Below are positions 1-64,000 of a DNA stretch of 64,000 nucleotides, piece by piece. Within the stretch, counting starts at the first letter, position 1, and each line of letters begins with the position of its first letter. The stretch covers positions 1 through 64,000 of the forward strand of contig CALXMV010000003.1 in NCBI GenBank assembly GCA_944389565.1, given 5' to 3'. The notes under the pieces were generated by a model. It searched no databases. It saw nothing but the letters and a program-made list of their open reading frames with translations, and was not told where the DNA came from. Source of the DNA: an uncultured Kiritimatiellota bacterium. GTDB taxonomy: Bacteria > Verrucomicrobiota > Kiritimatiellia > RFP12 > DVOR01. The position numbers and the translations under genes are program-made.

Positions 1-80
1 TGCCAACTACCGTATAGCCATCCTCTTCCATTGCGGCGCGCTTCCACACCCGACCCACTAAAAACTCTGAAGAGCCACAA

Positions 81-114
81 AAAAGCCCCGGCCTTCCCGG
101 CCGGGGCTTTTTTT
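81..114. terminator. Rho-independent terminator
   Basis: A perfect 9-bp GC stem (85-93 with 99-107, loop TTCCC) is flanked by A-run and T-run, so it could stop transcripts from either side. The upstream gene lies outside the window; bases 1-80 hold no recognisable gene. The T-run merges directly into the -10 element of the next promoter. Confidence 0.85.
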
Positions 115-122
115 GCTATACT
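112..122 (+). promoter_or_regulatory. Extended -10 promoter of the LysM lipoprotein operon
   Basis: TTTGCTATACT gives an extended -10 (TGC before TATACT at 117-122). The same TTTGCTATA(A/C)T string recurs before uxs, the HD gene and rpsU. No convincing -35 box is visible because the terminator stem occupies that position. Confidence 0.65.
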
Positions 123-146
123 GCAAGTGATTTGGAGAACCAACCC

Positions 147-1109
147 ATGAGACGACTTGTTGCCATGATGCTGTGCGCCGCCGCGTTGGCCGGCGCGGGT
201 TGCGACGACGACGGCGTTTCCGAGCGCGAACGCTCGGAGCGGTCGGACGCCCTCTTCGCGGAGGCGATGGCCGCGGAGGGGCGCGGGGACGTGGCGGGCG
301 CGGAGACCCTCTATCGCCGCCTCCTCACGCAGAACGGGGCAATGGCCTCCGCCCACCTGAACCTCGCGATCCTGCAGCATGACGCCCGCAAGAATTACGT
401 CGAGGCCATCCACCATTACCAAGCCTATCTGGACCTGCAGCCGGAATCCGAGAAGGCGGGGATGGTGCGCGAGCGCCTCGCCGCCGCGCGGGGCCTCCTG
501 GCCACCCAGCTGGCCGCGGACGTCGTGGCGCGCGAGCAACGCGCGTTGGAGGCCGAGCGCGACTCCCTCAAGGCGCAGATCTGGGCGTTGGAGGGCTCGG
601 CGGCGGACGCGAGGCGCCTCGCCGAGACGAAGGACAAGGAGATCGAGACCCTCAAGTCGCGCATCGACGGCCTGCAGAAACTCGTCGACGCGCTGAAAAC
701 CTCCGAAAGCGAGACGCGCACGAGCCTGGAGGCCGAGGTGGCCGCGGCGCGTGAGGCCGCCGCCAAGGCCGAGGCCGAGGCGAAGGAGGCCACCGAGCCC
801 GGCTCCGCGGCGGAGATCGCCGCCATCCGCGCCCTCTCCAAGCAGATGCTGGAGGAGCCCGACGGCGGGCAGGCCGCCATCAACGCCGCCACGCGCAAGG
901 CCGTGGAGGGCGCGGTCGACGCCGCCCCCCTCTCCGCCACGCCCGTCCCCGGCAAACGCTACACTGTCCGCCCCGGCGACACCCTCTCGCGCCTGGCGCG
1001 CGAGGCCTACGGCAACGCCGCGGACTGGGTCAGGATCCGCGACGCGAACCGCTCGGTGACCAACCCGGACGGCCGGTTGCGGGCGGGCGACGTCATCGTC
1101 ATCCCATAA
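147..1109 (+). CDS. LysM-domain lipoprotein with TPR and coiled coil
   Basis: A 320-aa predicted cell-envelope protein. The N-terminus is a lipoprotein-type signal (MRRLVAMMLCAAALAGAGC) with Cys at about residue 19. A TPR-like helical segment follows (about 25-95), then an Ala/Glu-rich coiled coil (about 125-215), a linker, and a C-terminal LysM domain (about 272-320, YTVRPGDTLSRLAREAYG...GDVIVIP) that should bind peptidoglycan. ATG at 147 is chosen over an in-frame TTG at 132 because TGGAG lies 10 nt upstream and the signal peptide starts there. This architecture is common in Verrucomicrobiota-type genomes; the precise role is unknown, most likely envelope scaffolding. It heads a run with the next three genes. 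Confidence 0.8.
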   Translation: MRRLVAMMLCAAALAGAGCDDDGVSERERSERSDALFAEAMAAEGRGDVAGAETLYRRLLTQNGAMASAHLNLAILQHDARKNYVEAIHHYQAYLDLQPESEKAGMVRERLAAARGLLATQLAADVVAREQRALEAERDSLKAQIWALEGSAADARRLAETKDKEIETLKSRIDGLQKLVDALKTSESETRTSLEAEVAAAREAAAKAEAEAKEATEPGSAAEIAAIRALSKQMLEEPDGGQAAINAATRKAVEGAVDAAPLSATPVPGKRYTVRPGDTLSRLAREAYGNAADWVRIRDANRSVTNPDGRLRAGDVIVIP

Positions 1110-1118
1110 GGAGGCGCC

Positions 1119-1400
1119 ATGCGCCGCCCACGCCGTCGCCGTGACGTCTCCTTCCACCGTGCCCGCACGGAGGCCTTCCGGCTCGACACGGAGGACGTCG
1201 AGGAGGGGATGTCGCTGTGGGAGCGGCTGTTCCGCCGTGAGGGGCGTCGGCGCGACGGCTTCTCGCGCTACATCGCGGCCGGCGGCACGCGCGACACGCG
1301 CGAGGATGCGCGGATCGCGCCGGTGGTGCGGTCATGGAGACGGTTCGCCTGGGCCTTCGCGGCCTTGGCGGCGATTTGGATTCTGGGGGCGTGCCTATGA
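1119..1400 (+). CDS. Small Arg-rich protein with C-terminal membrane segment
   Basis: A 93-aa protein not recognised as a family. The first 65 residues are strongly basic and charged; residues about 72-93 (WAFAALAAIWILGACL) form a single hydrophobic segment, so it looks tail-anchored. A good AAGGAGG sits 7 nt before the ATG, and its TGA overlaps the nspC ATG (ATGA), which supports translation and coupling. No function can be assigned. Confidence 0.65.
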   Translation: MRRPRRRRDVSFHRARTEAFRLDTEDVEEGMSLWERLFRREGRRRDGFSRYIAAGGTRDTREDARIAPVVRSWRRFAWAFAALAAIWILGACL

Positions 1401-2569
1401 CTTTCCCGGAGACACCCGCGTTCGTCGTCGACGTGCCGGCGCTGCGGCGCAACGCCGCCATCCTGCGGGAGGTGGCGGAGGCCTCCGGCGCACGGATGCT
1501 GTTGGCGCTGAAGGCCTTCTCCATGCCGGCGGCCTTCCCCTTCCTGTACGCGCGGGGGACGTGCGCGAGCAGCGTCCACGAGGCGATGCTGGGGGCGGAG
1601 TTCGGGGGTGAACGCCATGCGTTCGCCGCGGCCTTCTCCGAAGCCGACATGCGCGCCCTGATGGATCTGGGGCTCGACCACGTGACGCTCAATTCCTTCG
1701 CGCAGCTCCGCCAGTGGCGGCGGCTCGCGGCGGGGCACCCGCGCGGGGGGCGGACGGCCGTCGGCCTGCGAATCAACCCCGAACACTCCGAGGGGCAGAC
1801 CCCGCTGTACGACCCCTGCGCGCCGCACTCGCGGCTGGGCATCCGCCGCGCGGCCTTCGCGGGGGAGGACCTGACGGGCGTCACGGGGCTCCATTGCCAT
1901 AACCTGTGCGAGCAGGGCGCGGACTGTTTCGCGCGGACGCTCGCGGCCATCGAGGCTCGCTTCGGCGACCTTCTGCCGCGCATCCGGTGGTTCAACTTCG
2001 GCGGCGGGCACCACATCACCCGCGCGGACTACGACCGGGAGCTGCTGGTGGGGACGTTGCGGGCGTTCCGCGCGCGCCACCCGCACATCGATTTCTTCCT
2101 GGAGCCGGGGGAGGCGCACGTGCTCAACGCCGGGACGTTCGTCTGCACCGTGCTGGACGTGGTGGAGAACGAGGGGCCGATCGCGATCCTGGACGGCTCC
2201 GCGGCCTGCCACACGCCCGACGTCATCGAGATGCCTTACCGGCCACGCGTCTTCCTCGACCCGGCCTGGGACGGCGCGGCCGAGCCCGGCCCCGGCGCCC
2301 TCCGCGCGGGCGCGCCGGGGGAGAAGCCCTTCCCCTGCCGCCTCGCCGGGCCGAGCTGCCTGGCGGGCGACGTCTTCGGCGATTACGCCTTCGACCGGCC
2401 GCTCGTGCCCGGGGATCGCGTCATCTTCGAGGACATGGCCCTCTACACGATGGTCAAGACCAACACCTTCAACGGCATCCGCCTCCCGTCCCTCTGGTTG
2501 CGCAAGGGGCCCGGCGACTTCTCGCATGTGCGCAGTTTCGATTACGCGGATTTCCGTTCGCGTCTCTGA
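1397..2569 (+). CDS. nspC: Carboxynorspermidine decarboxylase
   Basis: A 390-aa PLP enzyme of the fold-III alanine racemase/ornithine decarboxylase type that decarboxylates carboxyspermidine/carboxynorspermidine in the alternative bacterial polyamine route. The PLP lysine lies in LLALKAFS (about residue 40). The family-typical HCHNLCEQGADCF and WFNFGGGHHITRADYD segments (about 165-215) and C-terminal GPSCLAGD (about 317) and EDMALYTMVKTNTFNG are present. Length is normal for NspC. Start ATG overlaps the previous stop; the longer upstream frame would overlap that gene needlessly. The usual partner, carboxynorspermidine synthase, is not in this window. Confidence 0.93.
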   Translation: MTFPETPAFVVDVPALRRNAAILREVAEASGARMLLALKAFSMPAAFPFLYARGTCASSVHEAMLGAEFGGERHAFAAAFSEADMRALMDLGLDHVTLNSFAQLRQWRRLAAGHPRGGRTAVGLRINPEHSEGQTPLYDPCAPHSRLGIRRAAFAGEDLTGVTGLHCHNLCEQGADCFARTLAAIEARFGDLLPRIRWFNFGGGHHITRADYDRELLVGTLRAFRARHPHIDFFLEPGEAHVLNAGTFVCTVLDVVENEGPIAILDGSAACHTPDVIEMPYRPRVFLDPAWDGAAEPGPGALRAGAPGEKPFPCRLAGPSCLAGDVFGDYAFDRPLVPGDRVIFEDMALYTMVKTNTFNGIRLPSLWLRKGPGDFSHVRSFDYADFRSRL

Positions 2570-2582
2570 GAGGATCCCCCCC

Positions 2583-4481
2583 ATGAGACTTGCCCTCGCC
2601 CTGATCGCAGCGACGTTCCTCGCCGCCCCGACGATCCTCGCCGCCAACGACCAGAAAACGCAGATCTCGGTCGCGGAACTGGCCAAGGCGCTCAATTCCC
2701 CCAATCGCGTCTTCGGCCCGGCCGTCGACCCCAACGCGCTCCACGGCCGCGTGATCCTGCTCTGGGACATCTCCGAATACGTCGACCCCGTGGCAAAGGC
2801 CATCGAGAATGACACGGATCTGGACGAGAAGGACGAGGAGGGGCCTTTCGCGAAGCTGGACGCCGCCACCAAGGCGATCCGCAAGGCCGCGAAATCCGCG
2901 ATCAAGGATGGCCGCCTGCTCGTCATCGCGCTGGACCCGCAACCCGCCGACCCGGAACTGCGCCGCGAGCGGACCGACGCCATCCGCGAGCTCAAGCCCT
3001 ATTTCCCCGTCTATTCCATCGAGGTCCCCACGCAGTATTTCGCCGCGGACGGCAAACCGCGCGGCATCATCTCGAACGTCATCGACCTCGCCGAGGGCGA
3101 CCGCCTCACCTCCATCCTCGCGGAGACGCCCGAATACGTGCCGGGGCGCATCATCACCTTCCGCACCGAATCCCACGAGCCCGTCTCGCGCAGACTCGTC
3201 GCCGGCAAAAAGATCGAGCCCCTCCTCGCCCAACTCCGCCGCGAGGCCTCCGGACAAGGGGACAAGGCCGCCGAGGCCGGGCGCATGGTCGCCGCCGTGG
3301 AGGCCTGGGTGGCCGACCAACAGGCCGCGATCGACGCCGACCTGCAGAACGCCCCCTCCCGCGCCGCCGAGGAGATCGCCCTGCTCCTCGCCACCGTGCC
3401 CTCGGCCGGCGCCAAGTACGCCGGCGCGCTCGGCGCGCTCCGCCGCAACCCCGCGATCAAGCAGTTGTCCTCCGTGCGGGCCTTCCTCGCCGCCGCGAAC
3501 GCGGGCAAGGTGGGCCGCGGCGACCTCGGCCGCAACGCGGATTCCTTCATCAAGCGCATCCAGCCGCTCACCGAAAGCAAGAACGCCTCCATCGCCGCGG
3601 ACGCGGCGGCGCTCTCCGAGGCGCTGAAGGCCTTCTCCTCCGAGACCCTGGCCAAGGAGCAGGCGGCCCTCCGCGCCTCCATCCGCGAACGCCGCAAGGC
3701 CGAGCGCGCCAAGGAGGAGGCCCGCCGCGAGGCCAAACGCGCGTACAAGCGCATCGGTCGGAACGCCGATGACGACGAGGACAAGCCCTCCGTCAAGCGG
3801 GAGACCGCCGGCTCGGTCCTCGCCGGGCTGGCCGGCGAAACGGCCATCCAACCCCTCCGCGCCGAGCTGAACCGTCTGGACGACGCGACGTGCAATTACG
3901 AGAATCTGGCGAACGCCTACGCCAAACACGCCCAGGCCGCTGGCGAGCGCGGCACGGCGGCGAAGGCGCTCATCGAGGCCATCACCGCCGCCCGTCAGAC
4001 CCGCCTGAGCGAACTCGCCCGCATCCTCAAGGAGGGCAAGCCGCTCGATCTCTACATCCAGCCCGGCTGGGAGAAGACCCTGACCGTCAATTACCCCTCG
4101 CTCTCGCGGACCACCGAGGGACGCGCCGCGCTCCGGATGCTGCGCGACTCCGAACTCCGCGCGATCCATGGCATCTACGACGACATCCTCCACGGCGACC
4201 CCGGCCGGGAGGAGGACGAGACCAACGAGGAGTACGCCGTCGCCAAGACGCAGTATCTCCAGACCAAGTACAAGGCGTTGCGGAAATATCGCGCCACGCG
4301 TTCCGCCTTTGGGCGGCAGGCCGTCGCGCAACTCGACGCCATGGGGTTCGGCGACTCGGCCATCGAGTCGAAGCTCGCCGAGCTCGCCAACACGCTCAAA
4401 GAGCAGAAAAACGCCGCCAAGGAGGCCGAGGAAAGCCGCGAGGAGGCCAGGAAGAAGGCCCGTCGCAACCGCAATGACTGA
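2583..4481 (+). CDS. Large secreted coiled-coil protein of unknown function
   Basis: A 632-aa protein with a clean signal peptide (MRLALALIAATFLAAPTILA, cleavage before AND). Residues 45-60 (NALHGRVILLWDISEY) recall the start of thioredoxin/TlpA-like folds, but no CxxC is present. Most of the rest is Ala/Glu/Lys/Arg-rich helix with strong coiled-coil character at about 345-420 and 600-632. GAGG precedes the ATG by about 9 nt, 13 bp after nspC. No known family recognised; probably periplasmic or envelope associated. Intact and similar in base composition to its neighbours. Confidence 0.7.
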   Translation: MRLALALIAATFLAAPTILAANDQKTQISVAELAKALNSPNRVFGPAVDPNALHGRVILLWDISEYVDPVAKAIENDTDLDEKDEEGPFAKLDAATKAIRKAAKSAIKDGRLLVIALDPQPADPELRRERTDAIRELKPYFPVYSIEVPTQYFAADGKPRGIISNVIDLAEGDRLTSILAETPEYVPGRIITFRTESHEPVSRRLVAGKKIEPLLAQLRREASGQGDKAAEAGRMVAAVEAWVADQQAAIDADLQNAPSRAAEEIALLLATVPSAGAKYAGALGALRRNPAIKQLSSVRAFLAAANAGKVGRGDLGRNADSFIKRIQPLTESKNASIAADAAALSEALKAFSSETLAKEQAALRASIRERRKAERAKEEARREAKRAYKRIGRNADDDEDKPSVKRETAGSVLAGLAGETAIQPLRAELNRLDDATCNYENLANAYAKHAQAAGERGTAAKALIEAITAARQTRLSELARILKEGKPLDLYIQPGWEKTLTVNYPSLSRTTEGRAALRMLRDSELRAIHGIYDDILHGDPGREEDETNEEYAVAKTQYLQTKYKALRKYRATRSAFGRQAVAQLDAMGFGDSAIESKLAELANTLKEQKNAAKEAEESREEARKKARRNRND

Positions 4482-4490
4482 CGGCTTTGC

Positions 4491-4496
4491 TATAAT
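4491..4496 (+). promoter_or_regulatory. -10 element placing uxs transcript start at its ATG
   Basis: TTTGCTATAAT ends exactly 6 nt before the uxs ATG (4503). A start site about 7 nt after the hexamer would fall on the A of ATG, so the mRNA is predicted to be leaderless; there is no Shine-Dalgarno sequence in the gap. Confidence 0.7.
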
Positions 4497-4502
4497 ACGG
4501 CC

Positions 4503-5459
4503 ATGAAGAGGATTCTGATCACCGGGGGCGCCGGGTTCATCGGCGCCAATCTTGCGCGGCGCCTGCTCGCCGAAGGGCACGCCGTCACGATTTTGGACAA
4601 CTTCTATACCGGGCGCCGCGACAACCTGGCGGGGCTCGGCGTCACGCTTTTGGAGCGCGACGTGCGCGATGGCGTGCCGGGTGAGTGGGACTGGATTTTC
4701 GACCTGGCCTGCCCGGCCTCCCCGCCGCACTATCAGCGTGACCCGCTCTTCACGCTCACCACGTCGATCGACGGCATCCGCGCGGTGTTGGAGGCCGCCC
4801 AGCGGTGCGGCGCGCGCGTGCTCCACGCCTCCACCAGCGAGGTTTACGGCGACCCGCTCGTCCACCCCCAGCCCGAGACCGACTGGGGGCATGTGAACAC
4901 GGTGGGCATCCGCAGCTGCTACGATGAGGGCAAGCGTGTGGCCGAGACCTTCGCCTTGGAGCACCGCCGCGCCTACGGCACGGATGTCCGCCTCGTGCGC
5001 ATCTTCAACACCTACGGCCCGCACATGGATCCCGCCGACGGCCGCGTGGTCTCGAACTTCATCCTGCAGGCCTTGCGCGATGAGCCCATCACCCTCTATG
5101 GGGATGGCTCCCAGACGCGCAGTTTCCAATTCGTCGACGATTTGGTGGAGGGTTTCCTCGCCTACATCCAGGCGGATCCCGCCGCCTTGGACGCCTTCTT
5201 CGCCCCGAAGGGCTACGCCATCCCCGTCCTCAACATGGGCAATCCCGGCGAATTCACCGTCCGCCAACTGGCCGAGGAGGTGCTCCGCCAAATCCCGACC
5301 TCCCGCTCCGAGCTTGTTTTCCGCCCCCTGCCGGGGGATGACCCGAAACGCCGCAAGCCCGACATCGCCTGGGCCAGCGAATGCCTCGGATGGCGCCCGA
5401 CGATCCCCTTGGCCCAGGGGCTCGCCAAGACCATCGCCTACTTCCGTGCGTTGGCGTGA
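4503..5459 (+). CDS. uxs: UDP-glucuronate decarboxylase (UDP-xylose synthase)
   Basis: A 318-aa short-chain dehydrogenase/epimerase-fold enzyme converting UDP-glucuronate to UDP-xylose for cell-surface glycans. The Rossmann NAD motif is GGAGFIGANL (about 8-17). UXS-specific signatures are visible: LACPASPPHYQ (about 75), STSEVYGDP (about 108), GIRSCYDEGKR with the YxxxK catalytic pair (about 137-147) and RIFNTYGPHM (about 165). Length is typical for the bacterial soluble enzyme. It forms a two-gene unit with the helicase 8 bp downstream. Confidence 0.92.
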   Translation: MKRILITGGAGFIGANLARRLLAEGHAVTILDNFYTGRRDNLAGLGVTLLERDVRDGVPGEWDWIFDLACPASPPHYQRDPLFTLTTSIDGIRAVLEAAQRCGARVLHASTSEVYGDPLVHPQPETDWGHVNTVGIRSCYDEGKRVAETFALEHRRAYGTDVRLVRIFNTYGPHMDPADGRVVSNFILQALRDEPITLYGDGSQTRSFQFVDDLVEGFLAYIQADPAALDAFFAPKGYAIPVLNMGNPGEFTVRQLAEEVLRQIPTSRSELVFRPLPGDDPKRRKPDIAWASECLGWRPTIPLAQGLAKTIAYFRALA

Positions 5460-5467
5460 CGCCGCCC

Positions 5468-7405
5468 ATGACGGACTGGGCACGGTTGCTGAACCCTGAG
5501 CAGTTGGCGGCGGTGACCGCCGGCGAGGGGCCTGTTTTGGTCTTGGCCGCGGCCGGCACCGGCAAGACCCGCACACTCACCCACCGCGTGGCCTACCTCG
5601 TCGAAAACGGCGTGGACCCGCGCGACATTCTCCTGCTCACCTTCACGAACCGCGCGGCGCGCGAGATGCTCGAACGCGCCGAGGCGCTCGTCGGCCCAGC
5701 CATCGCCACGCTCTGGTCCGGCACGTTCCATCACGTCTGCCACCGCATCCTCCGCCAATGCGCCACGCGCCTCGGCTTCACCACGCACTTCACCATCCTT
5801 GACCGGACCGACGCGCTCAGCCTCCTCAACCGGTGCATCAAGGAAATCGCGCCGGACGCCAAGCATTTCCCCAAAAAGGAAGTCATCGCCGCGCTCATCT
5901 CCAAGGCCGCGAACGCCTGTGCGCCGTCCAACGACCTGCGCGACCTCTTCGAGCGCGCCACCTTCGACGAGCCCGTCCCCGTCGAGCAGCTCCTCGCCGT
6001 GGCCCAGCGCTATGCGGAGGCCAAGCGTCTGGCCGACGCGATGGACTTCGACGACCTGCTCACCCACACCCTCACGCTCATCGAGGGGCACCCAGACCTG
6101 CGCGACCGCTACGCCCGCCGCTTCCGCCACGTCCTCGTCGACGAATACCAGGACACCAACCAGGTCCAGGCACGCCTCGTCGACCATCTCGCCAGCCACC
6201 ATCGCAACATCATGGCCGTGGGCGACGACTTCCAATGCATTTACACCTGGCGTGGCGCGGACTTCCGCAACATCATGGGCTTCCCCCAACGTTGGCCCGG
6301 GTGCGCCATCGTCAAACTCGAGCGCAACTACCGCTCCGTCCCCGAGGTCCTCGCCGCCGCCAACGCCATCATCGCCAAAAACGAGAACCAATTCCCCAAG
6401 ACCCTCCTGCCCACCCGCCCACCCGCCGGGCGAAAACCCCTCGTCGCCTTCCTGCGCGATGCCTCCGAGCAAAGCCAGATGGTCATCCGCCACGTCCAGC
6501 GCGCGCTCCAGGCCGGATACCGCCACGAGGACATCGCCATCCTTTACCGGGCACACTTCCACGCGATGGAGCTTGAGCTCGACCTGCGCCGCCTCCGCGT
6601 CCCCTACACCCTCACCTCCGGCCAAGGCGTCTTCGAGAGCCAGCACGCCAAGGACGTCCTCGCCTTCCTGCGCCTCTGCGACGGCGGCGTCGACGCCTTC
6701 GCCTTCCAGCGCGTCCTCGGCCTCCTCCCCGCCGTCGGCCCGAAGACCGCCGAGCGCGTCTGGGACAAGCTCGGCGCCTCCTTCGACCCCTCCCTTGACG
6801 CCGACCGCAAGCACCTCCACGCCCTCCTCCCCAAAAAGGCCCAACCCGACTGGCTCATCCTCGACGCGCTCATCGGCCGTTACCAGGAAGACCAACTCCG
6901 CGGCGACGGCCCCACCGCCATCCGCGCCTTCCTCGACGCCTGGTACGCCGCCTACCTCAGCCGCACCTACGAAAACGCAGACGACCGCAAACAAGACGTC
7001 GCCGCCCTCGCCGGCCTCATCCCCAAAGGAACCACCGTCACCGAGTTCCTCAACGAGGCCGCCCTCATGACCAACCTCGACGCCGCCGACGACCCCACCC
7101 TCGCCCAACGCCCCGGCCTCCGCCTCTCCACCGTCCACCAGGCCAAAGGCCTCGAATGGCCCGTCGTCATCCTCCTCTGGCTCAACGAGGACTACTTCCC
7201 CTCCGCCCGCGCCATCATGGAAGACCAAGCCCCCGAGGAGCGCCGCCTCTTCTACGTCGCCCTCACCCGCGCCAAGGACGACCTCCTCCTCTGCGTGCCC
7301 GCCACCCGCCGCCTCCCCAACGGCCAGACGAACTACCTCTTCCCCTCACGCTTCGTCAAAGACCTCCCCCCCGACCTCGTCACCAAACGCTACGGCCTCA
7401 TCTGA
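5468..7405 (+). CDS. UvrD/PcrA-like SF1A DNA helicase
   Basis: A 645-aa ATP-dependent 3'-5' DNA helicase. SF1 motifs occur in order: Q/N-terminal LLNPEQLAAV, Walker A AAAGTGKT (about 26), LLLTFTNRAAREM, DEYQD (Walker B, about 230), GDDFQCIYTWRGA (motif III), LERNYRS (motif IV), HQAKGLEWPVVIL (motif V) and YVALTRAKDDL (motif VI). It is shorter than E. coli UvrD (720 aa). Likely roles are repair and replication-restart; whether it is the housekeeping UvrD/PcrA or a Rep-type paralogue cannot be told from one window. The ATG at 5468 fits the family N-terminus; an upstream frame overlapping uxs is rejected. Confidence 0.9.
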   Translation: MTDWARLLNPEQLAAVTAGEGPVLVLAAAGTGKTRTLTHRVAYLVENGVDPRDILLLTFTNRAAREMLERAEALVGPAIATLWSGTFHHVCHRILRQCATRLGFTTHFTILDRTDALSLLNRCIKEIAPDAKHFPKKEVIAALISKAANACAPSNDLRDLFERATFDEPVPVEQLLAVAQRYAEAKRLADAMDFDDLLTHTLTLIEGHPDLRDRYARRFRHVLVDEYQDTNQVQARLVDHLASHHRNIMAVGDDFQCIYTWRGADFRNIMGFPQRWPGCAIVKLERNYRSVPEVLAAANAIIAKNENQFPKTLLPTRPPAGRKPLVAFLRDASEQSQMVIRHVQRALQAGYRHEDIAILYRAHFHAMELELDLRRLRVPYTLTSGQGVFESQHAKDVLAFLRLCDGGVDAFAFQRVLGLLPAVGPKTAERVWDKLGASFDPSLDADRKHLHALLPKKAQPDWLILDALIGRYQEDQLRGDGPTAIRAFLDAWYAAYLSRTYENADDRKQDVAALAGLIPKGTTVTEFLNEAALMTNLDAADDPTLAQRPGLRLSTVHQAKGLEWPVVILLWLNEDYFPSARAIMEDQAPEERRLFYVALTRAKDDLLLCVPATRRLPNGQTNYLFPSRFVKDLPPDLVTKRYGLI

Positions 7406-7562
7406 CGGCTCGCCACCCCCTCTGCCACGCTTGTTGGCCATGATGCGCCATGGCCAATCGCACCGAAAGCGGCGACAGCGCCATCGCCGACGAACTGCGC
7501 CGCCAGTGCTTCGCCGTCAGAAAAAACGCCGGCCTCCGCTCTCATCCACCCCCATCCTTTGC

Positions 7563-7568
7563 TATAAT
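7563..7568 (+). promoter_or_regulatory. -10 element for leaderless HD-hydrolase operon
   Basis: CTTTGCTATAAT ends 6 nt before the ATG at 7575, the same spacing as at uxs, folP and the M23 gene. No ribosome-binding site fits in the gap. The preceding 7406-7562 contain nothing else recognisable. Confidence 0.7.
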
Positions 7569-7574
7569 CCGGAC

Positions 7575-8360
7575 ATGAAGACAGAGGATTTGGAGCGGGC
7601 GTTCGAGGCCTATGTGCGGACCTTCCCCGCGGAGGAGATGAACGCGCTGAAAGAGGCGCACACACGCCGTGTGCTGGGGAATGCCAGGCTGATCATGGCG
7701 GGCGAGGGATTTCCCGCGCGGCTAGGGCCGCTTGGCGAGGCCGCCGCGTTGTTGCACGACGTGGGGCGCTTCGAGCAGTTCCGCAAATACCGCACCTTCA
7801 GCGACCGGGTGAGCGTGAACCACGCGTTGATGAGCTGCGGGGTCATCCTGCGCCTCGGGTGGCTCGACGACCTGCCGCCGGCCGACCGGAACGCCATTCT
7901 GCGCGCCGTGGAGTGCCACAACCTGCGCGACCTGCCGCCGGGGTTGCCCCCGGACGAGGCGGCCTTGGCGAACCTGGTGCGCGACGCCGACAAGCTCGAC
8001 ATCCTCACGCTCCTGGACACGGCCATCGCCACGGACTACCTGCCCTCCCACCCCGAGGTCTATTGGGGGCTCCCCCTGCGCGGCGCGCCCTCCCCGCGCG
8101 TGGTGGCGGCGATCGACCGCGGCGCGAGCGTCGACTACGCCGACATCCGGAGTTTCGCGGACTTCGTTTTCGTGCAGTTGGCGTGGTGCAACGGCGGACT
8201 TTTCTTCGCGGAGAGCCGCCGGTTGGCCTTGGCCCGCGGCGAGGTGGCCACGCGCCGCGCGTATCTCCTGGGGCTTCTGCCCGACCACGCCGACGCGGTG
8301 AACCATTGTTGCGACGTGGCCGAGGCTGCCTTGCGCAAGGAGGCGGGGCATGGCGCGTAA
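7575..8360 (+). CDS. HD-domain phosphohydrolase
   Basis: A 261-aa metal-dependent HD-superfamily hydrolase. Metal ligands are visible as an upstream His (EAHTRRV, about 22), LLHDVGRFEQF (HD, about 57), VNHALMSC (about 78) and VRDADKLD (about 137). The arrangement resembles uncharacterised HD proteins of the YfbR/YedJ kind. Substrate unknown. It opens an overlapping operon (NUC nuclease, RuvC, amidase), overlapping the next start by 11 bp. Confidence 0.82.
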   Translation: MKTEDLERAFEAYVRTFPAEEMNALKEAHTRRVLGNARLIMAGEGFPARLGPLGEAAALLHDVGRFEQFRKYRTFSDRVSVNHALMSCGVILRLGWLDDLPPADRNAILRAVECHNLRDLPPGLPPDEAALANLVRDADKLDILTLLDTAIATDYLPSHPEVYWGLPLRGAPSPRVVAAIDRGASVDYADIRSFADFVFVQLAWCNGGLFFAESRRLALARGEVATRRAYLLGLLPDHADAVNHCCDVAEAALRKEAGHGA

Positions 8361-9339
8361 GAAGCCGCCCCGACGTCTGGGGCTGCCGCGGCGGCTCTGG
8401 AACCGGCTCGGCCCCTTCAAGGCACTCGCGGCCCTCGCGTTCGCCGCGCTTCTCGGCTTCGGCAACTGGTTCGCGCACCAACCGGCCGCGGAGCGCGCGG
8501 CCTTCGGCGGCTTGCAGCCGGCGTTGGAATCGCTCGGCGCCGCCACCGCGGACTTCACGGACAATCTCGGACTCACGGGGCGGGACGCCTCCGTGCCCTA
8601 CACGCTCGCCCCCGAGCCCGGCCCCCTGCCCTTCGGGATCCCGCGCGTGGCCGACCCCTCCAAGACCCCCGACGACCTGATCCTCCTCAAGCGCAAAGGT
8701 TACTGGCTCGGCTACTCCCCGACCCTGCGCCGCGCCGCCTGGGCCGCCTACGCGCTCCCCGTGCGCAAGGTGCTCGATTACCCGCCCGAGCGGCCGCCCT
8801 TCTTCCTCGACACCGAGGTGCGCGGCTCCCCGCGCCCGGAGGACTACACCGGGAGCGGCTATGACCGCGGGCATCTGGCGCCCAATTACGCCATCGCCAC
8901 CCGTTACGGCCGCATCGCCCAGAAAGAGACCTTCCTGATGACCAACATCGTGCCCCAGAAGGCCGACCTCAACCGCGGGCCGTGGCGACTGTTGGAGCAG
9001 ATCGTGGCCGATGACCTCACCGCGCCCGGCGACACCGTCTATGCGATCGTCGCGATGGCCCCGGGATCCCGCCACCTCAGACGCGGCGGCGTGCAGATCC
9101 CCGCCGGGATGGGCATGGTGCTCGCGGCCATCCACGAGGGCCGGCTCCGCGCCATCGCCCTTTACATGCCCCAGGAGACGCCAAGCCGCAAACTGCCGCG
9201 CTATTGCTTCTGCTCCGTGCGCGATCTGGAGCGTCTCACGGGGCTCGATTTCTTCCCGGCGCTCTCGCGCGCACGCCAGGACGCGTTGGAGACGCCGGCC
9301 GTCACCCGCTTCTGGCCGAAATACCCCCTCTTTCGATGA
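8350..9339 (+). CDS. DNA/RNA non-specific endonuclease (NUC family), membrane-anchored or exported
   Basis: A 329-aa beta-beta-alpha-metal (Serratia NucA/EndoG-like) nuclease. A basic N-terminus is followed by one hydrophobic segment (about 25-40, FKALAALAFAALLGFGNWF), so it is exported or membrane anchored. The catalytic motif YDRGHLAPNYA (about 176-186) and downstream ETFLMTNIVPQKADLNRGPW contain the general-base His and Mg-binding Asn expected of the family. The stop overlaps ruvC by ATGA. A periplasmic nutrient or DNA-clearance role is likely; the link with ruvC may be only genomic. Confidence 0.88.
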   Translation: MARKKPPRRLGLPRRLWNRLGPFKALAALAFAALLGFGNWFAHQPAAERAAFGGLQPALESLGAATADFTDNLGLTGRDASVPYTLAPEPGPLPFGIPRVADPSKTPDDLILLKRKGYWLGYSPTLRRAAWAAYALPVRKVLDYPPERPPFFLDTEVRGSPRPEDYTGSGYDRGHLAPNYAIATRYGRIAQKETFLMTNIVPQKADLNRGPWRLLEQIVADDLTAPGDTVYAIVAMAPGSRHLRRGGVQIPAGMGMVLAAIHEGRLRAIALYMPQETPSRKLPRYCFCSVRDLERLTGLDFFPALSRARQDALETPAVTRFWPKYPLFR

Positions 9340-9845
9340 GACCTCCCCACATCGCCATCGGCTTCGACACCTCCCTCCGCTCCACCGGCATCGGCGTGGT
9401 CGCGGCGGAGGGGAACACCCGCCGCGCGCTCCACTACGCGCCCGTCCGCATCCCGGCGGCCAAACCCATGGCCGCGGCGCTCGCCATGCTCGACGCCGAG
9501 GTCGGCCGCGTCCTCGACGCCTACGCCCCCACGGAGGCCGCGCTCGAAGGCGTCTTCTGCGCCAAAAACGCGCGCACGGCCATGATCCTCTGCCATGCGC
9601 GCGGCGTGGTCGTGGCGGCCTGCGCCAAACGCGGCATCCCGATCTGCGAATACTCCCCCGCCGAGGTCAAGCGCGCCGTCACGGGCGTCGGCTCGGCGGA
9701 GAAGGCGCAGGTCCAGGCGATGGTCGCCCGCATCCTGGGCCTCGAACCGCCCATCCAGAACGACGCCGCCGACGCCTTGGCCATCGCCTTGGCGCACCTC
9801 AACCGCGTCACCAGCCTCCTCCCCCTCCAACCCAAAATCCTATGA
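9336..9845 (+). CDS. ruvC: RuvC-like Holliday junction resolvase
   Basis: A 169-aa RNase H-fold endonuclease that resolves four-way DNA junctions. Catalytic acidic residues are visible: Asp in IGFDTSLRSTGIG (about 9), Glu in ALEGVF (about 70), and Asp residues in QNDAADALAIAL (about 142-147). Length matches RuvC (165-173 aa). The first motif reads FDTSLRSTG rather than the usual IDPG, slightly divergent but keeping the Asp. It has ATGA overlaps with both neighbours and no ruvA/ruvB beside it here. Confidence 0.87.
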   Translation: MRPPHIAIGFDTSLRSTGIGVVAAEGNTRRALHYAPVRIPAAKPMAAALAMLDAEVGRVLDAYAPTEAALEGVFCAKNARTAMILCHARGVVVAACAKRGIPICEYSPAEVKRAVTGVGSAEKAQVQAMVARILGLEPPIQNDAADALAIALAHLNRVTSLLPLQPKIL

Positions 9846-10753
9846 AACCCCTCCTGCACGCGTTGCTCGCCTGCGCGCTCCTCACCGGTTGCGTCCCCAC
9901 CGCCTGGCGCGAATGGCGCGCCTACCACGGCGCCCCGCGCGCCCTCGGCCTGCCCGACGCCACGCTGACCGTCACCGACACGCAGGCCACCGTCGCCGAC
10001 GCCGCGCACACGCTCGTCTTCGACCGCGGCAAGCGCACCGCCCGGATCGACGGCACGCTTTACCACCTCCACCGCGCGGCCGGCCGTTACGCCCTCCCGG
10101 AAGCCGACGCCGCGCTGCTGCGCGAGGCGCTCGTGCCCGCCCGCCCGCTCGGCCGCGCCCCGCGGCTGCTCCTCGACCCGGGACACGGCGGCGGCGACCG
10201 CGGCTGCTCCGTCGACGCGCACCGCGAAAGCGCCATCACGCTGGCCATCGCGCAAGCCGCCGCGCAAGCCCTGGCCAAGGCCGGGTGCGACGTCCGCCTC
10301 ACCCGCGCCGACGACGCCACGACCCTCTCGCTCACGCAACGCGTCGAACAGGCGGCGGCCTTCGGCCCCGACGCGTTCGTCTCCGTCCATGTCAATTCCG
10401 CCGCCAATCCGAACGCACGGGGCGTCGAGGTCTTCACCCTCCCCCTGCCCGGCCACGACGGCACCGCGGCGAACGCCAAGGCATGGCCCGCGCCGCTCGC
10501 GGGGCAGGCGCACCTCCCGGCCGCCACCCGCCTCGCCCTCGCCGTGCAACGCGCCCTCGCCGCCTCGGCGGACGACCGCGGGGTCCGCCACGCGCACTTC
10601 AAGGTCCTGCGCGACGTCCCCGCCCCGTCCATCCTCATCGAGACCGGCTTCCTGACCAACGCCGCCGACCGCGACCGCCTCACCTCGCCCGCCGGGCAGC
10701 AGGCCATCGGCCAAGCCATCGCCGACGCGCTCCTGCGGGCCTTCGTTCCCTGA
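9842..10753 (+). CDS. N-acetylmuramoyl-L-alanine amidase lipoprotein (Amidase_3)
   Basis: A 303-aa zinc amidase that cleaves the MurNAc-L-Ala bond of peptidoglycan. The N-terminus is a lipoprotein signal (LLACALLTGC, Cys 17). The catalytic domain (about 115-300) has Zn ligands in LLLDPGHGG, HRES and SVHVNS, and the catalytic Glu in ILIETGFLTN. The intervening N-terminal domain (about 20-110) is not recognised. Last gene of the HD-NUC-ruvC run; converges with tcdA after 8 bp, and no terminator hairpin is evident between them. Confidence 0.9.
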   Translation: MKPLLHALLACALLTGCVPTAWREWRAYHGAPRALGLPDATLTVTDTQATVADAAHTLVFDRGKRTARIDGTLYHLHRAAGRYALPEADAALLREALVPARPLGRAPRLLLDPGHGGGDRGCSVDAHRESAITLAIAQAAAQALAKAGCDVRLTRADDATTLSLTQRVEQAAAFGPDAFVSVHVNSAANPNARGVEVFTLPLPGHDGTAANAKAWPAPLAGQAHLPAATRLALAVQRALAASADDRGVRHAHFKVLRDVPAPSILIETGFLTNAADRDRLTSPAGQQAIGQAIADALLRAFVP

Positions 10754-10761
10754 CGCGCCGC

Positions 10762-11460
10762 TCAGCGCGTGAGCGCCGCGATCGCATCCGCGGCGAGGAA
10801 CAGCCCCGCCGCCGCGGTGACGGGCATGTAGGAGCCCATCGGCACGTCCCGTTGCGCGGGGAGCGGCCGTTCGTTCGACCACACGCACCGCACGCCCCCC
10901 TCATGCCCCAACGCGCGAAGCCCCTGCCGCACCAGGCGGGCGAGCGGGCAGACCTGCGTCTGCGCCAGGTCGGTCACGCGTAGCGCGGAGGGGTCGCGTT
11001 TGCGCGCGGCCCCCATCGCCGACCACGCGGGCACCCCGCGCCGCAGGCACGCGTCGAGCAAGGCGATTTTCGCGCGGACGTCGTCGATGGCGTCCACCAC
11101 GGCATCCGGGCGGGCGCGGTCGAGCAAGGCCGCGACGTTATCGGCGGCGACCCGCGCCACCTCGCCCTGCGCGGCGCAGGTGGGCGCAATCTGCCGGAGC
11201 CGCCCCGCCGTGACCTCCGCCTTCGGCCGTCCCAAGGCCTCCAGCGACGCGAAAGGCTGGCGGTTGAGGTTGCTCGCCTCGAAGACGTCCGCGTCCACGA
11301 GCCACAGGTGCCCCACCCCGCTCCGGGCGAGCGCCTCGACGCACGCGCCCCCCACCGCCCCAAGCCCCACCACGAGCACCCGCGCGGCCTGGAGGCGTGC
11401 CATCGCCTCCGCGCCCAAAAGCGCGAAGACCCTGCGAAGCGTGGCGGGGGGCTCGCTCAT
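10762..11460 (-). CDS. tcdA: tRNA threonylcarbamoyladenosine dehydratase
   Basis: A 232-aa ThiF/E1-like enzyme that cyclises t6A37 to ct6A in tRNA using ATP. The nucleotide-binding GLGAVGGACVEALARSG (about 29-45), the VDADVFEASNLNRQ segment (about 50), and VVDAIDDVRAKIAL (about 110) match TcdA/YgdL. ThiF/MoeB-type zinc CxxC pairs are absent, as in TcdA. Its ATG overlaps the upstream GH20 stop (ATGA), so the start is well defined; an upstream extension through the GH20 gene is rejected. Confidence 0.88.
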   Translation of the reverse strand: MSEPPATLRRVFALLGAEAMARLQAARVLVVGLGAVGGACVEALARSGVGHLWLVDADVFEASNLNRQPFASLEALGRPKAEVTAGRLRQIAPTCAAQGEVARVAADNVAALLDRARPDAVVDAIDDVRAKIALLDACLRRGVPAWSAMGAARKRDPSALRVTDLAQTQVCPLARLVRQGLRALGHEGGVRCVWSNERPLPAQRDVPMGSYMPVTAAAGLFLAADAIAALTR

Positions 11461-12845
11461 AGATCCGGCTCCAGAAAGGCGGCCAACGAGGCATCGAGCC
11501 GCCCACGCGGGCCGCGTTCCAGCCAAAGCGCCTCCATCTCGGCGGCCAGGCGGTCCCGTTCGCCGGCGAGCCCGGGCTCGCCCAACGCGCGCCCGACGGC
11601 CAGCCGTTGCAGCCCCCACGCGTGCCGCGCCTCACGCGCGGGCAGGGAATCGCCCAACGCCTCCCCCGCGGGGCGCAAGGCACCAAGCGCGGCGCGCGCG
11701 GCGAGCAGCGCGGCTCGGTCGAAGGCCGGCGCCGCGGCGCGGGGCAGGTTATAGGCACGGAAGAGGAGCGTCGCGTTGGGGGCCTCGGCCTTGGCCACGC
11801 GATAGGTGTCGCCGAGCCGCGCCAGGAACGCGCCCAACCCGGGCACGCCGGCAAGCGCGTCGACGGTCGCGGCGACCTCCTCCGCGGAGGCCTCCGGGCG
11901 CGCCGCGAGGACGACCGCCGGCAGACTGACGACCAAAGGCTGCCAGTGCCCCGCGTCGCCCCAGTCGGCGAGCAGGAGCCCCCCGCAGTCGCACGCCACC
12001 GCATGGAGGATGTTCGCGACGCTGTTGGCCGTGCGCCCACAGAACGACCGCCACGACGAGGTCCCCGGCGCGACGAGCGCACGCAGGCCGGCGGCCCTCA
12101 GCCGCGCCACGCCCCCGGCGAGGTCGTCCGTCGCCTCATAGCCCCAGACGACCCAATCGGCGTCGCCCAGACACCGCGCGGCGCGCGGGATCGTCTCCGG
12201 GTGCCGCAGAAGCATGTCGGCCCAGATCTCGGGGCGCTTCCCATGACGGCGCGCCACGGCGGCCATGCGGCACATATGCCCCAGATAGAGCGTCGCCCTG
12301 TCCTGCCCCGCGGAACGCCCGAGCCCGAGGTCGAAGACCTCGTCGCCGCCGATGTTCGCGACGGTGGCGTGCGGGAAGCACGGCAGGAGCTCGTCGAGCA
12401 GGCCCTCGGCGAAGGCGACGGCCTCGGGGTCGGTGGGGCAGAGGCCGGTCGGGATCTCCTGGACGCTCCCCCACGGCGTGCGCGCCCCGCCCTGCGGCAT
12501 CTCCGCGAAGCGGCGATAGGCGGGGTGGCGGAGCCATCGCTCGAAATGCCCCAGCGTGTTCTGGTTCGGCACGAGCATGACGCCCCGCGCCGCGCAATGA
12601 TCCCCCAACGCCGACAGATCCTCGCGCGTGTAGGGGGCGCACCCCTCCCACGCGACCCGATGGTCACGGTAGGCGAAGACGTTCTCGAAATAGAGCTCCA
12701 ACCGGTTCATCCCCAGCGCGGCCAGCACGTCCGCCACACGGCGGAGCGTCGCGAGGGAATAGACCCGGTTGCGCGAGACGTCCAGCATCACCCCGCGCAC
12801 GCGCGGCGCGGGGCGATCGGTCACGGACGTTTTTGCCGGGCTCAC
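11457..12845 (-). CDS. GH20-like beta-N-acetylhexosaminidase (cytoplasmic)
   Basis: A 462-aa protein with the GH20 catalytic barrel. GVMLDVSRNRVYSLATLRRV (about 19-38) starts the barrel, LGMNRLELYFEN is the beta-2 region, and NIGGDEVFDLG (about 179-189) holds the Asp-Glu pair of substrate-assisted GH20 catalysis. No signal peptide or N-terminal GH20b domain is seen, suggesting intracellular processing of imported amino-sugar oligosaccharides. GTG start 12845 overlaps the purC stop (GTGA); the upstream in-frame extension would run inside purC. Substrate is inferred only from family. Confidence 0.8.
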   Translation of the reverse strand: MSPAKTSVTDRPAPRVRGVMLDVSRNRVYSLATLRRVADVLAALGMNRLELYFENVFAYRDHRVAWEGCAPYTREDLSALGDHCAARGVMLVPNQNTLGHFERWLRHPAYRRFAEMPQGGARTPWGSVQEIPTGLCPTDPEAVAFAEGLLDELLPCFPHATVANIGGDEVFDLGLGRSAGQDRATLYLGHMCRMAAVARRHGKRPEIWADMLLRHPETIPRAARCLGDADWVVWGYEATDDLAGGVARLRAAGLRALVAPGTSSWRSFCGRTANSVANILHAVACDCGGLLLADWGDAGHWQPLVVSLPAVVLAARPEASAEEVAATVDALAGVPGLGAFLARLGDTYRVAKAEAPNATLLFRAYNLPRAAAPAFDRAALLAARAALGALRPAGEALGDSLPAREARHAWGLQRLAVGRALGEPGLAGERDRLAAEMEALWLERGPRGRLDASLAAFLEPDL

Positions 12846-13756
12846 AGGGCGGGCGCGCAGGCCTCGCCCTCGGTGAGCCGCCGATAGCACTCGGCGTAGA
12901 TGGCCTGGGTCTTGGCGATCACGGCGTCGGGCAGGGGCGGCGGCGGCGGCTGGTGGTTGAACTTGATCTCGTCCAGCCAGTCACGCACGAACTGCTTGTC
13001 CATGCTCGGCGGGTTGGCGCCGACGGCATAGGTGGCCTTGTCCCAGAAGCGCGAGGAATCGGGGGTGAGCGCCTCGTCGGCGAGGACCACGTTCCCGGCC
13101 TCGTCGAGGCCGAACTCGAACTTGGTGTCGGCGAGGATGATGCCCCGCGCCTCGGCGTGGGCGGCGGCCTCGGAATAGAGGCGGATGGAGAGGTCGCGGA
13201 GTTTCCCGGCGAGGTCGGCGCCGATATCCTGCGCCATGTGCTCGACGGTCACGGCCATGTCATGGTCGCCGATGGCGGCCTTGGTGGTCGGCGTGAAGAG
13301 CACCTCGTCGAGTTTGGAGGCGTTCTGGTAGCCGGCGCGCAGGGACTGGCCGTTGACGGTGCCGGCGCGCTTGTACTCCGCCCAGCCCGAGCCGGTCAGA
13401 TAGCCGCGCACGATGCACTCATACGGCACCACCTTCAGCTTGCGCACGAGCATCGAGCGCCCCTGCAGCTCCGGGAAGCCGTTGAACGGCGCGGGATACT
13501 CCGCCACGTCGTCCGTGATCAGATGGTTCGGGCAGACGCCCGCCAGCTTGCGGAACCAGAAGACCGAGATGTTGTTCAGCACCTTGCCCTTGCCCGGCAC
13601 GCCATCATCCATGATCACGTCGAAGGCGCTCAGGCGATCCGTCACCACGATCAGCATCTTGTCGCCCAGATCGTAGATGTCGCGCACCTTGCCCTGAATC
13701 TTCCGCGCGCCGGGGATCTCCGTCTCCATCAACGCGCCACGCTTGTCAAACTTCAT
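12842..13756 (-). CDS. purC: Phosphoribosylaminoimidazole-succinocarboxamide synthase
   Basis: A 304-aa SAICAR synthetase, step 7 of purine biosynthesis, ligating aspartate to CAIR with ATP. Family motifs: GKVRDIYDLG (about 22), VVTDRLSAFD (about 38), PNHLITDD, ECIVRGYLTGSGW (about 118) and DTKFEFG...LADEALTPDSSRFW (about 208-235). It resembles the long eukaryote/yeast-like form. GAGGAG sits 8 nt before ATG 13756; three further upstream in-frame starts are ignored. The GH20 and tcdA genes follow in overlap. Confidence 0.95.
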   Translation of the reverse strand: MKFDKRGALMETEIPGARKIQGKVRDIYDLGDKMLIVVTDRLSAFDVIMDDGVPGKGKVLNNISVFWFRKLAGVCPNHLITDDVAEYPAPFNGFPELQGRSMLVRKLKVVPYECIVRGYLTGSGWAEYKRAGTVNGQSLRAGYQNASKLDEVLFTPTTKAAIGDHDMAVTVEHMAQDIGADLAGKLRDLSIRLYSEAAAHAEARGIILADTKFEFGLDEAGNVVLADEALTPDSSRFWDKATYAVGANPPSMDKQFVRDWLDEIKFNHQPPPPPLPDAVIAKTQAIYAECYRRLTEGEACAPAL

Positions 13757-13789
13757 GCCAATGCTCCTCTGGAGGGTTACGTGCCGCAT

Positions 13790-13795
13790 ATTATC
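13790..13795 (-). promoter_or_regulatory. Probable -10 of purC
   Basis: On the minus strand GCGATAATATG contains GATAAT about 35 nt upstream of the purC ATG. It is back to back with the forward promoter at 13838. The -35 region is not convincing. Confidence 0.4.
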
Positions 13796-13833
13796 GCGCA
13801 TTTCGCGCCCGGAATGCAAGCCGACGCCCCTTT

Positions 13834-13843
13834 GTGCTATCAT
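13834..13843 (+). promoter_or_regulatory. Promoter of the structured leader / restriction-modification locus
   Basis: TTTGTGCTATCAT shows an extended -10 (TGC plus TATCAT 13838-13843). Predicted transcription start is near 13850, giving about 190 nt of RNA before the first methylase ATG. Confidence 0.55.
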
Positions 13844-13849
13844 ACGCCC

Positions 13850-14039
13850 ACGCCACGGGAAAGCCGTGGAAAAACTTTGCATTTTGCAAAACAAGTCGCC
13901 CTAAACGAAACCGGCAAATTTCAGACAGCGAGCGACATGTCGAGCGAGGTGCGCCATATCTGGCGCGCTTCTCTTTGCGTGTTCGTTGTCAGGCCTTGCC
14001 GGGCCTCGTTTAGGGCACGCGAAGGAAGCGTGCCTTTTT
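13850..14039 (+). ncRNA. Candidate structured RNA (leader or independent small RNA)
   Basis: About 190 nt between a promoter and a terminator can fold extensively. Hairpin 13853-13869 pairs CCACGG with CCGTGG; hairpin 13876-13890 pairs TTTGC with GCAAA. A long rod follows: an 11-bp perfect stem 13898-13908/14006-14016, a 7-bp perfect stem 13911-13917/13996-14002, a 10-bp stem 13924-13933/13981-13990 with two G-U pairs, and an 8-bp apical hairpin 13949-13956/13961-13968. I match it to no known RNA family. The nested pairing is far beyond the neighbouring coding DNA, but conservation is untested. The last stem overlaps the terminator arm by 3 nt. Confidence 0.5.
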
Positions 14040-14040
14040 A
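14014..14040 (+). terminator. Terminator-like hairpin immediately before the methylase ATG
   Basis: GGCACGC (14014-14020) pairs perfectly with GCGTGCC (14028-14034) across GAAGGAA and is followed by TTTTTA. The T-run abuts the first possible ATG of the methylase (14040), so either the RNA upstream ends here or the hairpin acts as an attenuator. Confidence 0.6.
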
Positions 14041-14771
14041 TGTGCCCTCGGAAGGAGGAACCCAAACTCATCAAGTCCCGCAAACGTGTGCGGGACCATG
14101 GGGAAGTCTTCACCCCCGATTGGCTCGTGCGCGACATGTGCGACCTGGTGGGGGCGGCGTGCGACGATGTGGGCACCCGTTTCCTGGAGCCCGCCTGCGG
14201 CGACGGCAACTTCCTCACGGAGATCCTCCGCCGCAAACTTCGCGCCGCCCGCCGCCTGGCCGGCGGCCGCGCCGACACCGCCACCTTCCGCCGCGAGGCC
14301 TTCCGCGCCCTCACCTCCCTCTACGGCATCGACATCCTGGCCGACAACGTCCTGGCCTGCCGCGCCAAGCTCCTGGCCCAATGGGAGGCCGCTCACGGCC
14401 TGCGGGTGCGCCGACGCGCGCGTTGGGCGGAATGCCGCCGCGCCGCCGCCTTCGTCCTCGCCCAAAACATCCGGCACGGCGACACACTCCACCCGGAGGG
14501 CTCCGACTCCCTGGCGCCCATCGTCTTCGTGGAGTGGCGCTTCACGCCGGGCGAGGAGTGGGTCTCGGGGCGCATGTGGTCGCTGGCCGAGATGCTCGAC
14601 ACGCAGGGCGACACCCTCCCCTTCGCCGAGGAGACGCACACCCGCCTGCCGACCGTCCGCTACTGGGACCTCGGCGCCGACACCGAGGTCCCCGCCCGCC
14701 TGCCACCCGCATCCCCCGTCGTCGCCGCCGAGATCTTCGCCGACGGCACCGCGCAACCGTGCTTTCTGTGA
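14040..14771 (+). CDS. Methyltransferase-like protein of R-M locus (motif I only)
   Basis: A 243-aa protein with an N6-adenine-methylase Rossmann start: DHGEVFTPDWLVRDMCDLV (about 22-40), SAM-binding FLEPACGDGNFLTEIL (about 51-66) and LYGIDILADNVLACRAKLL (about 101). No NPPY/F motif exists, so it probably cannot methylate alone; it may be a partner or specificity subunit of the full methylase 11 bp downstream. The start is uncertain: ATG 14040 lies against the terminator-like hairpin, and a strong AAGGAGG at 14052-14058 precedes no standard in-frame start until GTG about 14088. Mostly GC-rich like the host. Confidence 0.6.
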   Translation: MCPRKEEPKLIKSRKRVRDHGEVFTPDWLVRDMCDLVGAACDDVGTRFLEPACGDGNFLTEILRRKLRAARRLAGGRADTATFRREAFRALTSLYGIDILADNVLACRAKLLAQWEAAHGLRVRRRARWAECRRAAAFVLAQNIRHGDTLHPEGSDSLAPIVFVEWRFTPGEEWVSGRMWSLAEMLDTQGDTLPFAEETHTRLPTVRYWDLGADTEVPARLPPASPVVAAEIFADGTAQPCFL

Positions 14772-14782
14772 AAGGAGCCGCC

Positions 14783-16282
<1,500 letters not shown>

Positions 16283-16283
16283 G

Positions 16284-19118
16284 ATGGCGGGCTTTGTGCT
16301 TGAGGGGAGGGCCGCGGTGCGGCCGATGATTTATGCGTATCGGCTGAAGGCGGAGGGTTACGGGGATCTGCTGAAGGTGGGGTACACGGAGCGTGACGTG
16401 GAGACGCGCGTGCGGGAGCAGGTGGCGAACATCAAGTTGCCGTTCGCCATCCATGAGATCGTCCTGCAAGAGTCGGCGATGCGTCGGGATGGGTCGAGCT
16501 TCGACGACCACGCGGTGCATCGTCTGCTGAAGCGACACGGGGTGCAACGGCCGGATGGGGAGTGGTTCCGCTGCGGGAAGGAGGAGGTGCTGGCGGCGAT
16601 CGTGGCCGTGCGCAACCGTCAGGATTACCAGGCGGCGCGGACGCGGGATTTCGCGATGCGCCCGGAGCAGGAGGCGGCCGTGCGGCTGACGGCGGATTAT
16701 TTCCGGCGGAAGGCGCAGGAGGAGCCGGGGACGAAGCCGCGGTTCCTCTGGAACGCGAAGATGCGCTTCGGGAAGACCTTCGCGGCGTATGAACTGGCCA
16801 AAGAGATGGGGTTCCAGCGGATTCTGATCCTGACCTTCAAGCCGGCAGTGGTGAGCGCGTGGGAGGAAGATTGCCGCACGCACGTGGATTTCGCGGGGTG
16901 GCAGTTCATCCGGCGGCAGGACGACCCCGCGGCGCCGGACCTCGAGGCGCAGTATCTGGCGACGGACGGGCGGCGGCCGATCGTCTGCTTCGGCTCCTTC
17001 CAGGATTTCCTGGGGCTGAATGCGCAGGGCGGCATCAAGGAGCAGCACAGGTGGGTGCGCGAGGAGCGGTGGGATCTCGTGATCTTCGACGAGTACCACT
17101 ACGGCGCGTGGCGGGAGAAGGCGAAGGACCTTTTCGCGAAGGAGGACGAGGAGGGCGAGGTGGAGGCGGCCGAGGCGGCGGACGCGAAGCCCACGGGCGC
17201 GGCGCGGCTCTCCGAGGAGGATCTGCCCATCCAGGCGGAGCGCTATCTCTATCTCTCGGGGACGCCCTTCCGGTCGTTGGCGAGCGGGGAGTTCATCGAG
17301 GAGCAGGTGTATGGGTGGACCTACGCGGACGAGCAGCGGGCGAAGGCGGCGTGGCGGGGGCCAGGGCCGAACCCTTACGCGGCGTTGCCGCAGATGGTGA
17401 TGCTGACCTACCGCCTGCCGGAGGCCATCCGCAAGGTGGCGGAGGCGGGGGAGTTCGACGAGTTCGACCTCAATGTCTTCTTCTCGACCACGCGGGGGGC
17501 GGACGGGCGGCCATGCTTCGTCTATGAGGAGCACGTGCAGCAGTGGCTGGACTACCTGCGCGGGCGTCACCTGCCGACGGCGGTGGAGGGGCTGAAGACC
17601 CACGAGCCCGTGGCGCAGCCCTTCGCGAAGGGTGCGCTGGCCGACGCGCTCCGGCACTCGGTGTGGTTCCTGCCGAGCGTGGCGGCGTGCGAGGCGATGG
17701 ACGCGCTCCTGCGCGCGCGGCGGAACACCTGGTGGCACGACTTCGGGGTGATCGTGTGCGCGGGCAAGCATGTGGGCATGGGGGCGGAGGCGTTGGGCGC
17801 GGTGGAGGAAAAGATGGCCGACCCGATGGCCTCGAAGACCATCACGCTGACCTGCGGCAAACTCACCACGGGCGTGACGGTGCGGCCGTGGGGCGGCATC
17901 CTCATGCTCCGAAACCTGAAGAGCCCGGAGACCTACTTCCAGGCGGCCTTCCGCGTGCAGAGCCCCTGGACCACGCGCGACGCGCAGGGGGGCGAGGTCG
18001 TTATCAAGCGGCAGTGCTACGTGCTGGACTTCGCGCCGAACCGCGCCCTGCGCCAGGTGGCGGAGTACAGCGGGAAGCTGAGCATCGACGCGGCGCTGCC
18101 GGTGACGGACGAGGAGCGTGTGGCGGCTTTCATCCGTTTCCTCCCCATCCTCTACTCCGACGGCGGGCGCCTCACCCCCATCGACGCCACGCAGGTGCTG
18201 GAGCTTGCCTTCACCGGCGACGCGGCCACGCTCCTGGCCCGCCGTTGGCAGAGCGCCCTGCTCGTGAACGTGGACAACGAGACCCTCAAGCGCCTGCTGG
18301 GCAACCCCGCGGCCTTCGACGCCGTGATGAAGATCGTCGCCGACCGCAACCTCGGGCGCGACACGCTCGAAACCATCGTCAACCGCACCGACGCCATCAA
18401 AAAGGCCAGGAAGGACGGCAAGGAGAAGACGCCCAAGGAGCGCAGCCTGCAGACCGCAGAGGAAAAGGAGCTGAAGAACAAACGCAAACAGGTGCAGGAG
18501 AAACTCATCAAGTTCGCCGCGCGCATCCCCGTCTTCATGTATCTGACGGACGACCGTGAGCACACGCTCCGCGAGGTCATCGAGCAGGTGGAGACGGCGC
18601 TTTTCGAGCGGGTGACGGGGCTGACGTTGGAGGACTTCAGGCTACTCGTCGCCCTGCGCCTCTTCAACGACGCGCTGATGAACATGGCCGTGCTGAACTT
18701 CAAGCGTTACGAGGACGCCAGCCTCTCCTACGCCGGTATCGACCGCCATGCCGGCGAGACCCGCGTCGGCGCCTGGGATACGCAGGTGCCACACCCGAAC
18801 CCTAAGGGGTTCGGCCGAGAGTCGGGAGGGTTTGGGGCGAGAGTCGGGAGGGCGTCAAGGCCGTTGGCGATGCGCAAGGCTCTTCCGCGCTTCCCACTTT
18901 CCACGGGCACCATTGCCCAAACTCTCGGCGATGCCGCCGGCAACGGGGAAATATGGTATAATTTTCGGGATTTTCGCGATTTCTGTTTGAGGAACCGGTC
19001 ATGGAAGAGAAGTATCCGTTTCACGCGATCGAGCCCAAGTGGCAACGTTTCTGGGATGAGCATGGCACGTTCGCGTGCGACACGCACGACGACAGCAAGC
19101 CGAAGTTCTACTGCCTGA
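16284..19118 (+). CDS. GIY-YIG/SF2 helicase restriction protein with abnormal C-terminus
   Basis: A 944-aa reading frame. An N-terminal GIY-YIG/T5orf172-like nuclease domain (about 14-105: [21 protein letters not shown] ending with DGEWFRC) precedes an SF2 helicase: [17 protein letters not shown] (motif I, about 154), FDEYHYG (motif II, about 268), YLSGTPFRS (motif III, about 325) and [12 protein letters not shown] (motif VI, about 551). A Lys-rich coiled coil lies at about 700-750. It is probably the cutting/translocating subunit beside the two methylase genes. The recognisable protein ends near residue 835 (YAGIDRHAG...VGAWDT, about 18785); the remaining ~110 codons are a translated intergenic repeat, the leuS promoter and 118 bp of leuS in another frame, so the native stop seems lost. 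Confidence 0.75.
18793..18853 (+). repeat. Intergenic repeat cluster 1
   Basis: Contains CCCTAAGGGG followed by two GTCGGGAGGG(TTTGGGGCGA) units. The same units occur at 33878-33962, 42064-42126 and 53474-53554. Here the repeat is translated in frame at the end of the restriction gene. Confidence 0.7.
18957..18962 (+). promoter_or_regulatory. -10 of leuS
   Basis: ATATGGTATAAT is an extended-type -10 located 38 nt before the leuS ATG. It lies within the abnormal C-terminal extension of the restriction gene. Confidence 0.65.
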
Positions 19119-21508
19119 CGATGTTCCCCTACCCCAGCGGCCATATGCACGTGGGGCACGGGCGCAATTACATCATGGGCGACGTGATCACGCGCTACAA
19201 GAAGATGACGGGCTTCAACGTCCTCTCGCCGATGGGCTGGGACAGCTTCGGGCTGCCGGCGGAAAACGCGGCGAAAAAGTTCCACGTCCACCCGCACAAG
19301 TGGACGATCGAGAACATCCGCGAGATGAAGCGCCAGGTGCGCAGCTGGGGCGTGGGCTACGATTGGGACCGCGAGATCGCCACCTGCCACCCCGACTATT
19401 ACAAGTGGACGCAGTGGGTCTTCCTGCAGGCCTACAAGCTCGGCGTGGCCTACCAAAAGGAGGCCCCCGTCAATTGGTGCCCGCTCTGCACGAACCTGGC
19501 CAACGAGGAGGTCACCGCCGACGGGCATTGCGTGCGTTGCGGCCGCCCCGTCGAGAAGAAAAACCTCAAGCAGTGGTTCTTCCGCATCACCCAATACGCC
19601 GACCGCCTCCTCAAAGACCTCGACCTCCTCGAAGGCTGGCCCGAGAAGGTCCGCCAAATGCAGGCCAACTGGATCGGCAAATCCCAGGGCGCCAAGGTGA
19701 CCTTCAAGGTCACGGAGACGGGCGACGACTGCCCCGTCTACACCACCCGCCCCGACACCATCTTCGGCGTCACCTTCATGGCCATCTCGCCGGATCACCC
19801 CCTGCTCAAAAAACTGCTCCCCGGCTCGCCGCGCGAGGCCGAGGTCAAGGCCTTCTGCGAACGCCTCGCCAACATCCCCGCCGCCGAGCGCTACTCCGAC
19901 GCGCTGGCGAAGGAAGGCGTCTTCACCGGCTTCCACGTCACCAACCCCTACAACGGCGACCGCGACATCGCGCTCTGGGTCACCAACTACGTCGTCGCCG
20001 ACTCCGGCACCGGCATCGTCATGGCCGTGCCCACCCACGACCAGCGTGACTGGGACTTCGCCACCAAATACGGCATCCCCAAGAAAATCGTCATCCAGAA
20101 CCCCGAAGGCTCCCTCTCCCTCGACACGATGACCGCCGCCTACGTCGACGACGGCACCCTCGTGAACAGCGGCCCCTTCGACGGCCAGCCCAACCGCGAC
20201 GCCATCAAGGCCATCACCCAACACGGCGTCGAACGCGGCTTCGCCGAATTCACCACCAACTTCCGCATCCGCGACTGGAACGTCGCCCGCCAACGCTACT
20301 GGGGCGCCCCCATCCCCATCGTCCACTGCCCCCACTGCGGCGCCGTCCCCGTCCCCGAGGACCAGCTCCCCGTCCGCCTCCCCGACGACGTCGACTTCAA
20401 GAGCGACCAAGGCAACCCCCTCGCCCGCCACGAAGGCTTCATCAACACCACCTGCCCCAAATGCGGCGCCCCCGCCAAGCGCGAGACCGACACCCTCGCC
20501 CAATGGCTCTGCTCCTGCTGGTACTTCCTCCGCTACATCGACGCCCGCAACGACAAGGCCCCCTTCGACAAAGCCCTCGTCGACAAATGGATGCCCGTCG
20601 ACCAATACATCGGCGGCGTCGAGCACGCCGTCCTCCACCTCCTCTACTCCCGCTTCGTCGTCAAAATCCTCAACGACGCCGGCGCCCTCGACTGCGTCGA
20701 GCCCTTCAAGGCCCTCTTCACCCAAGGCATGATCTGCAAGCGCGACGACCAAGGCGTCCTCAAAAAGATGTCCAAATCCGTCGGCAACGTCGTCTCCCCC
20801 GACGAGCTCATCGAAGCCTACGGCGCCGACACCGTCCGCCTCTACACCCTCTTCATCGGGCCCCCCGAGCTCGACGCCGAATGGCAGGACACCGCCATCC
20901 AAGGCCCCTACCGCTTCCTCTGCCGCCTCTGGAAAAAGGCCTACGACGCCAAAGCCATCGTGCCCGAGCACGACACCCCCGTCAACGGCGACGCCCTCAC
21001 CCCGCCCCAACGCGACCTCTGGCGCAAACTCCACCAAACCCTCCAAGGCGTCACCGACTCCATCGAGCATGGCTTCCGCTTCAACACCGCCATCGCCCAG
21101 CTCATGGAACTCATGAACACCTTGGACAAGGCGAAAATCGACGCTGACTCCACCCCCGCCGCCAAAGCGCTCCTGCGTGAGACCATCCTCACCCTTGCCC
21201 GCATGATGGCCCCCATCACCCCTCACGTCGCCGAGGAAATCTGGGCCGAGTTCGGCAATCCGCCCTCCGTCATGGATGCCGGCTGGCCCACCGTCAACCC
21301 CGAGGCGCTCAAAGAGAAGACCATTCAGATCATCCTCCAGGTCAATGGCAAGATGCGCGGCAAGCTCACGCTCCCCGCGGATCTCGACCGCGCCGCGCTC
21401 GAGGCCGCGGCACGGGAGGCTCCCGAAGTCAAAAAGCACACCGCCGGGCTCTCCGTCGCCAAAGTCATCGTGGTCCCCGGCAAATTGGTCAATATCGTCG
21501 CCAAGTAA
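19001..21508 (+). CDS. leuS: Leucyl-tRNA synthetase
   Basis: An 835-aa class Ia synthetase charging tRNA-Leu. The HIGH motif is HVGHGRN within [20 protein letters not shown] (about 41-60); the editing (CP1) domain includes [12 protein letters not shown] and [24 protein letters not shown] is [17 protein letters not shown] (about 590). Zinc-type cysteine pairs (CPLC, CVRC, CPHC, CPKC) are present. Length is typical of bacterial LeuRS (about 820-880). GAGGA sits 7 nt before ATG. Monocistronic with its own promoter and terminator. Confidence 0.97.
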
Positions 21509-21532
21509 CCGCGTACCGACACGACAGGGCGC

Positions 21533-21570
21533 ACGCGAAGCCCCCGCTCCCGCGGGGGCTTCGCGTATGT
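21533..21570 (+). terminator. Rho-independent terminator of leuS
   Basis: A 14-bp perfect stem, 21533-21546 with 21553-21566, followed by ATGTTTTCTT. It sits 25 nt after the leuS stop. Confidence 0.85.
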
Positions 21571-21676
21571 TTTCTTGCCAGGCATTATGGGCATAAGCGC
21601 GGCAGGCCAAGCGTATGGTGCCGCCCCCGTGCCGTCGCGTGCCGAGCCGGGAAACGCAGGGCTGTATTCCATGACG

Positions 21677-21710
21677 CACCCAAGCCCTCCCACGTCTTTG
21701 CGCTTGGGTG
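21677..21710. promoter_or_regulatory. Inverted repeat over the -35 region of the GH2 operon
   Basis: CACCCAAGC (21677-21685) and GCTTGGGTG (21702-21710) are perfect 9-bp inverted arms, 16 nt apart, directly upstream of the -10 at 21729. TTGGGT in the right arm could be the -35, so this is a candidate operator; the regulator is unknown. The rest of the 280-bp gap holds only the leuS terminator and this promoter. Confidence 0.45.
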
Positions 21711-21728
21711 GCGAGGCCATGGCTGTGT

Positions 21729-21734
21729 TATACT
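21729..21734 (+). promoter_or_regulatory. -10 of the GH2-GH35 operon
   Basis: GTGTTATACT provides TATACT with TG two bases upstream, about 56 nt before the GH2 start. A GACAGGAGAAG ribosome-binding site precedes the ATG. Confidence 0.6.
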
Positions 21735-21736
21735 GA

Positions 21737-24883
<3,147 letters not shown>

Positions 24884-24914
24884 GCCCACAACCGATCCGC
24901 GCGGAAAACATCCC

Positions 24915-27212
24915 ATGCATCGCCTATCCGCCCTGATTTGCGCCGCCGCGCTGGCGTTCTCCGCCAGCGCGGCCGAGACCTTCGAGGTCGGGAAAGGCGC
25001 CTTCCTGCTCAACGGCAAACCCTTCGTCATCAAGGCCGCGGAGGTCCATTACCCACGCATTCCAGAGGCTTACTGGGAACACCGGATCCAGATGTGCAAG
25101 GCCTTGGGCATGAACACGCTCTGCCTCTACGTCTTCTAGAACTTCCACGAGCGCACGCCCGGCGACTTCGGTTTCTCCGGCAACGCCGATGTGGCCGAGT
25201 TCTGCCGCCTGGCCCAAAAACACGGGCTCTACGTCATCGTCCGGCCCGGCCCCTACGTCTGCGCCGAATGGGAGATGGGCGGGCTACCGTGGTGGCTTCT
25301 CAAGAAGGAAGACATCCGCCTCCGCTCCAACGACCCCTACTACCTTGAGCGCGTGGGCCTCTTCCTCAAGCGCCTCGGGCAAGAGCTCGCCCCCCTCCAG
25401 CTCGCCCGCGGCGGCAACATCATCATGGTGCAGGTGGAAAACGAATACGGCGCCTACGCCACCGACAAGGCCCATGTCGCCAAAATCCGCGACCTCGTCC
25501 GCGAGGCCGGCTTCACCGACGTCCCCCTTTTCCAATGCGACTGGAGCAGCACCTTCCAGCGCAACGGCCTGGACGATCTGCTCTGGACCATCAATTTCGG
25601 CACGGGCGCGGACATCGACAGCCAGTTCAAAGCCCTCAAGGCCGCCCGTCCCGACAGCCCGCTCATGTGCAGCGAGTTTTGGAGCGGGTGGTTCGACCAC
25701 TGGGGACGCCGCCACGAGACCCGGGACGCCGACGCCATGGTGCGCGGCATCCGCGACATGCTCGAGCGCGGCATCTCCTTCAGCCTTTACATGGCCCACG
25801 GCGGCACCACCTTCGGCTGGTGGGGCGGCGCCAACAACCCCGCCTACTCCGCCATGTGTTCCTCCTACGATTACGACGCGCCGATCGACGAGGCCGGCCA
25901 CGCCACACCCAAGTTCGACAAACTCCGAGCCCTCCTCCAAACGTACGCCGAAAGCCCCCTCCCCGAGCCGCCCGCCCCGCCGCCGGTCGTCACCGTGCCC
26001 GCCTTCACGCTCGATCGTGCCGTCTCCCTCTTCGACACGCTCCCCAAGCCCAAGACGTCCGAGGCCATCCGTCCCATGGAGGCCTTCGACCAAGGCTGGG
26101 GGGCCATCCTCTACGCCACCCGCCTCCCCCGCGCCGCCAAGAAGGGCGAGACCCTCACCATCGACGAAACCCACGACTGGGCCCAGGTCTTCGCCGACGG
26201 CCGTCTCCTTGCCCGCCTCGACCGCCGCGAAAAAGCGTTCGCCCTCACCCTCCCCGCCGACCTTCCCGCCGGCACAAGACTCGAGATCCTCGTCGAGGCG
26301 ATGGGGCGCGTGAACTTCGGCGGCTCCATCCACGACCGCAAGGGCATCACCCGCCAAGTCCGCCTCGGCGAGGACGTCCTCACCGGCTGGCAGGTCTTCA
26401 GCCTCCCGCCCGGGCACGCCTTCGCCGCCGCCAAGGCCGCCAAGCCCGGCACACACCCTGCCGGCCCCGCCTATTGGGTCGGCGACTTCACGCTCACGAC
26501 GGTCGGCGACACCTTCCTGGATCTCCGCGACTGGGGCAAGGGCATGGTTTGGGTCAATGGCCACGCGCTCGGCCGTTTCTGGGAGATCGGCCCCCAGCAG
26601 ACCCTCTTCCTCCCCGGCTGCTGGCTCCGGAAGGGGCGTAACGAGGTTATCGTCCTCGACCTCAAAGGCCCCCGATCCCCCACCCTTCGCGGGCTGGACA
26701 GACCGATTCTCGACCAACTGCGCGGGAACCTCTCCGACACCCACCGCAAACCCGGCCAAGACCTCGACCTCTCCGCCGAAACGCCCGTGGCCGAGGCCAC
26801 CCTCAAGGCGGGCGGCGGCTGGCAGACCCTCGCCTTCCCCACCCCCGCCACCGGCCGTTATCTGTGCGTCGAGATCCGGTCCGTCTGGCGGGAAGGGCCC
26901 GCCGCCGTCGCCGAGGTCGACCTGCTCGGCCCCGACGGCAAGCCCCTGCCTCGCGAGGAATGGCGGGCGCTTTACGCCGATTCCGAGGAGACCCGCTCCG
27001 CCAACGCCACCGCCGACAAGGTCTACGACCTCCAGGAATCGACCTTCTGGCAAACCGCCCCCGAGGCGAAAGCCCCCCACGCGATCGTCCTGGATCTCGG
27101 CGCCGCCCTCCAAGTCACCGGCCTGCGGATTCTCCCCCGCGCCGAGAAAGGCGCCCCCGGGCAACCCAAGGCGTGCCGCGTCTTCCTCAAAAACGCCCCC
27201 TTCCGCCTCTGA
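24915..27212 (+). pseudogene. GH35 beta-galactosidase interrupted by one amber codon
   Basis: A 765-codon frame with signal peptide (about 1-20) and GH35 barrel, but codon 75 (25137-25139) is TAG. The GH35 motif there is YVFWNFHE; only the Trp codon is changed (TGG to TAG, one base at 25138). After the stop the frame is open for 690 codons with acid/base E177 in QVENEYGAY, nucleophile E254 in CSEFWSGWFDHW, galactose-binding-like domains, and a C-terminal discoidin-like region (about 630-765). Codon use is undisturbed, so the mutation is recent, a sequence error, or the stop is read through. Without readthrough only a 74-aa fragment is made. Substrate would be beta-galactosides, consistent with the GH2 upstream. 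Confidence 0.85.
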
Positions 27213-27224
27213 GCGCCCATCGCC

Positions 27225-28508
27225 TCACGGGAAGGCGAGCGGGCACGACTCGCACAGGATGCACGGATTGGCGCAGAAATCGGCATGGATCTGGAGAAGC
27301 CCCTGTTGGCGAAGCCCGTCCTTGGGAAGATGGGCGAGCCGACCGGTGAGCCTGAACCACGCGGCACGCATGGGCGCGGAGAGATCCTCGCCGGGCAGGT
27401 CGCGCAGGCGCGCGGGGTCAAGGGTGCCGATGGCGAGGCGGTAGGGGGTGAAGAGATTGGTGACGACGGCATGGGCACGGTTGGCGCCGATGGGCGCGCC
27501 TCGGAGGCCAAGCGGCTCGCAGAGCCGTTTGGAGGCTTGGATGAGCGCGCGGGGGAGTTCGCCAAGGGGGCATTCCAGGAGCGCGGCGAGGTCGTGCAGG
27601 ATGCCGATGGCGCCGGCGAGGCGGCGGCGTGGGTGATTCTGGGGGCGCATGGCGCGGAAGTCCCACGCGTAGGGCTCGGTGGCGGGGGGGAGGCCGGTGC
27701 GCCACCAGAGGTCCCAGAGGTCACGGCGGTCCTCGCGCAGGAGGCCGCCGATGCCGGCGAGGGCGGCGTAGCGTTGCAGGGAGGGGAAGGGGGAGACGAC
27801 GGCGAAGGGGACGTCGTGGGCGAGTCTGCGGAAGGGGGCGGCGTTGCGGCGATAGCCCATCGTGGCGAGAAGCGCCTCGTAGAAAGCCTGGAGGGGGTCT
27901 CCATCGCCCAAGGCCTGCGCGAAGAGGCGGGTCTTGGCAAGGAGCCGATAGTGGCCGGCGGCGGCGAGGAGACGGTCGCGGGCGACGGGGTCGGCACCCA
28001 AGCGGCCATGGCAGGGACGTTCGGGGGCGGTGGCGGCGGGGTCGAGCGCGGCGAAATCAATGGCGCCGGCGGCCTCGGCAAAGGGACGGAGTGCGAGCGT
28101 GGGGACGCCGCGCGGAAGGGTCTTGGCGGGAGGATCCGGGCTCCAGGCGACGTGCAGGATCAGGCCGGCATAGGCAGGGTCGCCGGCATGGCGATGGGCG
28201 TCCCAGTCGGCGGGGCGGAGATGGAGCTCGACGTCGCCCCGGCGGGGGATCTCGCCGAACAGGATGAGCGCGTCGCGGAAGTCAGGCCCCTCGACGGCGT
28301 TCCAATGGCCGGGATCGAGCACCCGCAGGGGCGTCCCGTCCGGCAGGGCGAGCGGGAGGTCGCGCACGGCGGCGCTCTGCCAATAGGCCTGCAGGCGCCG
28401 TTCGCGGCTGGGCTCCGCCTCGCGCAACGTGAGGGAGTCCGCGCCGCGAAGAAGCCGGGCGTACGGCTCGGCCAACGCGGCGAGGGCATCGAGCGCGGAG
28501 GCGGCCAT
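27225..28508 (-). CDS. DUF2851 family protein
   Basis: A 427-aa protein of the uncharacterised DUF2851 family. Recognised by LRVLDPGHWNAVEGPDFRDA (about 61-80) and GDVELHLRPADWDAHRHAGD (about 90-109), matching the family PG-N--GPDF and GNVEIHxxxSDW motifs. C-terminal cysteines (CANPCILCESC, about 410-421) could bind metal. The start at 28508 overlaps the corA stop (TCAT on the plus strand), so it is translationally coupled. Function unknown; the acidic/His pattern could suit a nuclease-like fold, but that is speculation. Confidence 0.8.
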   Translation of the reverse strand: MAASALDALAALAEPYARLLRGADSLTLREAEPSRERRLQAYWQSAAVRDLPLALPDGTPLRVLDPGHWNAVEGPDFRDALILFGEIPRRGDVELHLRPADWDAHRHAGDPAYAGLILHVAWSPDPPAKTLPRGVPTLALRPFAEAAGAIDFAALDPAATAPERPCHGRLGADPVARDRLLAAAGHYRLLAKTRLFAQALGDGDPLQAFYEALLATMGYRRNAAPFRRLAHDVPFAVVSPFPSLQRYAALAGIGGLLREDRRDLWDLWWRTGLPPATEPYAWDFRAMRPQNHPRRRLAGAIGILHDLAALLECPLGELPRALIQASKRLCEPLGLRGAPIGANRAHAVVTNLFTPYRLAIGTLDPARLRDLPGEDLSAPMRAAWFRLTGRLAHLPKDGLRQQGLLQIHADFCANPCILCESCPLAFP

Positions 28509-29446
28509 CAGAAAAAGCGCCTGCGGGAGAAGAAGATGACGGTGACGGCCACCAACAGGAGGGCGATGGCCACGATGGCGCAAAAGCCGAAAGGCCCGCT
28601 CTTGGAGAAGGGCAGCCACGTGTTCATGCCGAAGACGGAGGCCAAGAGCATGGGCACGGTGAGGACGATCGTCATGGAGGTGAGGAACTTCATGACGTTG
28701 TTGAGGTTGTTGCTGATGATGGAGGCGAAGGCGTCCAGCGTGCCGGTGAGGATGTTGCTGTGGATCGAGGCCATCTCCAGCGCCTGCTGATACTCGACGC
28801 GCACATCCTCCAGCACGTCCAGGTCGTCCTCGTCGATGTCCAGCTGGCGCGTGGTCCGGATCCGCGACAACAGGATGTCATCCGCCTTGAGCGAGGTGGT
28901 GAAGTAGACGAGCGACTTCTCGATGTTGAGCAACCGCATGAGGCCCTCGTTGGAGATGGACTCATGGAGCTCCTGCTCCACCATGTCGGCGCGTTGGCGG
29001 ATGTCGCGCAGATAGCGCAGATAGAGGATCGCCGCGTGCCACAGCAGATGGAAGGTGAAGCGGAACTTCTGTTCCGGCGGGCAGACCCTGCGGATCTGAT
29101 CCAGGAACGACGCCGCGATGGGCGTGGGCCGGTTGCAGACGGTGATGACGGCGTTGGACGTGTGCACCACGCCCAACGGCAACGTGTTGAACGGATGCAG
29201 ATTCTCGTTCGGCTCGTGATACGGCACATGCACCACGATCAGCACCGTGCCATCGTCGTCCACGTCCAAACGCGGCCGCTCGTCGCGGTCCAACGGGTCG
29301 GAGAGGAACTCCCGCGACACCCCCGTCAGCGTCTGCACCCGCAGGATCTCCTCGGAGGAGGGATCCGCCAGATTGATCCAGCACGGGCCGTCCGGCGTGA
29401 CGACCTCGCGCAGGCTCCCGTTCACCCACTGATAGATGGAAAGCAT
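28508..29446 (-). CDS. corA: CorA-type magnesium/divalent cation transporter
   Basis: A 312-aa inner-membrane channel protein for Mg2+ or related divalent ions. A soluble N-terminal funnel domain (about 1-245) is followed by two C-terminal transmembrane segments; the signature GMN lies in SVFGMNTWLPF (about 272-282) between them. A basic tail (SRRRFF) ends the protein. GGAGG sits 7 nt upstream of ATG 29446, 1 bp after the stop of the kinase-like gene. Middle gene of a three-gene minus-strand run. Confidence 0.9.
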   Translation of the reverse strand: MLSIYQWVNGSLREVVTPDGPCWINLADPSSEEILRVQTLTGVSREFLSDPLDRDERPRLDVDDDGTVLIVVHVPYHEPNENLHPFNTLPLGVVHTSNAVITVCNRPTPIAASFLDQIRRVCPPEQKFRFTFHLLWHAAILYLRYLRDIRQRADMVEQELHESISNEGLMRLLNIEKSLVYFTTSLKADDILLSRIRTTRQLDIDEDDLDVLEDVRVEYQQALEMASIHSNILTGTLDAFASIISNNLNNVMKFLTSMTIVLTVPMLLASVFGMNTWLPFSKSGPFGFCAIVAIALLLVAVTVIFFSRRRFF

Positions 29447-29447
29447 C

Positions 29448-30227
29448 TCACCGCCCTCCGCCCAGCCCGCCGAAACGGCGCACCAAAGCCAGCTCATAAT
29501 CCTTCGGCTTCCGCCGCGAAACGAAAGAATACCCCTTGAAGACCCAGAACCGCCGCAACCTCAGCAACCCCATGAACAGCCGCGCCCGACCCGGCGGGAA
29601 CCCATCCGCAGGCTCCGCGAAATCCCCCGTCCCCACATCGTAATAAAAGCGGTAATAATGCTTGTACACCGACGAGAGATCCGAGAGGCACAGCAACCGC
29701 CGCACCCACCGCGGGAACCACCCCCACATCCGCACCCCGGACTGGAAATCGATCAACGCCGGCCGGTCCCCCGGCAACACCATCACGTTCTTCGCGTTGC
29801 GCGTGTCCAGATGCGCCACCCCCCGCCGATGCATCGCGCACACCAACCGCTCCAAATCCCGGAAGAAACGCCCCGGCAACCGCCGCACCGCCGCCCGATC
29901 ACCCCGGATCTCGGCCTCCAGGTTCGCCTGGTTCAGATCCCCCAGCGACACCCCCGGCAACAACTCCATCCCGAACGCGAACGCGTCCACCCGGAACACC
30001 CGCTGCGGGATTCCCCCCAGCCCCTCCAGCCGCCTCATCAGCCGGTACTCATGCCCGACCATCCACCGCCCCCACGTCCACCGGATCCACCACGGGCTCT
30101 TCCGGAAATCCTTCACCGCGAACGCCCCATCCGCCGTCTCCACCCGCCAGACACGCGCGTTCCCCGCCCGCCCCTTGCTCAGGCAGACCGCCGCGCCATC
30201 CTCCCAATCCGCTCGCGTGATTCTCAT
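29448..30227 (-). CDS. Kdo/RIO-like small-molecule or lipopolysaccharide kinase
   Basis: A 259-aa protein with a minimal protein-kinase-like fold. AVKDFRKS (about 37) provides the ATP-binding Lys, HRRGVAHLDTRNAKNVMV (about 133-150) the catalytic HxDxxxxN loop, and PALIDFQSGV (about 158) the DFG-like metal-binding Asp. This pattern fits the Kdo kinase/WaaP/RIO group that phosphorylates lipid A-core sugars in the cytoplasm. ATG 30227 is preferred over 30233 because GGAG then lies 6 nt upstream. First gene of the operon with corA and DUF2851. Confidence 0.7.
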   Translation of the reverse strand: MRITRADWEDGAAVCLSKGRAGNARVWRVETADGAFAVKDFRKSPWWIRWTWGRWMVGHEYRLMRRLEGLGGIPQRVFRVDAFAFGMELLPGVSLGDLNQANLEAEIRGDRAAVRRLPGRFFRDLERLVCAMHRRGVAHLDTRNAKNVMVLPGDRPALIDFQSGVRMWGWFPRWVRRLLCLSDLSSVYKHYYRFYYDVGTGDFAEPADGFPPGRARLFMGLLRLRRFWVFKGYSFVSRRKPKDYELALVRRFGGLGGGR

Positions 30228-30250
30228 CGTCATCTCCAGTCGTGCCCCCT

Positions 30251-30256
30251 AGGATA
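30251..30256 (-). promoter_or_regulatory. -10 of the kinase-corA-DUF2851 operon
   Basis: Minus strand GTTGTGGTATCCT (TATCCT) lies about 23 nt before the start. The TGTGG string also precedes the -10 of the M23 and metXW promoters. Confidence 0.5.
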
Positions 30257-30286
30257 CCACAACCCCGCGCAAAAACCAAATCACCC

Positions 30287-30315
30287 TCGACAGCCCCCCG
30301 CCACTTTGCTATAAT
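30287..30315 (+). promoter_or_regulatory. rpsU promoter
   Basis: TCGACA (30287-30292) and TATAAT (30310-30315) are spaced by 17 bp, with TTTGC extending the -10. This is the best-formed promoter in the window, fitting a highly expressed ribosomal gene. Confidence 0.8.
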
Positions 30316-30350
30316 CCCCCGCAATTCACGACGAAAGGAGGTGAGCAAAC

Positions 30351-30548
30351 ATGATCATGGTCCGTCTGAAAAAGGGCGAATCCGTCGAGCGCGGCCTCAA
30401 GCGCCTGAAAAAGATCCTCGACAAGGAAGGTCTCATCAAGCAGCTTCGCGCCACCCGTTACTACGAGAAGCCCTGCGAGAAGGCCCGCCGCAAATCCGCG
30501 CGTGCTCGCATCCGCGCCCGCTCCCGCACGGCGATGGCGCAGTTCTGA
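30351..30548 (+). CDS. rpsU: Ribosomal protein bS21
   Basis: A 65-aa basic small-subunit protein. MVRLKKGESVERGLKRLKK and the C-terminal Arg/Lys-rich ARRKSARARIRARSR pattern match bS21. A near-perfect AAAGGAGGTG (30334-30343) lies 7 nt before ATG, notable because bS21 helps mRNA/anti-SD interaction. Single gene with its own promoter and terminator. A second ATG two codons on is an alternative start. Confidence 0.93.
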   Translation: MIMVRLKKGESVERGLKRLKKILDKEGLIKQLRATRYYEKPCEKARRKSARARIRARSRTAMAQF

Positions 30549-30570
30549 GCCATCCCCTTTCGCCTCTGGC

Positions 30571-30597
30571 AAAAGCCCCGCGCCGCGGGGCTTTTTT
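30571..30597. terminator. Bidirectional terminator between rpsU and the minus-strand orphan
   Basis: GCCCCGC (30575-30581) pairs with GCGGGGC (30585-30591), flanked by AAAA and TTTTTT, so it can end both rpsU and the convergent gene. Confidence 0.85.
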
Positions 30598-31190
30598 CAT
30601 CTCCCCCGCACGCTCAGATACCGCCCGACCTCCTCCAGAAGCGCGATCTTGCTCACGAGATTCAGGTTGGCGTAAATATAAAACCAACGCCCATCCTCCT
30701 TGCAACGCTTCATGTTCAGCCTCACCGCGGAAGGCACCCGCCACTCGACATCCACGAAAAGTTGCCCGTAACTGGCGCACCCCATGATCGAATGCGCCCG
30801 ACAAATGGCATAAACCCTGCGCAACCCAACCTGCTTGACCAGCCAAACCATCTGCTCCACCTGATTCCACGACGGATTGGCCGTGAATCCGCCAAGCCGC
30901 AAAGGCAGAGGCGGCAAAGGAGGGGGAGGTGGTGGAGGATTGTCGCCCCCTTGATCGCTTGTCCCCTCATCGATTGGATCTTTCCCCTTGTTACCTTGAA
31001 GTTTGTCAAACTTCTCCGCGAACTCCCTGGCCTTCAGGGCGACCTCCACAAGCCACTGATGACACTGAGACAGTGTCTGCGCGCGCGATTCCTCCCCCCT
31101 CAATGTGGCACTCCCAATATCAAGCGCCAATTGCCCGAGCTCAGGCGTGATTTCATCTTTCAGCCGTTCCAGAAACGCTTCGATAGACAT
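30597..31190 (-). CDS. Orphan low-GC protein with proline-rich linker
   Basis: A 197-aa protein not recognised. An N-terminal helical region (about 1-75) joins through a Pro-run (PPPPPPPLPPLPL, about 84-97) to a C-terminal alpha/beta domain with aromatic residues (YGQLFVDVEWRVP, RWFYIYANLNLVSKI). G+C is about 48-50 %, far below the host, indicating acquired DNA. AGGAG lies 9 nt upstream of ATG 31190. It sits between rpsU and tRNA-His; the domain pattern gives no firm function. Confidence 0.6.
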   Translation of the reverse strand: MSIEAFLERLKDEITPELGQLALDIGSATLRGEESRAQTLSQCHQWLVEVALKAREFAEKFDKLQGNKGKDPIDEGTSDQGGDNPPPPPPPLPPLPLRLGGFTANPSWNQVEQMVWLVKQVGLRRVYAICRAHSIMGCASYGQLFVDVEWRVPSAVRLNMKRCKEDGRWFYIYANLNLVSKIALLEEVGRYLSVRGR

Positions 31191-31341
31191 GGCCACTCAC
31201 TCCTAACTTTGAGTCAAACCAACTTTTAATCAAGCGTATCAAACCAAAGAGAGACTGTAAAGCCCCCTCGGCAAAAGCCGTTGCGTGACAAGCCTCGCGA
31301 ACAGCATCCCACAGGGTTCGCGAAGGCCACGGCGACACAAG

Positions 31342-31370
31342 AAAAGCCTCCGCGCGGAGGCGCGGAGGCT
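31342..31370 (-). terminator. Terminator downstream of tRNA-His
   Basis: AGCCTCCGCG (31345-31354) and CGCGGAGGCT (31361-31370) form a perfect 10-bp stem; read on the minus strand it is followed by T's and starts 6 nt after the tRNA CCA end. Confidence 0.8.
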
Positions 31371-31376
31371 TGAAAT

Positions 31377-31453
31377 TGGGGCGAAAGACGGGGCACGATC
31401 CCGCGACAACCAGATCCACAATCTGGGGCTCTACCAACTGAGCTACTTTCGCC
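31377..31453 (-). tRNA. tRNA-His (GUG anticodon)
   Basis: A 77-nt tRNA with encoded G-1 and C73, 7-bp acceptor GCGAAAG/CTTTCGC, T8, D arm GCTC-AGTTGGTAGA-GAGC, anticodon arm CCAGA-TTGTGGA-TCTGG with GTG at 34-36, variable TTGTC, and encoded CCA. G-1:C73 is the hallmark of His tRNA. The T loop is ATCGTGC rather than TTCGANT: positions 54 and 58 are exchanged (A54, T58) while T55 C56 G57 stay. The T stem is GCGGG/CCCGT. Confidence 0.93.
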
Positions 31454-31465
31454 AAAACGCCGCAT

Positions 31466-31471
31466 AATATA
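31466..31471 (-). promoter_or_regulatory. -10 of tRNA-His
   Basis: Minus strand TTGTGCTATATT gives an extended -10 (TGC plus TATATT), 12 nt upstream of G-1. Confidence 0.55.
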
Positions 31472-31689
31472 GCACAACCTTCGCCGTTGCGTCAAGAAGG
31501 AAAATCTCTTGAATCGTCCACAATGTAATTGCGCAGGTGCGAAAAGGAAAAACAGGAGGAAGGAAGGTGGGCAGGCAAAGGCCGAGACGAAGCAGGTGGA
31601 GGGTACGCCCCCTAGGGGGGCGCAACGCGGGCCTTCTTTCTTCTTCCTTTCCCTGACCCGTTATATTGTGCAACTTGGCATTGATGTTG

Positions 31690-33510
31690 TCTTTGACATT
31701 GCGCTTGATTTCCTCAAGGTCTTTTTGTACAGTGTCGGTGTCGGCCCCGGGTTCGCCTCGGGCGTTGCGGATCAGGGGTGAGCCTTCACCGGCAACAGAC
31801 ATCTGTCCCCCCGGGGCGACTTCCCACATCGTCGTCGTGACGGTGCCCAGCATTCCCTCGTCCCAGTAGTCGGAGTCGAAGACGGTGAAGCCGGCGTGTT
31901 CGGAGCCGTGGTAGACGACGAGTGGCTCGCCGTTCGCGTCCAGCACCTTGCTGGCGTTGGCCGGGGCGTTCTCCCAGTCGCCGAACCACGCCTTGAAGGC
32001 GGGGGGTCGCACGAGGAGCCAAAGGCGGCGGGTGAGGCGCGTGGGCTTGCCGTTGGACGCGCCTTCATCCACGCGTCCGTCCCTTGGTACTTGCGCCGCA
32101 CCTCATCCATCTCCCGCTTCGCGCGCTCGCGTTCCGCAGGATCGGCGCCCACGCTCATCGTCGCCGAAGATTGGGGCTTGTTTTTCTTCAGCCAGTTTGC
32201 TACCTTTTCATCAACGAACGGGGCATTTTCATCGCCACTAGGTTCTTTCCCTAGCACGGTTATGACATCCCCGTTCGTGTCGTATACGGACACCTGGCTG
32301 AAGATTCCCGAGTGAATTTCATTACGAGATGTATCTCCGTTTCCAGGCTGTTCCGTCACTGTCAGGCGAACATAGTACTCCTTCCCATCGCGAATCACCT
32401 TGTTGATGTAATGGTGATAAGAAATATATTCACGGTGTTTCTTATGATTGGGAATATCCTCTTCCTTTTCTGAAAACAAGTGTTTCCCCGTTCGATACAA
32501 CACGCCAAGCAACGGAAGGACGAACTCCGCTCGCTCGCCCGTGCGCGTCAGGAACTTCCCCGCGCTCGCCGCCGGGAACCGCGCCACGCGCCCGTCGTCT
32601 GCGTTCCGGACATCCCCGAACGCGCGGAACGCCGCCTTCAGTGTTGCCTTGTCCGTGATGGGTTCCACGCCATCCGCGCTCATCGTCGGCATCCGCATGA
32701 GCTCATCGTACGCCACGCTCATCATGGCGCTCGTGCCGCCCTCGCGTGCACGCTCCTCAAGATCGCGGGACAGCGCGTCGTCCGCATCCTCCTCGAACCG
32801 CTTCCGCTGTTTCGCCGCACGCTCAACGGCTTTCTTCGTCATGCGCTGCCCCTGCGTCACGGTCACGGAGCCGTCTTTGGAAACGGCGACGATGTCGTAT
32901 CCCGAGGAGATGAGCGACAGAATGGCCGCACGGCCGGCATCCGAGGGAACGATGGCGAACGGCTCGTTGTTTTGCATGTAGCGCATACCTACGCCGGCCG
33001 CCTGCGCCAGCAACGACGCGCTATCGCCTGTCGCGGCCATCATCACCCCTGTGTCCGAGATCACGACAGCATCCGCAGGAAGCCCTTTGACGCGCTTGAG
33101 CGCCCTCGAGGCGCCACGTGCGAACGGAATCACCCCCGTGTCCGAAATCGCGACCTTCCCAAAGTCCCCGACTTTCTCAAGCGGCTTACGGTACATTCGC
33201 GCATCGGGCGACAGCTCGGCCAGCGCAAGCGGGCTCGGCGCCTTGCTCCCGTCTGTCAGTGGGACGTCTGCAGGCTCGCCGACCGACACCTCTGGAGTAT
33301 TGTCGGCGTCATCCTGTGCTTCCTCCGCAAGCTCCGCCTCGGCCTGACGCGCGAAAGCGTCGGCCGCCTCCTCGTCCGTCATCTCCTGCGGCTCATGCGG
33401 CTCCAGCTCTTGTTGCGTTTGAGCTTGTTCTTCCTGACGCGCTTGCTCCGCCGGCTCGGGAACGGGCTCTCGCGGCTCGCGTGCCTGCGCTTCTTCTTTG
33501 CGCCGGGGTG
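31690..33510 (-). pseudogene. Fragment of a phage/ICE-type large polyvalent protein with ART-like tail
   Basis: A decayed internal fragment. Reading from 33510, an acidic Pro/Glu/Gln-rich stretch leads into regions with phage polyprotein-style MSVAYDE, MSADGVEP and MSVGADPAERE starts and a segment (REYISYHHYINKVIRDGKEYYVRL) like LPD domains of large polyvalent proteins. At about 32055-32062 a CG duplication (GGCGCG) shifts the frame; the next frame gives SNGKPTRLTRRLWLLVR, FKAWFGDWEN and GEPLVVYHGSEHAG, typical of the phage-borne ART/toxin-like tail. Homology fades near 31690 without a natural stop, and the 5' end joins gtrA DNA abruptly. G+C is about 53-58 %. Not expected to be functional. 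Confidence 0.65.
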
Positions 33511-33843
33511 AACGTGGCCACGGGGGTGGGTTTCGCATGGGGCTTCGCGTGTTTTCTGCAGACGAACGTGGCCTTCGTGGCGGGCTACGCGCTCAGCCAC
33601 GCGCTCTCCTATCTGCTCAACGCCGCGCTCACCTTCCGCGCCCGCCTGACGCCCGCTGGCTACGGCCGCTACGTCATCGCCTACATCCCCAACTTCCTCA
33701 TCCAGAACGTGTTGGTCGCGGCGCTGCACAACGCCTAGGGCGTGCCGCCCTTCTGGGCCTTCCTGGCCTCCGCGCTCCTGGCCATCCCCATCACCTTCCT
33801 GGCGTTGGTCTTCTATGCCTTCGTCAGGCTGTCACGTGGGTGA
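33499..33843 (+). pseudogene. 5'-truncated gtrA-like gene with internal amber
   Basis: The frame encodes membrane segments of the GtrA family (FVAGYALSHALSYLLNAALTFR, then YVIAYIPNFLIQNVLVAAL and FWAFLASALLAIPITFLALVFYAFV), proteins thought to move lipid-linked sugars across the membrane. The N-terminal membrane helix and start are missing: coding similarity begins at about 33500, exactly where the polyvalent-protein fragment stops. A TAG at 33736-33738 (HNA-stop-GVPPFW) interrupts the last third; Trp (TGG) is a plausible original. Stop TGA 33841-33843. Confidence 0.6.
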
Positions 33844-33877
33844 CGCCCACCCCGCAGAGGGCGGTTCGCCCGAGGCG

Positions 33878-33962
33878 ACCCCTTAGGGGGCTGACCCGAA
33901 AGTCGGGAGGGTCCGGGGCAAAACCCTTAAGGGTCCGGGGTGGGAATCGGGAGGGTTTGGGG
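33878..33962 (+). repeat. Intergenic repeat cluster 2
   Basis: Four units: ACCCCTTAGGGGG, GTCGGGAGGGTCCGGGG, ACCCTTAAGGGTCCGGGG and ATCGGGAGGGTTTGGGG. It fills most of the gap between the gtrA remnant and GH31. Confidence 0.75.
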
Positions 33963-33995
33963 TGTGCGCACGGCGGGACGCGGGGCGGGAGGGGG

Positions 33996-34037
33996 CCCTG
34001 CAACGCGCGAGGCAGGGTCGGCGTTTTTTGGTATACT
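33996..34037 (+). promoter_or_regulatory. GH31 promoter with upstream inverted repeat
   Basis: The -10 TATACT (34032-34037) follows TTTTTTGG. CCCTGC (33996-34001) and GCAGGG (34012-34017) form an inverted repeat covering the -35 position and could be an operator or a weak terminator for gtrA. Leader is about 30 nt. Confidence 0.45.
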
Positions 34038-34074
34038 GGGCGCACGAAACCTTGTTGGGAAAAGGAACCGAGAC

Positions 34075-37000
34075 ATGAAGCATGCGTTGTTTGCCGTGAT
34101 GGCGGCGATGGCGGCGGCGGCCTCCGCGGTCACGCCGGGGAAGGTGCTCAAGATGGTGCCGCAGAGCGGCACGTCGAAGAGTTTCGACATGGTGACCGAG
34201 AACGGGATCACCGTGCGGGTGCGCTTCTATTCGCCGCAGGTCTTCCGGATCCTCGCCGCGCCGCAGAAGTCGGAGCCCGTGCTGGACCGGAAGGGTAACC
34301 CGGTGAAGGACGAGAAGGGGGAGGTCAAGACCTATATCTCGGCCGATTACGCCGACCCGAAGAACGACCCGGAGAAGGCGCAGATCCTGGTGGGCGTGCC
34401 GGAGGACAACTCGCGCGTCGTCTTCGCGGACGACCGGGAGGGGGGGCGCTACACCTTCTCCACCACCCTGCTGACGCTGGCGGTGGACAAGGCCGACTGC
34501 CGCTTCACGCTGACGGACCGCCTCACCGGCAAGGTCATCTGGCGCGAGGCCAAGCCGCTTGACCTGGACCCCGAGAAGGGCACCACGCAGACCCTCGCCA
34601 CGAACGCGGACGAATGCTTCTACGGCGGCGGCCAGCAGAACGGCTTTTTCGCCCACAAGGGCCGCAAGATCGACATCCGCGCCGACGGCAATTGGAACGA
34701 GGGCGGCCACCCGAACCCCGCGCCGTTCTATCAGACGAACACCGGCTACGGCGTGCTCCGCCACACCTTCGCCACGGGCGTCTACGACTTCTCGGGCGCC
34801 GACGAGATCCGCACCACGCACGCGGAGAACCGGTTCGACGCCTTCTATTTCGTGGGGGGCGACTTCGCCGGCAACCTGAACCTCTACACGAAGTTCACCG
34901 GGCGGCCGAACCTCATCCCGCGCTGGGGACTCCAACTCGGCGACGCCGACGCCTACATCACGCGCGACAAGGAGACGCGCGAGCCCGCCCAGAACGACGA
35001 CGGCTCCTACAAGGAGGTCACGCCCGTCGACGCCGTGCGCGTGGCGAAGGCCTACCGCGAGCACGACATGCCCGGCGGCTGGCTGCTCGTGAACGACGGT
35101 TACGGGTGCGACCACATGCAGCTGGGCTACGTGGCCGACATGCTCGCCGACCTCGGCTTCCACACGGGGCTCTGGACGGAGGGCGCGCTCAACCGCATCC
35201 GCTGGGAGGTCGGCCACGCGGGCAGCCGCGTGCAGAAGATCGACGTGGCCTGGTCGGGCCCCGCCTACCAGCACGCCCTGGAGTGCAACAAGGTCGCCGC
35301 CGAAGGCATCGAGCACAACGCCGACGCGCGCGCCTTCGTCTGGACCGTCCAGGGCTGGGCCGGCACGCAGCGTTACGGCATCTGCTGGACGGGCGACCAG
35401 TCGGGCTCGTGGGATCTCATCCGCTATCACATCCCCACCCTCACCGGCTCCTCGATGAGCGGCCAGGCCTATGCCACCACCGACGTCGACGGCATCTTCG
35501 GCGGCAGTAACGAGACCTACACCCGCGATCTCCAGTGGAAGTGCTGGACCACCGCCATCTATGCCATGAACGGCTGGGCCTCCCTGAACAAGAGCCCGTG
35601 GAGCTATCCCGAGCCCTACCGCTCGCTCAACCGCGCCGCGCTCCTGCACAAGAACCGCATCGTCCCCTTCGTCTATTCCTACATGCGCCACGCCTGGGAC
35701 ACCGGCGCGCCGATCGTCCGCCCGCTCGTCTACAACTTCCCCGACGACCGCACGACCTGGGGCGACGCCGCGAAATACCAGTTCATGCTCGGCGAGGAGG
35801 TGCTCGTCGCCCCCGTCTACACCTCCATGAAGCTCAACCGCGGCTGGCGCAAGAACATCTACCTGCCCGAAGGCACGTGGTATGACTACAACGACGGCCG
35901 CCGCGTCACCGGCCCCGCCACGATCGCGGCCTACCCCATCACCTTGGAGACCCTGCCCGTCTTCGTCCGCGCCGGCTCCATCATCCCGATGTACCCCGAG
36001 ATGCTCGTCCTCGGCGACAAACCCTTCGACCCCGTGACCTTCGACGTCTACCCCGATTTCTTCGAGGGCAAGCCCGCCACCTTCCGCCTCTACGAGGACG
36101 ACGGCGAGACCCAGGCCTTCCGGAAGTTCGACGCCTACACCACCCAGGACGTCGCCGTCCAGGTGCGCGACAACGCCGACCACGGCCTCATCCAGGTCGA
36201 GCTCGGCGCCATCCAGGGCAACGGCTACGAGGGCATGCCCGAGGCCCGCGCCTACGAGTTCCTCATCCACTGCCCCGTCAGGCCCAAATCCGTCGCCTTC
36301 CTCAACGACGACCTCACCGTCGGCCAGGAGATCCTCGCCCTCGACGGCGAGCACGCCGCCACGGCCTACGCGAACGCCCGCCAAGCCTGGATCTACGACC
36401 CCGCCGAGAAGAACGGCCTCCTGCGCGTGAAGCTCGCCCGCACCCCCGCCTCCGAGGCCCGCGCCTTCGTCGTCTACACCGAGCCCTTCGCCTCCATCCA
36501 GGTGACCGTCTCCTACCCCGTGCCCGAGGTCACCGACCAGCTCGACAAGTCCCAGTTCACCCTCACGGTCAACTCCCAGGCCGGAGACGCCCACATCCGC
36601 AACGCCTTCGACGGCACCGACGAGACCATGTGGCACTCCTACTGGCGCGACGACAAGAGGCAACCCACCGACTTCCCCTACGTCATCGACATCGACATGC
36701 ACGGCCTCTACGCCGTCAACACCGTCACCTACCTCCCCCGCGCCAACCTCGGCAACGGCGTCATCAAGGGCTACAAGGTCGAGCTCGCCCGCTTCCCCGG
36801 CAAGTACCGGACCGTCGCAGAGGGTGAGTTCGCCAAGTTCGACAAGGTCGAGACCCGCGCCATCACCTTCCCCGCCACCTGGGCCCGCCACGTCCGCATC
36901 ACCTTCACCTCCGCCCAGAACGGCAAGCACTTCGGCTCCGCCGCCGAGATCGACATCCTCCAGGACCTCAAGGCCAAGCCCCTCCCCGACGAGACCAAGC

Positions 37001-37365
37001 CCATCGGCACCGCCACCCTCTCCGTCGACGGCACCGACTACCCCGCCTGCCGCCAGGACACCGTCGGCGCCGACTGGACGATCGACCTCGACGGCACCTG
37101 GGAGCGCCTCAAAGGCCACGCCGGGATGCTCACCGGGAACGCCAACGCCGGCAACGTCACCTTCCGCGTCACCGCCGACGGCAAGCAGATCTTCTCCCGC
37201 GACGGCATGAAGCCCGGCGACGTCAAGCAACTCATCGACGTCGAGATCCCCGCCGGCGCCAAGCAGCTCCGCTTCACCCTCACCGGCGAAAGCGGCTCCG
37301 CCCCCACCGACACCGGCGTCTGGACCGACCTCCGGCTCTTCCGCGCCGGCTCCGCGCAGGAGTGA
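34075..37365 (+). CDS. Secreted GH31 glycosidase with CBM32 and NPCBM-like domains
   Basis: A 1096-aa exported enzyme: signal peptide (1-18), GH31 N-terminal beta-domain, catalytic barrel (about 280-620), C-terminal beta domains, a discoidin/CBM32-like domain (about 825-965, [15 protein letters not shown] ... [24 protein letters not shown]) and an NPCBM-like domain (about 980-1090). The nucleophile motif is atypical for alpha-glucosidases: KIDVAWSG (D390) instead of WxDMNE; acid/base is D441 in [10 protein letters not shown]. This variant and the CBM32/NPCBM tail resemble the GH31 group containing gut alpha-N-acetylgalactosaminidases; substrate is therefore inferred as an alpha-linked GalNAc/Gal mucin-type glycan, not proven. 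Own promoter and terminator. Confidence 0.85.
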
Positions 37366-37390
37366 GGCCAGCGGCGACCGACAAAACAAA

Positions 37391-37428
37391 AAAAGCCCCC
37401 GGCGACCGCCGGGGGCTTTCTTGTTTGT
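37391..37428 (+). terminator. Terminator of the GH31 gene
   Basis: GCCCCCGGC (37395-37403) pairs with GCCGGGGGC (37408-37416), followed by TTTCTTGTTTG. The T-rich tail runs straight into the next -10. Confidence 0.85.
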
Positions 37429-37434
37429 TATACT
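37429..37434 (+). promoter_or_regulatory. -10 of the rph operon
   Basis: TTTGTTATACT gives TATACT with TG two bases upstream, immediately after the previous terminator tail. Confidence 0.55.
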
Positions 37435-37453
37435 GTGGGGGAAAGGGCTGATT

Positions 37454-38146
37454 ATGCGCCAGGTAGAGATTATCCGCAAGTTCACGAAGCACGCGCCGGG
37501 CTCGGTGCTGATGAAGCAGGGCGACACGTGGGTGCTGTGCACCGCGAGCGTCGAGGAGAAGGTGCCGCCGTTCCTCAAAGGGACGGGCCGGGGATGGGTG
37601 ACGGCGGAGTACGCGATGCTCCCCTCCTCCACGCTGACACGCAAGGACCGCGACATCAAGAAGCTCAGGCAGGACGGGCGGGGCGTGGAGATCGGGCGAC
37701 TGATCGGGCGGGCACTCCGCGCCAGCATCGACCTGGGGCGCCTCGGGGAGCGGACGATCACCATCGATTGCGACGTCTTGCAGGCGGACGGCGGCACGCG
37801 CTGCGCCTCGATCACCGGCGGGATGGTGGCGCTGGAGGACGCGATCGCGGCCTTGCTCGCCGAGGGACGCCTGGAGGCCTCACCCATCGTGCGGCGGGTG
37901 GCGGCGATCAGCGTGGGCATCTGCGGGGGCGTGCCGACGCTCGACCTCGATTACGCGCACGACTCGACGGCGGACGTGGACCTGAACGTGGTGATGACCA
38001 GCGACGGCCGTTTCGTGGAACTCCAGGGGACGGCCGAGCACGAACCCTTCGACGACACCCAGCTCGACACCCTCCGGGCCTTGGCCAAAGAGGGTTGCGC
38101 GGCGCTCTTCCGCGCGCAGGAGACGGCATTGAGGGGGCAGGCATGA
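37454..38146 (+). CDS. rph: Ribonuclease PH
   Basis: A 230-aa phosphorolytic 3'-5' exoribonuclease that trims tRNA 3' ends. The [20 protein letters not shown] start, [44 protein letters not shown] and [20 protein letters not shown] motifs are all intact. The family N-terminus (RxDGR..DQ, 8-9 residues) is missing: the protein starts at MRQVEII, and the promoter leaves no room for an earlier start. It overlaps rlmI by ATGA. Confidence 0.92.
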
Positions 38147-39321
38147 AAACCGTGCGGCTGAAGGCGCGGCGCGAGCGTTCCGTGCTCCTGCGCCACCCCT
38201 GGATCTTCTCGGGCGCGGTCGAGGCGGTGGAGGGCGACCCCGCGCCGGGCGAGACCGTGCGGGTGGCGGATGCCGGGAACGCCACGCTCGGCCAGGGAGC
38301 CTGGTCTCCGGCCTCGCAGATCCGCGTGCGGCTGTGGGCCTTCGGCGAGACGCGGGCGGACGAGGCGTTCCTCCGCGAGGCGGTGTGGCGGGCGCTGGCC
38401 GTGCGGCAGGGGATGGCCGAGCGTTTCGACACCGACGCGTTGCGCCTGATCAACGCCGAGGCCGACGGTCTGCCCGGCGTGACGGTGGATCGCTACGGCG
38501 ACACGTTGGTGGGGCAATTCGCCACCGCCGGCGCGGAACGCAACAAGGCATCGCTCGTCGACGCGCTGATGGCGCTCACGGGGGCACGCTCCTTCTATGA
38601 GCGGAGCGACGTGGACGGCCGCGCGCGCGAGGGCCTCGAGCCCGCCGTCGGGACGCTAGCCGGCGCGGAGCCCCCCGAGCGGATCGTCATCCATGAGGGC
38701 CCCGTGCGCTATGAGGTGGACGTTCGCGGCGGGCACAAGACCGGCTTTTACCTGGATCAGCGCGACAACCGGCGCATCGTGGCCGAATGCGCCAAGGGAC
38801 GCACCGTGCTCAACACCTTTTGCTACACGGGCGGCTTCGGCGTGGCGGCGCAGGCCGCCGGCGCGGCCGCGGTGACGCACGTGGACCTCTCCGCGCCGGC
38901 GCTCGCGCAGGCCCGGCGCAACATCGCGCTCAACGGGCTGCCTGAGGCCGAGCTCATCCAGGAAAACGTCTTCCAGGCGTTGCGCGGCTTCCGCGACAGA
39001 GGGCGTTCCTTCGGGCTCGTGGTGCTCGACCCGCCGAAGTTCGCCGAAACCAAGGCGCAGACCGAGAAAGCGTTGCGCGGGTACAAGGACATCAACCTGC
39101 TGGGGCTCAAATTGGTGGAGCCGGGCGGCTTGCTCGCCACCTTCTCCTGCTCCGGCGCGATCGACCCGGCGACCTTCCGCATGATGCTCGCCGGCGCGGC
39201 GCGCGACGCCAAGCGGCGCGTGCGCATCCTCCGTGCGCTCCGGCAGGCGCCCGACCACGTCGAGTCCCTCGATTTCCCCGAAGGGTTCTACCTCAAGGGG
39301 TTCCTTTGCCATGTGGAGTGA
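38143..39321 (+). CDS. rlmI: 23S rRNA m5C methyltransferase, RlmI type
   Basis: A 392-aa SAM-dependent enzyme of the class I rRNA large-subunit methyltransferase family; E. coli RlmI modifies C1962. An N-terminal PUA-like domain (about 1-75, [14 protein letters not shown]) precedes the Rossmann domain with [20 protein letters not shown] (about 224-243), [18 protein letters not shown] (about 299) and the catalytic Cys in ATFSCSG (about 329). Positional target is assigned by family only. Overlaps rph and precedes the phosphomutase by 7 bp. Confidence 0.87.
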
Positions 39322-39328
39322 GCGCGTC

Positions 39329-40708
39329 ATGAGACTGAAAGCCTTCAAGACCTACGACATCCGCGGTGTCTATGGGCAGGACATCACCGAGGCGCTGGCC
39401 TACAAAATCGGCCGATGCCTGCCGACCGTCCTCGACGCCGGCATCTTCGGCGTCGGGCGCGACGCGCGGCTCTCCTCGCGCGCGTTGGCCGAGGCCCTCA
39501 CGCGCGGCCTGCTCGAAGCCGGCGCCTCGGTCGGGCACCTGGGGCTCTGCACGACCCCGATGACCTATTTCTTCAACGCCATCAACCATGACCCCACGAA
39601 GCCACGCATCGCCACGGTGATGGTGACCGCCTCGCACAACCCGCCGGAGTACAACGGTTTCAAGGTCTCGAAGCCGGGCGCGCTCCCCTGCGGCTACGAC
39701 CAAGGGCTGCGCGAGGTCGAGCGCATGATCCTGGCGGACGCGATTCCCCCCGCCGCCCCCCACGGCGGCGACGAGCATCACGCGTGGGACAAGAAGCGCT
39801 ACGTGGACTGGATGCGCCAGCGCAAGCCCGACCTCTCCGGCCTCCGCTTCGCGATCGATTGCTCCGACGGCGCCACCGGTATCCTGGCCGCCGATCTCTT
39901 CGGCGAGGCCGAGGCGGTGCTCAACGCCACCCCGAACGGCGCCTTCCCGCATCATGGCCCCGACCCGCTCCAAGCCGAAAACCGCGCGCGGCTCGCCCAA
40001 GCCGTCCGCGACGGCGGGCTCGACCTCGGGGTGATGTTCGACGGCGACGGCGACCGCGTGGTCTTCGTGGACGCCTCCGGGGCCTTCGTCCCGCCGGACG
40101 CGCTCCTTCCCCTGTTGGCCGAGGACCTGCGCGCCCTCTCGCCCGAGGCAGAGCCCGTGGTGGTGCACGACGTGCGCACCTCGCGCGGCACGATCGAGGC
40201 CCTGCGCGAGCGCGGCTTCAAGCCGCGCATGGTCAAGGTCGGCGCCGCCTTCGCCAAGACCGCCCTCCGCGAGGCCGGCGGGCTCTGCGGCGGCGAGGTC
40301 GCCGGCCACTACTATTTCCGCGCCTTCCATTGGAACGACAGCGGCATCCTGGCCGCCCTCCGCGTGTTGGGCATCGCCGCGCGCGCCAAACGCGCGGGGA
40401 GGACGTTGGCCGATTTGCTGAAGCCCATCACGGGGCGTTACGTCTCCTCCGGCGAGATCAACCTGCCGGGCGTGGAGGACCGCCCCGCGGCCGTCGCCCG
40501 CGTGGAGGCGGCCGTCCGCGCGCTCATGGGCCCGCCGGAGCAGGCCATCGACTACGACGGCGTGCGGCTCGACTGGGCGGACGCCTGGCTCGGCGCGCGC
40601 CCCTCGAACACCGAGCCCGTGCTGCGCCTCGCCGCCGAGGCGCGCGACGCGGCCACGCTCGAACGTCTCCTCGCCGTGGCCAAGGAGGCCGCCCGCGCCC
40701 ACGCATGA
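39329..40708 (+). CDS. Phosphomannomutase/phosphoglucomutase
   Basis: A 459-aa alpha-D-phosphohexomutase that interconverts hexose-6-P and hexose-1-P for nucleotide-sugar synthesis. Domain signatures occur in order: YDIRGVYGQDI, phosphoserine loop VTASHNPPEYNG (about 100-111), Mg-binding FDGDGDRVV (about 238), sugar-specificity GEVAGHYYFR (about 321) and phosphate-binding RPSNTEP (about 428). GEVAGHYYFR fits dual Man/Glc enzymes. GGAG is 10 nt upstream of ATG 39329. Overlaps the radical SAM gene by ATGA. Confidence 0.92.
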   Translation: MRLKAFKTYDIRGVYGQDITEALAYKIGRCLPTVLDAGIFGVGRDARLSSRALAEALTRGLLEAGASVGHLGLCTTPMTYFFNAINHDPTKPRIATVMVTASHNPPEYNGFKVSKPGALPCGYDQGLREVERMILADAIPPAAPHGGDEHHAWDKKRYVDWMRQRKPDLSGLRFAIDCSDGATGILAADLFGEAEAVLNATPNGAFPHHGPDPLQAENRARLAQAVRDGGLDLGVMFDGDGDRVVFVDASGAFVPPDALLPLLAEDLRALSPEAEPVVVHDVRTSRGTIEALRERGFKPRMVKVGAAFAKTALREAGGLCGGEVAGHYYFRAFHWNDSGILAALRVLGIAARAKRAGRTLADLLKPITGRYVSSGEINLPGVEDRPAAVARVEAAVRALMGPPEQAIDYDGVRLDWADAWLGARPSNTEPVLRLAAEARDAATLERLLAVAKEAARAHA

Positions 40709-42072
40709 AAATCGCCCTCTGCTATCCGCCGATCCCCTCGCCCAAGGGCACGCCGCTGCTGAGCCAGAACCGCCAGTTCCAATGGTTCAGCCGCCCCACG
40801 GCCATCTATCCCGTCGTCCCGGCCTCGGCCGCGACGCTCCTCCGCGCCCATGGGCACGAGGTCCTGTGGCTGGACGGCATCGCCCGCGGAATGACGCCCG
40901 AGGCCTTCTGGCGCGACCTGGAGGCTTGGCGCCCGGACGCCGTCTTCGTCGAGACCAAGACCCCGGTCGTGCGCTTCCATTGGCGGTGGGTCGCCGAGCT
41001 CAAGCGGCGGCTCCCCGGTTGCCTCGCCGTGATGGCGGGCGACCACGTCAGCGCCCTGCCTGACGAGACCCTCGCCAACGCCCCCGTCGACGCCGTCCTG
41101 CGTGGCGGCGACTACGACTTCGCGTTGCTCGACTGGGCCGAGGGCCGCGCCACGCCCACACCCGTCGACCTGGCCGCGCTCCCGCAGATCGACCGCGCCC
41201 TCACCCGTTGGCGCGATTACGCCTTCCGCAACGGCAACTTCGCCCGCACGCCCGGCGCGTACGTCATGTCCGCCCGAGACTGTTGGCATGGCCGGTGCGC
41301 GTTCTGCTCCTGGGCCGCGCTCTACCCCACCTACCGCGTCCGCCCCGTGGGGCAGGTGCTCGACGAACTCGGCCATTTGGCCGACCTCGGCGCCCGCGAG
41401 GTGATGGACGACGCCGGCAGCCAGCCCACCGGCGCCTGGCTCCGGGCGTTCTGCGAGGGCCTTCTCGCACGCGGCCTCCACAAACGTCTGCGCATCGATT
41501 GCAACCAGCGCTTCGGCGCGCTCGGCGCCGAAGACTACCGGCTCATGCGCCGCGCCGGTTACCGCATGGTGCTCTTCGGTGTGGAATCCGCGAACCAAGA
41601 GACGCTCGACCGCCTCGGCAAAAGCCTCACCCTGGAGCAGATCCGCGAGGGCGCGCGCCTGGCCTCCGAGGCAGGGCTGGACGTCCATGTCACCCTCATG
41701 TTCGGCTATCCGTGGGAGACCTACGCCGACGCCCGCCGTACCGCGACGCTCGGCCGCGAATTGCTTCGGCGCGGCCACGCGGCCTCCCTGCAGGCCACCT
41801 GGCTCGTCCCCTACCCCGGGACGCCCCTCTTCCGCGAACTCCGGGCCTCCGGCCAACTCCTCACCGAGGATTGGGACGCCTACGACATGCGCGGGCCCGT
41901 CATGCGCTCCCCGCTCACCGAGGCCGAGATCCGGGGGCTCATCGCCTGGGCCTACCGCGGCCACCTCCAGCCGCGCCCGATCCTCCGCGCGCTCACCCGC
42001 CCCGCCTTCGTCCCCAAGGCCGCCCGTGCGCTCTTCTCCCACCTTCGCGATTTCCGCGCCCCGACCCCTTAA
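40705..42072 (+). CDS. B12-binding-domain radical SAM protein
   Basis: A 455-aa protein with an N-terminal cobalamin-binding-like domain (about 1-150, MKIALCYPPIPSPKGTPLL start, LLRAHGHEVLWLDG) and a radical SAM domain with cluster motif CWHGRCAFC (CxxxxCxxC variant spacing, about 193-201), plus FGVESANQETLDRLGK and HVTLMFGYPWET. The target is unknown; relatives act on lipids, hopanoids or sugars. The coding sequence ends inside an intergenic repeat: CCCTTAAGGG supplies its TAA. Last gene of the rph run. Confidence 0.8.
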   Translation: MKIALCYPPIPSPKGTPLLSQNRQFQWFSRPTAIYPVVPASAATLLRAHGHEVLWLDGIARGMTPEAFWRDLEAWRPDAVFVETKTPVVRFHWRWVAELKRRLPGCLAVMAGDHVSALPDETLANAPVDAVLRGGDYDFALLDWAEGRATPTPVDLAALPQIDRALTRWRDYAFRNGNFARTPGAYVMSARDCWHGRCAFCSWAALYPTYRVRPVGQVLDELGHLADLGAREVMDDAGSQPTGAWLRAFCEGLLARGLHKRLRIDCNQRFGALGAEDYRLMRRAGYRMVLFGVESANQETLDRLGKSLTLEQIREGARLASEAGLDVHVTLMFGYPWETYADARRTATLGRELLRRGHAASLQATWLVPYPGTPLFRELRASGQLLTEDWDAYDMRGPVMRSPLTEAEIRGLIAWAYRGHLQPRPILRALTRPAFVPKAARALFSHLRDFRAPTP

Positions 42073-42126
42073 GGGTTTGGGGCGAAAGTCGGGAGGGTTT
42101 GAGGGCAGACCCTTAAGGGTTTGGGG
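42064..42126 (+). repeat. Intergenic repeat cluster 3
   Basis: Units CCCTTAAGGGTTTGGGGCGAAA, GTCGGGAGGGTTTGAGGGCAGA and CCCTTAAGGGTTTGGGGTCA fill the gap between two convergent genes, at a period of about 22-23 bp. CCCTTAAGGG is palindromic and may double as a terminator. Confidence 0.8.
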
Positions 42127-42573
42127 TCAGAGGGTGCGGCGGTAGGCCTCGTAGGCGGCGATGGAGACGGCGTTGGCGAGGTTGATGGAGCGGGCGTGCG
42201 GGCCGGGCATGGGGATGCGGGCGAGACGGTCGGCGTAGCGCGCGTAATAGGGCGGGGGCAGACCGGAGGATTCCGAGCCGAAGACAAGCGCCCCATCGGG
42301 GTCGAGCGGGGTGTCGTAGAGGGAGCGGGTGGCCTTGGTGGAGAGGAAGCAGAGACCGCCGGGGCGGCGGTCGGCCAGGAAGTCCCCGAAGTCGTCGTAG
42401 AGCGTGAGGTCGAGGTGCTCCCAGTAATCGAGGCCGGCGCGGCGGATGTGGCGTTCGTCAAGGGCGAAGCCGAGCGGGCGAATCAGGACGAGCGGCCAGC
42501 CGAGGCCGACGCAGAGGCGGCCGATGGCACCGGTGTTGTGCGGGATCTCCGGATGCAGGAGGACGATGGTCAT
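42127..42573 (-). CDS. trmL: tRNA (cytidine(34)-2'-O)-methyltransferase
   Basis: A 148-aa SPOUT methyltransferase acting on wobble positions of tRNA-Leu. LLHPEIPHNTGAIGRLC (about 5-21), LVFGSESSGLP (about 97) and RSINLANAVSIAAYEA (about 126-141) are TrmL motifs including the SPOUT knot. Length is typical (about 150). The ATG 42573 follows the AsmA-like stop by 5 bp. Last gene of the metXW-cysE run. Confidence 0.9.
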   Translation of the reverse strand: MTIVLLHPEIPHNTGAIGRLCVGLGWPLVLIRPLGFALDERHIRRAGLDYWEHLDLTLYDDFGDFLADRRPGGLCFLSTKATRSLYDTPLDPDGALVFGSESSGLPPPYYARYADRLARIPMPGPHARSINLANAVSIAAYEAYRRTL

Positions 42574-42578
42574 GGCGG

Positions 42579-44486
42579 TCAGTCCTCGCCGAGTGCCTTG
42601 TCCAGGAAGCGCCCGACGAAGGTGGTGATCTTCCACGCGGGGTTGGCGATGGGGCCGGAGACGTTCACGCGCCAGAGGAATCGGTTGACGGGGACGGTGG
42701 CCCAGCGCGTGAGCGTGCCCATGACGGAATCGCGCTTGAAGTTCCCGGCGGTGACCTGCGCGGCGAGCGCGTCGGCGGGGAGGTCGTAGCGGGCGGGGCC
42801 CTCGATGGCGAGGAGGTCGCCGTCGAGCCGGAAATCGGGGATGTCGAAGACGCCCGCGTCGGCGGTGCCGACCAAACGCGCGACGGAGGAATCGGTGATG
42901 GCGGAGACGCCGGGGATGTGCTCGGCGAGGAGGTTCGTAAGGCCGGCGAAAAGCGGCAGACGGAAGAGATTGCCGGAGAGGGTGACGTCGTACTCGGCAT
43001 GGATGGATTCCGGGAAGGTCTCATCCGTCCGCGCCCGGAGGTCGATGAACCCGGTGGCCACGCTGTTGGTGAGCGAGTCGAGGCCGAAGGGCGTGAGCAG
43101 GTCGCCCAGCGAGGCCTCATCGAGCCGCACGGCCGCAGAGCAATCGGCATAATCGCCGGAGGCGGAGATGGCGAAGGAGACCTCGCCGGAGACCTTGCCG
43201 CCTTGGGGAAGGGTGGCGCGCAGTCCGCGCAGGGCGAAGACGCCATTGGTCATGGCGAGCGTGGCGGAGGCGGAGGCGAGGGGGACGGGGCCGACGGTGC
43301 ACCCCGCGGGCGCCTCGACGTAACCCTGGAAGTTGACGGACGCGGGGGTCGTCTCGGCGTACAGGGGGAGGGAGCCGGCGAGGGTGAGGAAGGGCGGTGC
43401 GGCACAGGCGAGGGCGGGGATCGCCTCGGTGACGGAGGGGGCGTCGATGATGCGGAAACATTCCGCCGGGCTGAGTGCCTTGCTCTCGACACGAAAGACG
43501 AAGCGGTCGGAGGGGATGTGGAAGCGCAGGGCCGCGATGGCCGCGATGTCACCGCCGCGGCGGATGACCAGAGGGGCGATATCGGTGACGCTGTCCCACA
43601 TGCCAGAGGTGCGGATGGTGCATTGCGCCTCGTCGAAGGGGACGCCCAGGTACGTGCCGCCCTCGGCGGAGACTAGGTCGATGCGCAGGTCAAAGAGGTC
43701 ACGGGCGGGGTCGAAGCCCACGGTGAACGCGCAGTCGCCCCATGCCGGGGCTTTGAGGGCGAAGTTGTTGGAGTATTCCTCGATGATGGGGAAGTCGATG
43801 GCGCGCCAGAGACCGTTGAGGCGGGTCTGCATGAGAAAGCCCCGGATGGTGGCGGAGACCTTGGCGTCGTGGATATCGACGACGACGTCGGCGTCGATGT
43901 GCTGGCGGGCGTCGCCCTCGACCTCGGCCCGGAGATTGCGGAAGCGCAACGTACCCCCCTCGCCGGTCAGATTGCCCGTGAGGCGCAACGCCTTGATCTC
44001 CAGGATGTCGGGGCGGTTGAGGGTGAGGCGGACGTTCCGGAACTGCGGGACGGGCACGCCGGAGAGATCCGGGAAGGGTTTCTCCTCGCCGCCCGCATCC
44101 GCAGACGGCGTTTCCTCCTCCCCGTACTCGATCTGGGCGACGTAGAGGTCATCGACCGTGGCGTCGCGGAGGCGTTCGGCGAACGGCCCCCCGCCCATGA
44201 GGCGTAGCCCGAAGGCGCCCCGCGAGAAGCTGCCGAGCACCTTCCCGCCGGGATCGCGGAAGGCGACTTCCATGAGCACAAGCCCCCCGCCGGGGCGGAA
44301 GGCCACGCGTTCGACGGTCAGGCGGCCGAAATCCGCCGGGATCGCGTCGTCCACAAACCCTTGGAGCCAGGCTCCGGGGATGCCATAGGCCGCAGCGCAA
44401 AGGGCGAGGATGGCGAGCACGGCCAGAAAGCCCACCAACCACAGGAGGGCGTGAAGACCTTGGAGCAACGGCCGCAGGAGCGCCAT
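42579..44486 (-). CDS. AsmA-like inner-membrane/periplasmic protein
   Basis: A 635-aa protein with one N-terminal transmembrane helix (about 15-38, LLWLVGFLAVLAILALCAAAYG) and a long periplasmic beta-rich body made of repeated short strands, as in AsmA/TamB-type lipid-transfer bridges between membranes. FGRLTVERVAFRPGGGLVLMEV near residue 55 is typical of the first AsmA repeat. Exact family membership is inferred from architecture. No clear ribosome-binding site; translation may depend on the gene 15 bp upstream. Confidence 0.65.
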   Translation of the reverse strand: MALLRPLLQGLHALLWLVGFLAVLAILALCAAAYGIPGAWLQGFVDDAIPADFGRLTVERVAFRPGGGLVLMEVAFRDPGGKVLGSFSRGAFGLRLMGGGPFAERLRDATVDDLYVAQIEYGEEETPSADAGGEEKPFPDLSGVPVPQFRNVRLTLNRPDILEIKALRLTGNLTGEGGTLRFRNLRAEVEGDARQHIDADVVVDIHDAKVSATIRGFLMQTRLNGLWRAIDFPIIEEYSNNFALKAPAWGDCAFTVGFDPARDLFDLRIDLVSAEGGTYLGVPFDEAQCTIRTSGMWDSVTDIAPLVIRRGGDIAAIAALRFHIPSDRFVFRVESKALSPAECFRIIDAPSVTEAIPALACAAPPFLTLAGSLPLYAETTPASVNFQGYVEAPAGCTVGPVPLASASATLAMTNGVFALRGLRATLPQGGKVSGEVSFAISASGDYADCSAAVRLDEASLGDLLTPFGLDSLTNSVATGFIDLRARTDETFPESIHAEYDVTLSGNLFRLPLFAGLTNLLAEHIPGVSAITDSSVARLVGTADAGVFDIPDFRLDGDLLAIEGPARYDLPADALAAQVTAGNFKRDSVMGTLTRWATVPVNRFLWRVNVSGPIANPAWKITTFVGRFLDKALGED

Positions 44487-44501
44487 GACGGGGAGTCTGG
44501 C

Positions 44502-45143
44502 TCAGCGCGTCGGCGCGGCGGCCTTCGCGGGCGCGGCCTCGGCAGGTTTGGGTTCGGGGGGGAGAGGCCCCTCGCCGACAAGGATGGAGGCCTTGAGCGG
44601 GGAACGGCCGTCCGTGGCGGCGCGGACGGTGAGCGTCCAACGCGGCGGCGTCCCCTCGGCGCGGACGATCTCGGCCTTGGGGTCGGCGGCGATGACGTAC
44701 CAGTCGCCGGCGTCGGCGACGAGCGCGGGGCGCCCGGCCCAGGCCTTGACGGAGCAGGGGGGGAGGGGCGCGGCCTTGAGAAGATCGAAGACAAGCCGCG
44801 TCCGGGGCAGGACGCCGGTGGGGGTGGCGGTGACGGTGAAGGCCTGGACGGGGCGGGGCTCTGCGGCAGTCTGGGGCTTCTGGGAGAGGGTGAGGAGGGT
44901 CTTGACCCACCCGCTGGGATGCTCGGCGCCATCCATCTCGGCGATGAGCAAACCGTCGCGCTCATGGACGCGCACGGGGGCGGAGTCCCACCTGGCGCGG
45001 CTCATGGCGGCCCAAGATTTGCCGGTGGCCTGCTCGGTGAGCGTGGGCGCCAGGCAGGCCTCGGCGACGGCGGCGGGGAGTTCGGCGCGCACGGCCGCGG
45101 CGACGGGCAGCGCGGTGAGTAGAAGAAACGCACGGGCATTCAT
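44502..45143 (-). CDS. Secreted protein of unknown function
   Basis: A 213-aa protein with signal peptide MNARAFLLLTALPVAAAVRA and a mature region rich in short beta strands; the C-terminus is an Ala/Pro/Glu/Lys tail (EPKPAEAAPAKAAAPTR). No family recognised. AAGGAGGGT lies before ATG 45143. Tight spacing between cysE and the AsmA-like gene suggests co-expression rather than shared function. Confidence 0.65.
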   Translation of the reverse strand: MNARAFLLLTALPVAAAVRAELPAAVAEACLAPTLTEQATGKSWAAMSRARWDSAPVRVHERDGLLIAEMDGAEHPSGWVKTLLTLSQKPQTAAEPRPVQAFTVTATPTGVLPRTRLVFDLLKAAPLPPCSVKAWAGRPALVADAGDWYVIAADPKAEIVRAEGTPPRWTLTVRAATDGRSPLKASILVGEGPLPPEPKPAEAAPAKAAAPTR

Positions 45144-45148
45144 GGGTC

Positions 45149-46019
<871 letters not shown>

Positions 46020-46030
<11 letters not shown>

Positions 46031-47843
46031 CGCCTTCCTTTCCGGGCGTCGCCGCCTTGTCGCGGGTCAGCCGCATGATGACGCCGCCCGCGCCGAGGTT
46101 CCTGAGCCCCAGGAGCACGAGCAACTTGCCGATCAGGCTCTCCGAGTGGCAGCTCAGCAGGGTGGCCTTGAGGCCGAACTTGCGGCTGAAATCGTAGAAG
46201 TCCTTGAGCGTGCAGTTGTGGATGTTGGGCGTGTCGAACCAGTCGTAGGGGAAGGACTTGGTGCGCGGCATCCGCCCCAGGAAAAAGAGTTGCGCGCGCA
46301 TCCCCAGGTAACCAAAGTTCGGGAAGGCGATCAACGCCCAGTCCGACACCCGCAGGAGGCGCTCCATCATCAGGTCCGGGCGGTTGAGCACCTGGATGGT
46401 GTGCGAGATGATGGAGACGTCGAAGAGGTGGTCGGGGATGTACTTCAGCTCGGTGTCGATGTTGGCCATGAGGACGTTCACGCCGGCGTGGAGCGCCTCG
46501 ATGACGCGCTCTAGGTCGCGCTCCAGGCCGATGCACCACGCGTGGCGCGTCAGGGCCACCTGCTTCAGGAGCGTCCCGTCGCCGCACCCGAGGTCCAGCA
46601 CCCGAGCCCCCTCCGGCACCTGCCTCACGAAATCCCCGAAAAACTCGGCCTTGCGCGGGTCGAGCGTCGAGGGGTCGCGCACGTCCGTCGCCGTGAGGAA
46701 GGAGCGGATGACGGCCTTGAGTTCGTCGATCTGCGCGAGGAAGGCGTCGTGGCCCATCGGCGCGCGGAGATGGCAATACGAGATGTCCTTGCGCTCGTTG
46801 AGGCAGGCGCCCACGAGCCGCCCGGCCTGCTCGCGCGTGAAGAGCCAGTCGCCGCTCAGGCTCACGAGCAGGAGCTTGGACTGGATCTGGCGGACGGCGG
46901 CCTCCAGCGAGCCGAAGGTCTCCTCCGGGTCGTAGGCGTCCAGCGCGTGCGTGATGTAAAGGTAACTGTTCGCGTCGAACCGCCGCACGAACTTCTGCCC
47001 TTGGTATTCCAGATAGGACTCGATCTGGTAATAGGTCCTGAAGTCCCGGCGCATCCGCGCATGGAAATCCTGGTCGCCCTCCACCCAGTCCTTGCGCTTG
47101 TCCCGGCCGAACTTCTCGTCCATGCCCTGCTGGGAGAGGTAGGTGATGTGCGCCAGGCGCCGCGCGTTGGCCAGCCCAGAGACGGGCCGCGCGCCGCCGT
47201 AATACTCGCCGTGCCGCCAATTGGGATCCTGGATGATGGCCTGCCGCGCCACGATGTCAAAGGCCAGTGCCTGCGTGTTCAACCGCGCGGCCGTCGCCAC
47301 CAGCACGCACCGCGCCATGTCCCGCGGGTAACGGATGGCCCATTCCAAGGCCAGCACGCCCCCGAAGCTGCCGCCCACCACCGCCGCGATCCGCCGGAAA
47401 CCCAGCTGCCGCAGAAGCGCCCGCTGCACCATCACGATGTCGCCCATCGTGATCTCCGGGAAGGCCGAGGCGTAAGGCTTGCCCGTCTCCGGATTGACCG
47501 AGCCCGGGCCGGTCGTCCCCGAGCAACCGCCCAGGATGTTCGCGCAGACCACGCAGAAGCGCTCCGTGTCGATCCCCGCGCCGGGGCCGATCATCCCCTC
47601 CCACCAACCGCTCGGCTTATCCACGCCGGGACGCTCCCCGGGGCGGTAGCCCACCACGTGCGCGTCACCCGTCAGCGCGTGGCAGATGAAGACGACGTTC
47701 GCGCCCGATGGCTCGGGCGGCACGCCCACCATCTCATAACGCACCGTCACCTCCGGCAACGTGCCGCCGCGCTCGAAGCGCCACCCGCCCTCCGGCGGGT
47801 CCAAACGCACGTCATGCGCCTCCACTATGCCAATCGCGCTCAA
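46020..47843 (-). CDS. metX: Fused homoserine O-acetyltransferase / MetW
   Basis: A 607-aa fusion. Residues 1-390 are MetX, an alpha/beta hydrolase that makes O-acetylhomoserine: CHALTGDAH oxyanion region, nucleophile Ser in VVGGSFGGVLALEW (about 151), Asp in SLSGDWLFT and His in MGHDAF. Residues about 400-600 are MetW, a methyltransferase-fold protein (VLDLGCGDGTLLKQV, then SHTIQVLNRPD). The two are usually adjacent genes. Start is TTG 47843 with AAGGAGAGG 8 nt upstream; no ATG fits the MetX N-terminus. Followed in overlap by cysE. Confidence 0.92.
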
Positions 47844-47869
47844 TCCGATATCCTCTCCTTAGGTTCGCA

Positions 47870-47875
47870 AGTATA
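47870..47875 (-). promoter_or_regulatory. -10 of the metXW operon
   Basis: Minus strand ATGTGGTATACT; TATACT lies 26 nt before the TTG start, leaving a short leader with a ribosome-binding site. It lies in the 40-bp gap after pdxB. Confidence 0.6.
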
Positions 47876-47883
47876 CCACATTT

Positions 47884-49047
47884 TCACCCACGCGCCCGCA
47901 CGACCGGGAAACCCAACGCCCGGAGCTTGGGTGCCACGGTCGCGGGGGGCCGGATCAGGCGCACCTTCGTGGCGGGGAAGAGCCGGCGATGCGGGTAGTC
48001 GCGGCGGAGCGCGTCGAAACGGGCCCGGCGCGTCGCCGGATCGTCGGAATAGGCGGCGCGGAAACGGGCGGTGTCGCCCTCGATGTCGCACGCGGCGCGC
48101 ACGGCCCGGCGCAGGATCTGCGCGTCCGTGAGCCCGGCGCAATCGATCGTCAGCGTGGGGGTGGGTGCCGGGGGCAGGCGCGGCGACGGGCCGGGCTCCA
48201 CGCCCAGGAAGTCGCACGCCTCGTGGTAGACGGCGAGCGTGCCGTTGGCGCGGCCCTCGAAGGCGTGCCCGGCGACGTGCGGCGTGGCCAGCGCCGCCAC
48301 GGCGGCCAGCTCGGCGGGATAGTCCGGCTCGCCCTCCCAGCAATCGATGGCGGCGTCGGCGAGCAACCCCGCGCCGACCATCGTGGCCACGAGCGCGTCG
48401 TCGCAGATCGGCCCGCGGGCGAAATTGAGAAGCGTGGCGCCGGGCTTGACGCGCCGAACCGCCGCCCCCGCGAAAAGGCCGCGCGTGCGGTAGGGGCCGT
48501 CCTCGTTGAGCGGCGTGTGCAGGGTGATGACGTCCGCCTCCTCCAGCACGCGCGCGAAAGGCACGAAGTCGCGGGCGCACCAATCGCCGTCATCCTGCCG
48601 CGGCGGGTCGCAGCAGAGCGTCCGCATCCCGAGCGCCTCCTCCGCGAAACGCTTGACGATGGAGCCCACGTGCCCCACCCCGACGATGCCGAGCGTGGCG
48701 CCGGCCCAATCGCGTCCCTGCCGCTCGCCCAACGCCAGGAGCGCGGCGACGACGTAATCCGCCACGCTCTCCGCGTTGCACCCCGGCGCGGTCGCCACGC
48801 GGATTCCCAACGCGCGGAGCGCAGCGAAGTCGATATGGTCCGTGCCGGCGACGCCGCTGCCGACGAAGCGCACGGGCGTGCCCTCGAGCAGGTCGCGGGT
48901 GAGCCGGCAGGTGGAGCGGACGAAGAGCAGGTCGCACCCGGCGAGGTCGGCGCGGGTCAGCGTGCGGCCATCGACGGCGCGGGCGCGGCCGAGGCGCGGG
49001 AAAAGCCGCGCCCCCAGCGTCATGTTGCGGTCATACAGGATGTTCAC
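47884..49047 (-). CDS. pdxB: Erythronate-4-phosphate dehydrogenase
   Basis: A 387-aa D-2-hydroxyacid dehydrogenase family enzyme in pyridoxal-phosphate synthesis. NILYDRNM start, LLFVRSTCRLTRDLL, GSGVAGTDHIDF, APGCNAESVADYVV, NAD-binding GIVGVGHVGSIV (about 118-129), LHTPLNEDGPYRT, NFARGP and TPHVAGHAFEGRANGT (catalytic His) match PdxB, as does a C-terminal dimerisation extension. GTG start overlaps the hsp33 stop (GTGA). Length 387 versus about 378 in E. coli. Confidence 0.9.
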   Translation of the reverse strand: MNILYDRNMTLGARLFPRLGRARAVDGRTLTRADLAGCDLLFVRSTCRLTRDLLEGTPVRFVGSGVAGTDHIDFAALRALGIRVATAPGCNAESVADYVVAALLALGERQGRDWAGATLGIVGVGHVGSIVKRFAEEALGMRTLCCDPPRQDDGDWCARDFVPFARVLEEADVITLHTPLNEDGPYRTRGLFAGAAVRRVKPGATLLNFARGPICDDALVATMVGAGLLADAAIDCWEGEPDYPAELAAVAALATPHVAGHAFEGRANGTLAVYHEACDFLGVEPGPSPRLPPAPTPTLTIDCAGLTDAQILRRAVRAACDIEGDTARFRAAYSDDPATRRARFDALRRDYPHRRLFPATKVRLIRPPATVAPKLRALGFPVVRARG

Positions 49048-49949
49048 GACAAGTCCTTGAGTTGCGCGGGGGTGATGGTGTAGCACTTGCCGCACATATG
49101 GCAATAGATGTCGATCGGGCGGTTCTCGGCGATCATGGCGAGGCGTTCGGCGCGCGGCAGGCCGCGGAGCATGGCGACCACCTTGTCCGCGGTGCAGTCG
49201 CAACGAAAGCGCACGGGCCACTGCTCGAGCTCCTCCGGCTCGCCCAGCCCGAGCAGCCGTCCCAACGCGGCTAGGTCGGCGCCCGCGTCGAGCGCGTCCT
49301 GCACGGTCCCGCTGTCGAAGGCGGCGTTCAGGCGGCCAAGCGCCTCCGTCGCGTCGGCGCCGAACGCATGGCGGCAGCGCAACGCGTGCGCGCACTCCAC
49401 GTAGCCCAGTTTGCTCGCGGCGGAGATCTGCGCGATGGATTCCGTGGCGTCATCCCCGAGCCCCCATGCGTCGAAACACGCCTCGAAGATGTCGGTCACG
49501 GTGAGATGGTCCTTGAAGGAGACTTCGCCGGGCAGGAAGGCCATATGGTGTTCGCCATGCCAGATATCGAGGGCGTAACGCGCGACACGCCCCAGCGCGC
49601 GGTCGAAAAGGTCGTCGCACGGGGCGTCGGAGTCGTCGAGCTCCGGGAGCACCTTGCGCAGGGTGTAGCCGCGGATCGAGAAGTCCCCCCGGCATTCCAT
49701 GACGACCCCCTGGATCTGCCCCTCGGGGAACTCGACGCGCAGCACCGCCCGCTCCCCCTCCTCCTGGACATCCTCGGCCAAGAGCGCCATCCCGCCCACG
49801 AACTCGGCCTGCACAAGCCCCGCGATGGGGCCGCACAGATGATTCCGCTCCAACGCGCGGGCGGTGTCGGTGACGTTGGCCAGGACCAAGGTCGCCTGCG
49901 CCTCCGGGAACCGCGCCCGGCACACACGGTCAAGCGACGACACGTTCAT
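49044..49949 (-). CDS. hslO: Redox-regulated chaperone Hsp33
   Basis: A 301-aa cytosolic holdase activated by oxidative unfolding. The C-terminal zinc switch shows CDC (about 254-256) and CHMCGKC (about 286-292), the expected CxC-X(27-32)-CxxC spacing with an added Cys. The N-terminal domain has the usual GPIAGLVQAEFVGGMALLAE and DFSIRGYTLRK segments. GAGGAGG is about 7 nt before ATG 49949, whose ATGA overlaps the glycosyltransferase stop. Confidence 0.9.
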   Translation of the reverse strand: MNVSSLDRVCRARFPEAQATLVLANVTDTARALERNHLCGPIAGLVQAEFVGGMALLAEDVQEEGERAVLRVEFPEGQIQGVVMECRGDFSIRGYTLRKVLPELDDSDAPCDDLFDRALGRVARYALDIWHGEHHMAFLPGEVSFKDHLTVTDIFEACFDAWGLGDDATESIAQISAASKLGYVECAHALRCRHAFGADATEALGRLNAAFDSGTVQDALDAGADLAALGRLLGLGEPEELEQWPVRFRCDCTADKVVAMLRGLPRAERLAMIAENRPIDIYCHMCGKCYTITPAQLKDLS

Positions 49950-50983
49950 GCGTAAACCTCCTCGGCCCATTCGTACGGTTCGCTGTAGGCGCGGCCGAAG
50001 AGCGTCTCCAGCATGAAGCGCAGGACGCGTTCCCCGCCGAAGCGCGCGTGATAGGCCGCCCGGCCCGCCGCGGCGACGGCACGGCGGGCCTCGTCGTGCG
50101 CCTGGTACCAGCGCAGACGCTCCACCAAGTCGGGCACGTCATGGAAAAAGAGCGCCTCGCGCTCCGAGAAAAAGCGCTGCATCTGGTCGCCGTCGTACAC
50201 CGCCGTGAGGATGCCCGACCCCATCAGATGGGCGATCCGGTCGGAGGAGTACCACTTCATCCCGAAGTAACGGTTGATGTTCAGCCCCATCTTCGCGCCC
50301 GCCAGGAGCGTGTCGTAGGCCGCGCCGCCGACGACCGGTGGCCGCCCGCCCATCCCCACCAGCGCGAAGCGCAGATCCGTCCGCGCCAAGGCCTCCGTCA
50401 GCCTTCGGACGAACTCCAGCCGCGGGTCGCCCGGGCGCGGCTGCCCGGCGTAGAAGAGGTCGCACGCGAAGTCGCCCGCCGGGCGCGCGCTGTTGTCGAG
50501 CGTCTCCAACGCGGGGTCCGAGGGGTTGGGCATGTAGGCCACCACGTTCCGGCCCGTGAGGAAGGGGCGGAGGCGCTCGGCGCCGGCGGTGGTCGCGAAG
50601 AGCGCGTCGCAGCTCGCCATCCGCTCGCGCATCTGCGCCTGCGGGTGGGCGTCGCACATCGGGTCGACGTTGAAATGCGCGATGCGCACCCCCGGGACCG
50701 CCTCGCGGATGGCGTCGAGGGTCGCGTTGCGGATGAAGTCGCAATGGCCCAGTAGCACCGCGTCGGGGCGGAAGTTGCGGGCTGTCTCCAGCAACGCGCC
50801 GTTCACGCGCCATTCGCCCAAGGCCCGGATGCCGAAGCCCATGTAACGGGCCAGGTCGCGGTCGGAGAACTCGCACAGGCGGTGGTTCCCGCGCACGGCC
50901 CCGCACGCCAACGCCCGGCCCGGCCCCATGCGGAGCCGCCCGTAGCGCCGGATCAACAGATTGTCCACCAGAAGCACACGCAT
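49946..50983 (-). CDS. CgeB-like glycosyltransferase
   Basis: A 345-aa predicted GT-B glycosyltransferase of the CgeB/Glyco_trans_1 type. MRVLLVDN start, VLLGHCDFI, ARIAHFNVDPMC-like region and C-terminal GAKMGLNINRYFGMKWYSSDRIAHLMGSG... (about 226-255) with FHDVPDLVERLRWY are characteristic; the E/S-rich donor site falls near residue 245. Acceptor unknown, probably a surface glycan. Lies 13 bp after the M23 peptidase gene and overlaps hsp33. Confidence 0.75.
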   Translation of the reverse strand: MRVLLVDNLLIRRYGRLRMGPGRALACGAVRGNHRLCEFSDRDLARYMGFGIRALGEWRVNGALLETARNFRPDAVLLGHCDFIRNATLDAIREAVPGVRIAHFNVDPMCDAHPQAQMRERMASCDALFATTAGAERLRPFLTGRNVVAYMPNPSDPALETLDNSARPAGDFACDLFYAGQPRPGDPRLEFVRRLTEALARTDLRFALVGMGGRPPVVGGAAYDTLLAGAKMGLNINRYFGMKWYSSDRIAHLMGSGILTAVYDGDQMQRFFSEREALFFHDVPDLVERLRWYQAHDEARRAVAAAGRAAYHARFGGERVLRFMLETLFGRAYSEPYEWAEEVYA

Positions 50984-50996
50984 CGCGCCCTCCTTC

Positions 50997-51998
50997 TCAC
51001 CCCACCTCGCCCAGCCTGGCCGCCGCCCCCGGCACGTGCCCGGGCCGGACGGTCAGATTGGCCAACAACACCTCCGCCCGCGCGGGAACCGACCAGTCGC
51101 GCCCCGTGGCGAGCGCCGCGCGGCCGATCGCCGGCGCGGGCCGCTCCCCCGCGCCGAGCGCACGCCCGAGCACGGGGATCCCCTCGCGCGAGAAGGCCAC
51201 CCAGCTCCCGCCCGTCGCGTTGAGCGGCCCCCGCCACAACGCGGGATGCCGCCGGAAGAAATCGATCTCCGCCCCCGGCGCGTCCACCGCGCACGCATAG
51301 GCCACCGGGCGCCCCCGCACATACGCCCCCATGTCGAAGAAGCCCCGCCCCGCCTGTTCGCGGAAGGCGTCGCACGGATCCACGCCATAAAGGTTCGCCC
51401 CGTTCCAGATGCCGTGCTGCGGGTCGATCAGCGGGTAATGCACGTTCATCACCACCCCGATCTCGAAGTGCAGGTGCGCCCGCGCCAAAGGGAAGTCCGG
51501 CGTGTGCCCCATCACCCCCAGCGGCGTGCCCGCCGCCGCCCGCGCCCCCGCGCGAAGCCCCCGCGCCGTGCGCCGCAGGTGCGCGTAGAGCGTGTAGACC
51601 GTGCCGAAGCCCGCCACCGCGTGCGTCAGCACCACGTAGTTCCCGTAAAGCGAGGGATTGTCCGCGTGCCGGTTCACATACGCCACCACGCCGTCGGCCG
51701 CCGCGCGCACCACGTCCGTCGGCGACTCGTCTCGCCGCCACGGCTGCGCCGGCGCGATGTCGATTCCCTCATGGAAACGCGGCGAACCGTCCGCGAAGCG
51801 CCGCACGTTCCCGAACATCCCGCTCTCGGGGCGGCCCGTCCCCGTGTCCATGAAGACCCCCTCCCGGCGCGAGCCGTCCAACACCCGCTGCCCGTCCGTC
51901 GGCGGCCGCAACGCCAACCCGCGCGGAGACGGCGCCCCGCCCGCGCGGAACGCCATCGCCCCGCCCAGAAGCCCCAGAAAAGCACGTCTCCGCAACAT
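50997..51998 (-). CDS. M23-family metallopeptidase, Tat-exported
   Basis: A 333-aa LytM-type zinc peptidase or LytM-fold protein acting on peptidoglycan. The N-terminus MLRRRAFLGLLGGAMAFRAGG contains a Tat-like RRRAFLG motif. Zinc site: His and Asp in FHEGIDIAP (about 75-83) and HLHFEIG (about 163-169), the M23 HxH. The C-terminal region (about 180-333) is an unrecognised beta-rich extension. Leaderless start at ATG 51998. First gene before glycosyltransferase, hsp33 and pdxB. Confidence 0.82.
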   Translation of the reverse strand: MLRRRAFLGLLGGAMAFRAGGAPSPRGLALRPPTDGQRVLDGSRREGVFMDTGTGRPESGMFGNVRRFADGSPRFHEGIDIAPAQPWRRDESPTDVVRAAADGVVAYVNRHADNPSLYGNYVVLTHAVAGFGTVYTLYAHLRRTARGLRAGARAAAGTPLGVMGHTPDFPLARAHLHFEIGVVMNVHYPLIDPQHGIWNGANLYGVDPCDAFREQAGRGFFDMGAYVRGRPVAYACAVDAPGAEIDFFRRHPALWRGPLNATGGSWVAFSREGIPVLGRALGAGERPAPAIGRAALATGRDWSVPARAEVLLANLTVRPGHVPGAAARLGEVG

Positions 51999-52004
51999 GG
52001 CGCA

Positions 52005-52010
52005 AGTATA
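52005..52010 (-). promoter_or_regulatory. -10 giving a leaderless M23-peptidase transcript
   Basis: Minus strand TTGTGGTATACT ends 6 nt (TGCGCC) before ATG 51998. The hexamer is only 9 bp beyond the folP stop, so promoter and folP end are adjacent. Confidence 0.7.
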
Positions 52011-52018
52011 CCACAATT

Positions 52019-52867
52019 TCACGCGCGCGTTCCCGCCCCCCACCCCTCTCGGCGAAGCGCGGCGACGGTCTCGGCGACGTCATGGACGCGGACGACGGCG
52101 GCGCCGAGGGCGACGGCGCGGCGGGCGGCGGCGACGCTCGCGGGGCCACGCGCGGCCGCGTCAAGCCCCGGCGCGAGGAACCTTTTGCGCGAGGCGCCGA
52201 TCAGCACGGGGAAGGCGGCGGCGAGGCGCCCCGTCGCCTCCAGGAGCCGCCAGGAGTCGGCGTGCGTCTTGGCGAAGCCGAGCCCCGGGTCCCAGACGAT
52301 CTGACGGGGGTCAGCGCCGGCCGCCGCCAACCGTGCCGTGGCCTCCCGCAGAGCCGCCTCCACCTCGCCCACCACGTCCGCGTAATCCGTCAGCCCGTCC
52401 ATCGTGGCGGGGTCGCCGCGGCTGTGCATGAGCACGTAGCCGGCGCCCGTCGAGGCGATGGCGCGGGCCATCCCGGGGTCGGGCGCACACCCGTCCACGT
52501 CGTTCACGATGTCCGCCCCGACGGCGAGCGCCGCGCGCGCGGTCGCCGCGTGGCGGGTGTCCACGGAGAGGAGGATGCCCGGCAACGCCTCGCGCAGGGC
52601 GGCGAGGACGGGCACGACGCGCGCGATTTCCGCCGCCGCGTCCACGGGCTCGGCGCCGGGGCGCGTCGATTCGCCGCCCACGTCCAGGATGGCGGCGCCC
52701 GCCCGCGCCAGACGGACACCCCGCGCCACCGCCGCATCCGTGCCGGGCGTGCGGGCGGCGGCGTGGAAGGAGTCGGGCGTCACGTTCACGATGCCCATCA
52801 CGAGGGGGGCGCCGAGCGGCACGTCGCGGCCACGGCAACGCCAGATTTCCAGAGGGTGCCTATCCAT
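52019..52867 (-). CDS. folP: Dihydropteroate synthase
   Basis: A 282-aa TIM-barrel enzyme that joins p-aminobenzoate to the pterin in folate synthesis. MGIVNVTPDSFH (about 24-35), ILDVGGESTRPGAEPVD (about 62-78), DIVNDVDG (about 117), YVLMHSRGDPATM (about 140), WDPGLGFAK (about 193) and IGASRKRFL (about 218) are the standard loops, including sulfonamide-target regions. Leaderless start; longer upstream frames overlap the divergent promoter and are ignored. Confidence 0.95.
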   Translation of the reverse strand: MDRHPLEIWRCRGRDVPLGAPLVMGIVNVTPDSFHAAARTPGTDAAVARGVRLARAGAAILDVGGESTRPGAEPVDAAAEIARVVPVLAALREALPGILLSVDTRHAATARAALAVGADIVNDVDGCAPDPGMARAIASTGAGYVLMHSRGDPATMDGLTDYADVVGEVEAALREATARLAAAGADPRQIVWDPGLGFAKTHADSWRLLEATGRLAAAFPVLIGASRKRFLAPGLDAAARGPASVAAARRAVALGAAVVRVHDVAETVAALRREGWGAGTRA

Positions 52868-52873
52868 GCGCAC

Positions 52874-52879
52874 ATTGTA
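52874..52879 (-). promoter_or_regulatory. -10 giving a leaderless folP transcript
   Basis: Minus strand GTGTGTTACAAT ends 6 nt (GTGCGC) before the folP ATG. It is divergent from the promoter at 52926. Confidence 0.65.
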
Positions 52880-52925
52880 ACACACCCCCCGTGCGCGCGA
52901 CCAGCCGCACGCCCGCGCCATGTGA

Positions 52926-52931
52926 TATACT
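52926..52931 (+). promoter_or_regulatory. -10 of the YXWGXW-type gene
   Basis: ATGTGATATACT provides TATACT, with about 35 nt of leader containing AAGGAAAGGAG before ATG 52973. Confidence 0.6.
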
Positions 52932-52972
52932 GGTGGCGTCTCGGAGGCCACCGCAAGGAAAGGAGCGTTGCC

Positions 52973-53473
52973 ATGAAAGGGAAATGGATTGCCGCATTGT
53001 TGGTCGGGGGGCTGTGCGCGACGGCGTTCGCGGCGCCGCCGCCCGGAGGGCACCGTCTGCCGCCGGGGCGCGCGTCGAAGCCGATGCCGCCGCCCCCGCC
53101 GCCGCACCGGCCGAGGTTCCACGCACGCCCGGCCTGGGGCTGGGGCGTGAACGTGAGCCCGTGGGGCGGCTCCTTCTCGTTCGGGACGCGCGTGGGGCGG
53201 CATGGGGCCTTCGGCTTCTCCGTGCCGTTGGCGCCGCCGCCCGTGGTGGAGCGCACCGTCATCGTCCAGGCTCCGGAACGGGAGACCGTCATCATCCAGG
53301 CGGAACCCCAGGAGGCGAAGGCCAAGGCCGACGACTCGACCGCCCGCGACCCGGGCATCCTCCCGGCCTACGCGCCCTCGGGCAAAACCTGGGTGGATGG
53401 CTACTGGAAGGTCGAGCGCGACCTGGATGGAAACGAGATCTCGCGCTCGTGGGTGCCCGGCCATTGGGAGTGA
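52973..53473 (+). CDS. Secreted Pro-rich protein with YXWGXW-like C-terminus
   Basis: A 166-aa exported protein. The signal peptide (MKGKWIAALLVGGLCATAFA) precedes a Pro/His/Arg-rich stretch (PPPPPPHRPRF), a Gly-rich beta region (WGWGVNVSPWGGSFSFG) and a tail ending KTWVDGYWKVERDLDGNEI...SWVPGHWE, which resembles YXWXXGYW/VPGHW repeats of small envelope proteins. Function unknown. AGGAG is about 8 nt before ATG. Repeat cluster 4 begins right after the stop. Confidence 0.75.
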   Translation: MKGKWIAALLVGGLCATAFAAPPPGGHRLPPGRASKPMPPPPPPHRPRFHARPAWGWGVNVSPWGGSFSFGTRVGRHGAFGFSVPLAPPPVVERTVIVQAPERETVIIQAEPQEAKAKADDSTARDPGILPAYAPSGKTWVDGYWKVERDLDGNEISRSWVPGHWE

Positions 53474-53554
53474 ACCCCTTAGGGTTTCGGGCCCAACCCC
53501 TTAGGGTTTCGGGTCAGACCCTCTAGGGTTTGGGGGCGAACCCCTTAGGGTTTC
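53474..53554 (+). repeat. Intergenic repeat cluster 4
   Basis: Four units of about 22-23 bp, each (A)ACCCCTTAGGGTTTCGGG or close (one ACCCTCTAGGGTTTGGGGG). It fills most of the gap before the second GH31 gene, where no clear promoter is seen. Confidence 0.8.
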
Positions 53555-53595
53555 GCCGCGAAAGAATCCGTTTTCGGGACTGAAAAGAGGTGGTC

Positions 53596-55737
53596 ATGCG
53601 CAAAGGGTTGGTTGCGGTCGTCGCGGCGTTTGCCGCATGGTTCGGTGTCGCCGCCGGGGTCGAGATGGAGGCGACCGTCTCGCACGCGGGGGCGACGGTC
53701 GCCGCCTCGCCCACGCAGGCGGTCTTCTTCCCGGCGCAGCTGTCATGGGCCGAGTGGCGGCCCTCGCCACTCTGGGTCACGCCGCCCAAGCCCTTCGCCA
53801 AGGGCGTGCCCGAGGGCTGGAAGGGGCTGACGGTGCGGTTCGGCGAGGTCGATTGCCGGCCGCAGGCGACGATCCGCGTGCCCGAGGGCACCGATCTCTA
53901 CGGCACGGGCGAGGTCCTCGGCCCGCTCCGCCGCAACGGCACGGACATCACGCTCTGGAACACGGACAACTACGGTTACCGCAGTTACGACCCGCGCCGC
54001 CTCTACCAGAGCCATCCGTGGGTGCTCGGCGTGCGCCCCGACGGCACCGCCTTCGGCGTCATCGCCGACAGCACCTACCGCGGTCGCCTGGAACTCACCG
54101 ACGACCTCATCCGCTTCACCTTCGACGGCGGCCCCTTCCCCGTCCTCATCCTGGAGGCCCCCACCCCGCAGGACGCCCTCCGCCAGTTGGCCGCGCTCAC
54201 CGGCACCTCGCCCCTCCCGCCCCTCTGGGCCCTGGGCTACCAGCAAAGCCGCTGGGGCTACAAGGACGCCGCCGCCTGCCTGAGCATCGCCAAGACCATG
54301 CGCGAGCGCGACATCCCGTGCGACGTGATGTGGATGGACATCGATTACATGCGCGGCCACCGCGTCTTCACCTTCGACCCCAAGGGCCACCCCGACCCCA
54401 AGGGCTACATGGCCGCCCTCCACGACCTCGGCTTCAAGGGCGTCTGGATGATCGACCCCGCCCTCAAGCACGAGCCCAACGCCGGCTACGAGGCCTACGA
54501 CGAGGCCGACCGCCTCGGCCTCTGGGTCAAACGCGCCGACGGCAAGACCGACTACGTGGGCAACGTCTGGCCCGGCCCCTGCAAGTTCCCCGACTTCCTG
54601 CGGGCGGACGTCCGCGAGTGGTGGGCCGAGCGCAACCGCCGCTTCGTCGCCGAAAACGCCATCGACGGCCTCTGGAACGACATGAACGAGCCCGCCGTCT
54701 TCGGAGGACTGGGCCACACGATGCCCGCCGACAACCTGCACGGCGGCCATGCCCCCGGCGATTTTCCCCCCGGCTCACACCTGCGCTACCACAACATCTA
54801 TGGCCTGCTCATGATCCAGGCCACGCGCGACGGCCTCCTCCGCGCCCATCCCGACCGCCGTCCCTTCGTCCTCACCCGCGCCAACTTCCTCGGCGGCCAC
54901 CGCTACGGTTACACCTGGACGGGCGACAACCTCTCCACCGACGCCCATATGCGCCTCTCCGTGCCGATGTCCCTCAGCCTCTCCCTCTCCGGCCAGCCCT
55001 TCAGCGGCCCCGACCTCGGCGGCTTCGGCAACCACTGCACCCCCGAGCTGATGCGCCAGTGGGTCGGCTTCGGCGCCTTCTTCCCCTTCTGCCGCAACCA
55101 CGCCGCGCACGGCACCCGCAGTCAGGAGCCTTGGGCCCTCGGCGCCGACGCCGAGGCCGTCTTCCGCACCGCCATCCGCCGCCGCTACGCGCTCATGCCC
55201 TATCTCTACACCGCCCTGCGCGCCACCTGCGCGGACGGCTCGCCCTTCATGGCCCCCGTCTTCTTCGCCGACCCCAAGGATCCCACCCTCCGCCGCGAGG
55301 AACAGGCCTTCATGCTCGGCGAGGACCTCATCGTCGTCCCCACCTTCGCCAAAGCCCCCGCCCTCCCCAAGGGGGATTGGCGCGTGGCGCGCGTCCTCCG
55401 GGGCGACGCCTCCGAGGCCGCGCCCGACCACGCCCGCCTGCTCGTCCGCCCCGGCGCCGCGATCCCCACCGTCAAACCCGCCCGGAACACGGCCGATCTG
55501 GACCTCGCCGACCTCCGCCTCTTGGCCAACCCAGGCCCCGACGGCGTCGCCGTCGCCACGCTCTACGAGGACGCCGGGGACGGCTTCGGCCACGAGAGGG
55601 GCGATTTCCGCCTCACCCGCTTCACCATCACCTTCCCGAAAGACGGTGGCGAGCCCGCCATCGCCGCCGAGCATCTCGCCGGGAACCGCCCCACGGCCTG
55701 CAGGCGCGTCACCGCCGTCGACCTGCGCCAACCCTGA
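53596..55737 (+). CDS. Secreted GH31 alpha-glucosidase-like enzyme
   Basis: A 713-aa exported GH31 enzyme with signal peptide (about 1-21), N-terminal beta domain, barrel (about 205-560) and C-terminal beta domain. PLWALGYQQSRWGY, DVMWMDIDYMRGHRVFTFD, nucleophile D362 in LWNDMNEPAVFG, acid/base D444 in YTWTGDNLS and GADIGG-like GPDLGGFG are canonical for alpha-glucosidases. No accessory binding module is seen. AGAGG is 5-6 nt before ATG 53596. Distinct in subfamily from the GH31 at 34075. Confidence 0.92.
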   Translation: MRKGLVAVVAAFAAWFGVAAGVEMEATVSHAGATVAASPTQAVFFPAQLSWAEWRPSPLWVTPPKPFAKGVPEGWKGLTVRFGEVDCRPQATIRVPEGTDLYGTGEVLGPLRRNGTDITLWNTDNYGYRSYDPRRLYQSHPWVLGVRPDGTAFGVIADSTYRGRLELTDDLIRFTFDGGPFPVLILEAPTPQDALRQLAALTGTSPLPPLWALGYQQSRWGYKDAAACLSIAKTMRERDIPCDVMWMDIDYMRGHRVFTFDPKGHPDPKGYMAALHDLGFKGVWMIDPALKHEPNAGYEAYDEADRLGLWVKRADGKTDYVGNVWPGPCKFPDFLRADVREWWAERNRRFVAENAIDGLWNDMNEPAVFGGLGHTMPADNLHGGHAPGDFPPGSHLRYHNIYGLLMIQATRDGLLRAHPDRRPFVLTRANFLGGHRYGYTWTGDNLSTDAHMRLSVPMSLSLSLSGQPFSGPDLGGFGNHCTPELMRQWVGFGAFFPFCRNHAAHGTRSQEPWALGADAEAVFRTAIRRRYALMPYLYTALRATCADGSPFMAPVFFADPKDPTLRREEQAFMLGEDLIVVPTFAKAPALPKGDWRVARVLRGDASEAAPDHARLLVRPGAAIPTVKPARNTADLDLADLRLLANPGPDGVAVATLYEDAGDGFGHERGDFRLTRFTITFPKDGGEPAIAAEHLAGNRPTACRRVTAVDLRQP

Positions 55738-55744
55738 TTCGCGC

Positions 55745-57976
55745 TCAGGCGAGAAAAACGGCGTCGATGTCCACGAGCGTCCGAACCGCCGGCGTGACGC
55801 GCGTCTCCAAGGGGAACGCCTCGTCGCACGCGGCGACAAGCGCCTTGGAGGTGGGGGCCTTGAGCAGGATCTGCCACCGCCAGAGATCCTCCTTGCGCTC
55901 CAAAGGCGCGGGCATGGGCGGCAGACGCTCGACGCCCGGCATGGCGGCGAGCCGTCGGTCGGCGGCCTCCGCGGCACGTTGCACGGCGGCCGCGTCGCCC
56001 CCCGTGAAGGTCACGCAGGCCAAGCGGCGGAAGGGCGGGAGCCCCGCGGCCTCGCGCTCGGCGAGCTCGTCGGCGGCGAACCGTTCGTAATCGCAGGCGC
56101 AGGCGGTGCGGATGGCCGGATGGTCGGGTTGCAGGGTCTGCACGATGACCTCGCCGGGGATCGCGCCGCGGCCGGCGCGGCCGGAGACCTGCGCGATGAG
56201 CTGGAAGGTGCGCTCGGCGGCGCGGAAGTCGTAGGGCACGTTGAGCGAGCGGTCGGCGGCGAGGATGCCCACGAGGGTGACGTTCGGGAAGTCAAGCCCC
56301 TTGGCGATCATCTGCGTGCCCAGGAGGATGTCGGCCTCCTTGGCGCGAAAGGCGGCGAGGAGCTCGTCGTGGCTGTGGCGGCGCCCAGTGCTGTCGGCGT
56401 CCATGCGGATGACGCGCGCCTGGGGCAGGATCTTGGCGAGGACGGCCTCCACGCGCTGGGTGCCGAAGCCAAGCGGCTTGAAGATCGGCGCGCCGCAGGC
56501 GGGGCACCGATCGGGCGGCCGGCGCCACCACCCGCAGAGATGGCACCGCAGGGTGTCGTCCTTCGCGTGGTAGGTGAGCCGCGCCGAGCAATGCGGGCAG
56601 GCGACGGGCGCGCCGCATTGGGCGCATTGGTAGGTGGTGGCGTAGCCGCGTCGGTTCAGGAAAAGGATGGCCTGCTCGCCGCGTTCCAGCCGCGTGCGGA
56701 GCGCCGCGAGCAACGGCTCGCTGAAGAGCGGCACGCCCTCGCCGGGGCGCGCGGCCTCGCGCAGGTCGATGCACGCGACGGAGGGCAGTCGCGCCCCGCC
56801 CACGCGCTCGGGCAGCCGCGCCAGCCGATACTTGCCCAAGACGGTGGCGTTGCGCCAGCTCTCCAGCGAGGGCGTGGCGGAGCCCAGCACGCACCGCGCC
56901 CCCTCGATATGCGCCCGCATGACGGCCACGTCTCGCGCGGAGTAACGCGGCGACTCATCCTGCTTGTACCCGCCGTCGTGCTCCTCGTCCACGATGATCA
57001 GCCCCAGCCGGCGGACGGGCGCGAAGACGGCCGAGCGCGGCCCGACGACGACCCGCGCCTCGCCCCTGCGGATGCGATGCCACTCATCATGCCGCTCGCC
57101 ATCGCCCAAGGCCGAATGCAGCACGGCGACGGCCCCCCCGAAGCGCGCGGCGAAGCGATTCACGGTCTGCGGGGTGAGGGCGATCTCCGGCACCAGCACG
57201 ATCGCGTCGCGCCCCTCCTCCAGGGTCGCGGCGATGGCCTGCATGTAGATCTCCGTCTTGCCCGAGCCGGTGACGCCGAAGAGCAACGTGGGCCGGTCGG
57301 CCCCGAGGATGACCCGGAGCGCCTCGGCCTGCGCGGGCGTGAGCGGCATGGGCCGGGTGGGCAGGATCCGCCGCCCGGCAAGCGGGTTGCGCGGCGCCTC
57401 GCGCTTCTCGCACCGCACATACCCCAGCGCCGCGAGCCTACGGAGCGTGGCGGGCGTGGTGGAGAACTCCTCGCAAAGCCGCGCCAAAAGCCCGCCGTCG
57501 ACACGGACAAGATCCTCGTAAAGCGCCTTCTGACGTTTGGAGAGCGGCGGCAGATGCGGGGGCGGCGGCAGGATGGGCGTGACGACGAAACGCTCGCGCG
57601 CCCCGCACCCTCCCTCGCGCACCGGCGCCGGCAACGCGCTCCGCAAGGCCAGCGTGAAACCCACCGAATAATATCCCGCCAGCCACCGCAGCAACCTCAG
57701 CGTCCCTTCCGAGAAATACGGCAGCGGATCCTCCACGGCCAAAAGCGCCCTGACCCCCGGCACCGGCGTGGCGACGCCGAAAAGATCGGGCTCCCCCACG
57801 CGCCCCGCTTTGGGCACGTAAGGGCACCGCTCGCTCAGCGCCACCACATACCCCCGATGGCAGACCCGCCGCCACGGCGCCGTGACCCGCTGCCCCACCC
57901 GCACCTCCATCCCCTCCGGGACGGCATACGTGAACAGGCGGTTCGGCACTTTCTCGATGGCGACCTGGGCGTACAT
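55745..57976 (-). CDS. priA: Primosomal replication-restart helicase PriA
   Basis: A 743-aa SF2 DNA helicase that restarts stalled forks. The N-terminal DNA-binding domain (YAQVAIEKVPNRLFTYAVPEG) precedes Walker A GVTGSGKTEIYM (about 246), DEEHDGGYKQDESPRYSARD (about 333), GSATPS, and the zinc-binding cluster with eight Cys (CAQCGAPVACPHC ... CHLCGWW ... CPACG, about 448-487), then GTQMIAKGLDFPNV and QVSGRAGR. Length matches PriA (about 730). ATG 57976 follows the scpA stop by 7 bp. Confidence 0.95.
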   Translation of the reverse strand: MYAQVAIEKVPNRLFTYAVPEGMEVRVGQRVTAPWRRVCHRGYVVALSERCPYVPKAGRVGEPDLFGVATPVPGVRALLAVEDPLPYFSEGTLRLLRWLAGYYSVGFTLALRSALPAPVREGGCGARERFVVTPILPPPPHLPPLSKRQKALYEDLVRVDGGLLARLCEEFSTTPATLRRLAALGYVRCEKREAPRNPLAGRRILPTRPMPLTPAQAEALRVILGADRPTLLFGVTGSGKTEIYMQAIAATLEEGRDAIVLVPEIALTPQTVNRFAARFGGAVAVLHSALGDGERHDEWHRIRRGEARVVVGPRSAVFAPVRRLGLIIVDEEHDGGYKQDESPRYSARDVAVMRAHIEGARCVLGSATPSLESWRNATVLGKYRLARLPERVGGARLPSVACIDLREAARPGEGVPLFSEPLLAALRTRLERGEQAILFLNRRGYATTYQCAQCGAPVACPHCSARLTYHAKDDTLRCHLCGWWRRPPDRCPACGAPIFKPLGFGTQRVEAVLAKILPQARVIRMDADSTGRRHSHDELLAAFRAKEADILLGTQMIAKGLDFPNVTLVGILAADRSLNVPYDFRAAERTFQLIAQVSGRAGRGAIPGEVIVQTLQPDHPAIRTACACDYERFAADELAEREAAGLPPFRRLACVTFTGGDAAAVQRAAEAADRRLAAMPGVERLPPMPAPLERKEDLWRWQILLKAPTSKALVAACDEAFPLETRVTPAVRTLVDIDAVFLA

Positions 57977-57983
57977 GACGGCC

Positions 57984-58778
57984 TCAGTAACGGTCAAGCT
58001 CGTCAAAGGCCGGAAGCGGCAGATGGGCGTCCGGCGTGCCCTCAGGCACGGCATCGACCCACAGCTCGCCGAAAAGCGTCGCCTGCGTCACCGTCACATG
58101 GCGCAGGCGGAGCAACTCCAGGAGGGCGACGAACGTGACGATGATCTCCCCCTTCGGCGCATCCTGCGGGAAAAGCGACCCGAAGCGCACATGGCGCTCC
58201 GCCGCCACACGCCCCAGCAGCCCCTGCATCTTCTCGGGCACGGACCACCGTTGCATCTTCAGATGGCCGAACGAGACCGTCTCCCCCGCACGCGCCAAGA
58301 CCGCCCGGAACGCCTCCAGCAACTTGTCGAGCCCGATATCCCCCAACCGCGCCCCCTCCGCCTCCGGCACCTGCGGCGCCCCCCCCCACGGGAACGTCTC
58401 GCCGCGCAACGCCTCCCGCACGGCCAAGAGCGCCGCCGCCTCCTTGCACCGCTTATAGGCGATGAGCTGCCGCACCAGGTCGAGCCGCGGGTCGGGCGCG
58501 TCATCCTCCTCCGCTTCCTCCCCGCGAGCCTCCCGCGGCAGAAGCGTGCGGCTCTTGATGAGCATCAGCGTCGCGGCCATGACGGCAAACTCACCCGCCT
58601 GCGCGATGTCCGGCGGGCCGAACCGATCCAGGAAGGCCAGATACTGCGCGGTGATCCGCTCGATGGGGATGTCGTGGATGTCCACCTCCTCCTTGCGGAT
58701 CAGATGCAAAAGCAGGTCAAGCGGCCCCTCGAACGCGTCGAGCGAGACCTTGTAATCCTCGAAAAGCGCGTCTTCCAT
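57984..58778 (-). CDS. scpA: Segregation and condensation protein A
   Basis: A 264-aa kleisin subunit of the SMC-ScpAB chromosome-condensing complex. DYKVSLDAFEGPLDLLLHLIRKEEVDIHDIPI (split here as VSLDAFEGPLDLLLHLI, then KEEVDIHDIPI, about 11-41) and ATLMLIKSRTLLP are signature N-terminal kleisin motifs; the C-terminal winged helix ends IIVTFVALLELLRLR. ATG 58778 follows the trpS stop by 11 bp. Partner scpB is not in the window. Confidence 0.93.
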   Translation of the reverse strand: MEDALFEDYKVSLDAFEGPLDLLLHLIRKEEVDIHDIPIERITAQYLAFLDRFGPPDIAQAGEFAVMAATLMLIKSRTLLPREARGEEAEEDDAPDPRLDLVRQLIAYKRCKEAAALLAVREALRGETFPWGGAPQVPEAEGARLGDIGLDKLLEAFRAVLARAGETVSFGHLKMQRWSVPEKMQGLLGRVAAERHVRFGSLFPQDAPKGEIIVTFVALLELLRLRHVTVTQATLFGELWVDAVPEGTPDAHLPLPAFDELDRY

Positions 58779-58789
58779 CGCCCGGGCGA

Positions 58790-59755
58790 TCAGTCCAGAC
58801 CCACGGCGAGACGGGCGGCTTCGAGCGTCCTGCGCGCCGCGGCGCGCGCCTTCGCCGCGCCCGCGCGCAGGATATCCTCCACCTCGTCGGGATGCGCGGC
58901 CAAATGCTCGCGCCGCTCCCGGAAAGGCCCGAGCGTGCGCTGGTAAATCTCGAACAGCGCCTTCTTGGCATGGCCATAGCCATAACCGCCACGCAGATAA
59001 TTCCCGCGCATCTCCTCCTGCTCCGCCTCGCTGGCGAAAAGCTTGTACAGCGCGAAGACCCGGCACGCATCCGGATCCTTCGGCGCCTCCAACGGCGTCG
59101 AGTCGGTGGCGATGCGCATGATCTTCGCCTTGACGGCCTTGGGCTCGTCGAAAAGCCCGATCGTGTTGCCGTAACTCTTCGACATCTTCTGCCCGTCCAG
59201 CCCGGGGATCACCGCCACACGCTCGGAGATGAGCGGCTCCGGAAGCTTGAAGACCTCCGCGCCGAACGTCTGGTTGAACTTCGCGGCGATGTCGCGCGTC
59301 ACCTCCACATGCTGCTTCTGATCGCGCCCCACCGGCACCACGTCGCTCTGATACGCCAAGATGTCCGCCGCCATCAGCACCGGATACGCGAAAAGCCCAT
59401 GGCTCGCCGGCAACCCCCGCGCCAACTTGTCCTTGTACGAATGGCATCGCTCCAAAAGCCCCATCGGCGTCACCACGCTCAGCATCCACGCCAGCTCGTG
59501 CACTTCCGGCACGTCCGCCTGCCGGAACAGGCACGCCCGCGCCGGATCCAACCCGCACGCCAGGAAATCCAGCGCCACATCCCGCGTCGCCGCACGCAAC
59601 GCCGCCGCGTCATGCACCGTCGTCAACGCGTGATACTGCGCCACGAAGACGAACACCTCGCCCGTCCCCTGCCTGTCGATGATCGGCTTCATCGCCCCGA
59701 AATAATTGCCCCAATGCAACTGACCCGACGGCTGCACGCCCGTGAGAATACGCAT
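58790..59755 (-). CDS. trpS: Tryptophanyl-tRNA synthetase
   Basis: A 321-aa class Ic synthetase. RILTGVQPSGQLHWGNYFGA (about 2-21) carries the HIGH-like HWGN; PVLMAADILAYQSDVVPVG (about 124) is the active-site helix, and KMSKS occurs in GLDGQKMSKSYGN (about 189-201). Length is typical. AAGGAG lies 7 nt before the ATG. First gene of the trpS-scpA-priA run. Confidence 0.96.
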   Translation of the reverse strand: MRILTGVQPSGQLHWGNYFGAMKPIIDRQGTGEVFVFVAQYHALTTVHDAAALRAATRDVALDFLACGLDPARACLFRQADVPEVHELAWMLSVVTPMGLLERCHSYKDKLARGLPASHGLFAYPVLMAADILAYQSDVVPVGRDQKQHVEVTRDIAAKFNQTFGAEVFKLPEPLISERVAVIPGLDGQKMSKSYGNTIGLFDEPKAVKAKIMRIATDSTPLEAPKDPDACRVFALYKLFASEAEQEEMRGNYLRGGYGYGHAKKALFEIYQRTLGPFRERREHLAAHPDEVEDILRAGAAKARAAARRTLEAARLAVGLD

Positions 59756-59778
59756 GTCAAAACTCCTTCTTTCCCGCT

Positions 59779-59784
59779 ATTGTA
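59779..59784 (-). promoter_or_regulatory. -10 of the trpS operon
   Basis: Minus strand GATATGCTACAAT has an extended TGC plus TACAAT, 23 nt before the trpS ATG. Confidence 0.6.
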
Positions 59785-59849
59785 GCATATCCCACCCCCA
59801 CCCGCTCTCACCAAAATGCCCCTCACATGCCTCCGGGATGCCCGACACA

Positions 59850-60086
59850 CCCCCTCATCCCCCCAACATCTCAGCAAGACACCACAGAAGAAGAAGGCAC
59901 CAACCGAAAACATAACATGAGAAAATCCAAACCCGAGCACACGAAATGACCGCCGCCAGATCAGCGAAAATCCGTTTTGCCAACCATATTCCCCATGGCC
60001 ACGCTCGGCAACGGCACAAAGCAAGCACAGACAAACGCCATGTTCGAAAGCTTGTGGCTCAACGCCTCAGGGATACGCTGCATCAT
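59850..60086 (-). pseudogene. Possible decayed start of an acyltransferase-like gene
   Basis: After the stop of the CapK-like gene, GGGAGG precedes ATGATG at 60086. The first 20 codons (LSHKLSNMAFVCA) resemble the start of membrane acyltransferases, then the frame becomes Trp/Cys/Leu-rich and ends after about 75 codons at TGA; other frames carry no better continuation. I see nothing else in 59785-60108. Weak evidence: it may be an accidental frame. Confidence 0.25.
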
Positions 60087-60108
60087 CAACCTCCCACTCC
60101 GTCACCCA

Positions 60109-61434
60109 TCACCGTTCGCGCACGACGAAACGTAATTTGCCCCTGTCATGCGGAAGCTCCGCGACTGGCTCAAAAACCACCGGAACCTCGTCATTGAGCT
60201 GCCGCGACAGCCGCGCCCGAATCTCGTCCACCCGCCGACGTGCATCCTCCGACTCCTGCGCCGGGACGTAAGCCACCGTGATGGAAGCATCCCTGTGCTG
60301 CGTCACGCGGAAACCACGCACCAAATCCGGATCGTTGTCGAAAAGCGTCGTGAGGAACTCACCGTTCACCACGAGCCCGGAAGGCAAGACGAACGATTCC
60401 GACTCACGCCCCTTGATCGAATCGATGAGCGGCAACGAGCGTCCGCACGCGCACGGCTTCCCCAACCAACGCCCTCGGTCGCCGTTCTCGTACCGGATGA
60501 GCGGAAAGACGAAATCCTCCAGATTGGTCAGCAACGCCCGGCCATATTCCCCCACGGGCACAGGCCGATTGTCCCCATCCACGAACTCGATGGCCACATG
60601 CTCCACATTCACGTGCAACCCATCCTCCTCCGGGCACTGCTGCGCGACCCAACGAATCTCGCACGACCCGTACTGGTCGCAGACCGGCGCACGGAATGCC
60701 CGCTTCAGCAGGGCCCGTTGCACCGGTGAGAGCGGTGCCGACGTCACCCACACGCACCGCGGCGCCCACACTTCGAGACCACGATCCAAAACGAACTGCG
60801 CCAACTGCGTGACCGCCCCCACATACCCCTGCAACAAGGCCGGCCTCGCCTGATCGTAACGCGCCAGAAACGCCCCCATCGAGCGCTCATCCATGAAACT
60901 CGCGTCCAGCTTCAAATGACGCGTCGGCCACCACATCGCCGCGTTCTTCAGGCGAGCCAAACGCGATGCCACCGGCACACGCCACACATACGCATGATCG
61001 TCCCACGGACGGATCCCGAACCAGGACTGCAACCGCCAACTGTAAATCGCCTCCGGGACACGCCCGTCATATCCCGTCTTCGTCGGGGTCCCCGTCGAGC
61101 CTCCCGTCGTCGAGACCCGCCGGAACCTTCTCAATGCCGGGTTCGTCATCTCCTCGAAATGCTCCCGGATCTCCGCCTTCGTCACGATCGGCAATTTCTC
61201 GAACCACCCCTCCTGCCCCATATCCCCAAGCCCAAACCCCGCCTCCCCGTAAAACTTCTTGTAGAACGGCACCTGCGTCACCGCCGCCGTGACAAGCCGG
61301 CGCTTCGCGGCCTCCTGTTCGCGCAACAACGCCTCCGGCGGCCGCCGCTCATTGCCCACCAAGACGCCAAAACGCTTCCACGCCCCAGGCATCGCCAAGA
61401 CGCACTTCGCACGAAACAACATCGACCGTGACAT
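60109..61434 (-). CDS. CapK/PaaK-like adenylate-forming enzyme
   Basis: A 441-aa protein of the phenylacetate-CoA ligase/CapK branch of ANL enzymes. TTGGSTGTPTK (about 109-119) is the P-loop-like adenylation motif, DQYGSCEIRWVAQQC (about 244-258) the A5-like site, FPLIRYENGDRG (about 315-326) the A8/hinge and HDRGKLRFVVRER the C-terminal Lys region. A CACGR after the hinge (about 333-337) is shared with the paralogue at 62635. In polysaccharide loci such proteins activate acyl or aryl groups for sugar decoration; substrate unknown. ATG lies 6 bp after the PP-loop gene. Confidence 0.8.
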   Translation of the reverse strand: MSRSMLFRAKCVLAMPGAWKRFGVLVGNERRPPEALLREQEAAKRRLVTAAVTQVPFYKKFYGEAGFGLGDMGQEGWFEKLPIVTKAEIREHFEEMTNPALRRFRRVSTTGGSTGTPTKTGYDGRVPEAIYSWRLQSWFGIRPWDDHAYVWRVPVASRLARLKNAAMWWPTRHLKLDASFMDERSMGAFLARYDQARPALLQGYVGAVTQLAQFVLDRGLEVWAPRCVWVTSAPLSPVQRALLKRAFRAPVCDQYGSCEIRWVAQQCPEEDGLHVNVEHVAIEFVDGDNRPVPVGEYGRALLTNLEDFVFPLIRYENGDRGRWLGKPCACGRSLPLIDSIKGRESESFVLPSGLVVNGEFLTTLFDNDPDLVRGFRVTQHRDASITVAYVPAQESEDARRRVDEIRARLSRQLNDEVPVVFEPVAELPHDRGKLRFVVRER

Positions 61435-61440
61435 AATCCG

Positions 61441-62625
61441 TTACCCTCTCGGGGAGAAAACCCCTGACGTGCTCCCACCCCGCAACACTTTTTTGGTCAT
61501 CTTGCGCAGGACAATCACAATCGCCCTGCACCAATCACCGAGCGTGAACCCCATCCGTCCCCGATATGGCCATGCTTGCAATGCGTATTCATTCCGCTGA
61601 ATCAGACCACGCAAAAGCTCCGCGAGATACTCCCCACGATGCGATTTCACGTAATCGACATCGAACGTCGCGGCGAACCGTCCCAATGCCTCATCCCCAC
61701 CGACCGCCAACAGCTCAAGAACCGTCCGCATACACTTCGGGCAATCCCACGTGCCGTTGCGCGTCCCTTCCGCATGACCATTCCAACACACGTCCAAATG
61801 CCGCTGCGCCAAAGGGAAATCCACCAGCGCCCGGACCTTGTCAAGCCGTGTCCCCATCCCATCGGCGATAACCTTCAGGCCATGCACGGAGCAGACCTGC
61901 GTCAACAACAAATCATAGTGCGCCACGTCAATCGTCTGAACCGGCGACAAAAACATCTCATTCACCGAATAGCCTGTCGCGAGATAATACCGAGCGAAGA
62001 GACCACGCAGACAATACACGGCGAACAGATTGGCGAGCGTCGAATGATTTTCGAAGACAAGCCCAGGGGCGGAGGCCCCGTCATAATTCGTATCCCCAAC
62101 AATCAACGCGACCGAGGCCTCTTGCGCCACCTCCCGCGCATGCTCCACCAACTCATCGAACAAGGCACGCTTGTCCTTCGCGGCCGTCCCACCATGGCAA
62201 TTGTTGATGACCACGTGCGTCACCTCGTGCCGATGCATGTACATCGTGTACATCGAGTCAACCCCACACGTGATGCTACAACCTACCCCCCCCCCGCACC
62301 CATCCGATGCGATTCGTTCCGCGGAGATACGGAGCGGCTCCATCGAGGGGTTTGCCGCGCACATCGTGGGCGAGAAAACCTCCGTCAGATTCTGGATCAG
62401 ATCCTCCGAACACGGCGCCTCGCTCACGACCTCATGTCGGCCGATGATGACCTCCTTCAGCAACCCGATTACCCACGGGTCACCGTAATCCGCGCAAAGA
62501 TATTGCCCAAACCGCTCCTCGACCTCATACCACAGCGGATAGACCTTCCCGTCCACGTCAATGTCCGCGGACACCCGTGCCTTCCCCTCACGATGGGAAA
62601 TCGTCGGCTTACGAATCGTGATCAT
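61441..62625 (-). CDS. PP-loop-like protein between two CapK homologues
   Basis: A 394-aa protein that I cannot assign to a named enzyme. GCSITCGVDSMYTMYM (about 114-129) looks like a PP-loop ATP-pyrophosphatase motif (S-G-G-x-D-S variant), suggesting adenylation of a carboxylate or amide. LIVGDTNYDG (about 179), HGLKVIADGMGTRLDKV (about 259) and a possible metal site WDCPKCMRTVLEL (about 303-315) follow. Gene order between the two ANL enzymes implies they act together, probably to modify a surface polysaccharide. G+C is lower than in the housekeeping genes. TAA stop. Confidence 0.65.
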   Translation of the reverse strand: MITIRKPTISHREGKARVSADIDVDGKVYPLWYEVEERFGQYLCADYGDPWVIGLLKEVIIGRHEVVSEAPCSEDLIQNLTEVFSPTMCAANPSMEPLRISAERIASDGCGGGVGCSITCGVDSMYTMYMHRHEVTHVVINNCHGGTAAKDKRALFDELVEHAREVAQEASVALIVGDTNYDGASAPGLVFENHSTLANLFAVYCLRGLFARYYLATGYSVNEMFLSPVQTIDVAHYDLLLTQVCSVHGLKVIADGMGTRLDKVRALVDFPLAQRHLDVCWNGHAEGTRNGTWDCPKCMRTVLELLAVGGDEALGRFAATFDVDYVKSHRGEYLAELLRGLIQRNEYALQAWPYRGRMGFTLGDWCRAIVIVLRKMTKKVLRGGSTSGVFSPRG

Positions 62626-62634
62626 AATACGCTC

Positions 62635-63990
62635 TCAATCCGCGATAACATCACTAATGATATACTTGATCTTACCTCGATTATGCGGGATAAAATCCTT
62701 GTACTCCACAGTAAGTGGCAACGATCCAAGCTGACGTTGCAAATTGGCTGCAACCGTTGCAATGGCTTTCTCCGCATCCGGGTAAGCGTGGTTCATAACA
62801 ACAGATAATGTCACCGATTTGTCCTGATGTTGATGAATCTGGAAATTGTGGATGGCATTCAAGCAATCATCGAATGCCGTCGCCCAACATTCGCCAGCGA
62901 TTTTACCATGTTCCAAATAAATGAAATCAAACGACCGTCCATGCACGGCATCCATCAACGGAAAGGGACGCCCACACGCACAACGTCCAGGCAACAACCG
63001 TCCTCGATCTCCGAGTCTATAGCGAATGATCGGGAAAACACGATCCATGCAATCCGTCACCAAAATATCCCCCACCTCGCCAACCGGCAAGGGAGTTCCA
63101 AACTCATCAACGAACTCCAAATGCCGATAGTCACTGTGGATATGCAGGGCCGGGCTACTTATTTCTGCCAAATGTCGGCATTGATTTGCCATCGGATGCG
63201 CCTCCGTCGCCACATAGTTGTCAAAAACCAAACACCCAAAAGCACGCACGATATCCGCACGAACCGTGCTCGACAACGGGGCCGCGGTCGTAAAAACAGC
63301 ATCCGGCGCTGGCAATTTAATCCCCTGTTGCAAACAATAAACCGCCAATTGATGGATACCACCAACATAGGAGGAAATCCGACGCGGTTTATAATGGCGC
63401 CATTGTCTTATGAAACGCTCGATCTTTTCCTCTGACATATCCCCTGCATCCAACATAATGTTAGTGGCAGGGAAATTCGCCAAGAAATGTCGAAACCGCG
63501 TCTTCCATGTGGCATGATGCGTGCGCATGATGGTCGCGGAATTCCCACCTACCGGGACTCCCGTCCATGTCCCCGCCCGCCAATTCATGACGACAGAACT
63601 GAACCCATCATCCTTCAACACCTTTGATGGCTCACCCGTGGATCCTCCCGTAGTATATAGTTTGTACGTGGACTGCGGATGAGCGACTTTAATCGTTTCA
63701 AAATTATACCGTAACGCCTCGCGGGTCAACATCGGGACCTTCGCCCAATCTTCTTCCGTCTTGACATCGCCAGGCTCCAACCCCGCGGCTTTGTAGAGAG
63801 CATGATAATACGGGGACTCCTCATATGCGAACTTCAACAAATCCAACCGTAGCCGAAAGTTGAATTCTGCGAGAGCCTCGGGGGAGAGCCGTTCGTTAGC
63901 CATCGACTGCCGAAACTGTTTCCACCATTGCGGCTTGGCCAAGCGACACCGTATCTCACGCCATTTCTCAGCAAATTTGTCTGTTTTCAT
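62635..63990 (-). CDS. CapK/PaaK-like adenylate-forming enzyme, second copy
   Basis: A 451-aa homologue of the protein at 60109: YTTGGSTGEPSKV (about 112-124), DNYVATEAHPMANQC (about 255-269), FPIIRYRLGDRG (about 327-338), CACGRPFPL and HNRGKIKYIISD at the C-terminus. The two copies are well diverged, so they are unlikely to be a recent duplication and probably have different substrates. G+C is about 48-50 %, much lower than the window average, indicating horizontal acquisition. AGGATG is 4-9 nt before ATG; the locus must continue beyond 64000. Confidence 0.8.
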   Translation of the reverse strand: MKTDKFAEKWREIRCRLAKPQWWKQFRQSMANERLSPEALAEFNFRLRLDLLKFAYEESPYYHALYKAAGLEPGDVKTEEDWAKVPMLTREALRYNFETIKVAHPQSTYKLYTTGGSTGEPSKVLKDDGFSSVVMNWRAGTWTGVPVGGNSATIMRTHHATWKTRFRHFLANFPATNIMLDAGDMSEEKIERFIRQWRHYKPRRISSYVGGIHQLAVYCLQQGIKLPAPDAVFTTAAPLSSTVRADIVRAFGCLVFDNYVATEAHPMANQCRHLAEISSPALHIHSDYRHLEFVDEFGTPLPVGEVGDILVTDCMDRVFPIIRYRLGDRGRLLPGRCACGRPFPLMDAVHGRSFDFIYLEHGKIAGECWATAFDDCLNAIHNFQIHQHQDKSVTLSVVMNHAYPDAEKAIATVAANLQRQLGSLPLTVEYKDFIPHNRGKIKYIISDVIAD

Positions 63991-64000
63991 AATTCATCCT

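Follow-up and report, generated by a model that had tools for sequence, protein, structure and literature searches.

A covarying leader RNA family with two mutually exclusive folds precedes genes for defence and the cell surface in Kiritimatiellota and related bacteria

Introduction

In trp-type attenuators, the pairing of segments 1:2 and 3:4 alternates with the pairing 2:3. In kissing-loop antisense systems, such as the RNAs that control plasmid copy number, hairpins with complementary loops could convert to an extended duplex. Leaders that depend on LoaP, UpxY or RfaH, as well as those with the EAR (eps-associated) element, precede polysaccharide and niche-specific operons and comprise small hairpins and terminators (PMC7819879, PMC12691694).

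The present study deals with a structured region between positions 13850 and 14040 on the + strand of contig CALXMV010000003.1 from an uncultured Kiritimatiellota bacterium; the window is the whole stretch of 64,000 nucleotides that was analyzed. The element in this region belongs to a new family of bistable leader RNAs spread across the phylum, which is attenuator-like by kind and has no match among the families tested.

Results

Leader architecture

The + strand from 13850 to 14045 has a predicted minimum free energy (MFE) of -93.4 kcal/mol compared to a mean of -65.2 (sd 4.4) for 200 dinucleotide shuffles, none of which reaches the native energy (z -6.4), and the opposite strand folds too, though less strongly (z -3.7). 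The features of the region are collected in Table 1. A first-pass annotation of the same sequence had proposed four nested stems, of which P1, P2 and P3 were recovered with their proposed lengths, while the apical stem P4 is not restricted to 8 bp as stated there. The two small hairpins that it had placed before the rod, HP1 and HP2, reappear in the fold with covarying pairs, and the promoter noted with them corresponds to an extended -10 element, which recurs as a TGnTA...-type sequence at matching spacing in 67 of the 77 non-redundant copies from the genus. The gene upstream of the element, encoding SAICAR synthetase, is divergent, hence the promoter was assigned to the + strand unit. At the other end, an ATG at 14040 follows the U-run immediately, at a long spacing of about 11-12 nt from the Shine-Dalgarno-like AAGGAA. 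Nearly all full-length copies that were read end in a U-run or a CU-rich run.

Table 1. Features of the leader region and of the genes behind it (window positions)
Feature	Position	Strand	Basis
Extended -10, TGcTATCAT (TG-C-TATCAT)	13835..13843	+	Sequence; 6 nt upstream of 13850
HP1, 6-bp hairpin, predicted transcript 5' end	13853-13858/13864-13869	+	Fold; covariation, 91 non-redundant copies
HP2, 6-bp hairpin	13876-13881/13885-13890	+	Fold; covarying pairs
P1, 11 bp	13898-13908/14006-14016	+	Predicted fold, covariation
P2, 7 bp	13911-13917/13996-14002	+	Predicted fold, covariation
P3, 10 bp	13921-13931/13983-13993	+	Predicted fold, covariation
P4, 20 bp, apical stem	13935-13956/13961-13982	+	Predicted fold, covariation
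Rod P1-P4 overall, loop 13957-13960	13898..14016	+	Fold; class/phylum alignment A6
Segment a, linker ACAAGTCGCCCT, partner of b in alternative fold	13891..13902	+	Alternative fold; swap test
Segment b, P4 5' strand and preceding junction (P3 end)	13927..13956	+	Swap tests, fold
Segment c, P4 3' strand and first P3' bases	13962..13984	+	c:d swap tests
Segment d, tail, 22 bp with c, has Shine-Dalgarno-like AAGGAA	14013..14034	+	Fold; swap tests
Mini-hairpin A, GAAA/TTTC flanking P2 5' strand, alternative fold only	13907..13922	+	Fold
Mini-hairpin B, AGGCCT/GGGCCT flanking P2 3' strand, alternative fold	13991..14006	+	Fold; variants
U-run, completes terminator-like hairpin	14035..14039	+	Sequence
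Downstream gene 1, 243-aa ORF RKRVRDHGEVFTPDWLVRDMCDL...FLEPACGDGNFL, start right after U-run	14040..14771	+	ORF; no Pfam match
Downstream gene 2, Eco57I-type DNA methylase, start codon approximate	14756..16282	+	Pfam Eco57I, E 2.8e-30

Family size and distribution

Diverged full-length copies within the source genome (2.26 Mb) were first seen by blast of the element. A covariance model built from six copies (R1) detects 21 copies in this genome with E-values from 4e-43 to 2.5e-5, and it has matches in 46 of 59 relatives, with a maximum of 32 copies in a single genome of the same genus. A second covariance model made from 101 sequences (R2) has matches in 136 of the 288 class genomes sampled and in 94 of 388 genomes of the phylum, the latter from 51 of 199 genera; the 294 phylum genomes with no match form the basis for judging its specificity, and copy numbers at class and phylum level are lower bounds, because few candidates were scored per genome. 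One of the 21 copies in the source genome, L029:1501-1580(-), is an 80-nt remnant or miniature, in which HP1, HP2 and a T-run end are kept and most of the rod is gone. Elsewhere, two elements lie on one strand about 1.1 kb apart (L104:351-543(+) and L104:1488-1671(+)).

The earlier impression that the structure resembles no nameable family is borne out by Rfam 15, including its riboswitches, T-box, 6S and leader families: no family reached its gathering threshold in the element, and only tRNA was found elsewhere in the window. At a permissive threshold the best chance match scored 19.7 bits, where the family's own threshold is 70, and 16 homologue loci likewise returned tRNA only. A description of the element was not found in the open-access literature.

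Conservation of the rod as RNA

The covariation check on relatives, which had been suggested with the first description, revealed abundant compensatory changes. In an alignment of 69 class-, order- and phylum-level sequences (A6), nearly all of them outside the R2 build set, 48 of the 50 model pairs in HP1, HP2 and the rod are changed on both sides. It contains 817 double-changed cells, compared to 240 (sd 17) after shuffling and 73-147 in slid controls, and 92% of its cells pair, values that have to be read in the light of the fact that A6 was fitted to the structure and is thus biased towards it. Double changes are already present at 26 of 52 pairs in an unfitted MAFFT alignment of six copies, and the rod pairs are top-ranked by mutual information among 91 copies. 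Strong covariation is seen in each of the four stems and in the two small hairpins. Furthermore, G-U pairs exceed A-C mismatches by 238:63 and 483:70 in two homologue sets, which indicates that the + strand RNA is the selected strand.

The lower stems P1-P3 are fast-evolving in general. Two copies of one genome, L015:127-320(-) and L017:1501-1692(+), precede the same glycosyltransferase start and are near-identical outside P1-P3 (identity 0.93-0.94); within P1-P3 the identity is 0.56-0.59, with both arms differing widely and complementarity kept. Another two copies with similar flanks in G001 and G005, apparently orthologous (L089 and L091), have an identity of 0.37 in P1-P3 and 0.82 in the remaining element. 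The idea taken from L015 and L017, that P1-P3 serve as addresses kept distinct between copies of the same genome, was dropped, because the excess divergence of paralogues (0.22) lies within that of other pairs (0.20-0.25) and the orthologous L089 and L091 differ equally.

A second, mutually exclusive fold

The strands of the rod (state R) can be rearranged into an alternative fold (state T), in which the tail d pairs with c over 22 bp directly abutting the U-run, and a together with HP2 pairs with b. Segment b has therefore two possible partners, c in the rod or a and HP2 in the alternative, while c pairs either with b or, in the terminator-like hairpin, with d; the 3' portion of a overlaps P1. 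The 7-bp terminator hairpin described in the first-pass annotation is possible (GGCACGC/GCGTGCC), but what the family conserves is a different pairing, the longer c:d helix. Similarly, the competition it had suggested between outer stem and terminator was right in kind and the overlap is real, but the main rival pairing is that of the tail with the 3' strand of P4.

The alternative pairings are absent from both the R1 and R2 models. They were evaluated by swap tests, in which the energy of pairing between strands of a single copy is set against that of strands exchanged between copies, using segment borders from the model alignments. In a genus-rich set of 86 copies the z-values were -41 for P1-P3, -18 for b:c, -22.9 for c:d and -12.4 for a:b, whereas the control pairings a:d, a:c and b:d ranged from 0.2 to 1.5. 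The distant set of 61 copies gave -36, -14, -15.5 and -6.3, respectively, with controls between -1.2 and 3.3. The energy of T minus that of R amounts to +1.6 +/- 6.1 kcal/mol (95 copies) and +2.3 +/- 6.6 kcal/mol (67 copies), where T was calculated as two halves folded apart and R as the rod lacking the tail, and all energies refer to naked RNA at 37 C. The two states are hence almost equal in predicted energy, although for the full sequence 148 of 162 copies have the rod as their predicted MFE fold. The c:d hairpin, a GC-rich 22-bp stem GGCGCGC.../...GCGTGCC followed by UUUUU, has the sequence characteristics of an intrinsic terminator.

The nucleotides flanking P2 (GAAA and UUUC; GGGC and GCCU) resemble internal loops in the rod and would close two mini-hairpins in T. 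Mini-hairpin A has at least 4 bp in 91% of the 162 copies and a weak swap signal (z 7.1), and compensatory variants of mini-hairpin B occur among the copies (GGGC/GCCT, AAGCC/GGCTT, GGGG/CCCT and GGTT/GACC). Since the loops of both mini-hairpins are the P2 strands and thus complementary, a kissing interaction between A and B might occur; a cruciform within the rod could account for these pairs as well. Collectively, the comparison of copies shows two conserved sets of predicted pairings, which use common strands on the + strand and are located before genes.

These observations also bear on the notion that the element is a dispersed repeat, a MITE-like mobile element or a DNA palindrome, whose hairpins serve replication or recombination and not RNA. 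Its many palindromic copies near variable genes, certain of them near-identical and preceding different genes, would be in line with such an origin. However, the one-strand excess of G-U over A-C, the conservation of alternative pairings and the placement with respect to promoter and start codon point to RNA, blastn of the window copy against phages and plasmids gave no match, and the HP2 pattern of the copies classified below as type I was not found in viral contigs. An explanation at the DNA level is hence regarded as very improbable.

Position of the start codon

Among 162 copies examined, the start codon directly follows the U-run in 95 (type I) and lies further downstream in 67 (type II). 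Of 74 non-redundant genus copies, 48 have the U-run immediately followed by a start codon that opens an ORF; such a start occurs in 3-6 of 74 in the nearest control windows and in 2 of 54 wider homologues. In type II copies the tail helix is still GC-rich onto the U-run, the start codon is situated tens of nucleotides downstream, and a segment 3' of the U-run (e) pairs with d (swap z -5.4; type I, z 0.0). Six copies at L021-L026, mostly of type II with the d:e hairpin, precede genes for PEP-CTERM proteins (exosortase substrates) that share a C-terminal VPEPTALAL...RRR motif.

The promoter-like sequence, the strong terminator-like 3' end and the numerous diverged copies per genome could equally belong to a stand-alone small RNA, which would act in trans and end with c:d at the U-run, the neighbouring gene being expressed by leakage or otherwise. 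We consider this unlikely, since start codons right after the U-run are far above the control windows, recurring gene families follow on the same strand, and a role of c:d as a mere terminator would leave the strands of the rod without an obvious function. Quite unlikely, too, is a purely translational switch, in which no termination occurs, c:d masks the ribosome-binding site and the rod exposes it. It would follow an identical pairing logic, and the type I tail does carry a Shine-Dalgarno-like sequence beside the start codon, but the GC-rich tail helix runs directly onto the U-run as in intrinsic terminators, type II included.

Downstream genes

The first gene behind the element in the window contains the methylase-like motif FLEPACGDGNFL, and ORFs of this type also follow the element in L080, L094, L108, L123 and L129. 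A frameshift in the methylase was rejected as explanation, because relatives likewise have a short first ORF, which indicates a two-gene arrangement and not a broken methylase. Directly after the methylase, an ORF at 16284-19118 with a T5orf172 (GIY-YIG-like) domain might be a nuclease partner.

The 87 ORFs following genus copies, to which some copies contribute two candidates, include PEP-CTERM (15), acyltransferase (10), GtrA (9), Mrr/ResIII restriction (7), glycosyltransferase (5), EcoRI-type methylase (4), N6 methylase (4), FrhB/ferredoxin-type (4) and HsdM (3) genes, given as raw counts. Behind the wider copies, 58 ORFs comprise 11 EcoRI-type methylases, three SPFH and two SNF2 proteins, with single cases of the DISARM protein DrmD, a phospholipase-D anti-phage protein and a type III methylase. 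The targets of the family are thus genes for restriction-modification and phage defence, surface glycans and secreted proteins of the exosortase (PEP-CTERM) kind across much of the phylum. In this regard, the attenuator-like control of the methylase envisaged in the first-pass annotation is the best-supported of its candidates; it is, however, not specific for methylases or defence, as glycosyltransferase, acyltransferase, GtrA and PEP-CTERM genes are preceded as well. A guide-like component of the defence module had also been considered, and no guide-like feature was found.

Discussion

The region in the window is probably the entire leader 5' of the downstream gene, running from the gene's own extended -10 up to its start codon, and would serve as a two-state cis-regulatory attenuator. 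We infer that the element switches between its two folds and that transcription ends at the tail hairpin. In state R, the transcript would zip into the P1-P4 rod and leave the tail with the U-run and the Shine-Dalgarno-like sequence free, permitting transcription and translation to go ahead (ON). In state T, P4 would be dismantled, its 5' strand being paired by the linker and HP2 and its 3' strand by the tail, giving a GC-rich hairpin of roughly 20 bp with an immediate U-run, i.e. an intrinsic terminator, which would also hide the ribosome-binding sequence (OFF). The flanks of P2 would then close the two mini-hairpins with complementary loops, which could kiss and convert to the rod. This assignment of ON and OFF is the simplest reading, because the GC-rich c:d hairpin sits on the U-run and also covers AAGGAA. 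In favour of this model are the covariation of the rod, the preference of the alternative strands for partners from their own copy, the near-equal energies of the two states, the promoter ahead and the start codon behind the element, the d:e pairing in copies lacking an adjacent start codon, and the strand bias of G-U pairs. Against it, the local P4 hairpin would form before the tail exists, so that T requires strand exchange; the rod as predicted MFE fold of most copies, the long distance from AAGGAA to the ATG and the frequent lack of an adjacent start codon in wider homologues also count against it. A signal, which might be a protein, a small RNA, a metabolite or the speed of RNA polymerase, would bias the choice of state.

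Alternatively, the leader might be read by a specialised NusG paralogue of the RfaH, LoaP or UpxY type that lets the polymerase pass the terminator. The similar targets, i.e. polysaccharide and niche-specific operons (PMC7819879), and the small 5' hairpin, comparable to the LoaP-bound dfn leader (PMC12691694), are in favour of such a factor. However, none of 17 genus genomes (incomplete assemblies) had a second PF02357 match; these genomes have one or no NusG-domain gene despite up to 32 elements, which makes a NusG paralogue extremely unlikely.

Returning to the two-state attenuator, it would be of wider importance, since a structured RNA so covarying, multi-copy and phylum-wide rarely stays uncatalogued, and it would give Kiritimatiellota and their relatives, in which regulation is little known, one shared point for controlling genes of defence and the cell surface. 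As a rather doubtful extension, phage-facing genes (restriction-modification and other defence, surface glycans, exosortase-anchored proteins) might be co-regulated phylum-wide by refolding between kissing hairpins and rod, possibly independent of a ligand, and such bistability could create cell-to-cell variation with no need for DNA inversion. The effects of single and compensatory mutations can be predicted from the two folds and tested, and a signal, if found, could prove to be a novel ligand of riboswitch type, a novel RNA-binding regulator or bistability at the RNA level.

Comparison with known systems

Like terminator riboswitches, the element is a 5' leader ahead of a start codon, in which an antiterminator-like and a terminator-like fold exclude each other. 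A conserved unpaired binding pocket is not obvious, because the conserved nucleotides flanking P2 can pair in the mini-hairpins of the alternative fold, though a pocket might nonetheless exist; its targets span more than one pathway and suggest no ligand. With the LoaP-, UpxY- and RfaH-dependent leaders and the EAR element it shares the position before such operons, small hairpins and a terminator-like end; it differs in its long alternating rod and in that no NusG paralogue in the genus and no Rfam match were detected. The two hairpins with complementary loops recall kissing-loop antisense systems, but both are part of one transcript here, and the putative kissing would lead to an extended duplex that would be the gene-on leader. 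A conserved leader peptide, whose translation would set the choice in a trp-type attenuator, was not found: an ATG within the first 60 nt that is followed by a stop inside the leader occurs in only 28 of 77 copies, and the lengths disagree. As in a trp-type attenuator, a, b, c and d alternate between a:b with c:d and b:c, the last pair is terminator-like with a U-run before the gene, and the chain a:b, b:c, c:d and d:e resembles the alternation known from there, whereas the equivalent of the 2:3 form here sits inside a further rod of three helices.

What the first reader, a model, noticed from the sequence alone, without database searches (positions are those of the whole stretch)
60109..63990. 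CapK - PP-loop - CapK cassette
Two diverged adenylate-forming enzymes flank a protein with an unusual TCGVDS PP-loop-like motif and a CxxC, all tightly spaced and increasingly low in GC. Two carboxylate-activating enzymes plus a third adenylating fold suggest an uncharacterised aminoacyl/acyl modification of a polysaccharide.
Basis: partly seen in the sequence, partly recalled or inferred. Interest (0 to 1): 0.5.

Follow-up and report, generated by a model that had tools for sequence, protein, structure and literature searches.

The report
QatC-shaped enzyme in a polysaccharide operon
Three neighbouring genes at the end of the window belong to a bacterial surface-sugar gene cluster; the middle one is a member of a widespread but unnamed enzyme family shaped like QatC, an antiviral relative of the tRNA-base enzyme QueC, and probably helps to attach an unknown chemical group during sugar-polymer assembly.

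Summary
The three genes are real, at the stated coordinates, with 6- and 9-bp gaps. They end a leftward polysaccharide operon that continues past 64000 with CapA-like and glycosyltransferase genes. The PP-loop guess is supported. An AlphaFold model (pLDDT 91) ranks QatC first (Z 12.6, 295 residues), then QueC and Cap9. No Pfam or NCBIfam model recognises the protein.

The 'CapK - PP-loop - CapK cassette' is not a conserved unit. In the phylum sample the middle family occurs in 39 of 387 genomes. CapK lies beside or near it in 4 of 130 examined loci, two of which are the same place. The full trio was seen once.

What recurs is the PP-loop family itself. It sits beside Wzx-type flippases, polysaccharide pyruvyl transferases and FrhB-like proteins (against control), and is fused to ATP-grasp or CapA domains. 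The QueC base-recognition motif is essentially absent, so deazaguanine is an unlikely substrate.

Best reading: ATP-dependent carboxylate activation and amide-type transfer during polysaccharide assembly. The chemistry is inferred. The window copy has lost several near-invariant residues.

The parts
62635..63990 (-). CapK-like a, PaaK/CapK-type adenylate-forming enzyme, 451 aa
   Evidence: ORF; NF045666 E 3.2e-29, PF00501 E 2.5e-4, both below curated cut-offs
61441..62625 (-). Middle protein: PP-loop (QueC/QatC-like) family member, 394 aa
   Evidence: ORF; AlphaFold pLDDT 91.3; VIA Z 12.6 to QatC, 11.8 to QueC, 11.6 to Cap9; first row of the 57-row family alignment A4
62296..62625 (-). N-terminal domain of the middle protein (residues 1-110), carrying near-invariant L43, R47 and invariant D49
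   Evidence: conservation in A4; the QatC alignment spans model residues 1-367
62254..62271 (-). PP-loop motif T119-C-G-V-D-S124 (family norm S-C/G-G-V/I-D-S)
   Evidence: column counts over 57 sequences: S119 in 55, T in 2; G121 and D123 in 57; S124 in 55
61732..61788 (-). Zinc-site-like cysteine region, residues 280-298: C280, C295, C298 kept; C291 replaced by G
   Evidence: C291 present in 56 of 57, G only in the window copy
60109..61434 (-). CapK-like b, 441 aa, 74% identical to the CapK beside the PP-loop gene of another species of the genus
   Evidence: ORF; blastp and genus search

Best explanation
The middle protein belongs to a widespread family, unnamed in the libraries searched, of PP-loop enzymes with the QatC layout: an N-terminal domain, a QueC-like ATP-pyrophosphatase core with a C-terminal cysteine (zinc-type) site, and C-terminal helices. 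The family works in surface-polysaccharide synthesis. Most likely it binds ATP with its SxGVDS loop, activates a carboxylate as an acyl-adenylate, and passes it to ammonia or an amine, so making an amide-type decoration on a sugar or lipid-linked repeat unit before Wzx-type export. In this species two CapK-like ligases, encoded in the same operon, probably activate one or two further acids for the same polymer. Shown here: genes, operon, predicted fold, conserved motifs, genomic context. Inferred: adenylation, amide formation, the substrates, and any cooperation with CapK.
For: Fold: pLDDT 91.3, pTM 0.90. VIA Z: QatC 12.6 over 295 residues, QueC 11.8 over 178, Cap9 11.6 over 167, then TilS about 8; Foldseek ranks two QueC entries first, at E 0.03. 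Sequence: the family's distal branch aligns full length with QatC (hhalign 91%, E 9e-7), against 1% or less for five column-shuffled QatC alignments, reversed alignments, PPT and CapK; the window clade and the distal branch are one family (100%, E 1.5e-47). Context: of 93 immediate neighbours at named loci, 11 Polysacc_synt, 10 PS_pyruv_trans, 8 FrhB_FdhB_C, 5 Acyl_transf_3; of 94 genes at least five genes away none of these is in the printed top 25, whose last rows have 2 members. An annotated polysaccharide pyruvyl transferase lies beside or near the family gene in 5 of 9 plasmid regions. Fusions to ATPgrasp_ST (2) and PGA_cap (1) among 9 long members scanned. In the window operon the next gene upstream is PGA_cap, preceded by GT families 4, 25, 8 and 2.
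Against: No activity of any member is known to me or was found. Foldseek gave no match at E <= 0.001. No sequence profile links the window clade directly and strongly to a named family. The window copy has lost near-invariant residues (T116C, G117S, S119T, G144H, C291G), so it may be altered or inactive. For a wider alignment the sugar amidotransferase WbuX scores above QatC (55% against 37%). CapK linkage is rare.
Confidence: 0.5

Rival explanations
1. It is a sugar amidotransferase working like WbpG/WbuX (PseA type): it converts an acetamido or carboxyl group of a nucleotide sugar into an amidino or amide group, using ammonia from a partner.
For: WbuX/WbpG is a PP-loop enzyme of O-antigen clusters, described as 'N-sugar amidotransferases' and placed in the QueC superfamily by PMC13329287 (parts 1-3 of 5 read). 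hhalign of the wide family alignment gives WbuX 55.5%, E 1.2e-4.
Against: NCBIfam gives no TIGR03573 match to the window protein or 7 other members, and TIGR03573 rings 0 times in the window genome. A CxxCxxC-type site is in 55 of 57 and 17 of 17 family members but 0 of 7 WbuX sequences. No glutamine amidotransferase family is in the printed neighbour tally.
Confidence: 0.2
2. It modifies a protein, as Cap9 does and QatC is thought to do: it activates a carboxylate and attaches it to the N-terminus or another amine of a partner protein encoded in the polysaccharide cluster.
For: QatC is the best structural match over nearly the whole length. PMC13279940 (parts 1-3 of 6 read) reports N- and C-terminal QatC extensions, part of them binding QatB, and Cap9 conjugating CDG to a protein N-terminus.
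Against: Neighbours vary (flippase, pyruvyl transferase, FrhB, GTs, acyltransferase), with no single recurrent partner seen; I did not search neighbours for an MG(T/G)S start.
Confidence: 0.13
3. It conjugates 7-carboxy-7-deazaguanine (the QueC substrate) to the polysaccharide or its precursor.
For: QueC/Cap9-like core. The genome has its own QueC and a QueD-family (PTPS) gene, so the substrate could be present.
Against: The nucleobase-recognition YPDC motif of QueC is kept in the genome's own QueC but a Y.DC string occurs in only 1 of 57 and 0 of 17 family members. No deazaguanine genes are among the printed recurrent neighbours.
Confidence: 0.03
4. The window copy is a decaying or non-catalytic member, kept as a scaffold or lost function.
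For: Five departures from near-invariant positions; 43% identity to the syntenic copy of another species while the adjacent CapK-b keeps 74%.
Against: The frame is intact, G121, D123, S124, N180, R260 and K263 are kept, and the model is confident. No selection test was run.
Confidence: 0.12

Closest known systems
QatC (qatABCD anti-phage defence; NF041925)
   Same: Whole-length structural match (Z 12.6, rmsd 5.5, 295 aligned); N-terminal extension, PP-loop core with C-terminal CxxCxxC-type site, C-terminal helices; distal branch aligned full length by hhalign.
   Different: NF041925 does not find the window genome; family genes sit in polysaccharide clusters; PADLOC gives 0 QatC matches in 57 members.
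QueC (PF06508) and Cap9
   Same: Core domain fold (Z 11.8 and 11.6); for QueC and the family, cysteine site C-terminal to the PP-loop.
   Different: PF06508 is not among the matches printed for 57 members (25 of 32 families shown); YPDC essentially absent; extra N- and C-terminal regions.
WbpG/WbuX N-acetyl sugar amidotransferase (TIGR03573)
   Same: PP-loop enzyme of polysaccharide clusters; weak profile similarity.
   Different: No TIGR03573 match; different cysteine arrangement (PMC13329287).
CapK/PaaK-like adenylate-forming enzymes (NF045666, PaaK, FlxY)
   Same: The two flanking proteins match these models.
   Different: All scores are far below curated cut-offs, so the acid and the acceptor are unknown.
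DUF6395 (PF19932)
   Same: Weak matches in 19 of 57 family members, best E 0.0024, over the C-terminal part where positions were printed.
   Different: Below Pfam's cut-off of 25 bits where the score was printed; the window copy has no match.

Membership tests
PP-loop (N-type ATP pyrophosphatase) superfamily | SxGxDS phosphate-binding loop | tested here: met
   56 of 57 members match an [ST]xGx[DE][ST] pattern; window TCGVDS with S119T, a change shared by 1 other of 57
PP-loop (N-type ATP pyrophosphatase) superfamily | Rossmann-like PP-loop fold | tested here: met
   predicted model, pLDDT 91.3; QatC, QueC, Cap9, TilS, LarE, MnmA and ThiI fill the top VIA rows
PP-loop (N-type ATP pyrophosphatase) superfamily | ATP binding and adenylation | not testable with these tools
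   needs a bench assay
QueC (PF06508) | PF06508 profile match | tested here: not met
   not listed for the window protein nor among the 25 of 32 families printed for 57 members; the genome's true QueC is a separate gene on C67
QueC (PF06508) | YPDC nucleobase-recognition motif | tested here: not met
   a Y.DC string in 1 of 57 and 0 of 17; present in the own-genome QueC
QueC (PF06508) | C(x)8CxxCxxC zinc motif | tested here: inconclusive
   family: C280, C291, C295, C298 in 56-57 of 57; window copy lacks C291
QatC | N- and C-terminal extensions around a QueC core | tested here: met
   model layout and alignment over residues 1-367
QatC | NF041925 profile | tested here: not met
   no match in the window genome at E <= 0.001
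QatC | qatA/qatB/qatD neighbours | tested here: inconclusive
   none among the operon genes annotated; KAP and TatD families are not in the 25 of 93 families printed for neighbours
WbpG/WbuX (TIGR03573) | TIGR03573 profile | tested here: not met
   no match for the window protein nor 7 other members; none in the genome
CapK/PaaK-like ligases | curated PaaK/CapK-type model over cut-off | tested here: not met
   best NF045666 102 and 100.6 bits against 300
CapK/PaaK-like ligases | adenylation motifs (glycine-rich TTGGSTG, GDRG, C-terminal Lys) | tested here: met
   both proteins (alignment; motif identities recalled)
Recurring CapK - PP-loop - CapK cassette | co-occurrence of the three genes in independent genomes | tested here: not met
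   trio seen once; CapK beside or near the family gene in 4 of 130 loci, two of them the same place; 2 of 17 genus genomes

The most novel reading that the evidence does not exclude
A large family spanning bacteria and archaea, with the QatC layout, decorates surface glycans by PP-loop acyl-adenylate chemistry not yet described for polysaccharides. The immune enzyme QatC and this glycan family share a common QatC-shaped ancestor, so an antiviral conjugation enzyme and a capsule-decorating enzyme would be two uses of one machine.
Probability: 0.3. Interest if true: 0.68.

Novelty: new variant of a known kind. Interest (0 to 1): 0.46.

Why it matters
QatC's reaction is unsolved (PMC13279940). 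A widespread relative sitting among sugar genes gives an independent handle: if its product can be read from a purified polysaccharide, it tells what QatC-shaped enzymes do. It would also name a protein left 'hypothetical' in the annotated plasmid records examined and suggest a new type of capsule decoration in gut bacteria and archaea.

Tried and rejected
Single-sequence searches of PDB sequences found nothing; profiles A1 and A4 gave only weak alignments, the best of them MnmA at the PP-loop, E 1.2-1.4. A scan of genome contigs with the window protein found no relative; a second with alignment A2 gave 207 relatives, of which 80 were kept as 78 loci. Phage records: no match with the window protein or a distal member. 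PADLOC: no defence family in 57 members apart from a weak Csm6 hit in one, E 0.046. The viral structure library gave QueC-like phage proteins, none at E <= 0.001.

Rejected: that CapK and PP-loop genes are a conserved unit; that close CapK relatives elsewhere carry the PP-loop gene (five loci, none does); that the protein is the genome's QueC. Considered: that the N-terminal part of the Paracoccus protein is a pyruvyl transferase piece; my PPT profile did not find it, so no claim. A test for the QueC VPxRN motif was uninformative, since the pattern also missed the genome's own QueC. Literature: searches on PP-loop with capsule or pyruvyl transferase terms, DUF6395, and CapK terms showed no paper on this family; the library holds open-licence PMC papers only.

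Limits: gene calls in unnamed loci are by my own codon-bias script, which missed the family gene in L015, L016, L020 and L021 (found there by six-frame search). The neighbour tally used only immediate same-strand neighbours of 120-800 aa (93 proteins); the control used 94 of 187 distant genes. The search set is biased by two peptide patterns. The hhalign E-values are for single comparisons. The 130 loci include repeats of the same places under different ids.
Full report
OBSERVATION. The three minus-strand genes are as described: CapK-like b 60109-61434, middle protein 61441-62625, CapK-like a 62635-63990, separated by 6 and 9 bp. The contig continues to 99454. Eleven bases upstream of CapK-a lies a CapA-like gene (PGA_cap, E 6.8e-45), preceded by glycosyltransferases of families 4, 25, 8 and 2, all leftward. 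Beyond them lie two more GT2 genes, a GT17, a polysaccharide pyruvyl transferase (PF04230, E 2.3e-22) and a Wzx-like protein, the last without a Pfam match at E 0.001 and named by its likeness to the flippases beside other family members. The falling GC is the edge of this low-GC island.

WHAT THE MIDDLE PROTEIN IS. No Pfam, NCBIfam or PADLOC model recognises it and no PDB sequence matches. Relatives do exist: 8 of 59 nearby genomes, the own one included; 39 of 387 genomes of the phylum; plasmids of Paracoccus; and, with a distal member as query, plasmids of Azospirillum, Gemmobacter, Gloeothece, Nostoc, Priestia and haloarchaea, labelled hypothetical protein. A scan of species genomes gave 207 relatives, of which 78 named loci were kept, from Bacteroidota, Bacillota, Lentisphaerae, Verrucomicrobia, Alphaproteobacteria, Gastranaerophilales and Methanomethylophilaceae archaea. 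The family hallmark is an SxGVDS loop and, about 160 residues later, C(x)n-N-C-G-x-C-x-K-C-x-R-T.

FOLD. With 56 relatives aligned, AlphaFold gives pLDDT 91.3 and pTM 0.90. VIA-align ranks QatC first (Z 12.6, rmsd 5.5, 295 residues, model 1-367), a second QatC entry (12.0), QueC (11.8), Cap9 (11.6), a second QueC (11.4), then a gap to TilS at 8.1. Foldseek puts QueC first but at E 0.03 with no match at 0.001. By profile the window clade and the distal branch are one family (E 1.5e-47). The distal branch aligns full length with QatC (91%, E 9e-7), with WbuX at 47%, QueC at 14% and controls at or below 1%. For the wide set WbuX (55%) exceeds QatC (37%) and QueC (29%), and for the window clade alone all three are weak (WbuX 24%, QueC 15%, QatC 9%). 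So membership of the QueC/QatC-like PP-loop superfamily is well supported; the exact nearest relative is less sure.

RESIDUES. In 57 sequences D49, G121, D123, N180, L277, C280, C295 and K297 are invariant. The window copy differs at T116, G117, S119, G144 and C291. The QueC motif YPDC, present in this genome's own QueC, is essentially absent from the family. PMC13279940 reports that QatC also lacks the Tyr/Asp base-reading pair, with essential threonines instead, and that its reaction is unresolved (parts 1-3 of 6 read). PMC13329287 maps the QueC superfamily including QatC, Cap9, LarE and WbpG (parts 1-3 of 5 read); I saw no description of the present family in the parts read.

CONTEXT. Of 93 immediate neighbours, 11 match Polysacc_synt, 10 PS_pyruv_trans, 8 FrhB_FdhB_C and 5 Acyl_transf_3. 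Among 94 genes at least five genes away none of these four is in the printed top 25, whose last rows have 2 members, while general glycosyltransferases are as common. In 5 of 9 annotated plasmid regions a polysaccharide pyruvyl transferase lies beside or near the gene: Gemmobacter, two Gloeothece, Azospirillum and Priestia. It does not in Haloterrigena, Nostoc and two Paracoccus records. Nine long members were scanned: two carry ATPgrasp_ST, one PGA_cap, two Peptidase_S11 plus methyltransferase, four Sel1 repeats. The PGA_cap fusion (L131) echoes the window operon, where CapA is two genes away from the PP-loop gene.

THE CASSETTE. CapK-b is 74% identical to the CapK directly downstream of the PP-loop gene in one other species of the genus, whose PP-loop protein is 43% identical. 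Only these two of 17 genus genomes have CapK. CapK-a has no such counterpart there. In 130 loci with the PP-loop family, CapK was found in four: the window, the other genus species twice under different ids, and a Muribaculaceae locus 3 kb away. In the phylum CapK is common (219 of 387) and not enriched with the PP-loop family (17 of 39 against 22 expected; my tally). Five close CapK relatives elsewhere were examined and none has the PP-loop gene nearby. So the trio is a local combination of two widespread polysaccharide-cluster enzymes.

MECHANISM. QueC activates a carboxylate with ATP and transfers it to ammonia; Cap9 transfers it to a protein N-terminus (PMC13279940). By analogy this family most likely activates a carboxylate and makes an amide or similar bond, here on a sugar, a lipid-linked unit or a partner protein of the cluster. 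The substrate is unknown. CapK-like enzymes would supply other activated acids. None of these steps is shown.

VERDICT. A sound observation with a partly right reading. The cassette is ordinary as a unit; the middle protein is a member of an uncharacterised branch with an immunity-enzyme relative. Beyond the window the same cluster carries three promoter-like segments bounded by inverted repeats, reported under Noticed in passing.

Noticed in passing
L002 11069-11167, 13357-13455, 15739-15837 (contig C3 69068-69166, 71356-71454, 73738-73836; beyond the window): Three 99-bp segments, each bounded by 24-bp inverted repeats GCGTYTARACGNNCGTYTARACGC (exact in two, one mismatch in one) with segment-specific central dinucleotides, lie between three divergent gene pairs (GT2|GT2, GT2|GT17, pyruvyl transferase|Wzx-like). 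Each contains TTTGCTATACTT, pointing rightward in the first and third and leftward in the second; inner identity to the second segment is 25 and 32 of 51 when it is flipped, against 15 and 12 unflipped. They look like invertible promoters; the finding's operon lies downstream of the first. A control pattern read backwards had 0 matches in the genome; the consensus promoter scan did not list these sites. A phase-variable capsule is known in Akkermansia (PMC13343947, passages read), with a different repeat motif.
   Followed up: partly
G000 contig C41 6319-6342 and 12008-12031 (L220): A fourth pair of the same repeat type (1 mismatch to the pattern), inverted, 5.7 kb apart, beside repeated coding segments that share VVGYTTMTMEAGKWYQV; possibly a coding inversion. 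The genome also has two serine-recombinase (PF00239) genes, on C5 and C6.
   Followed up: partly
L062, L063, L064 (and L055, L052, L163): Two or three PP-loop family genes in tandem or close together; in L062-L064 they lie next to a pyruvyl-transferase-like gene on the other strand and the copies are of different branches.
   Followed up: no
L124, L126, L130, L133, L136-L138: Methanomethylophilaceae, Methanomassiliicoccaceae and Thermoplasmata archaea carry several, often long, copies of the family, four of the scanned ones with Sel1 repeats.
   Followed up: partly
L010 (G012:C4:101808-103004) and L009 (G014:C3:73566-74753): One genus member has lost the cysteines of the zinc-type site; another has in-frame stops and looks broken.
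   Followed up: no
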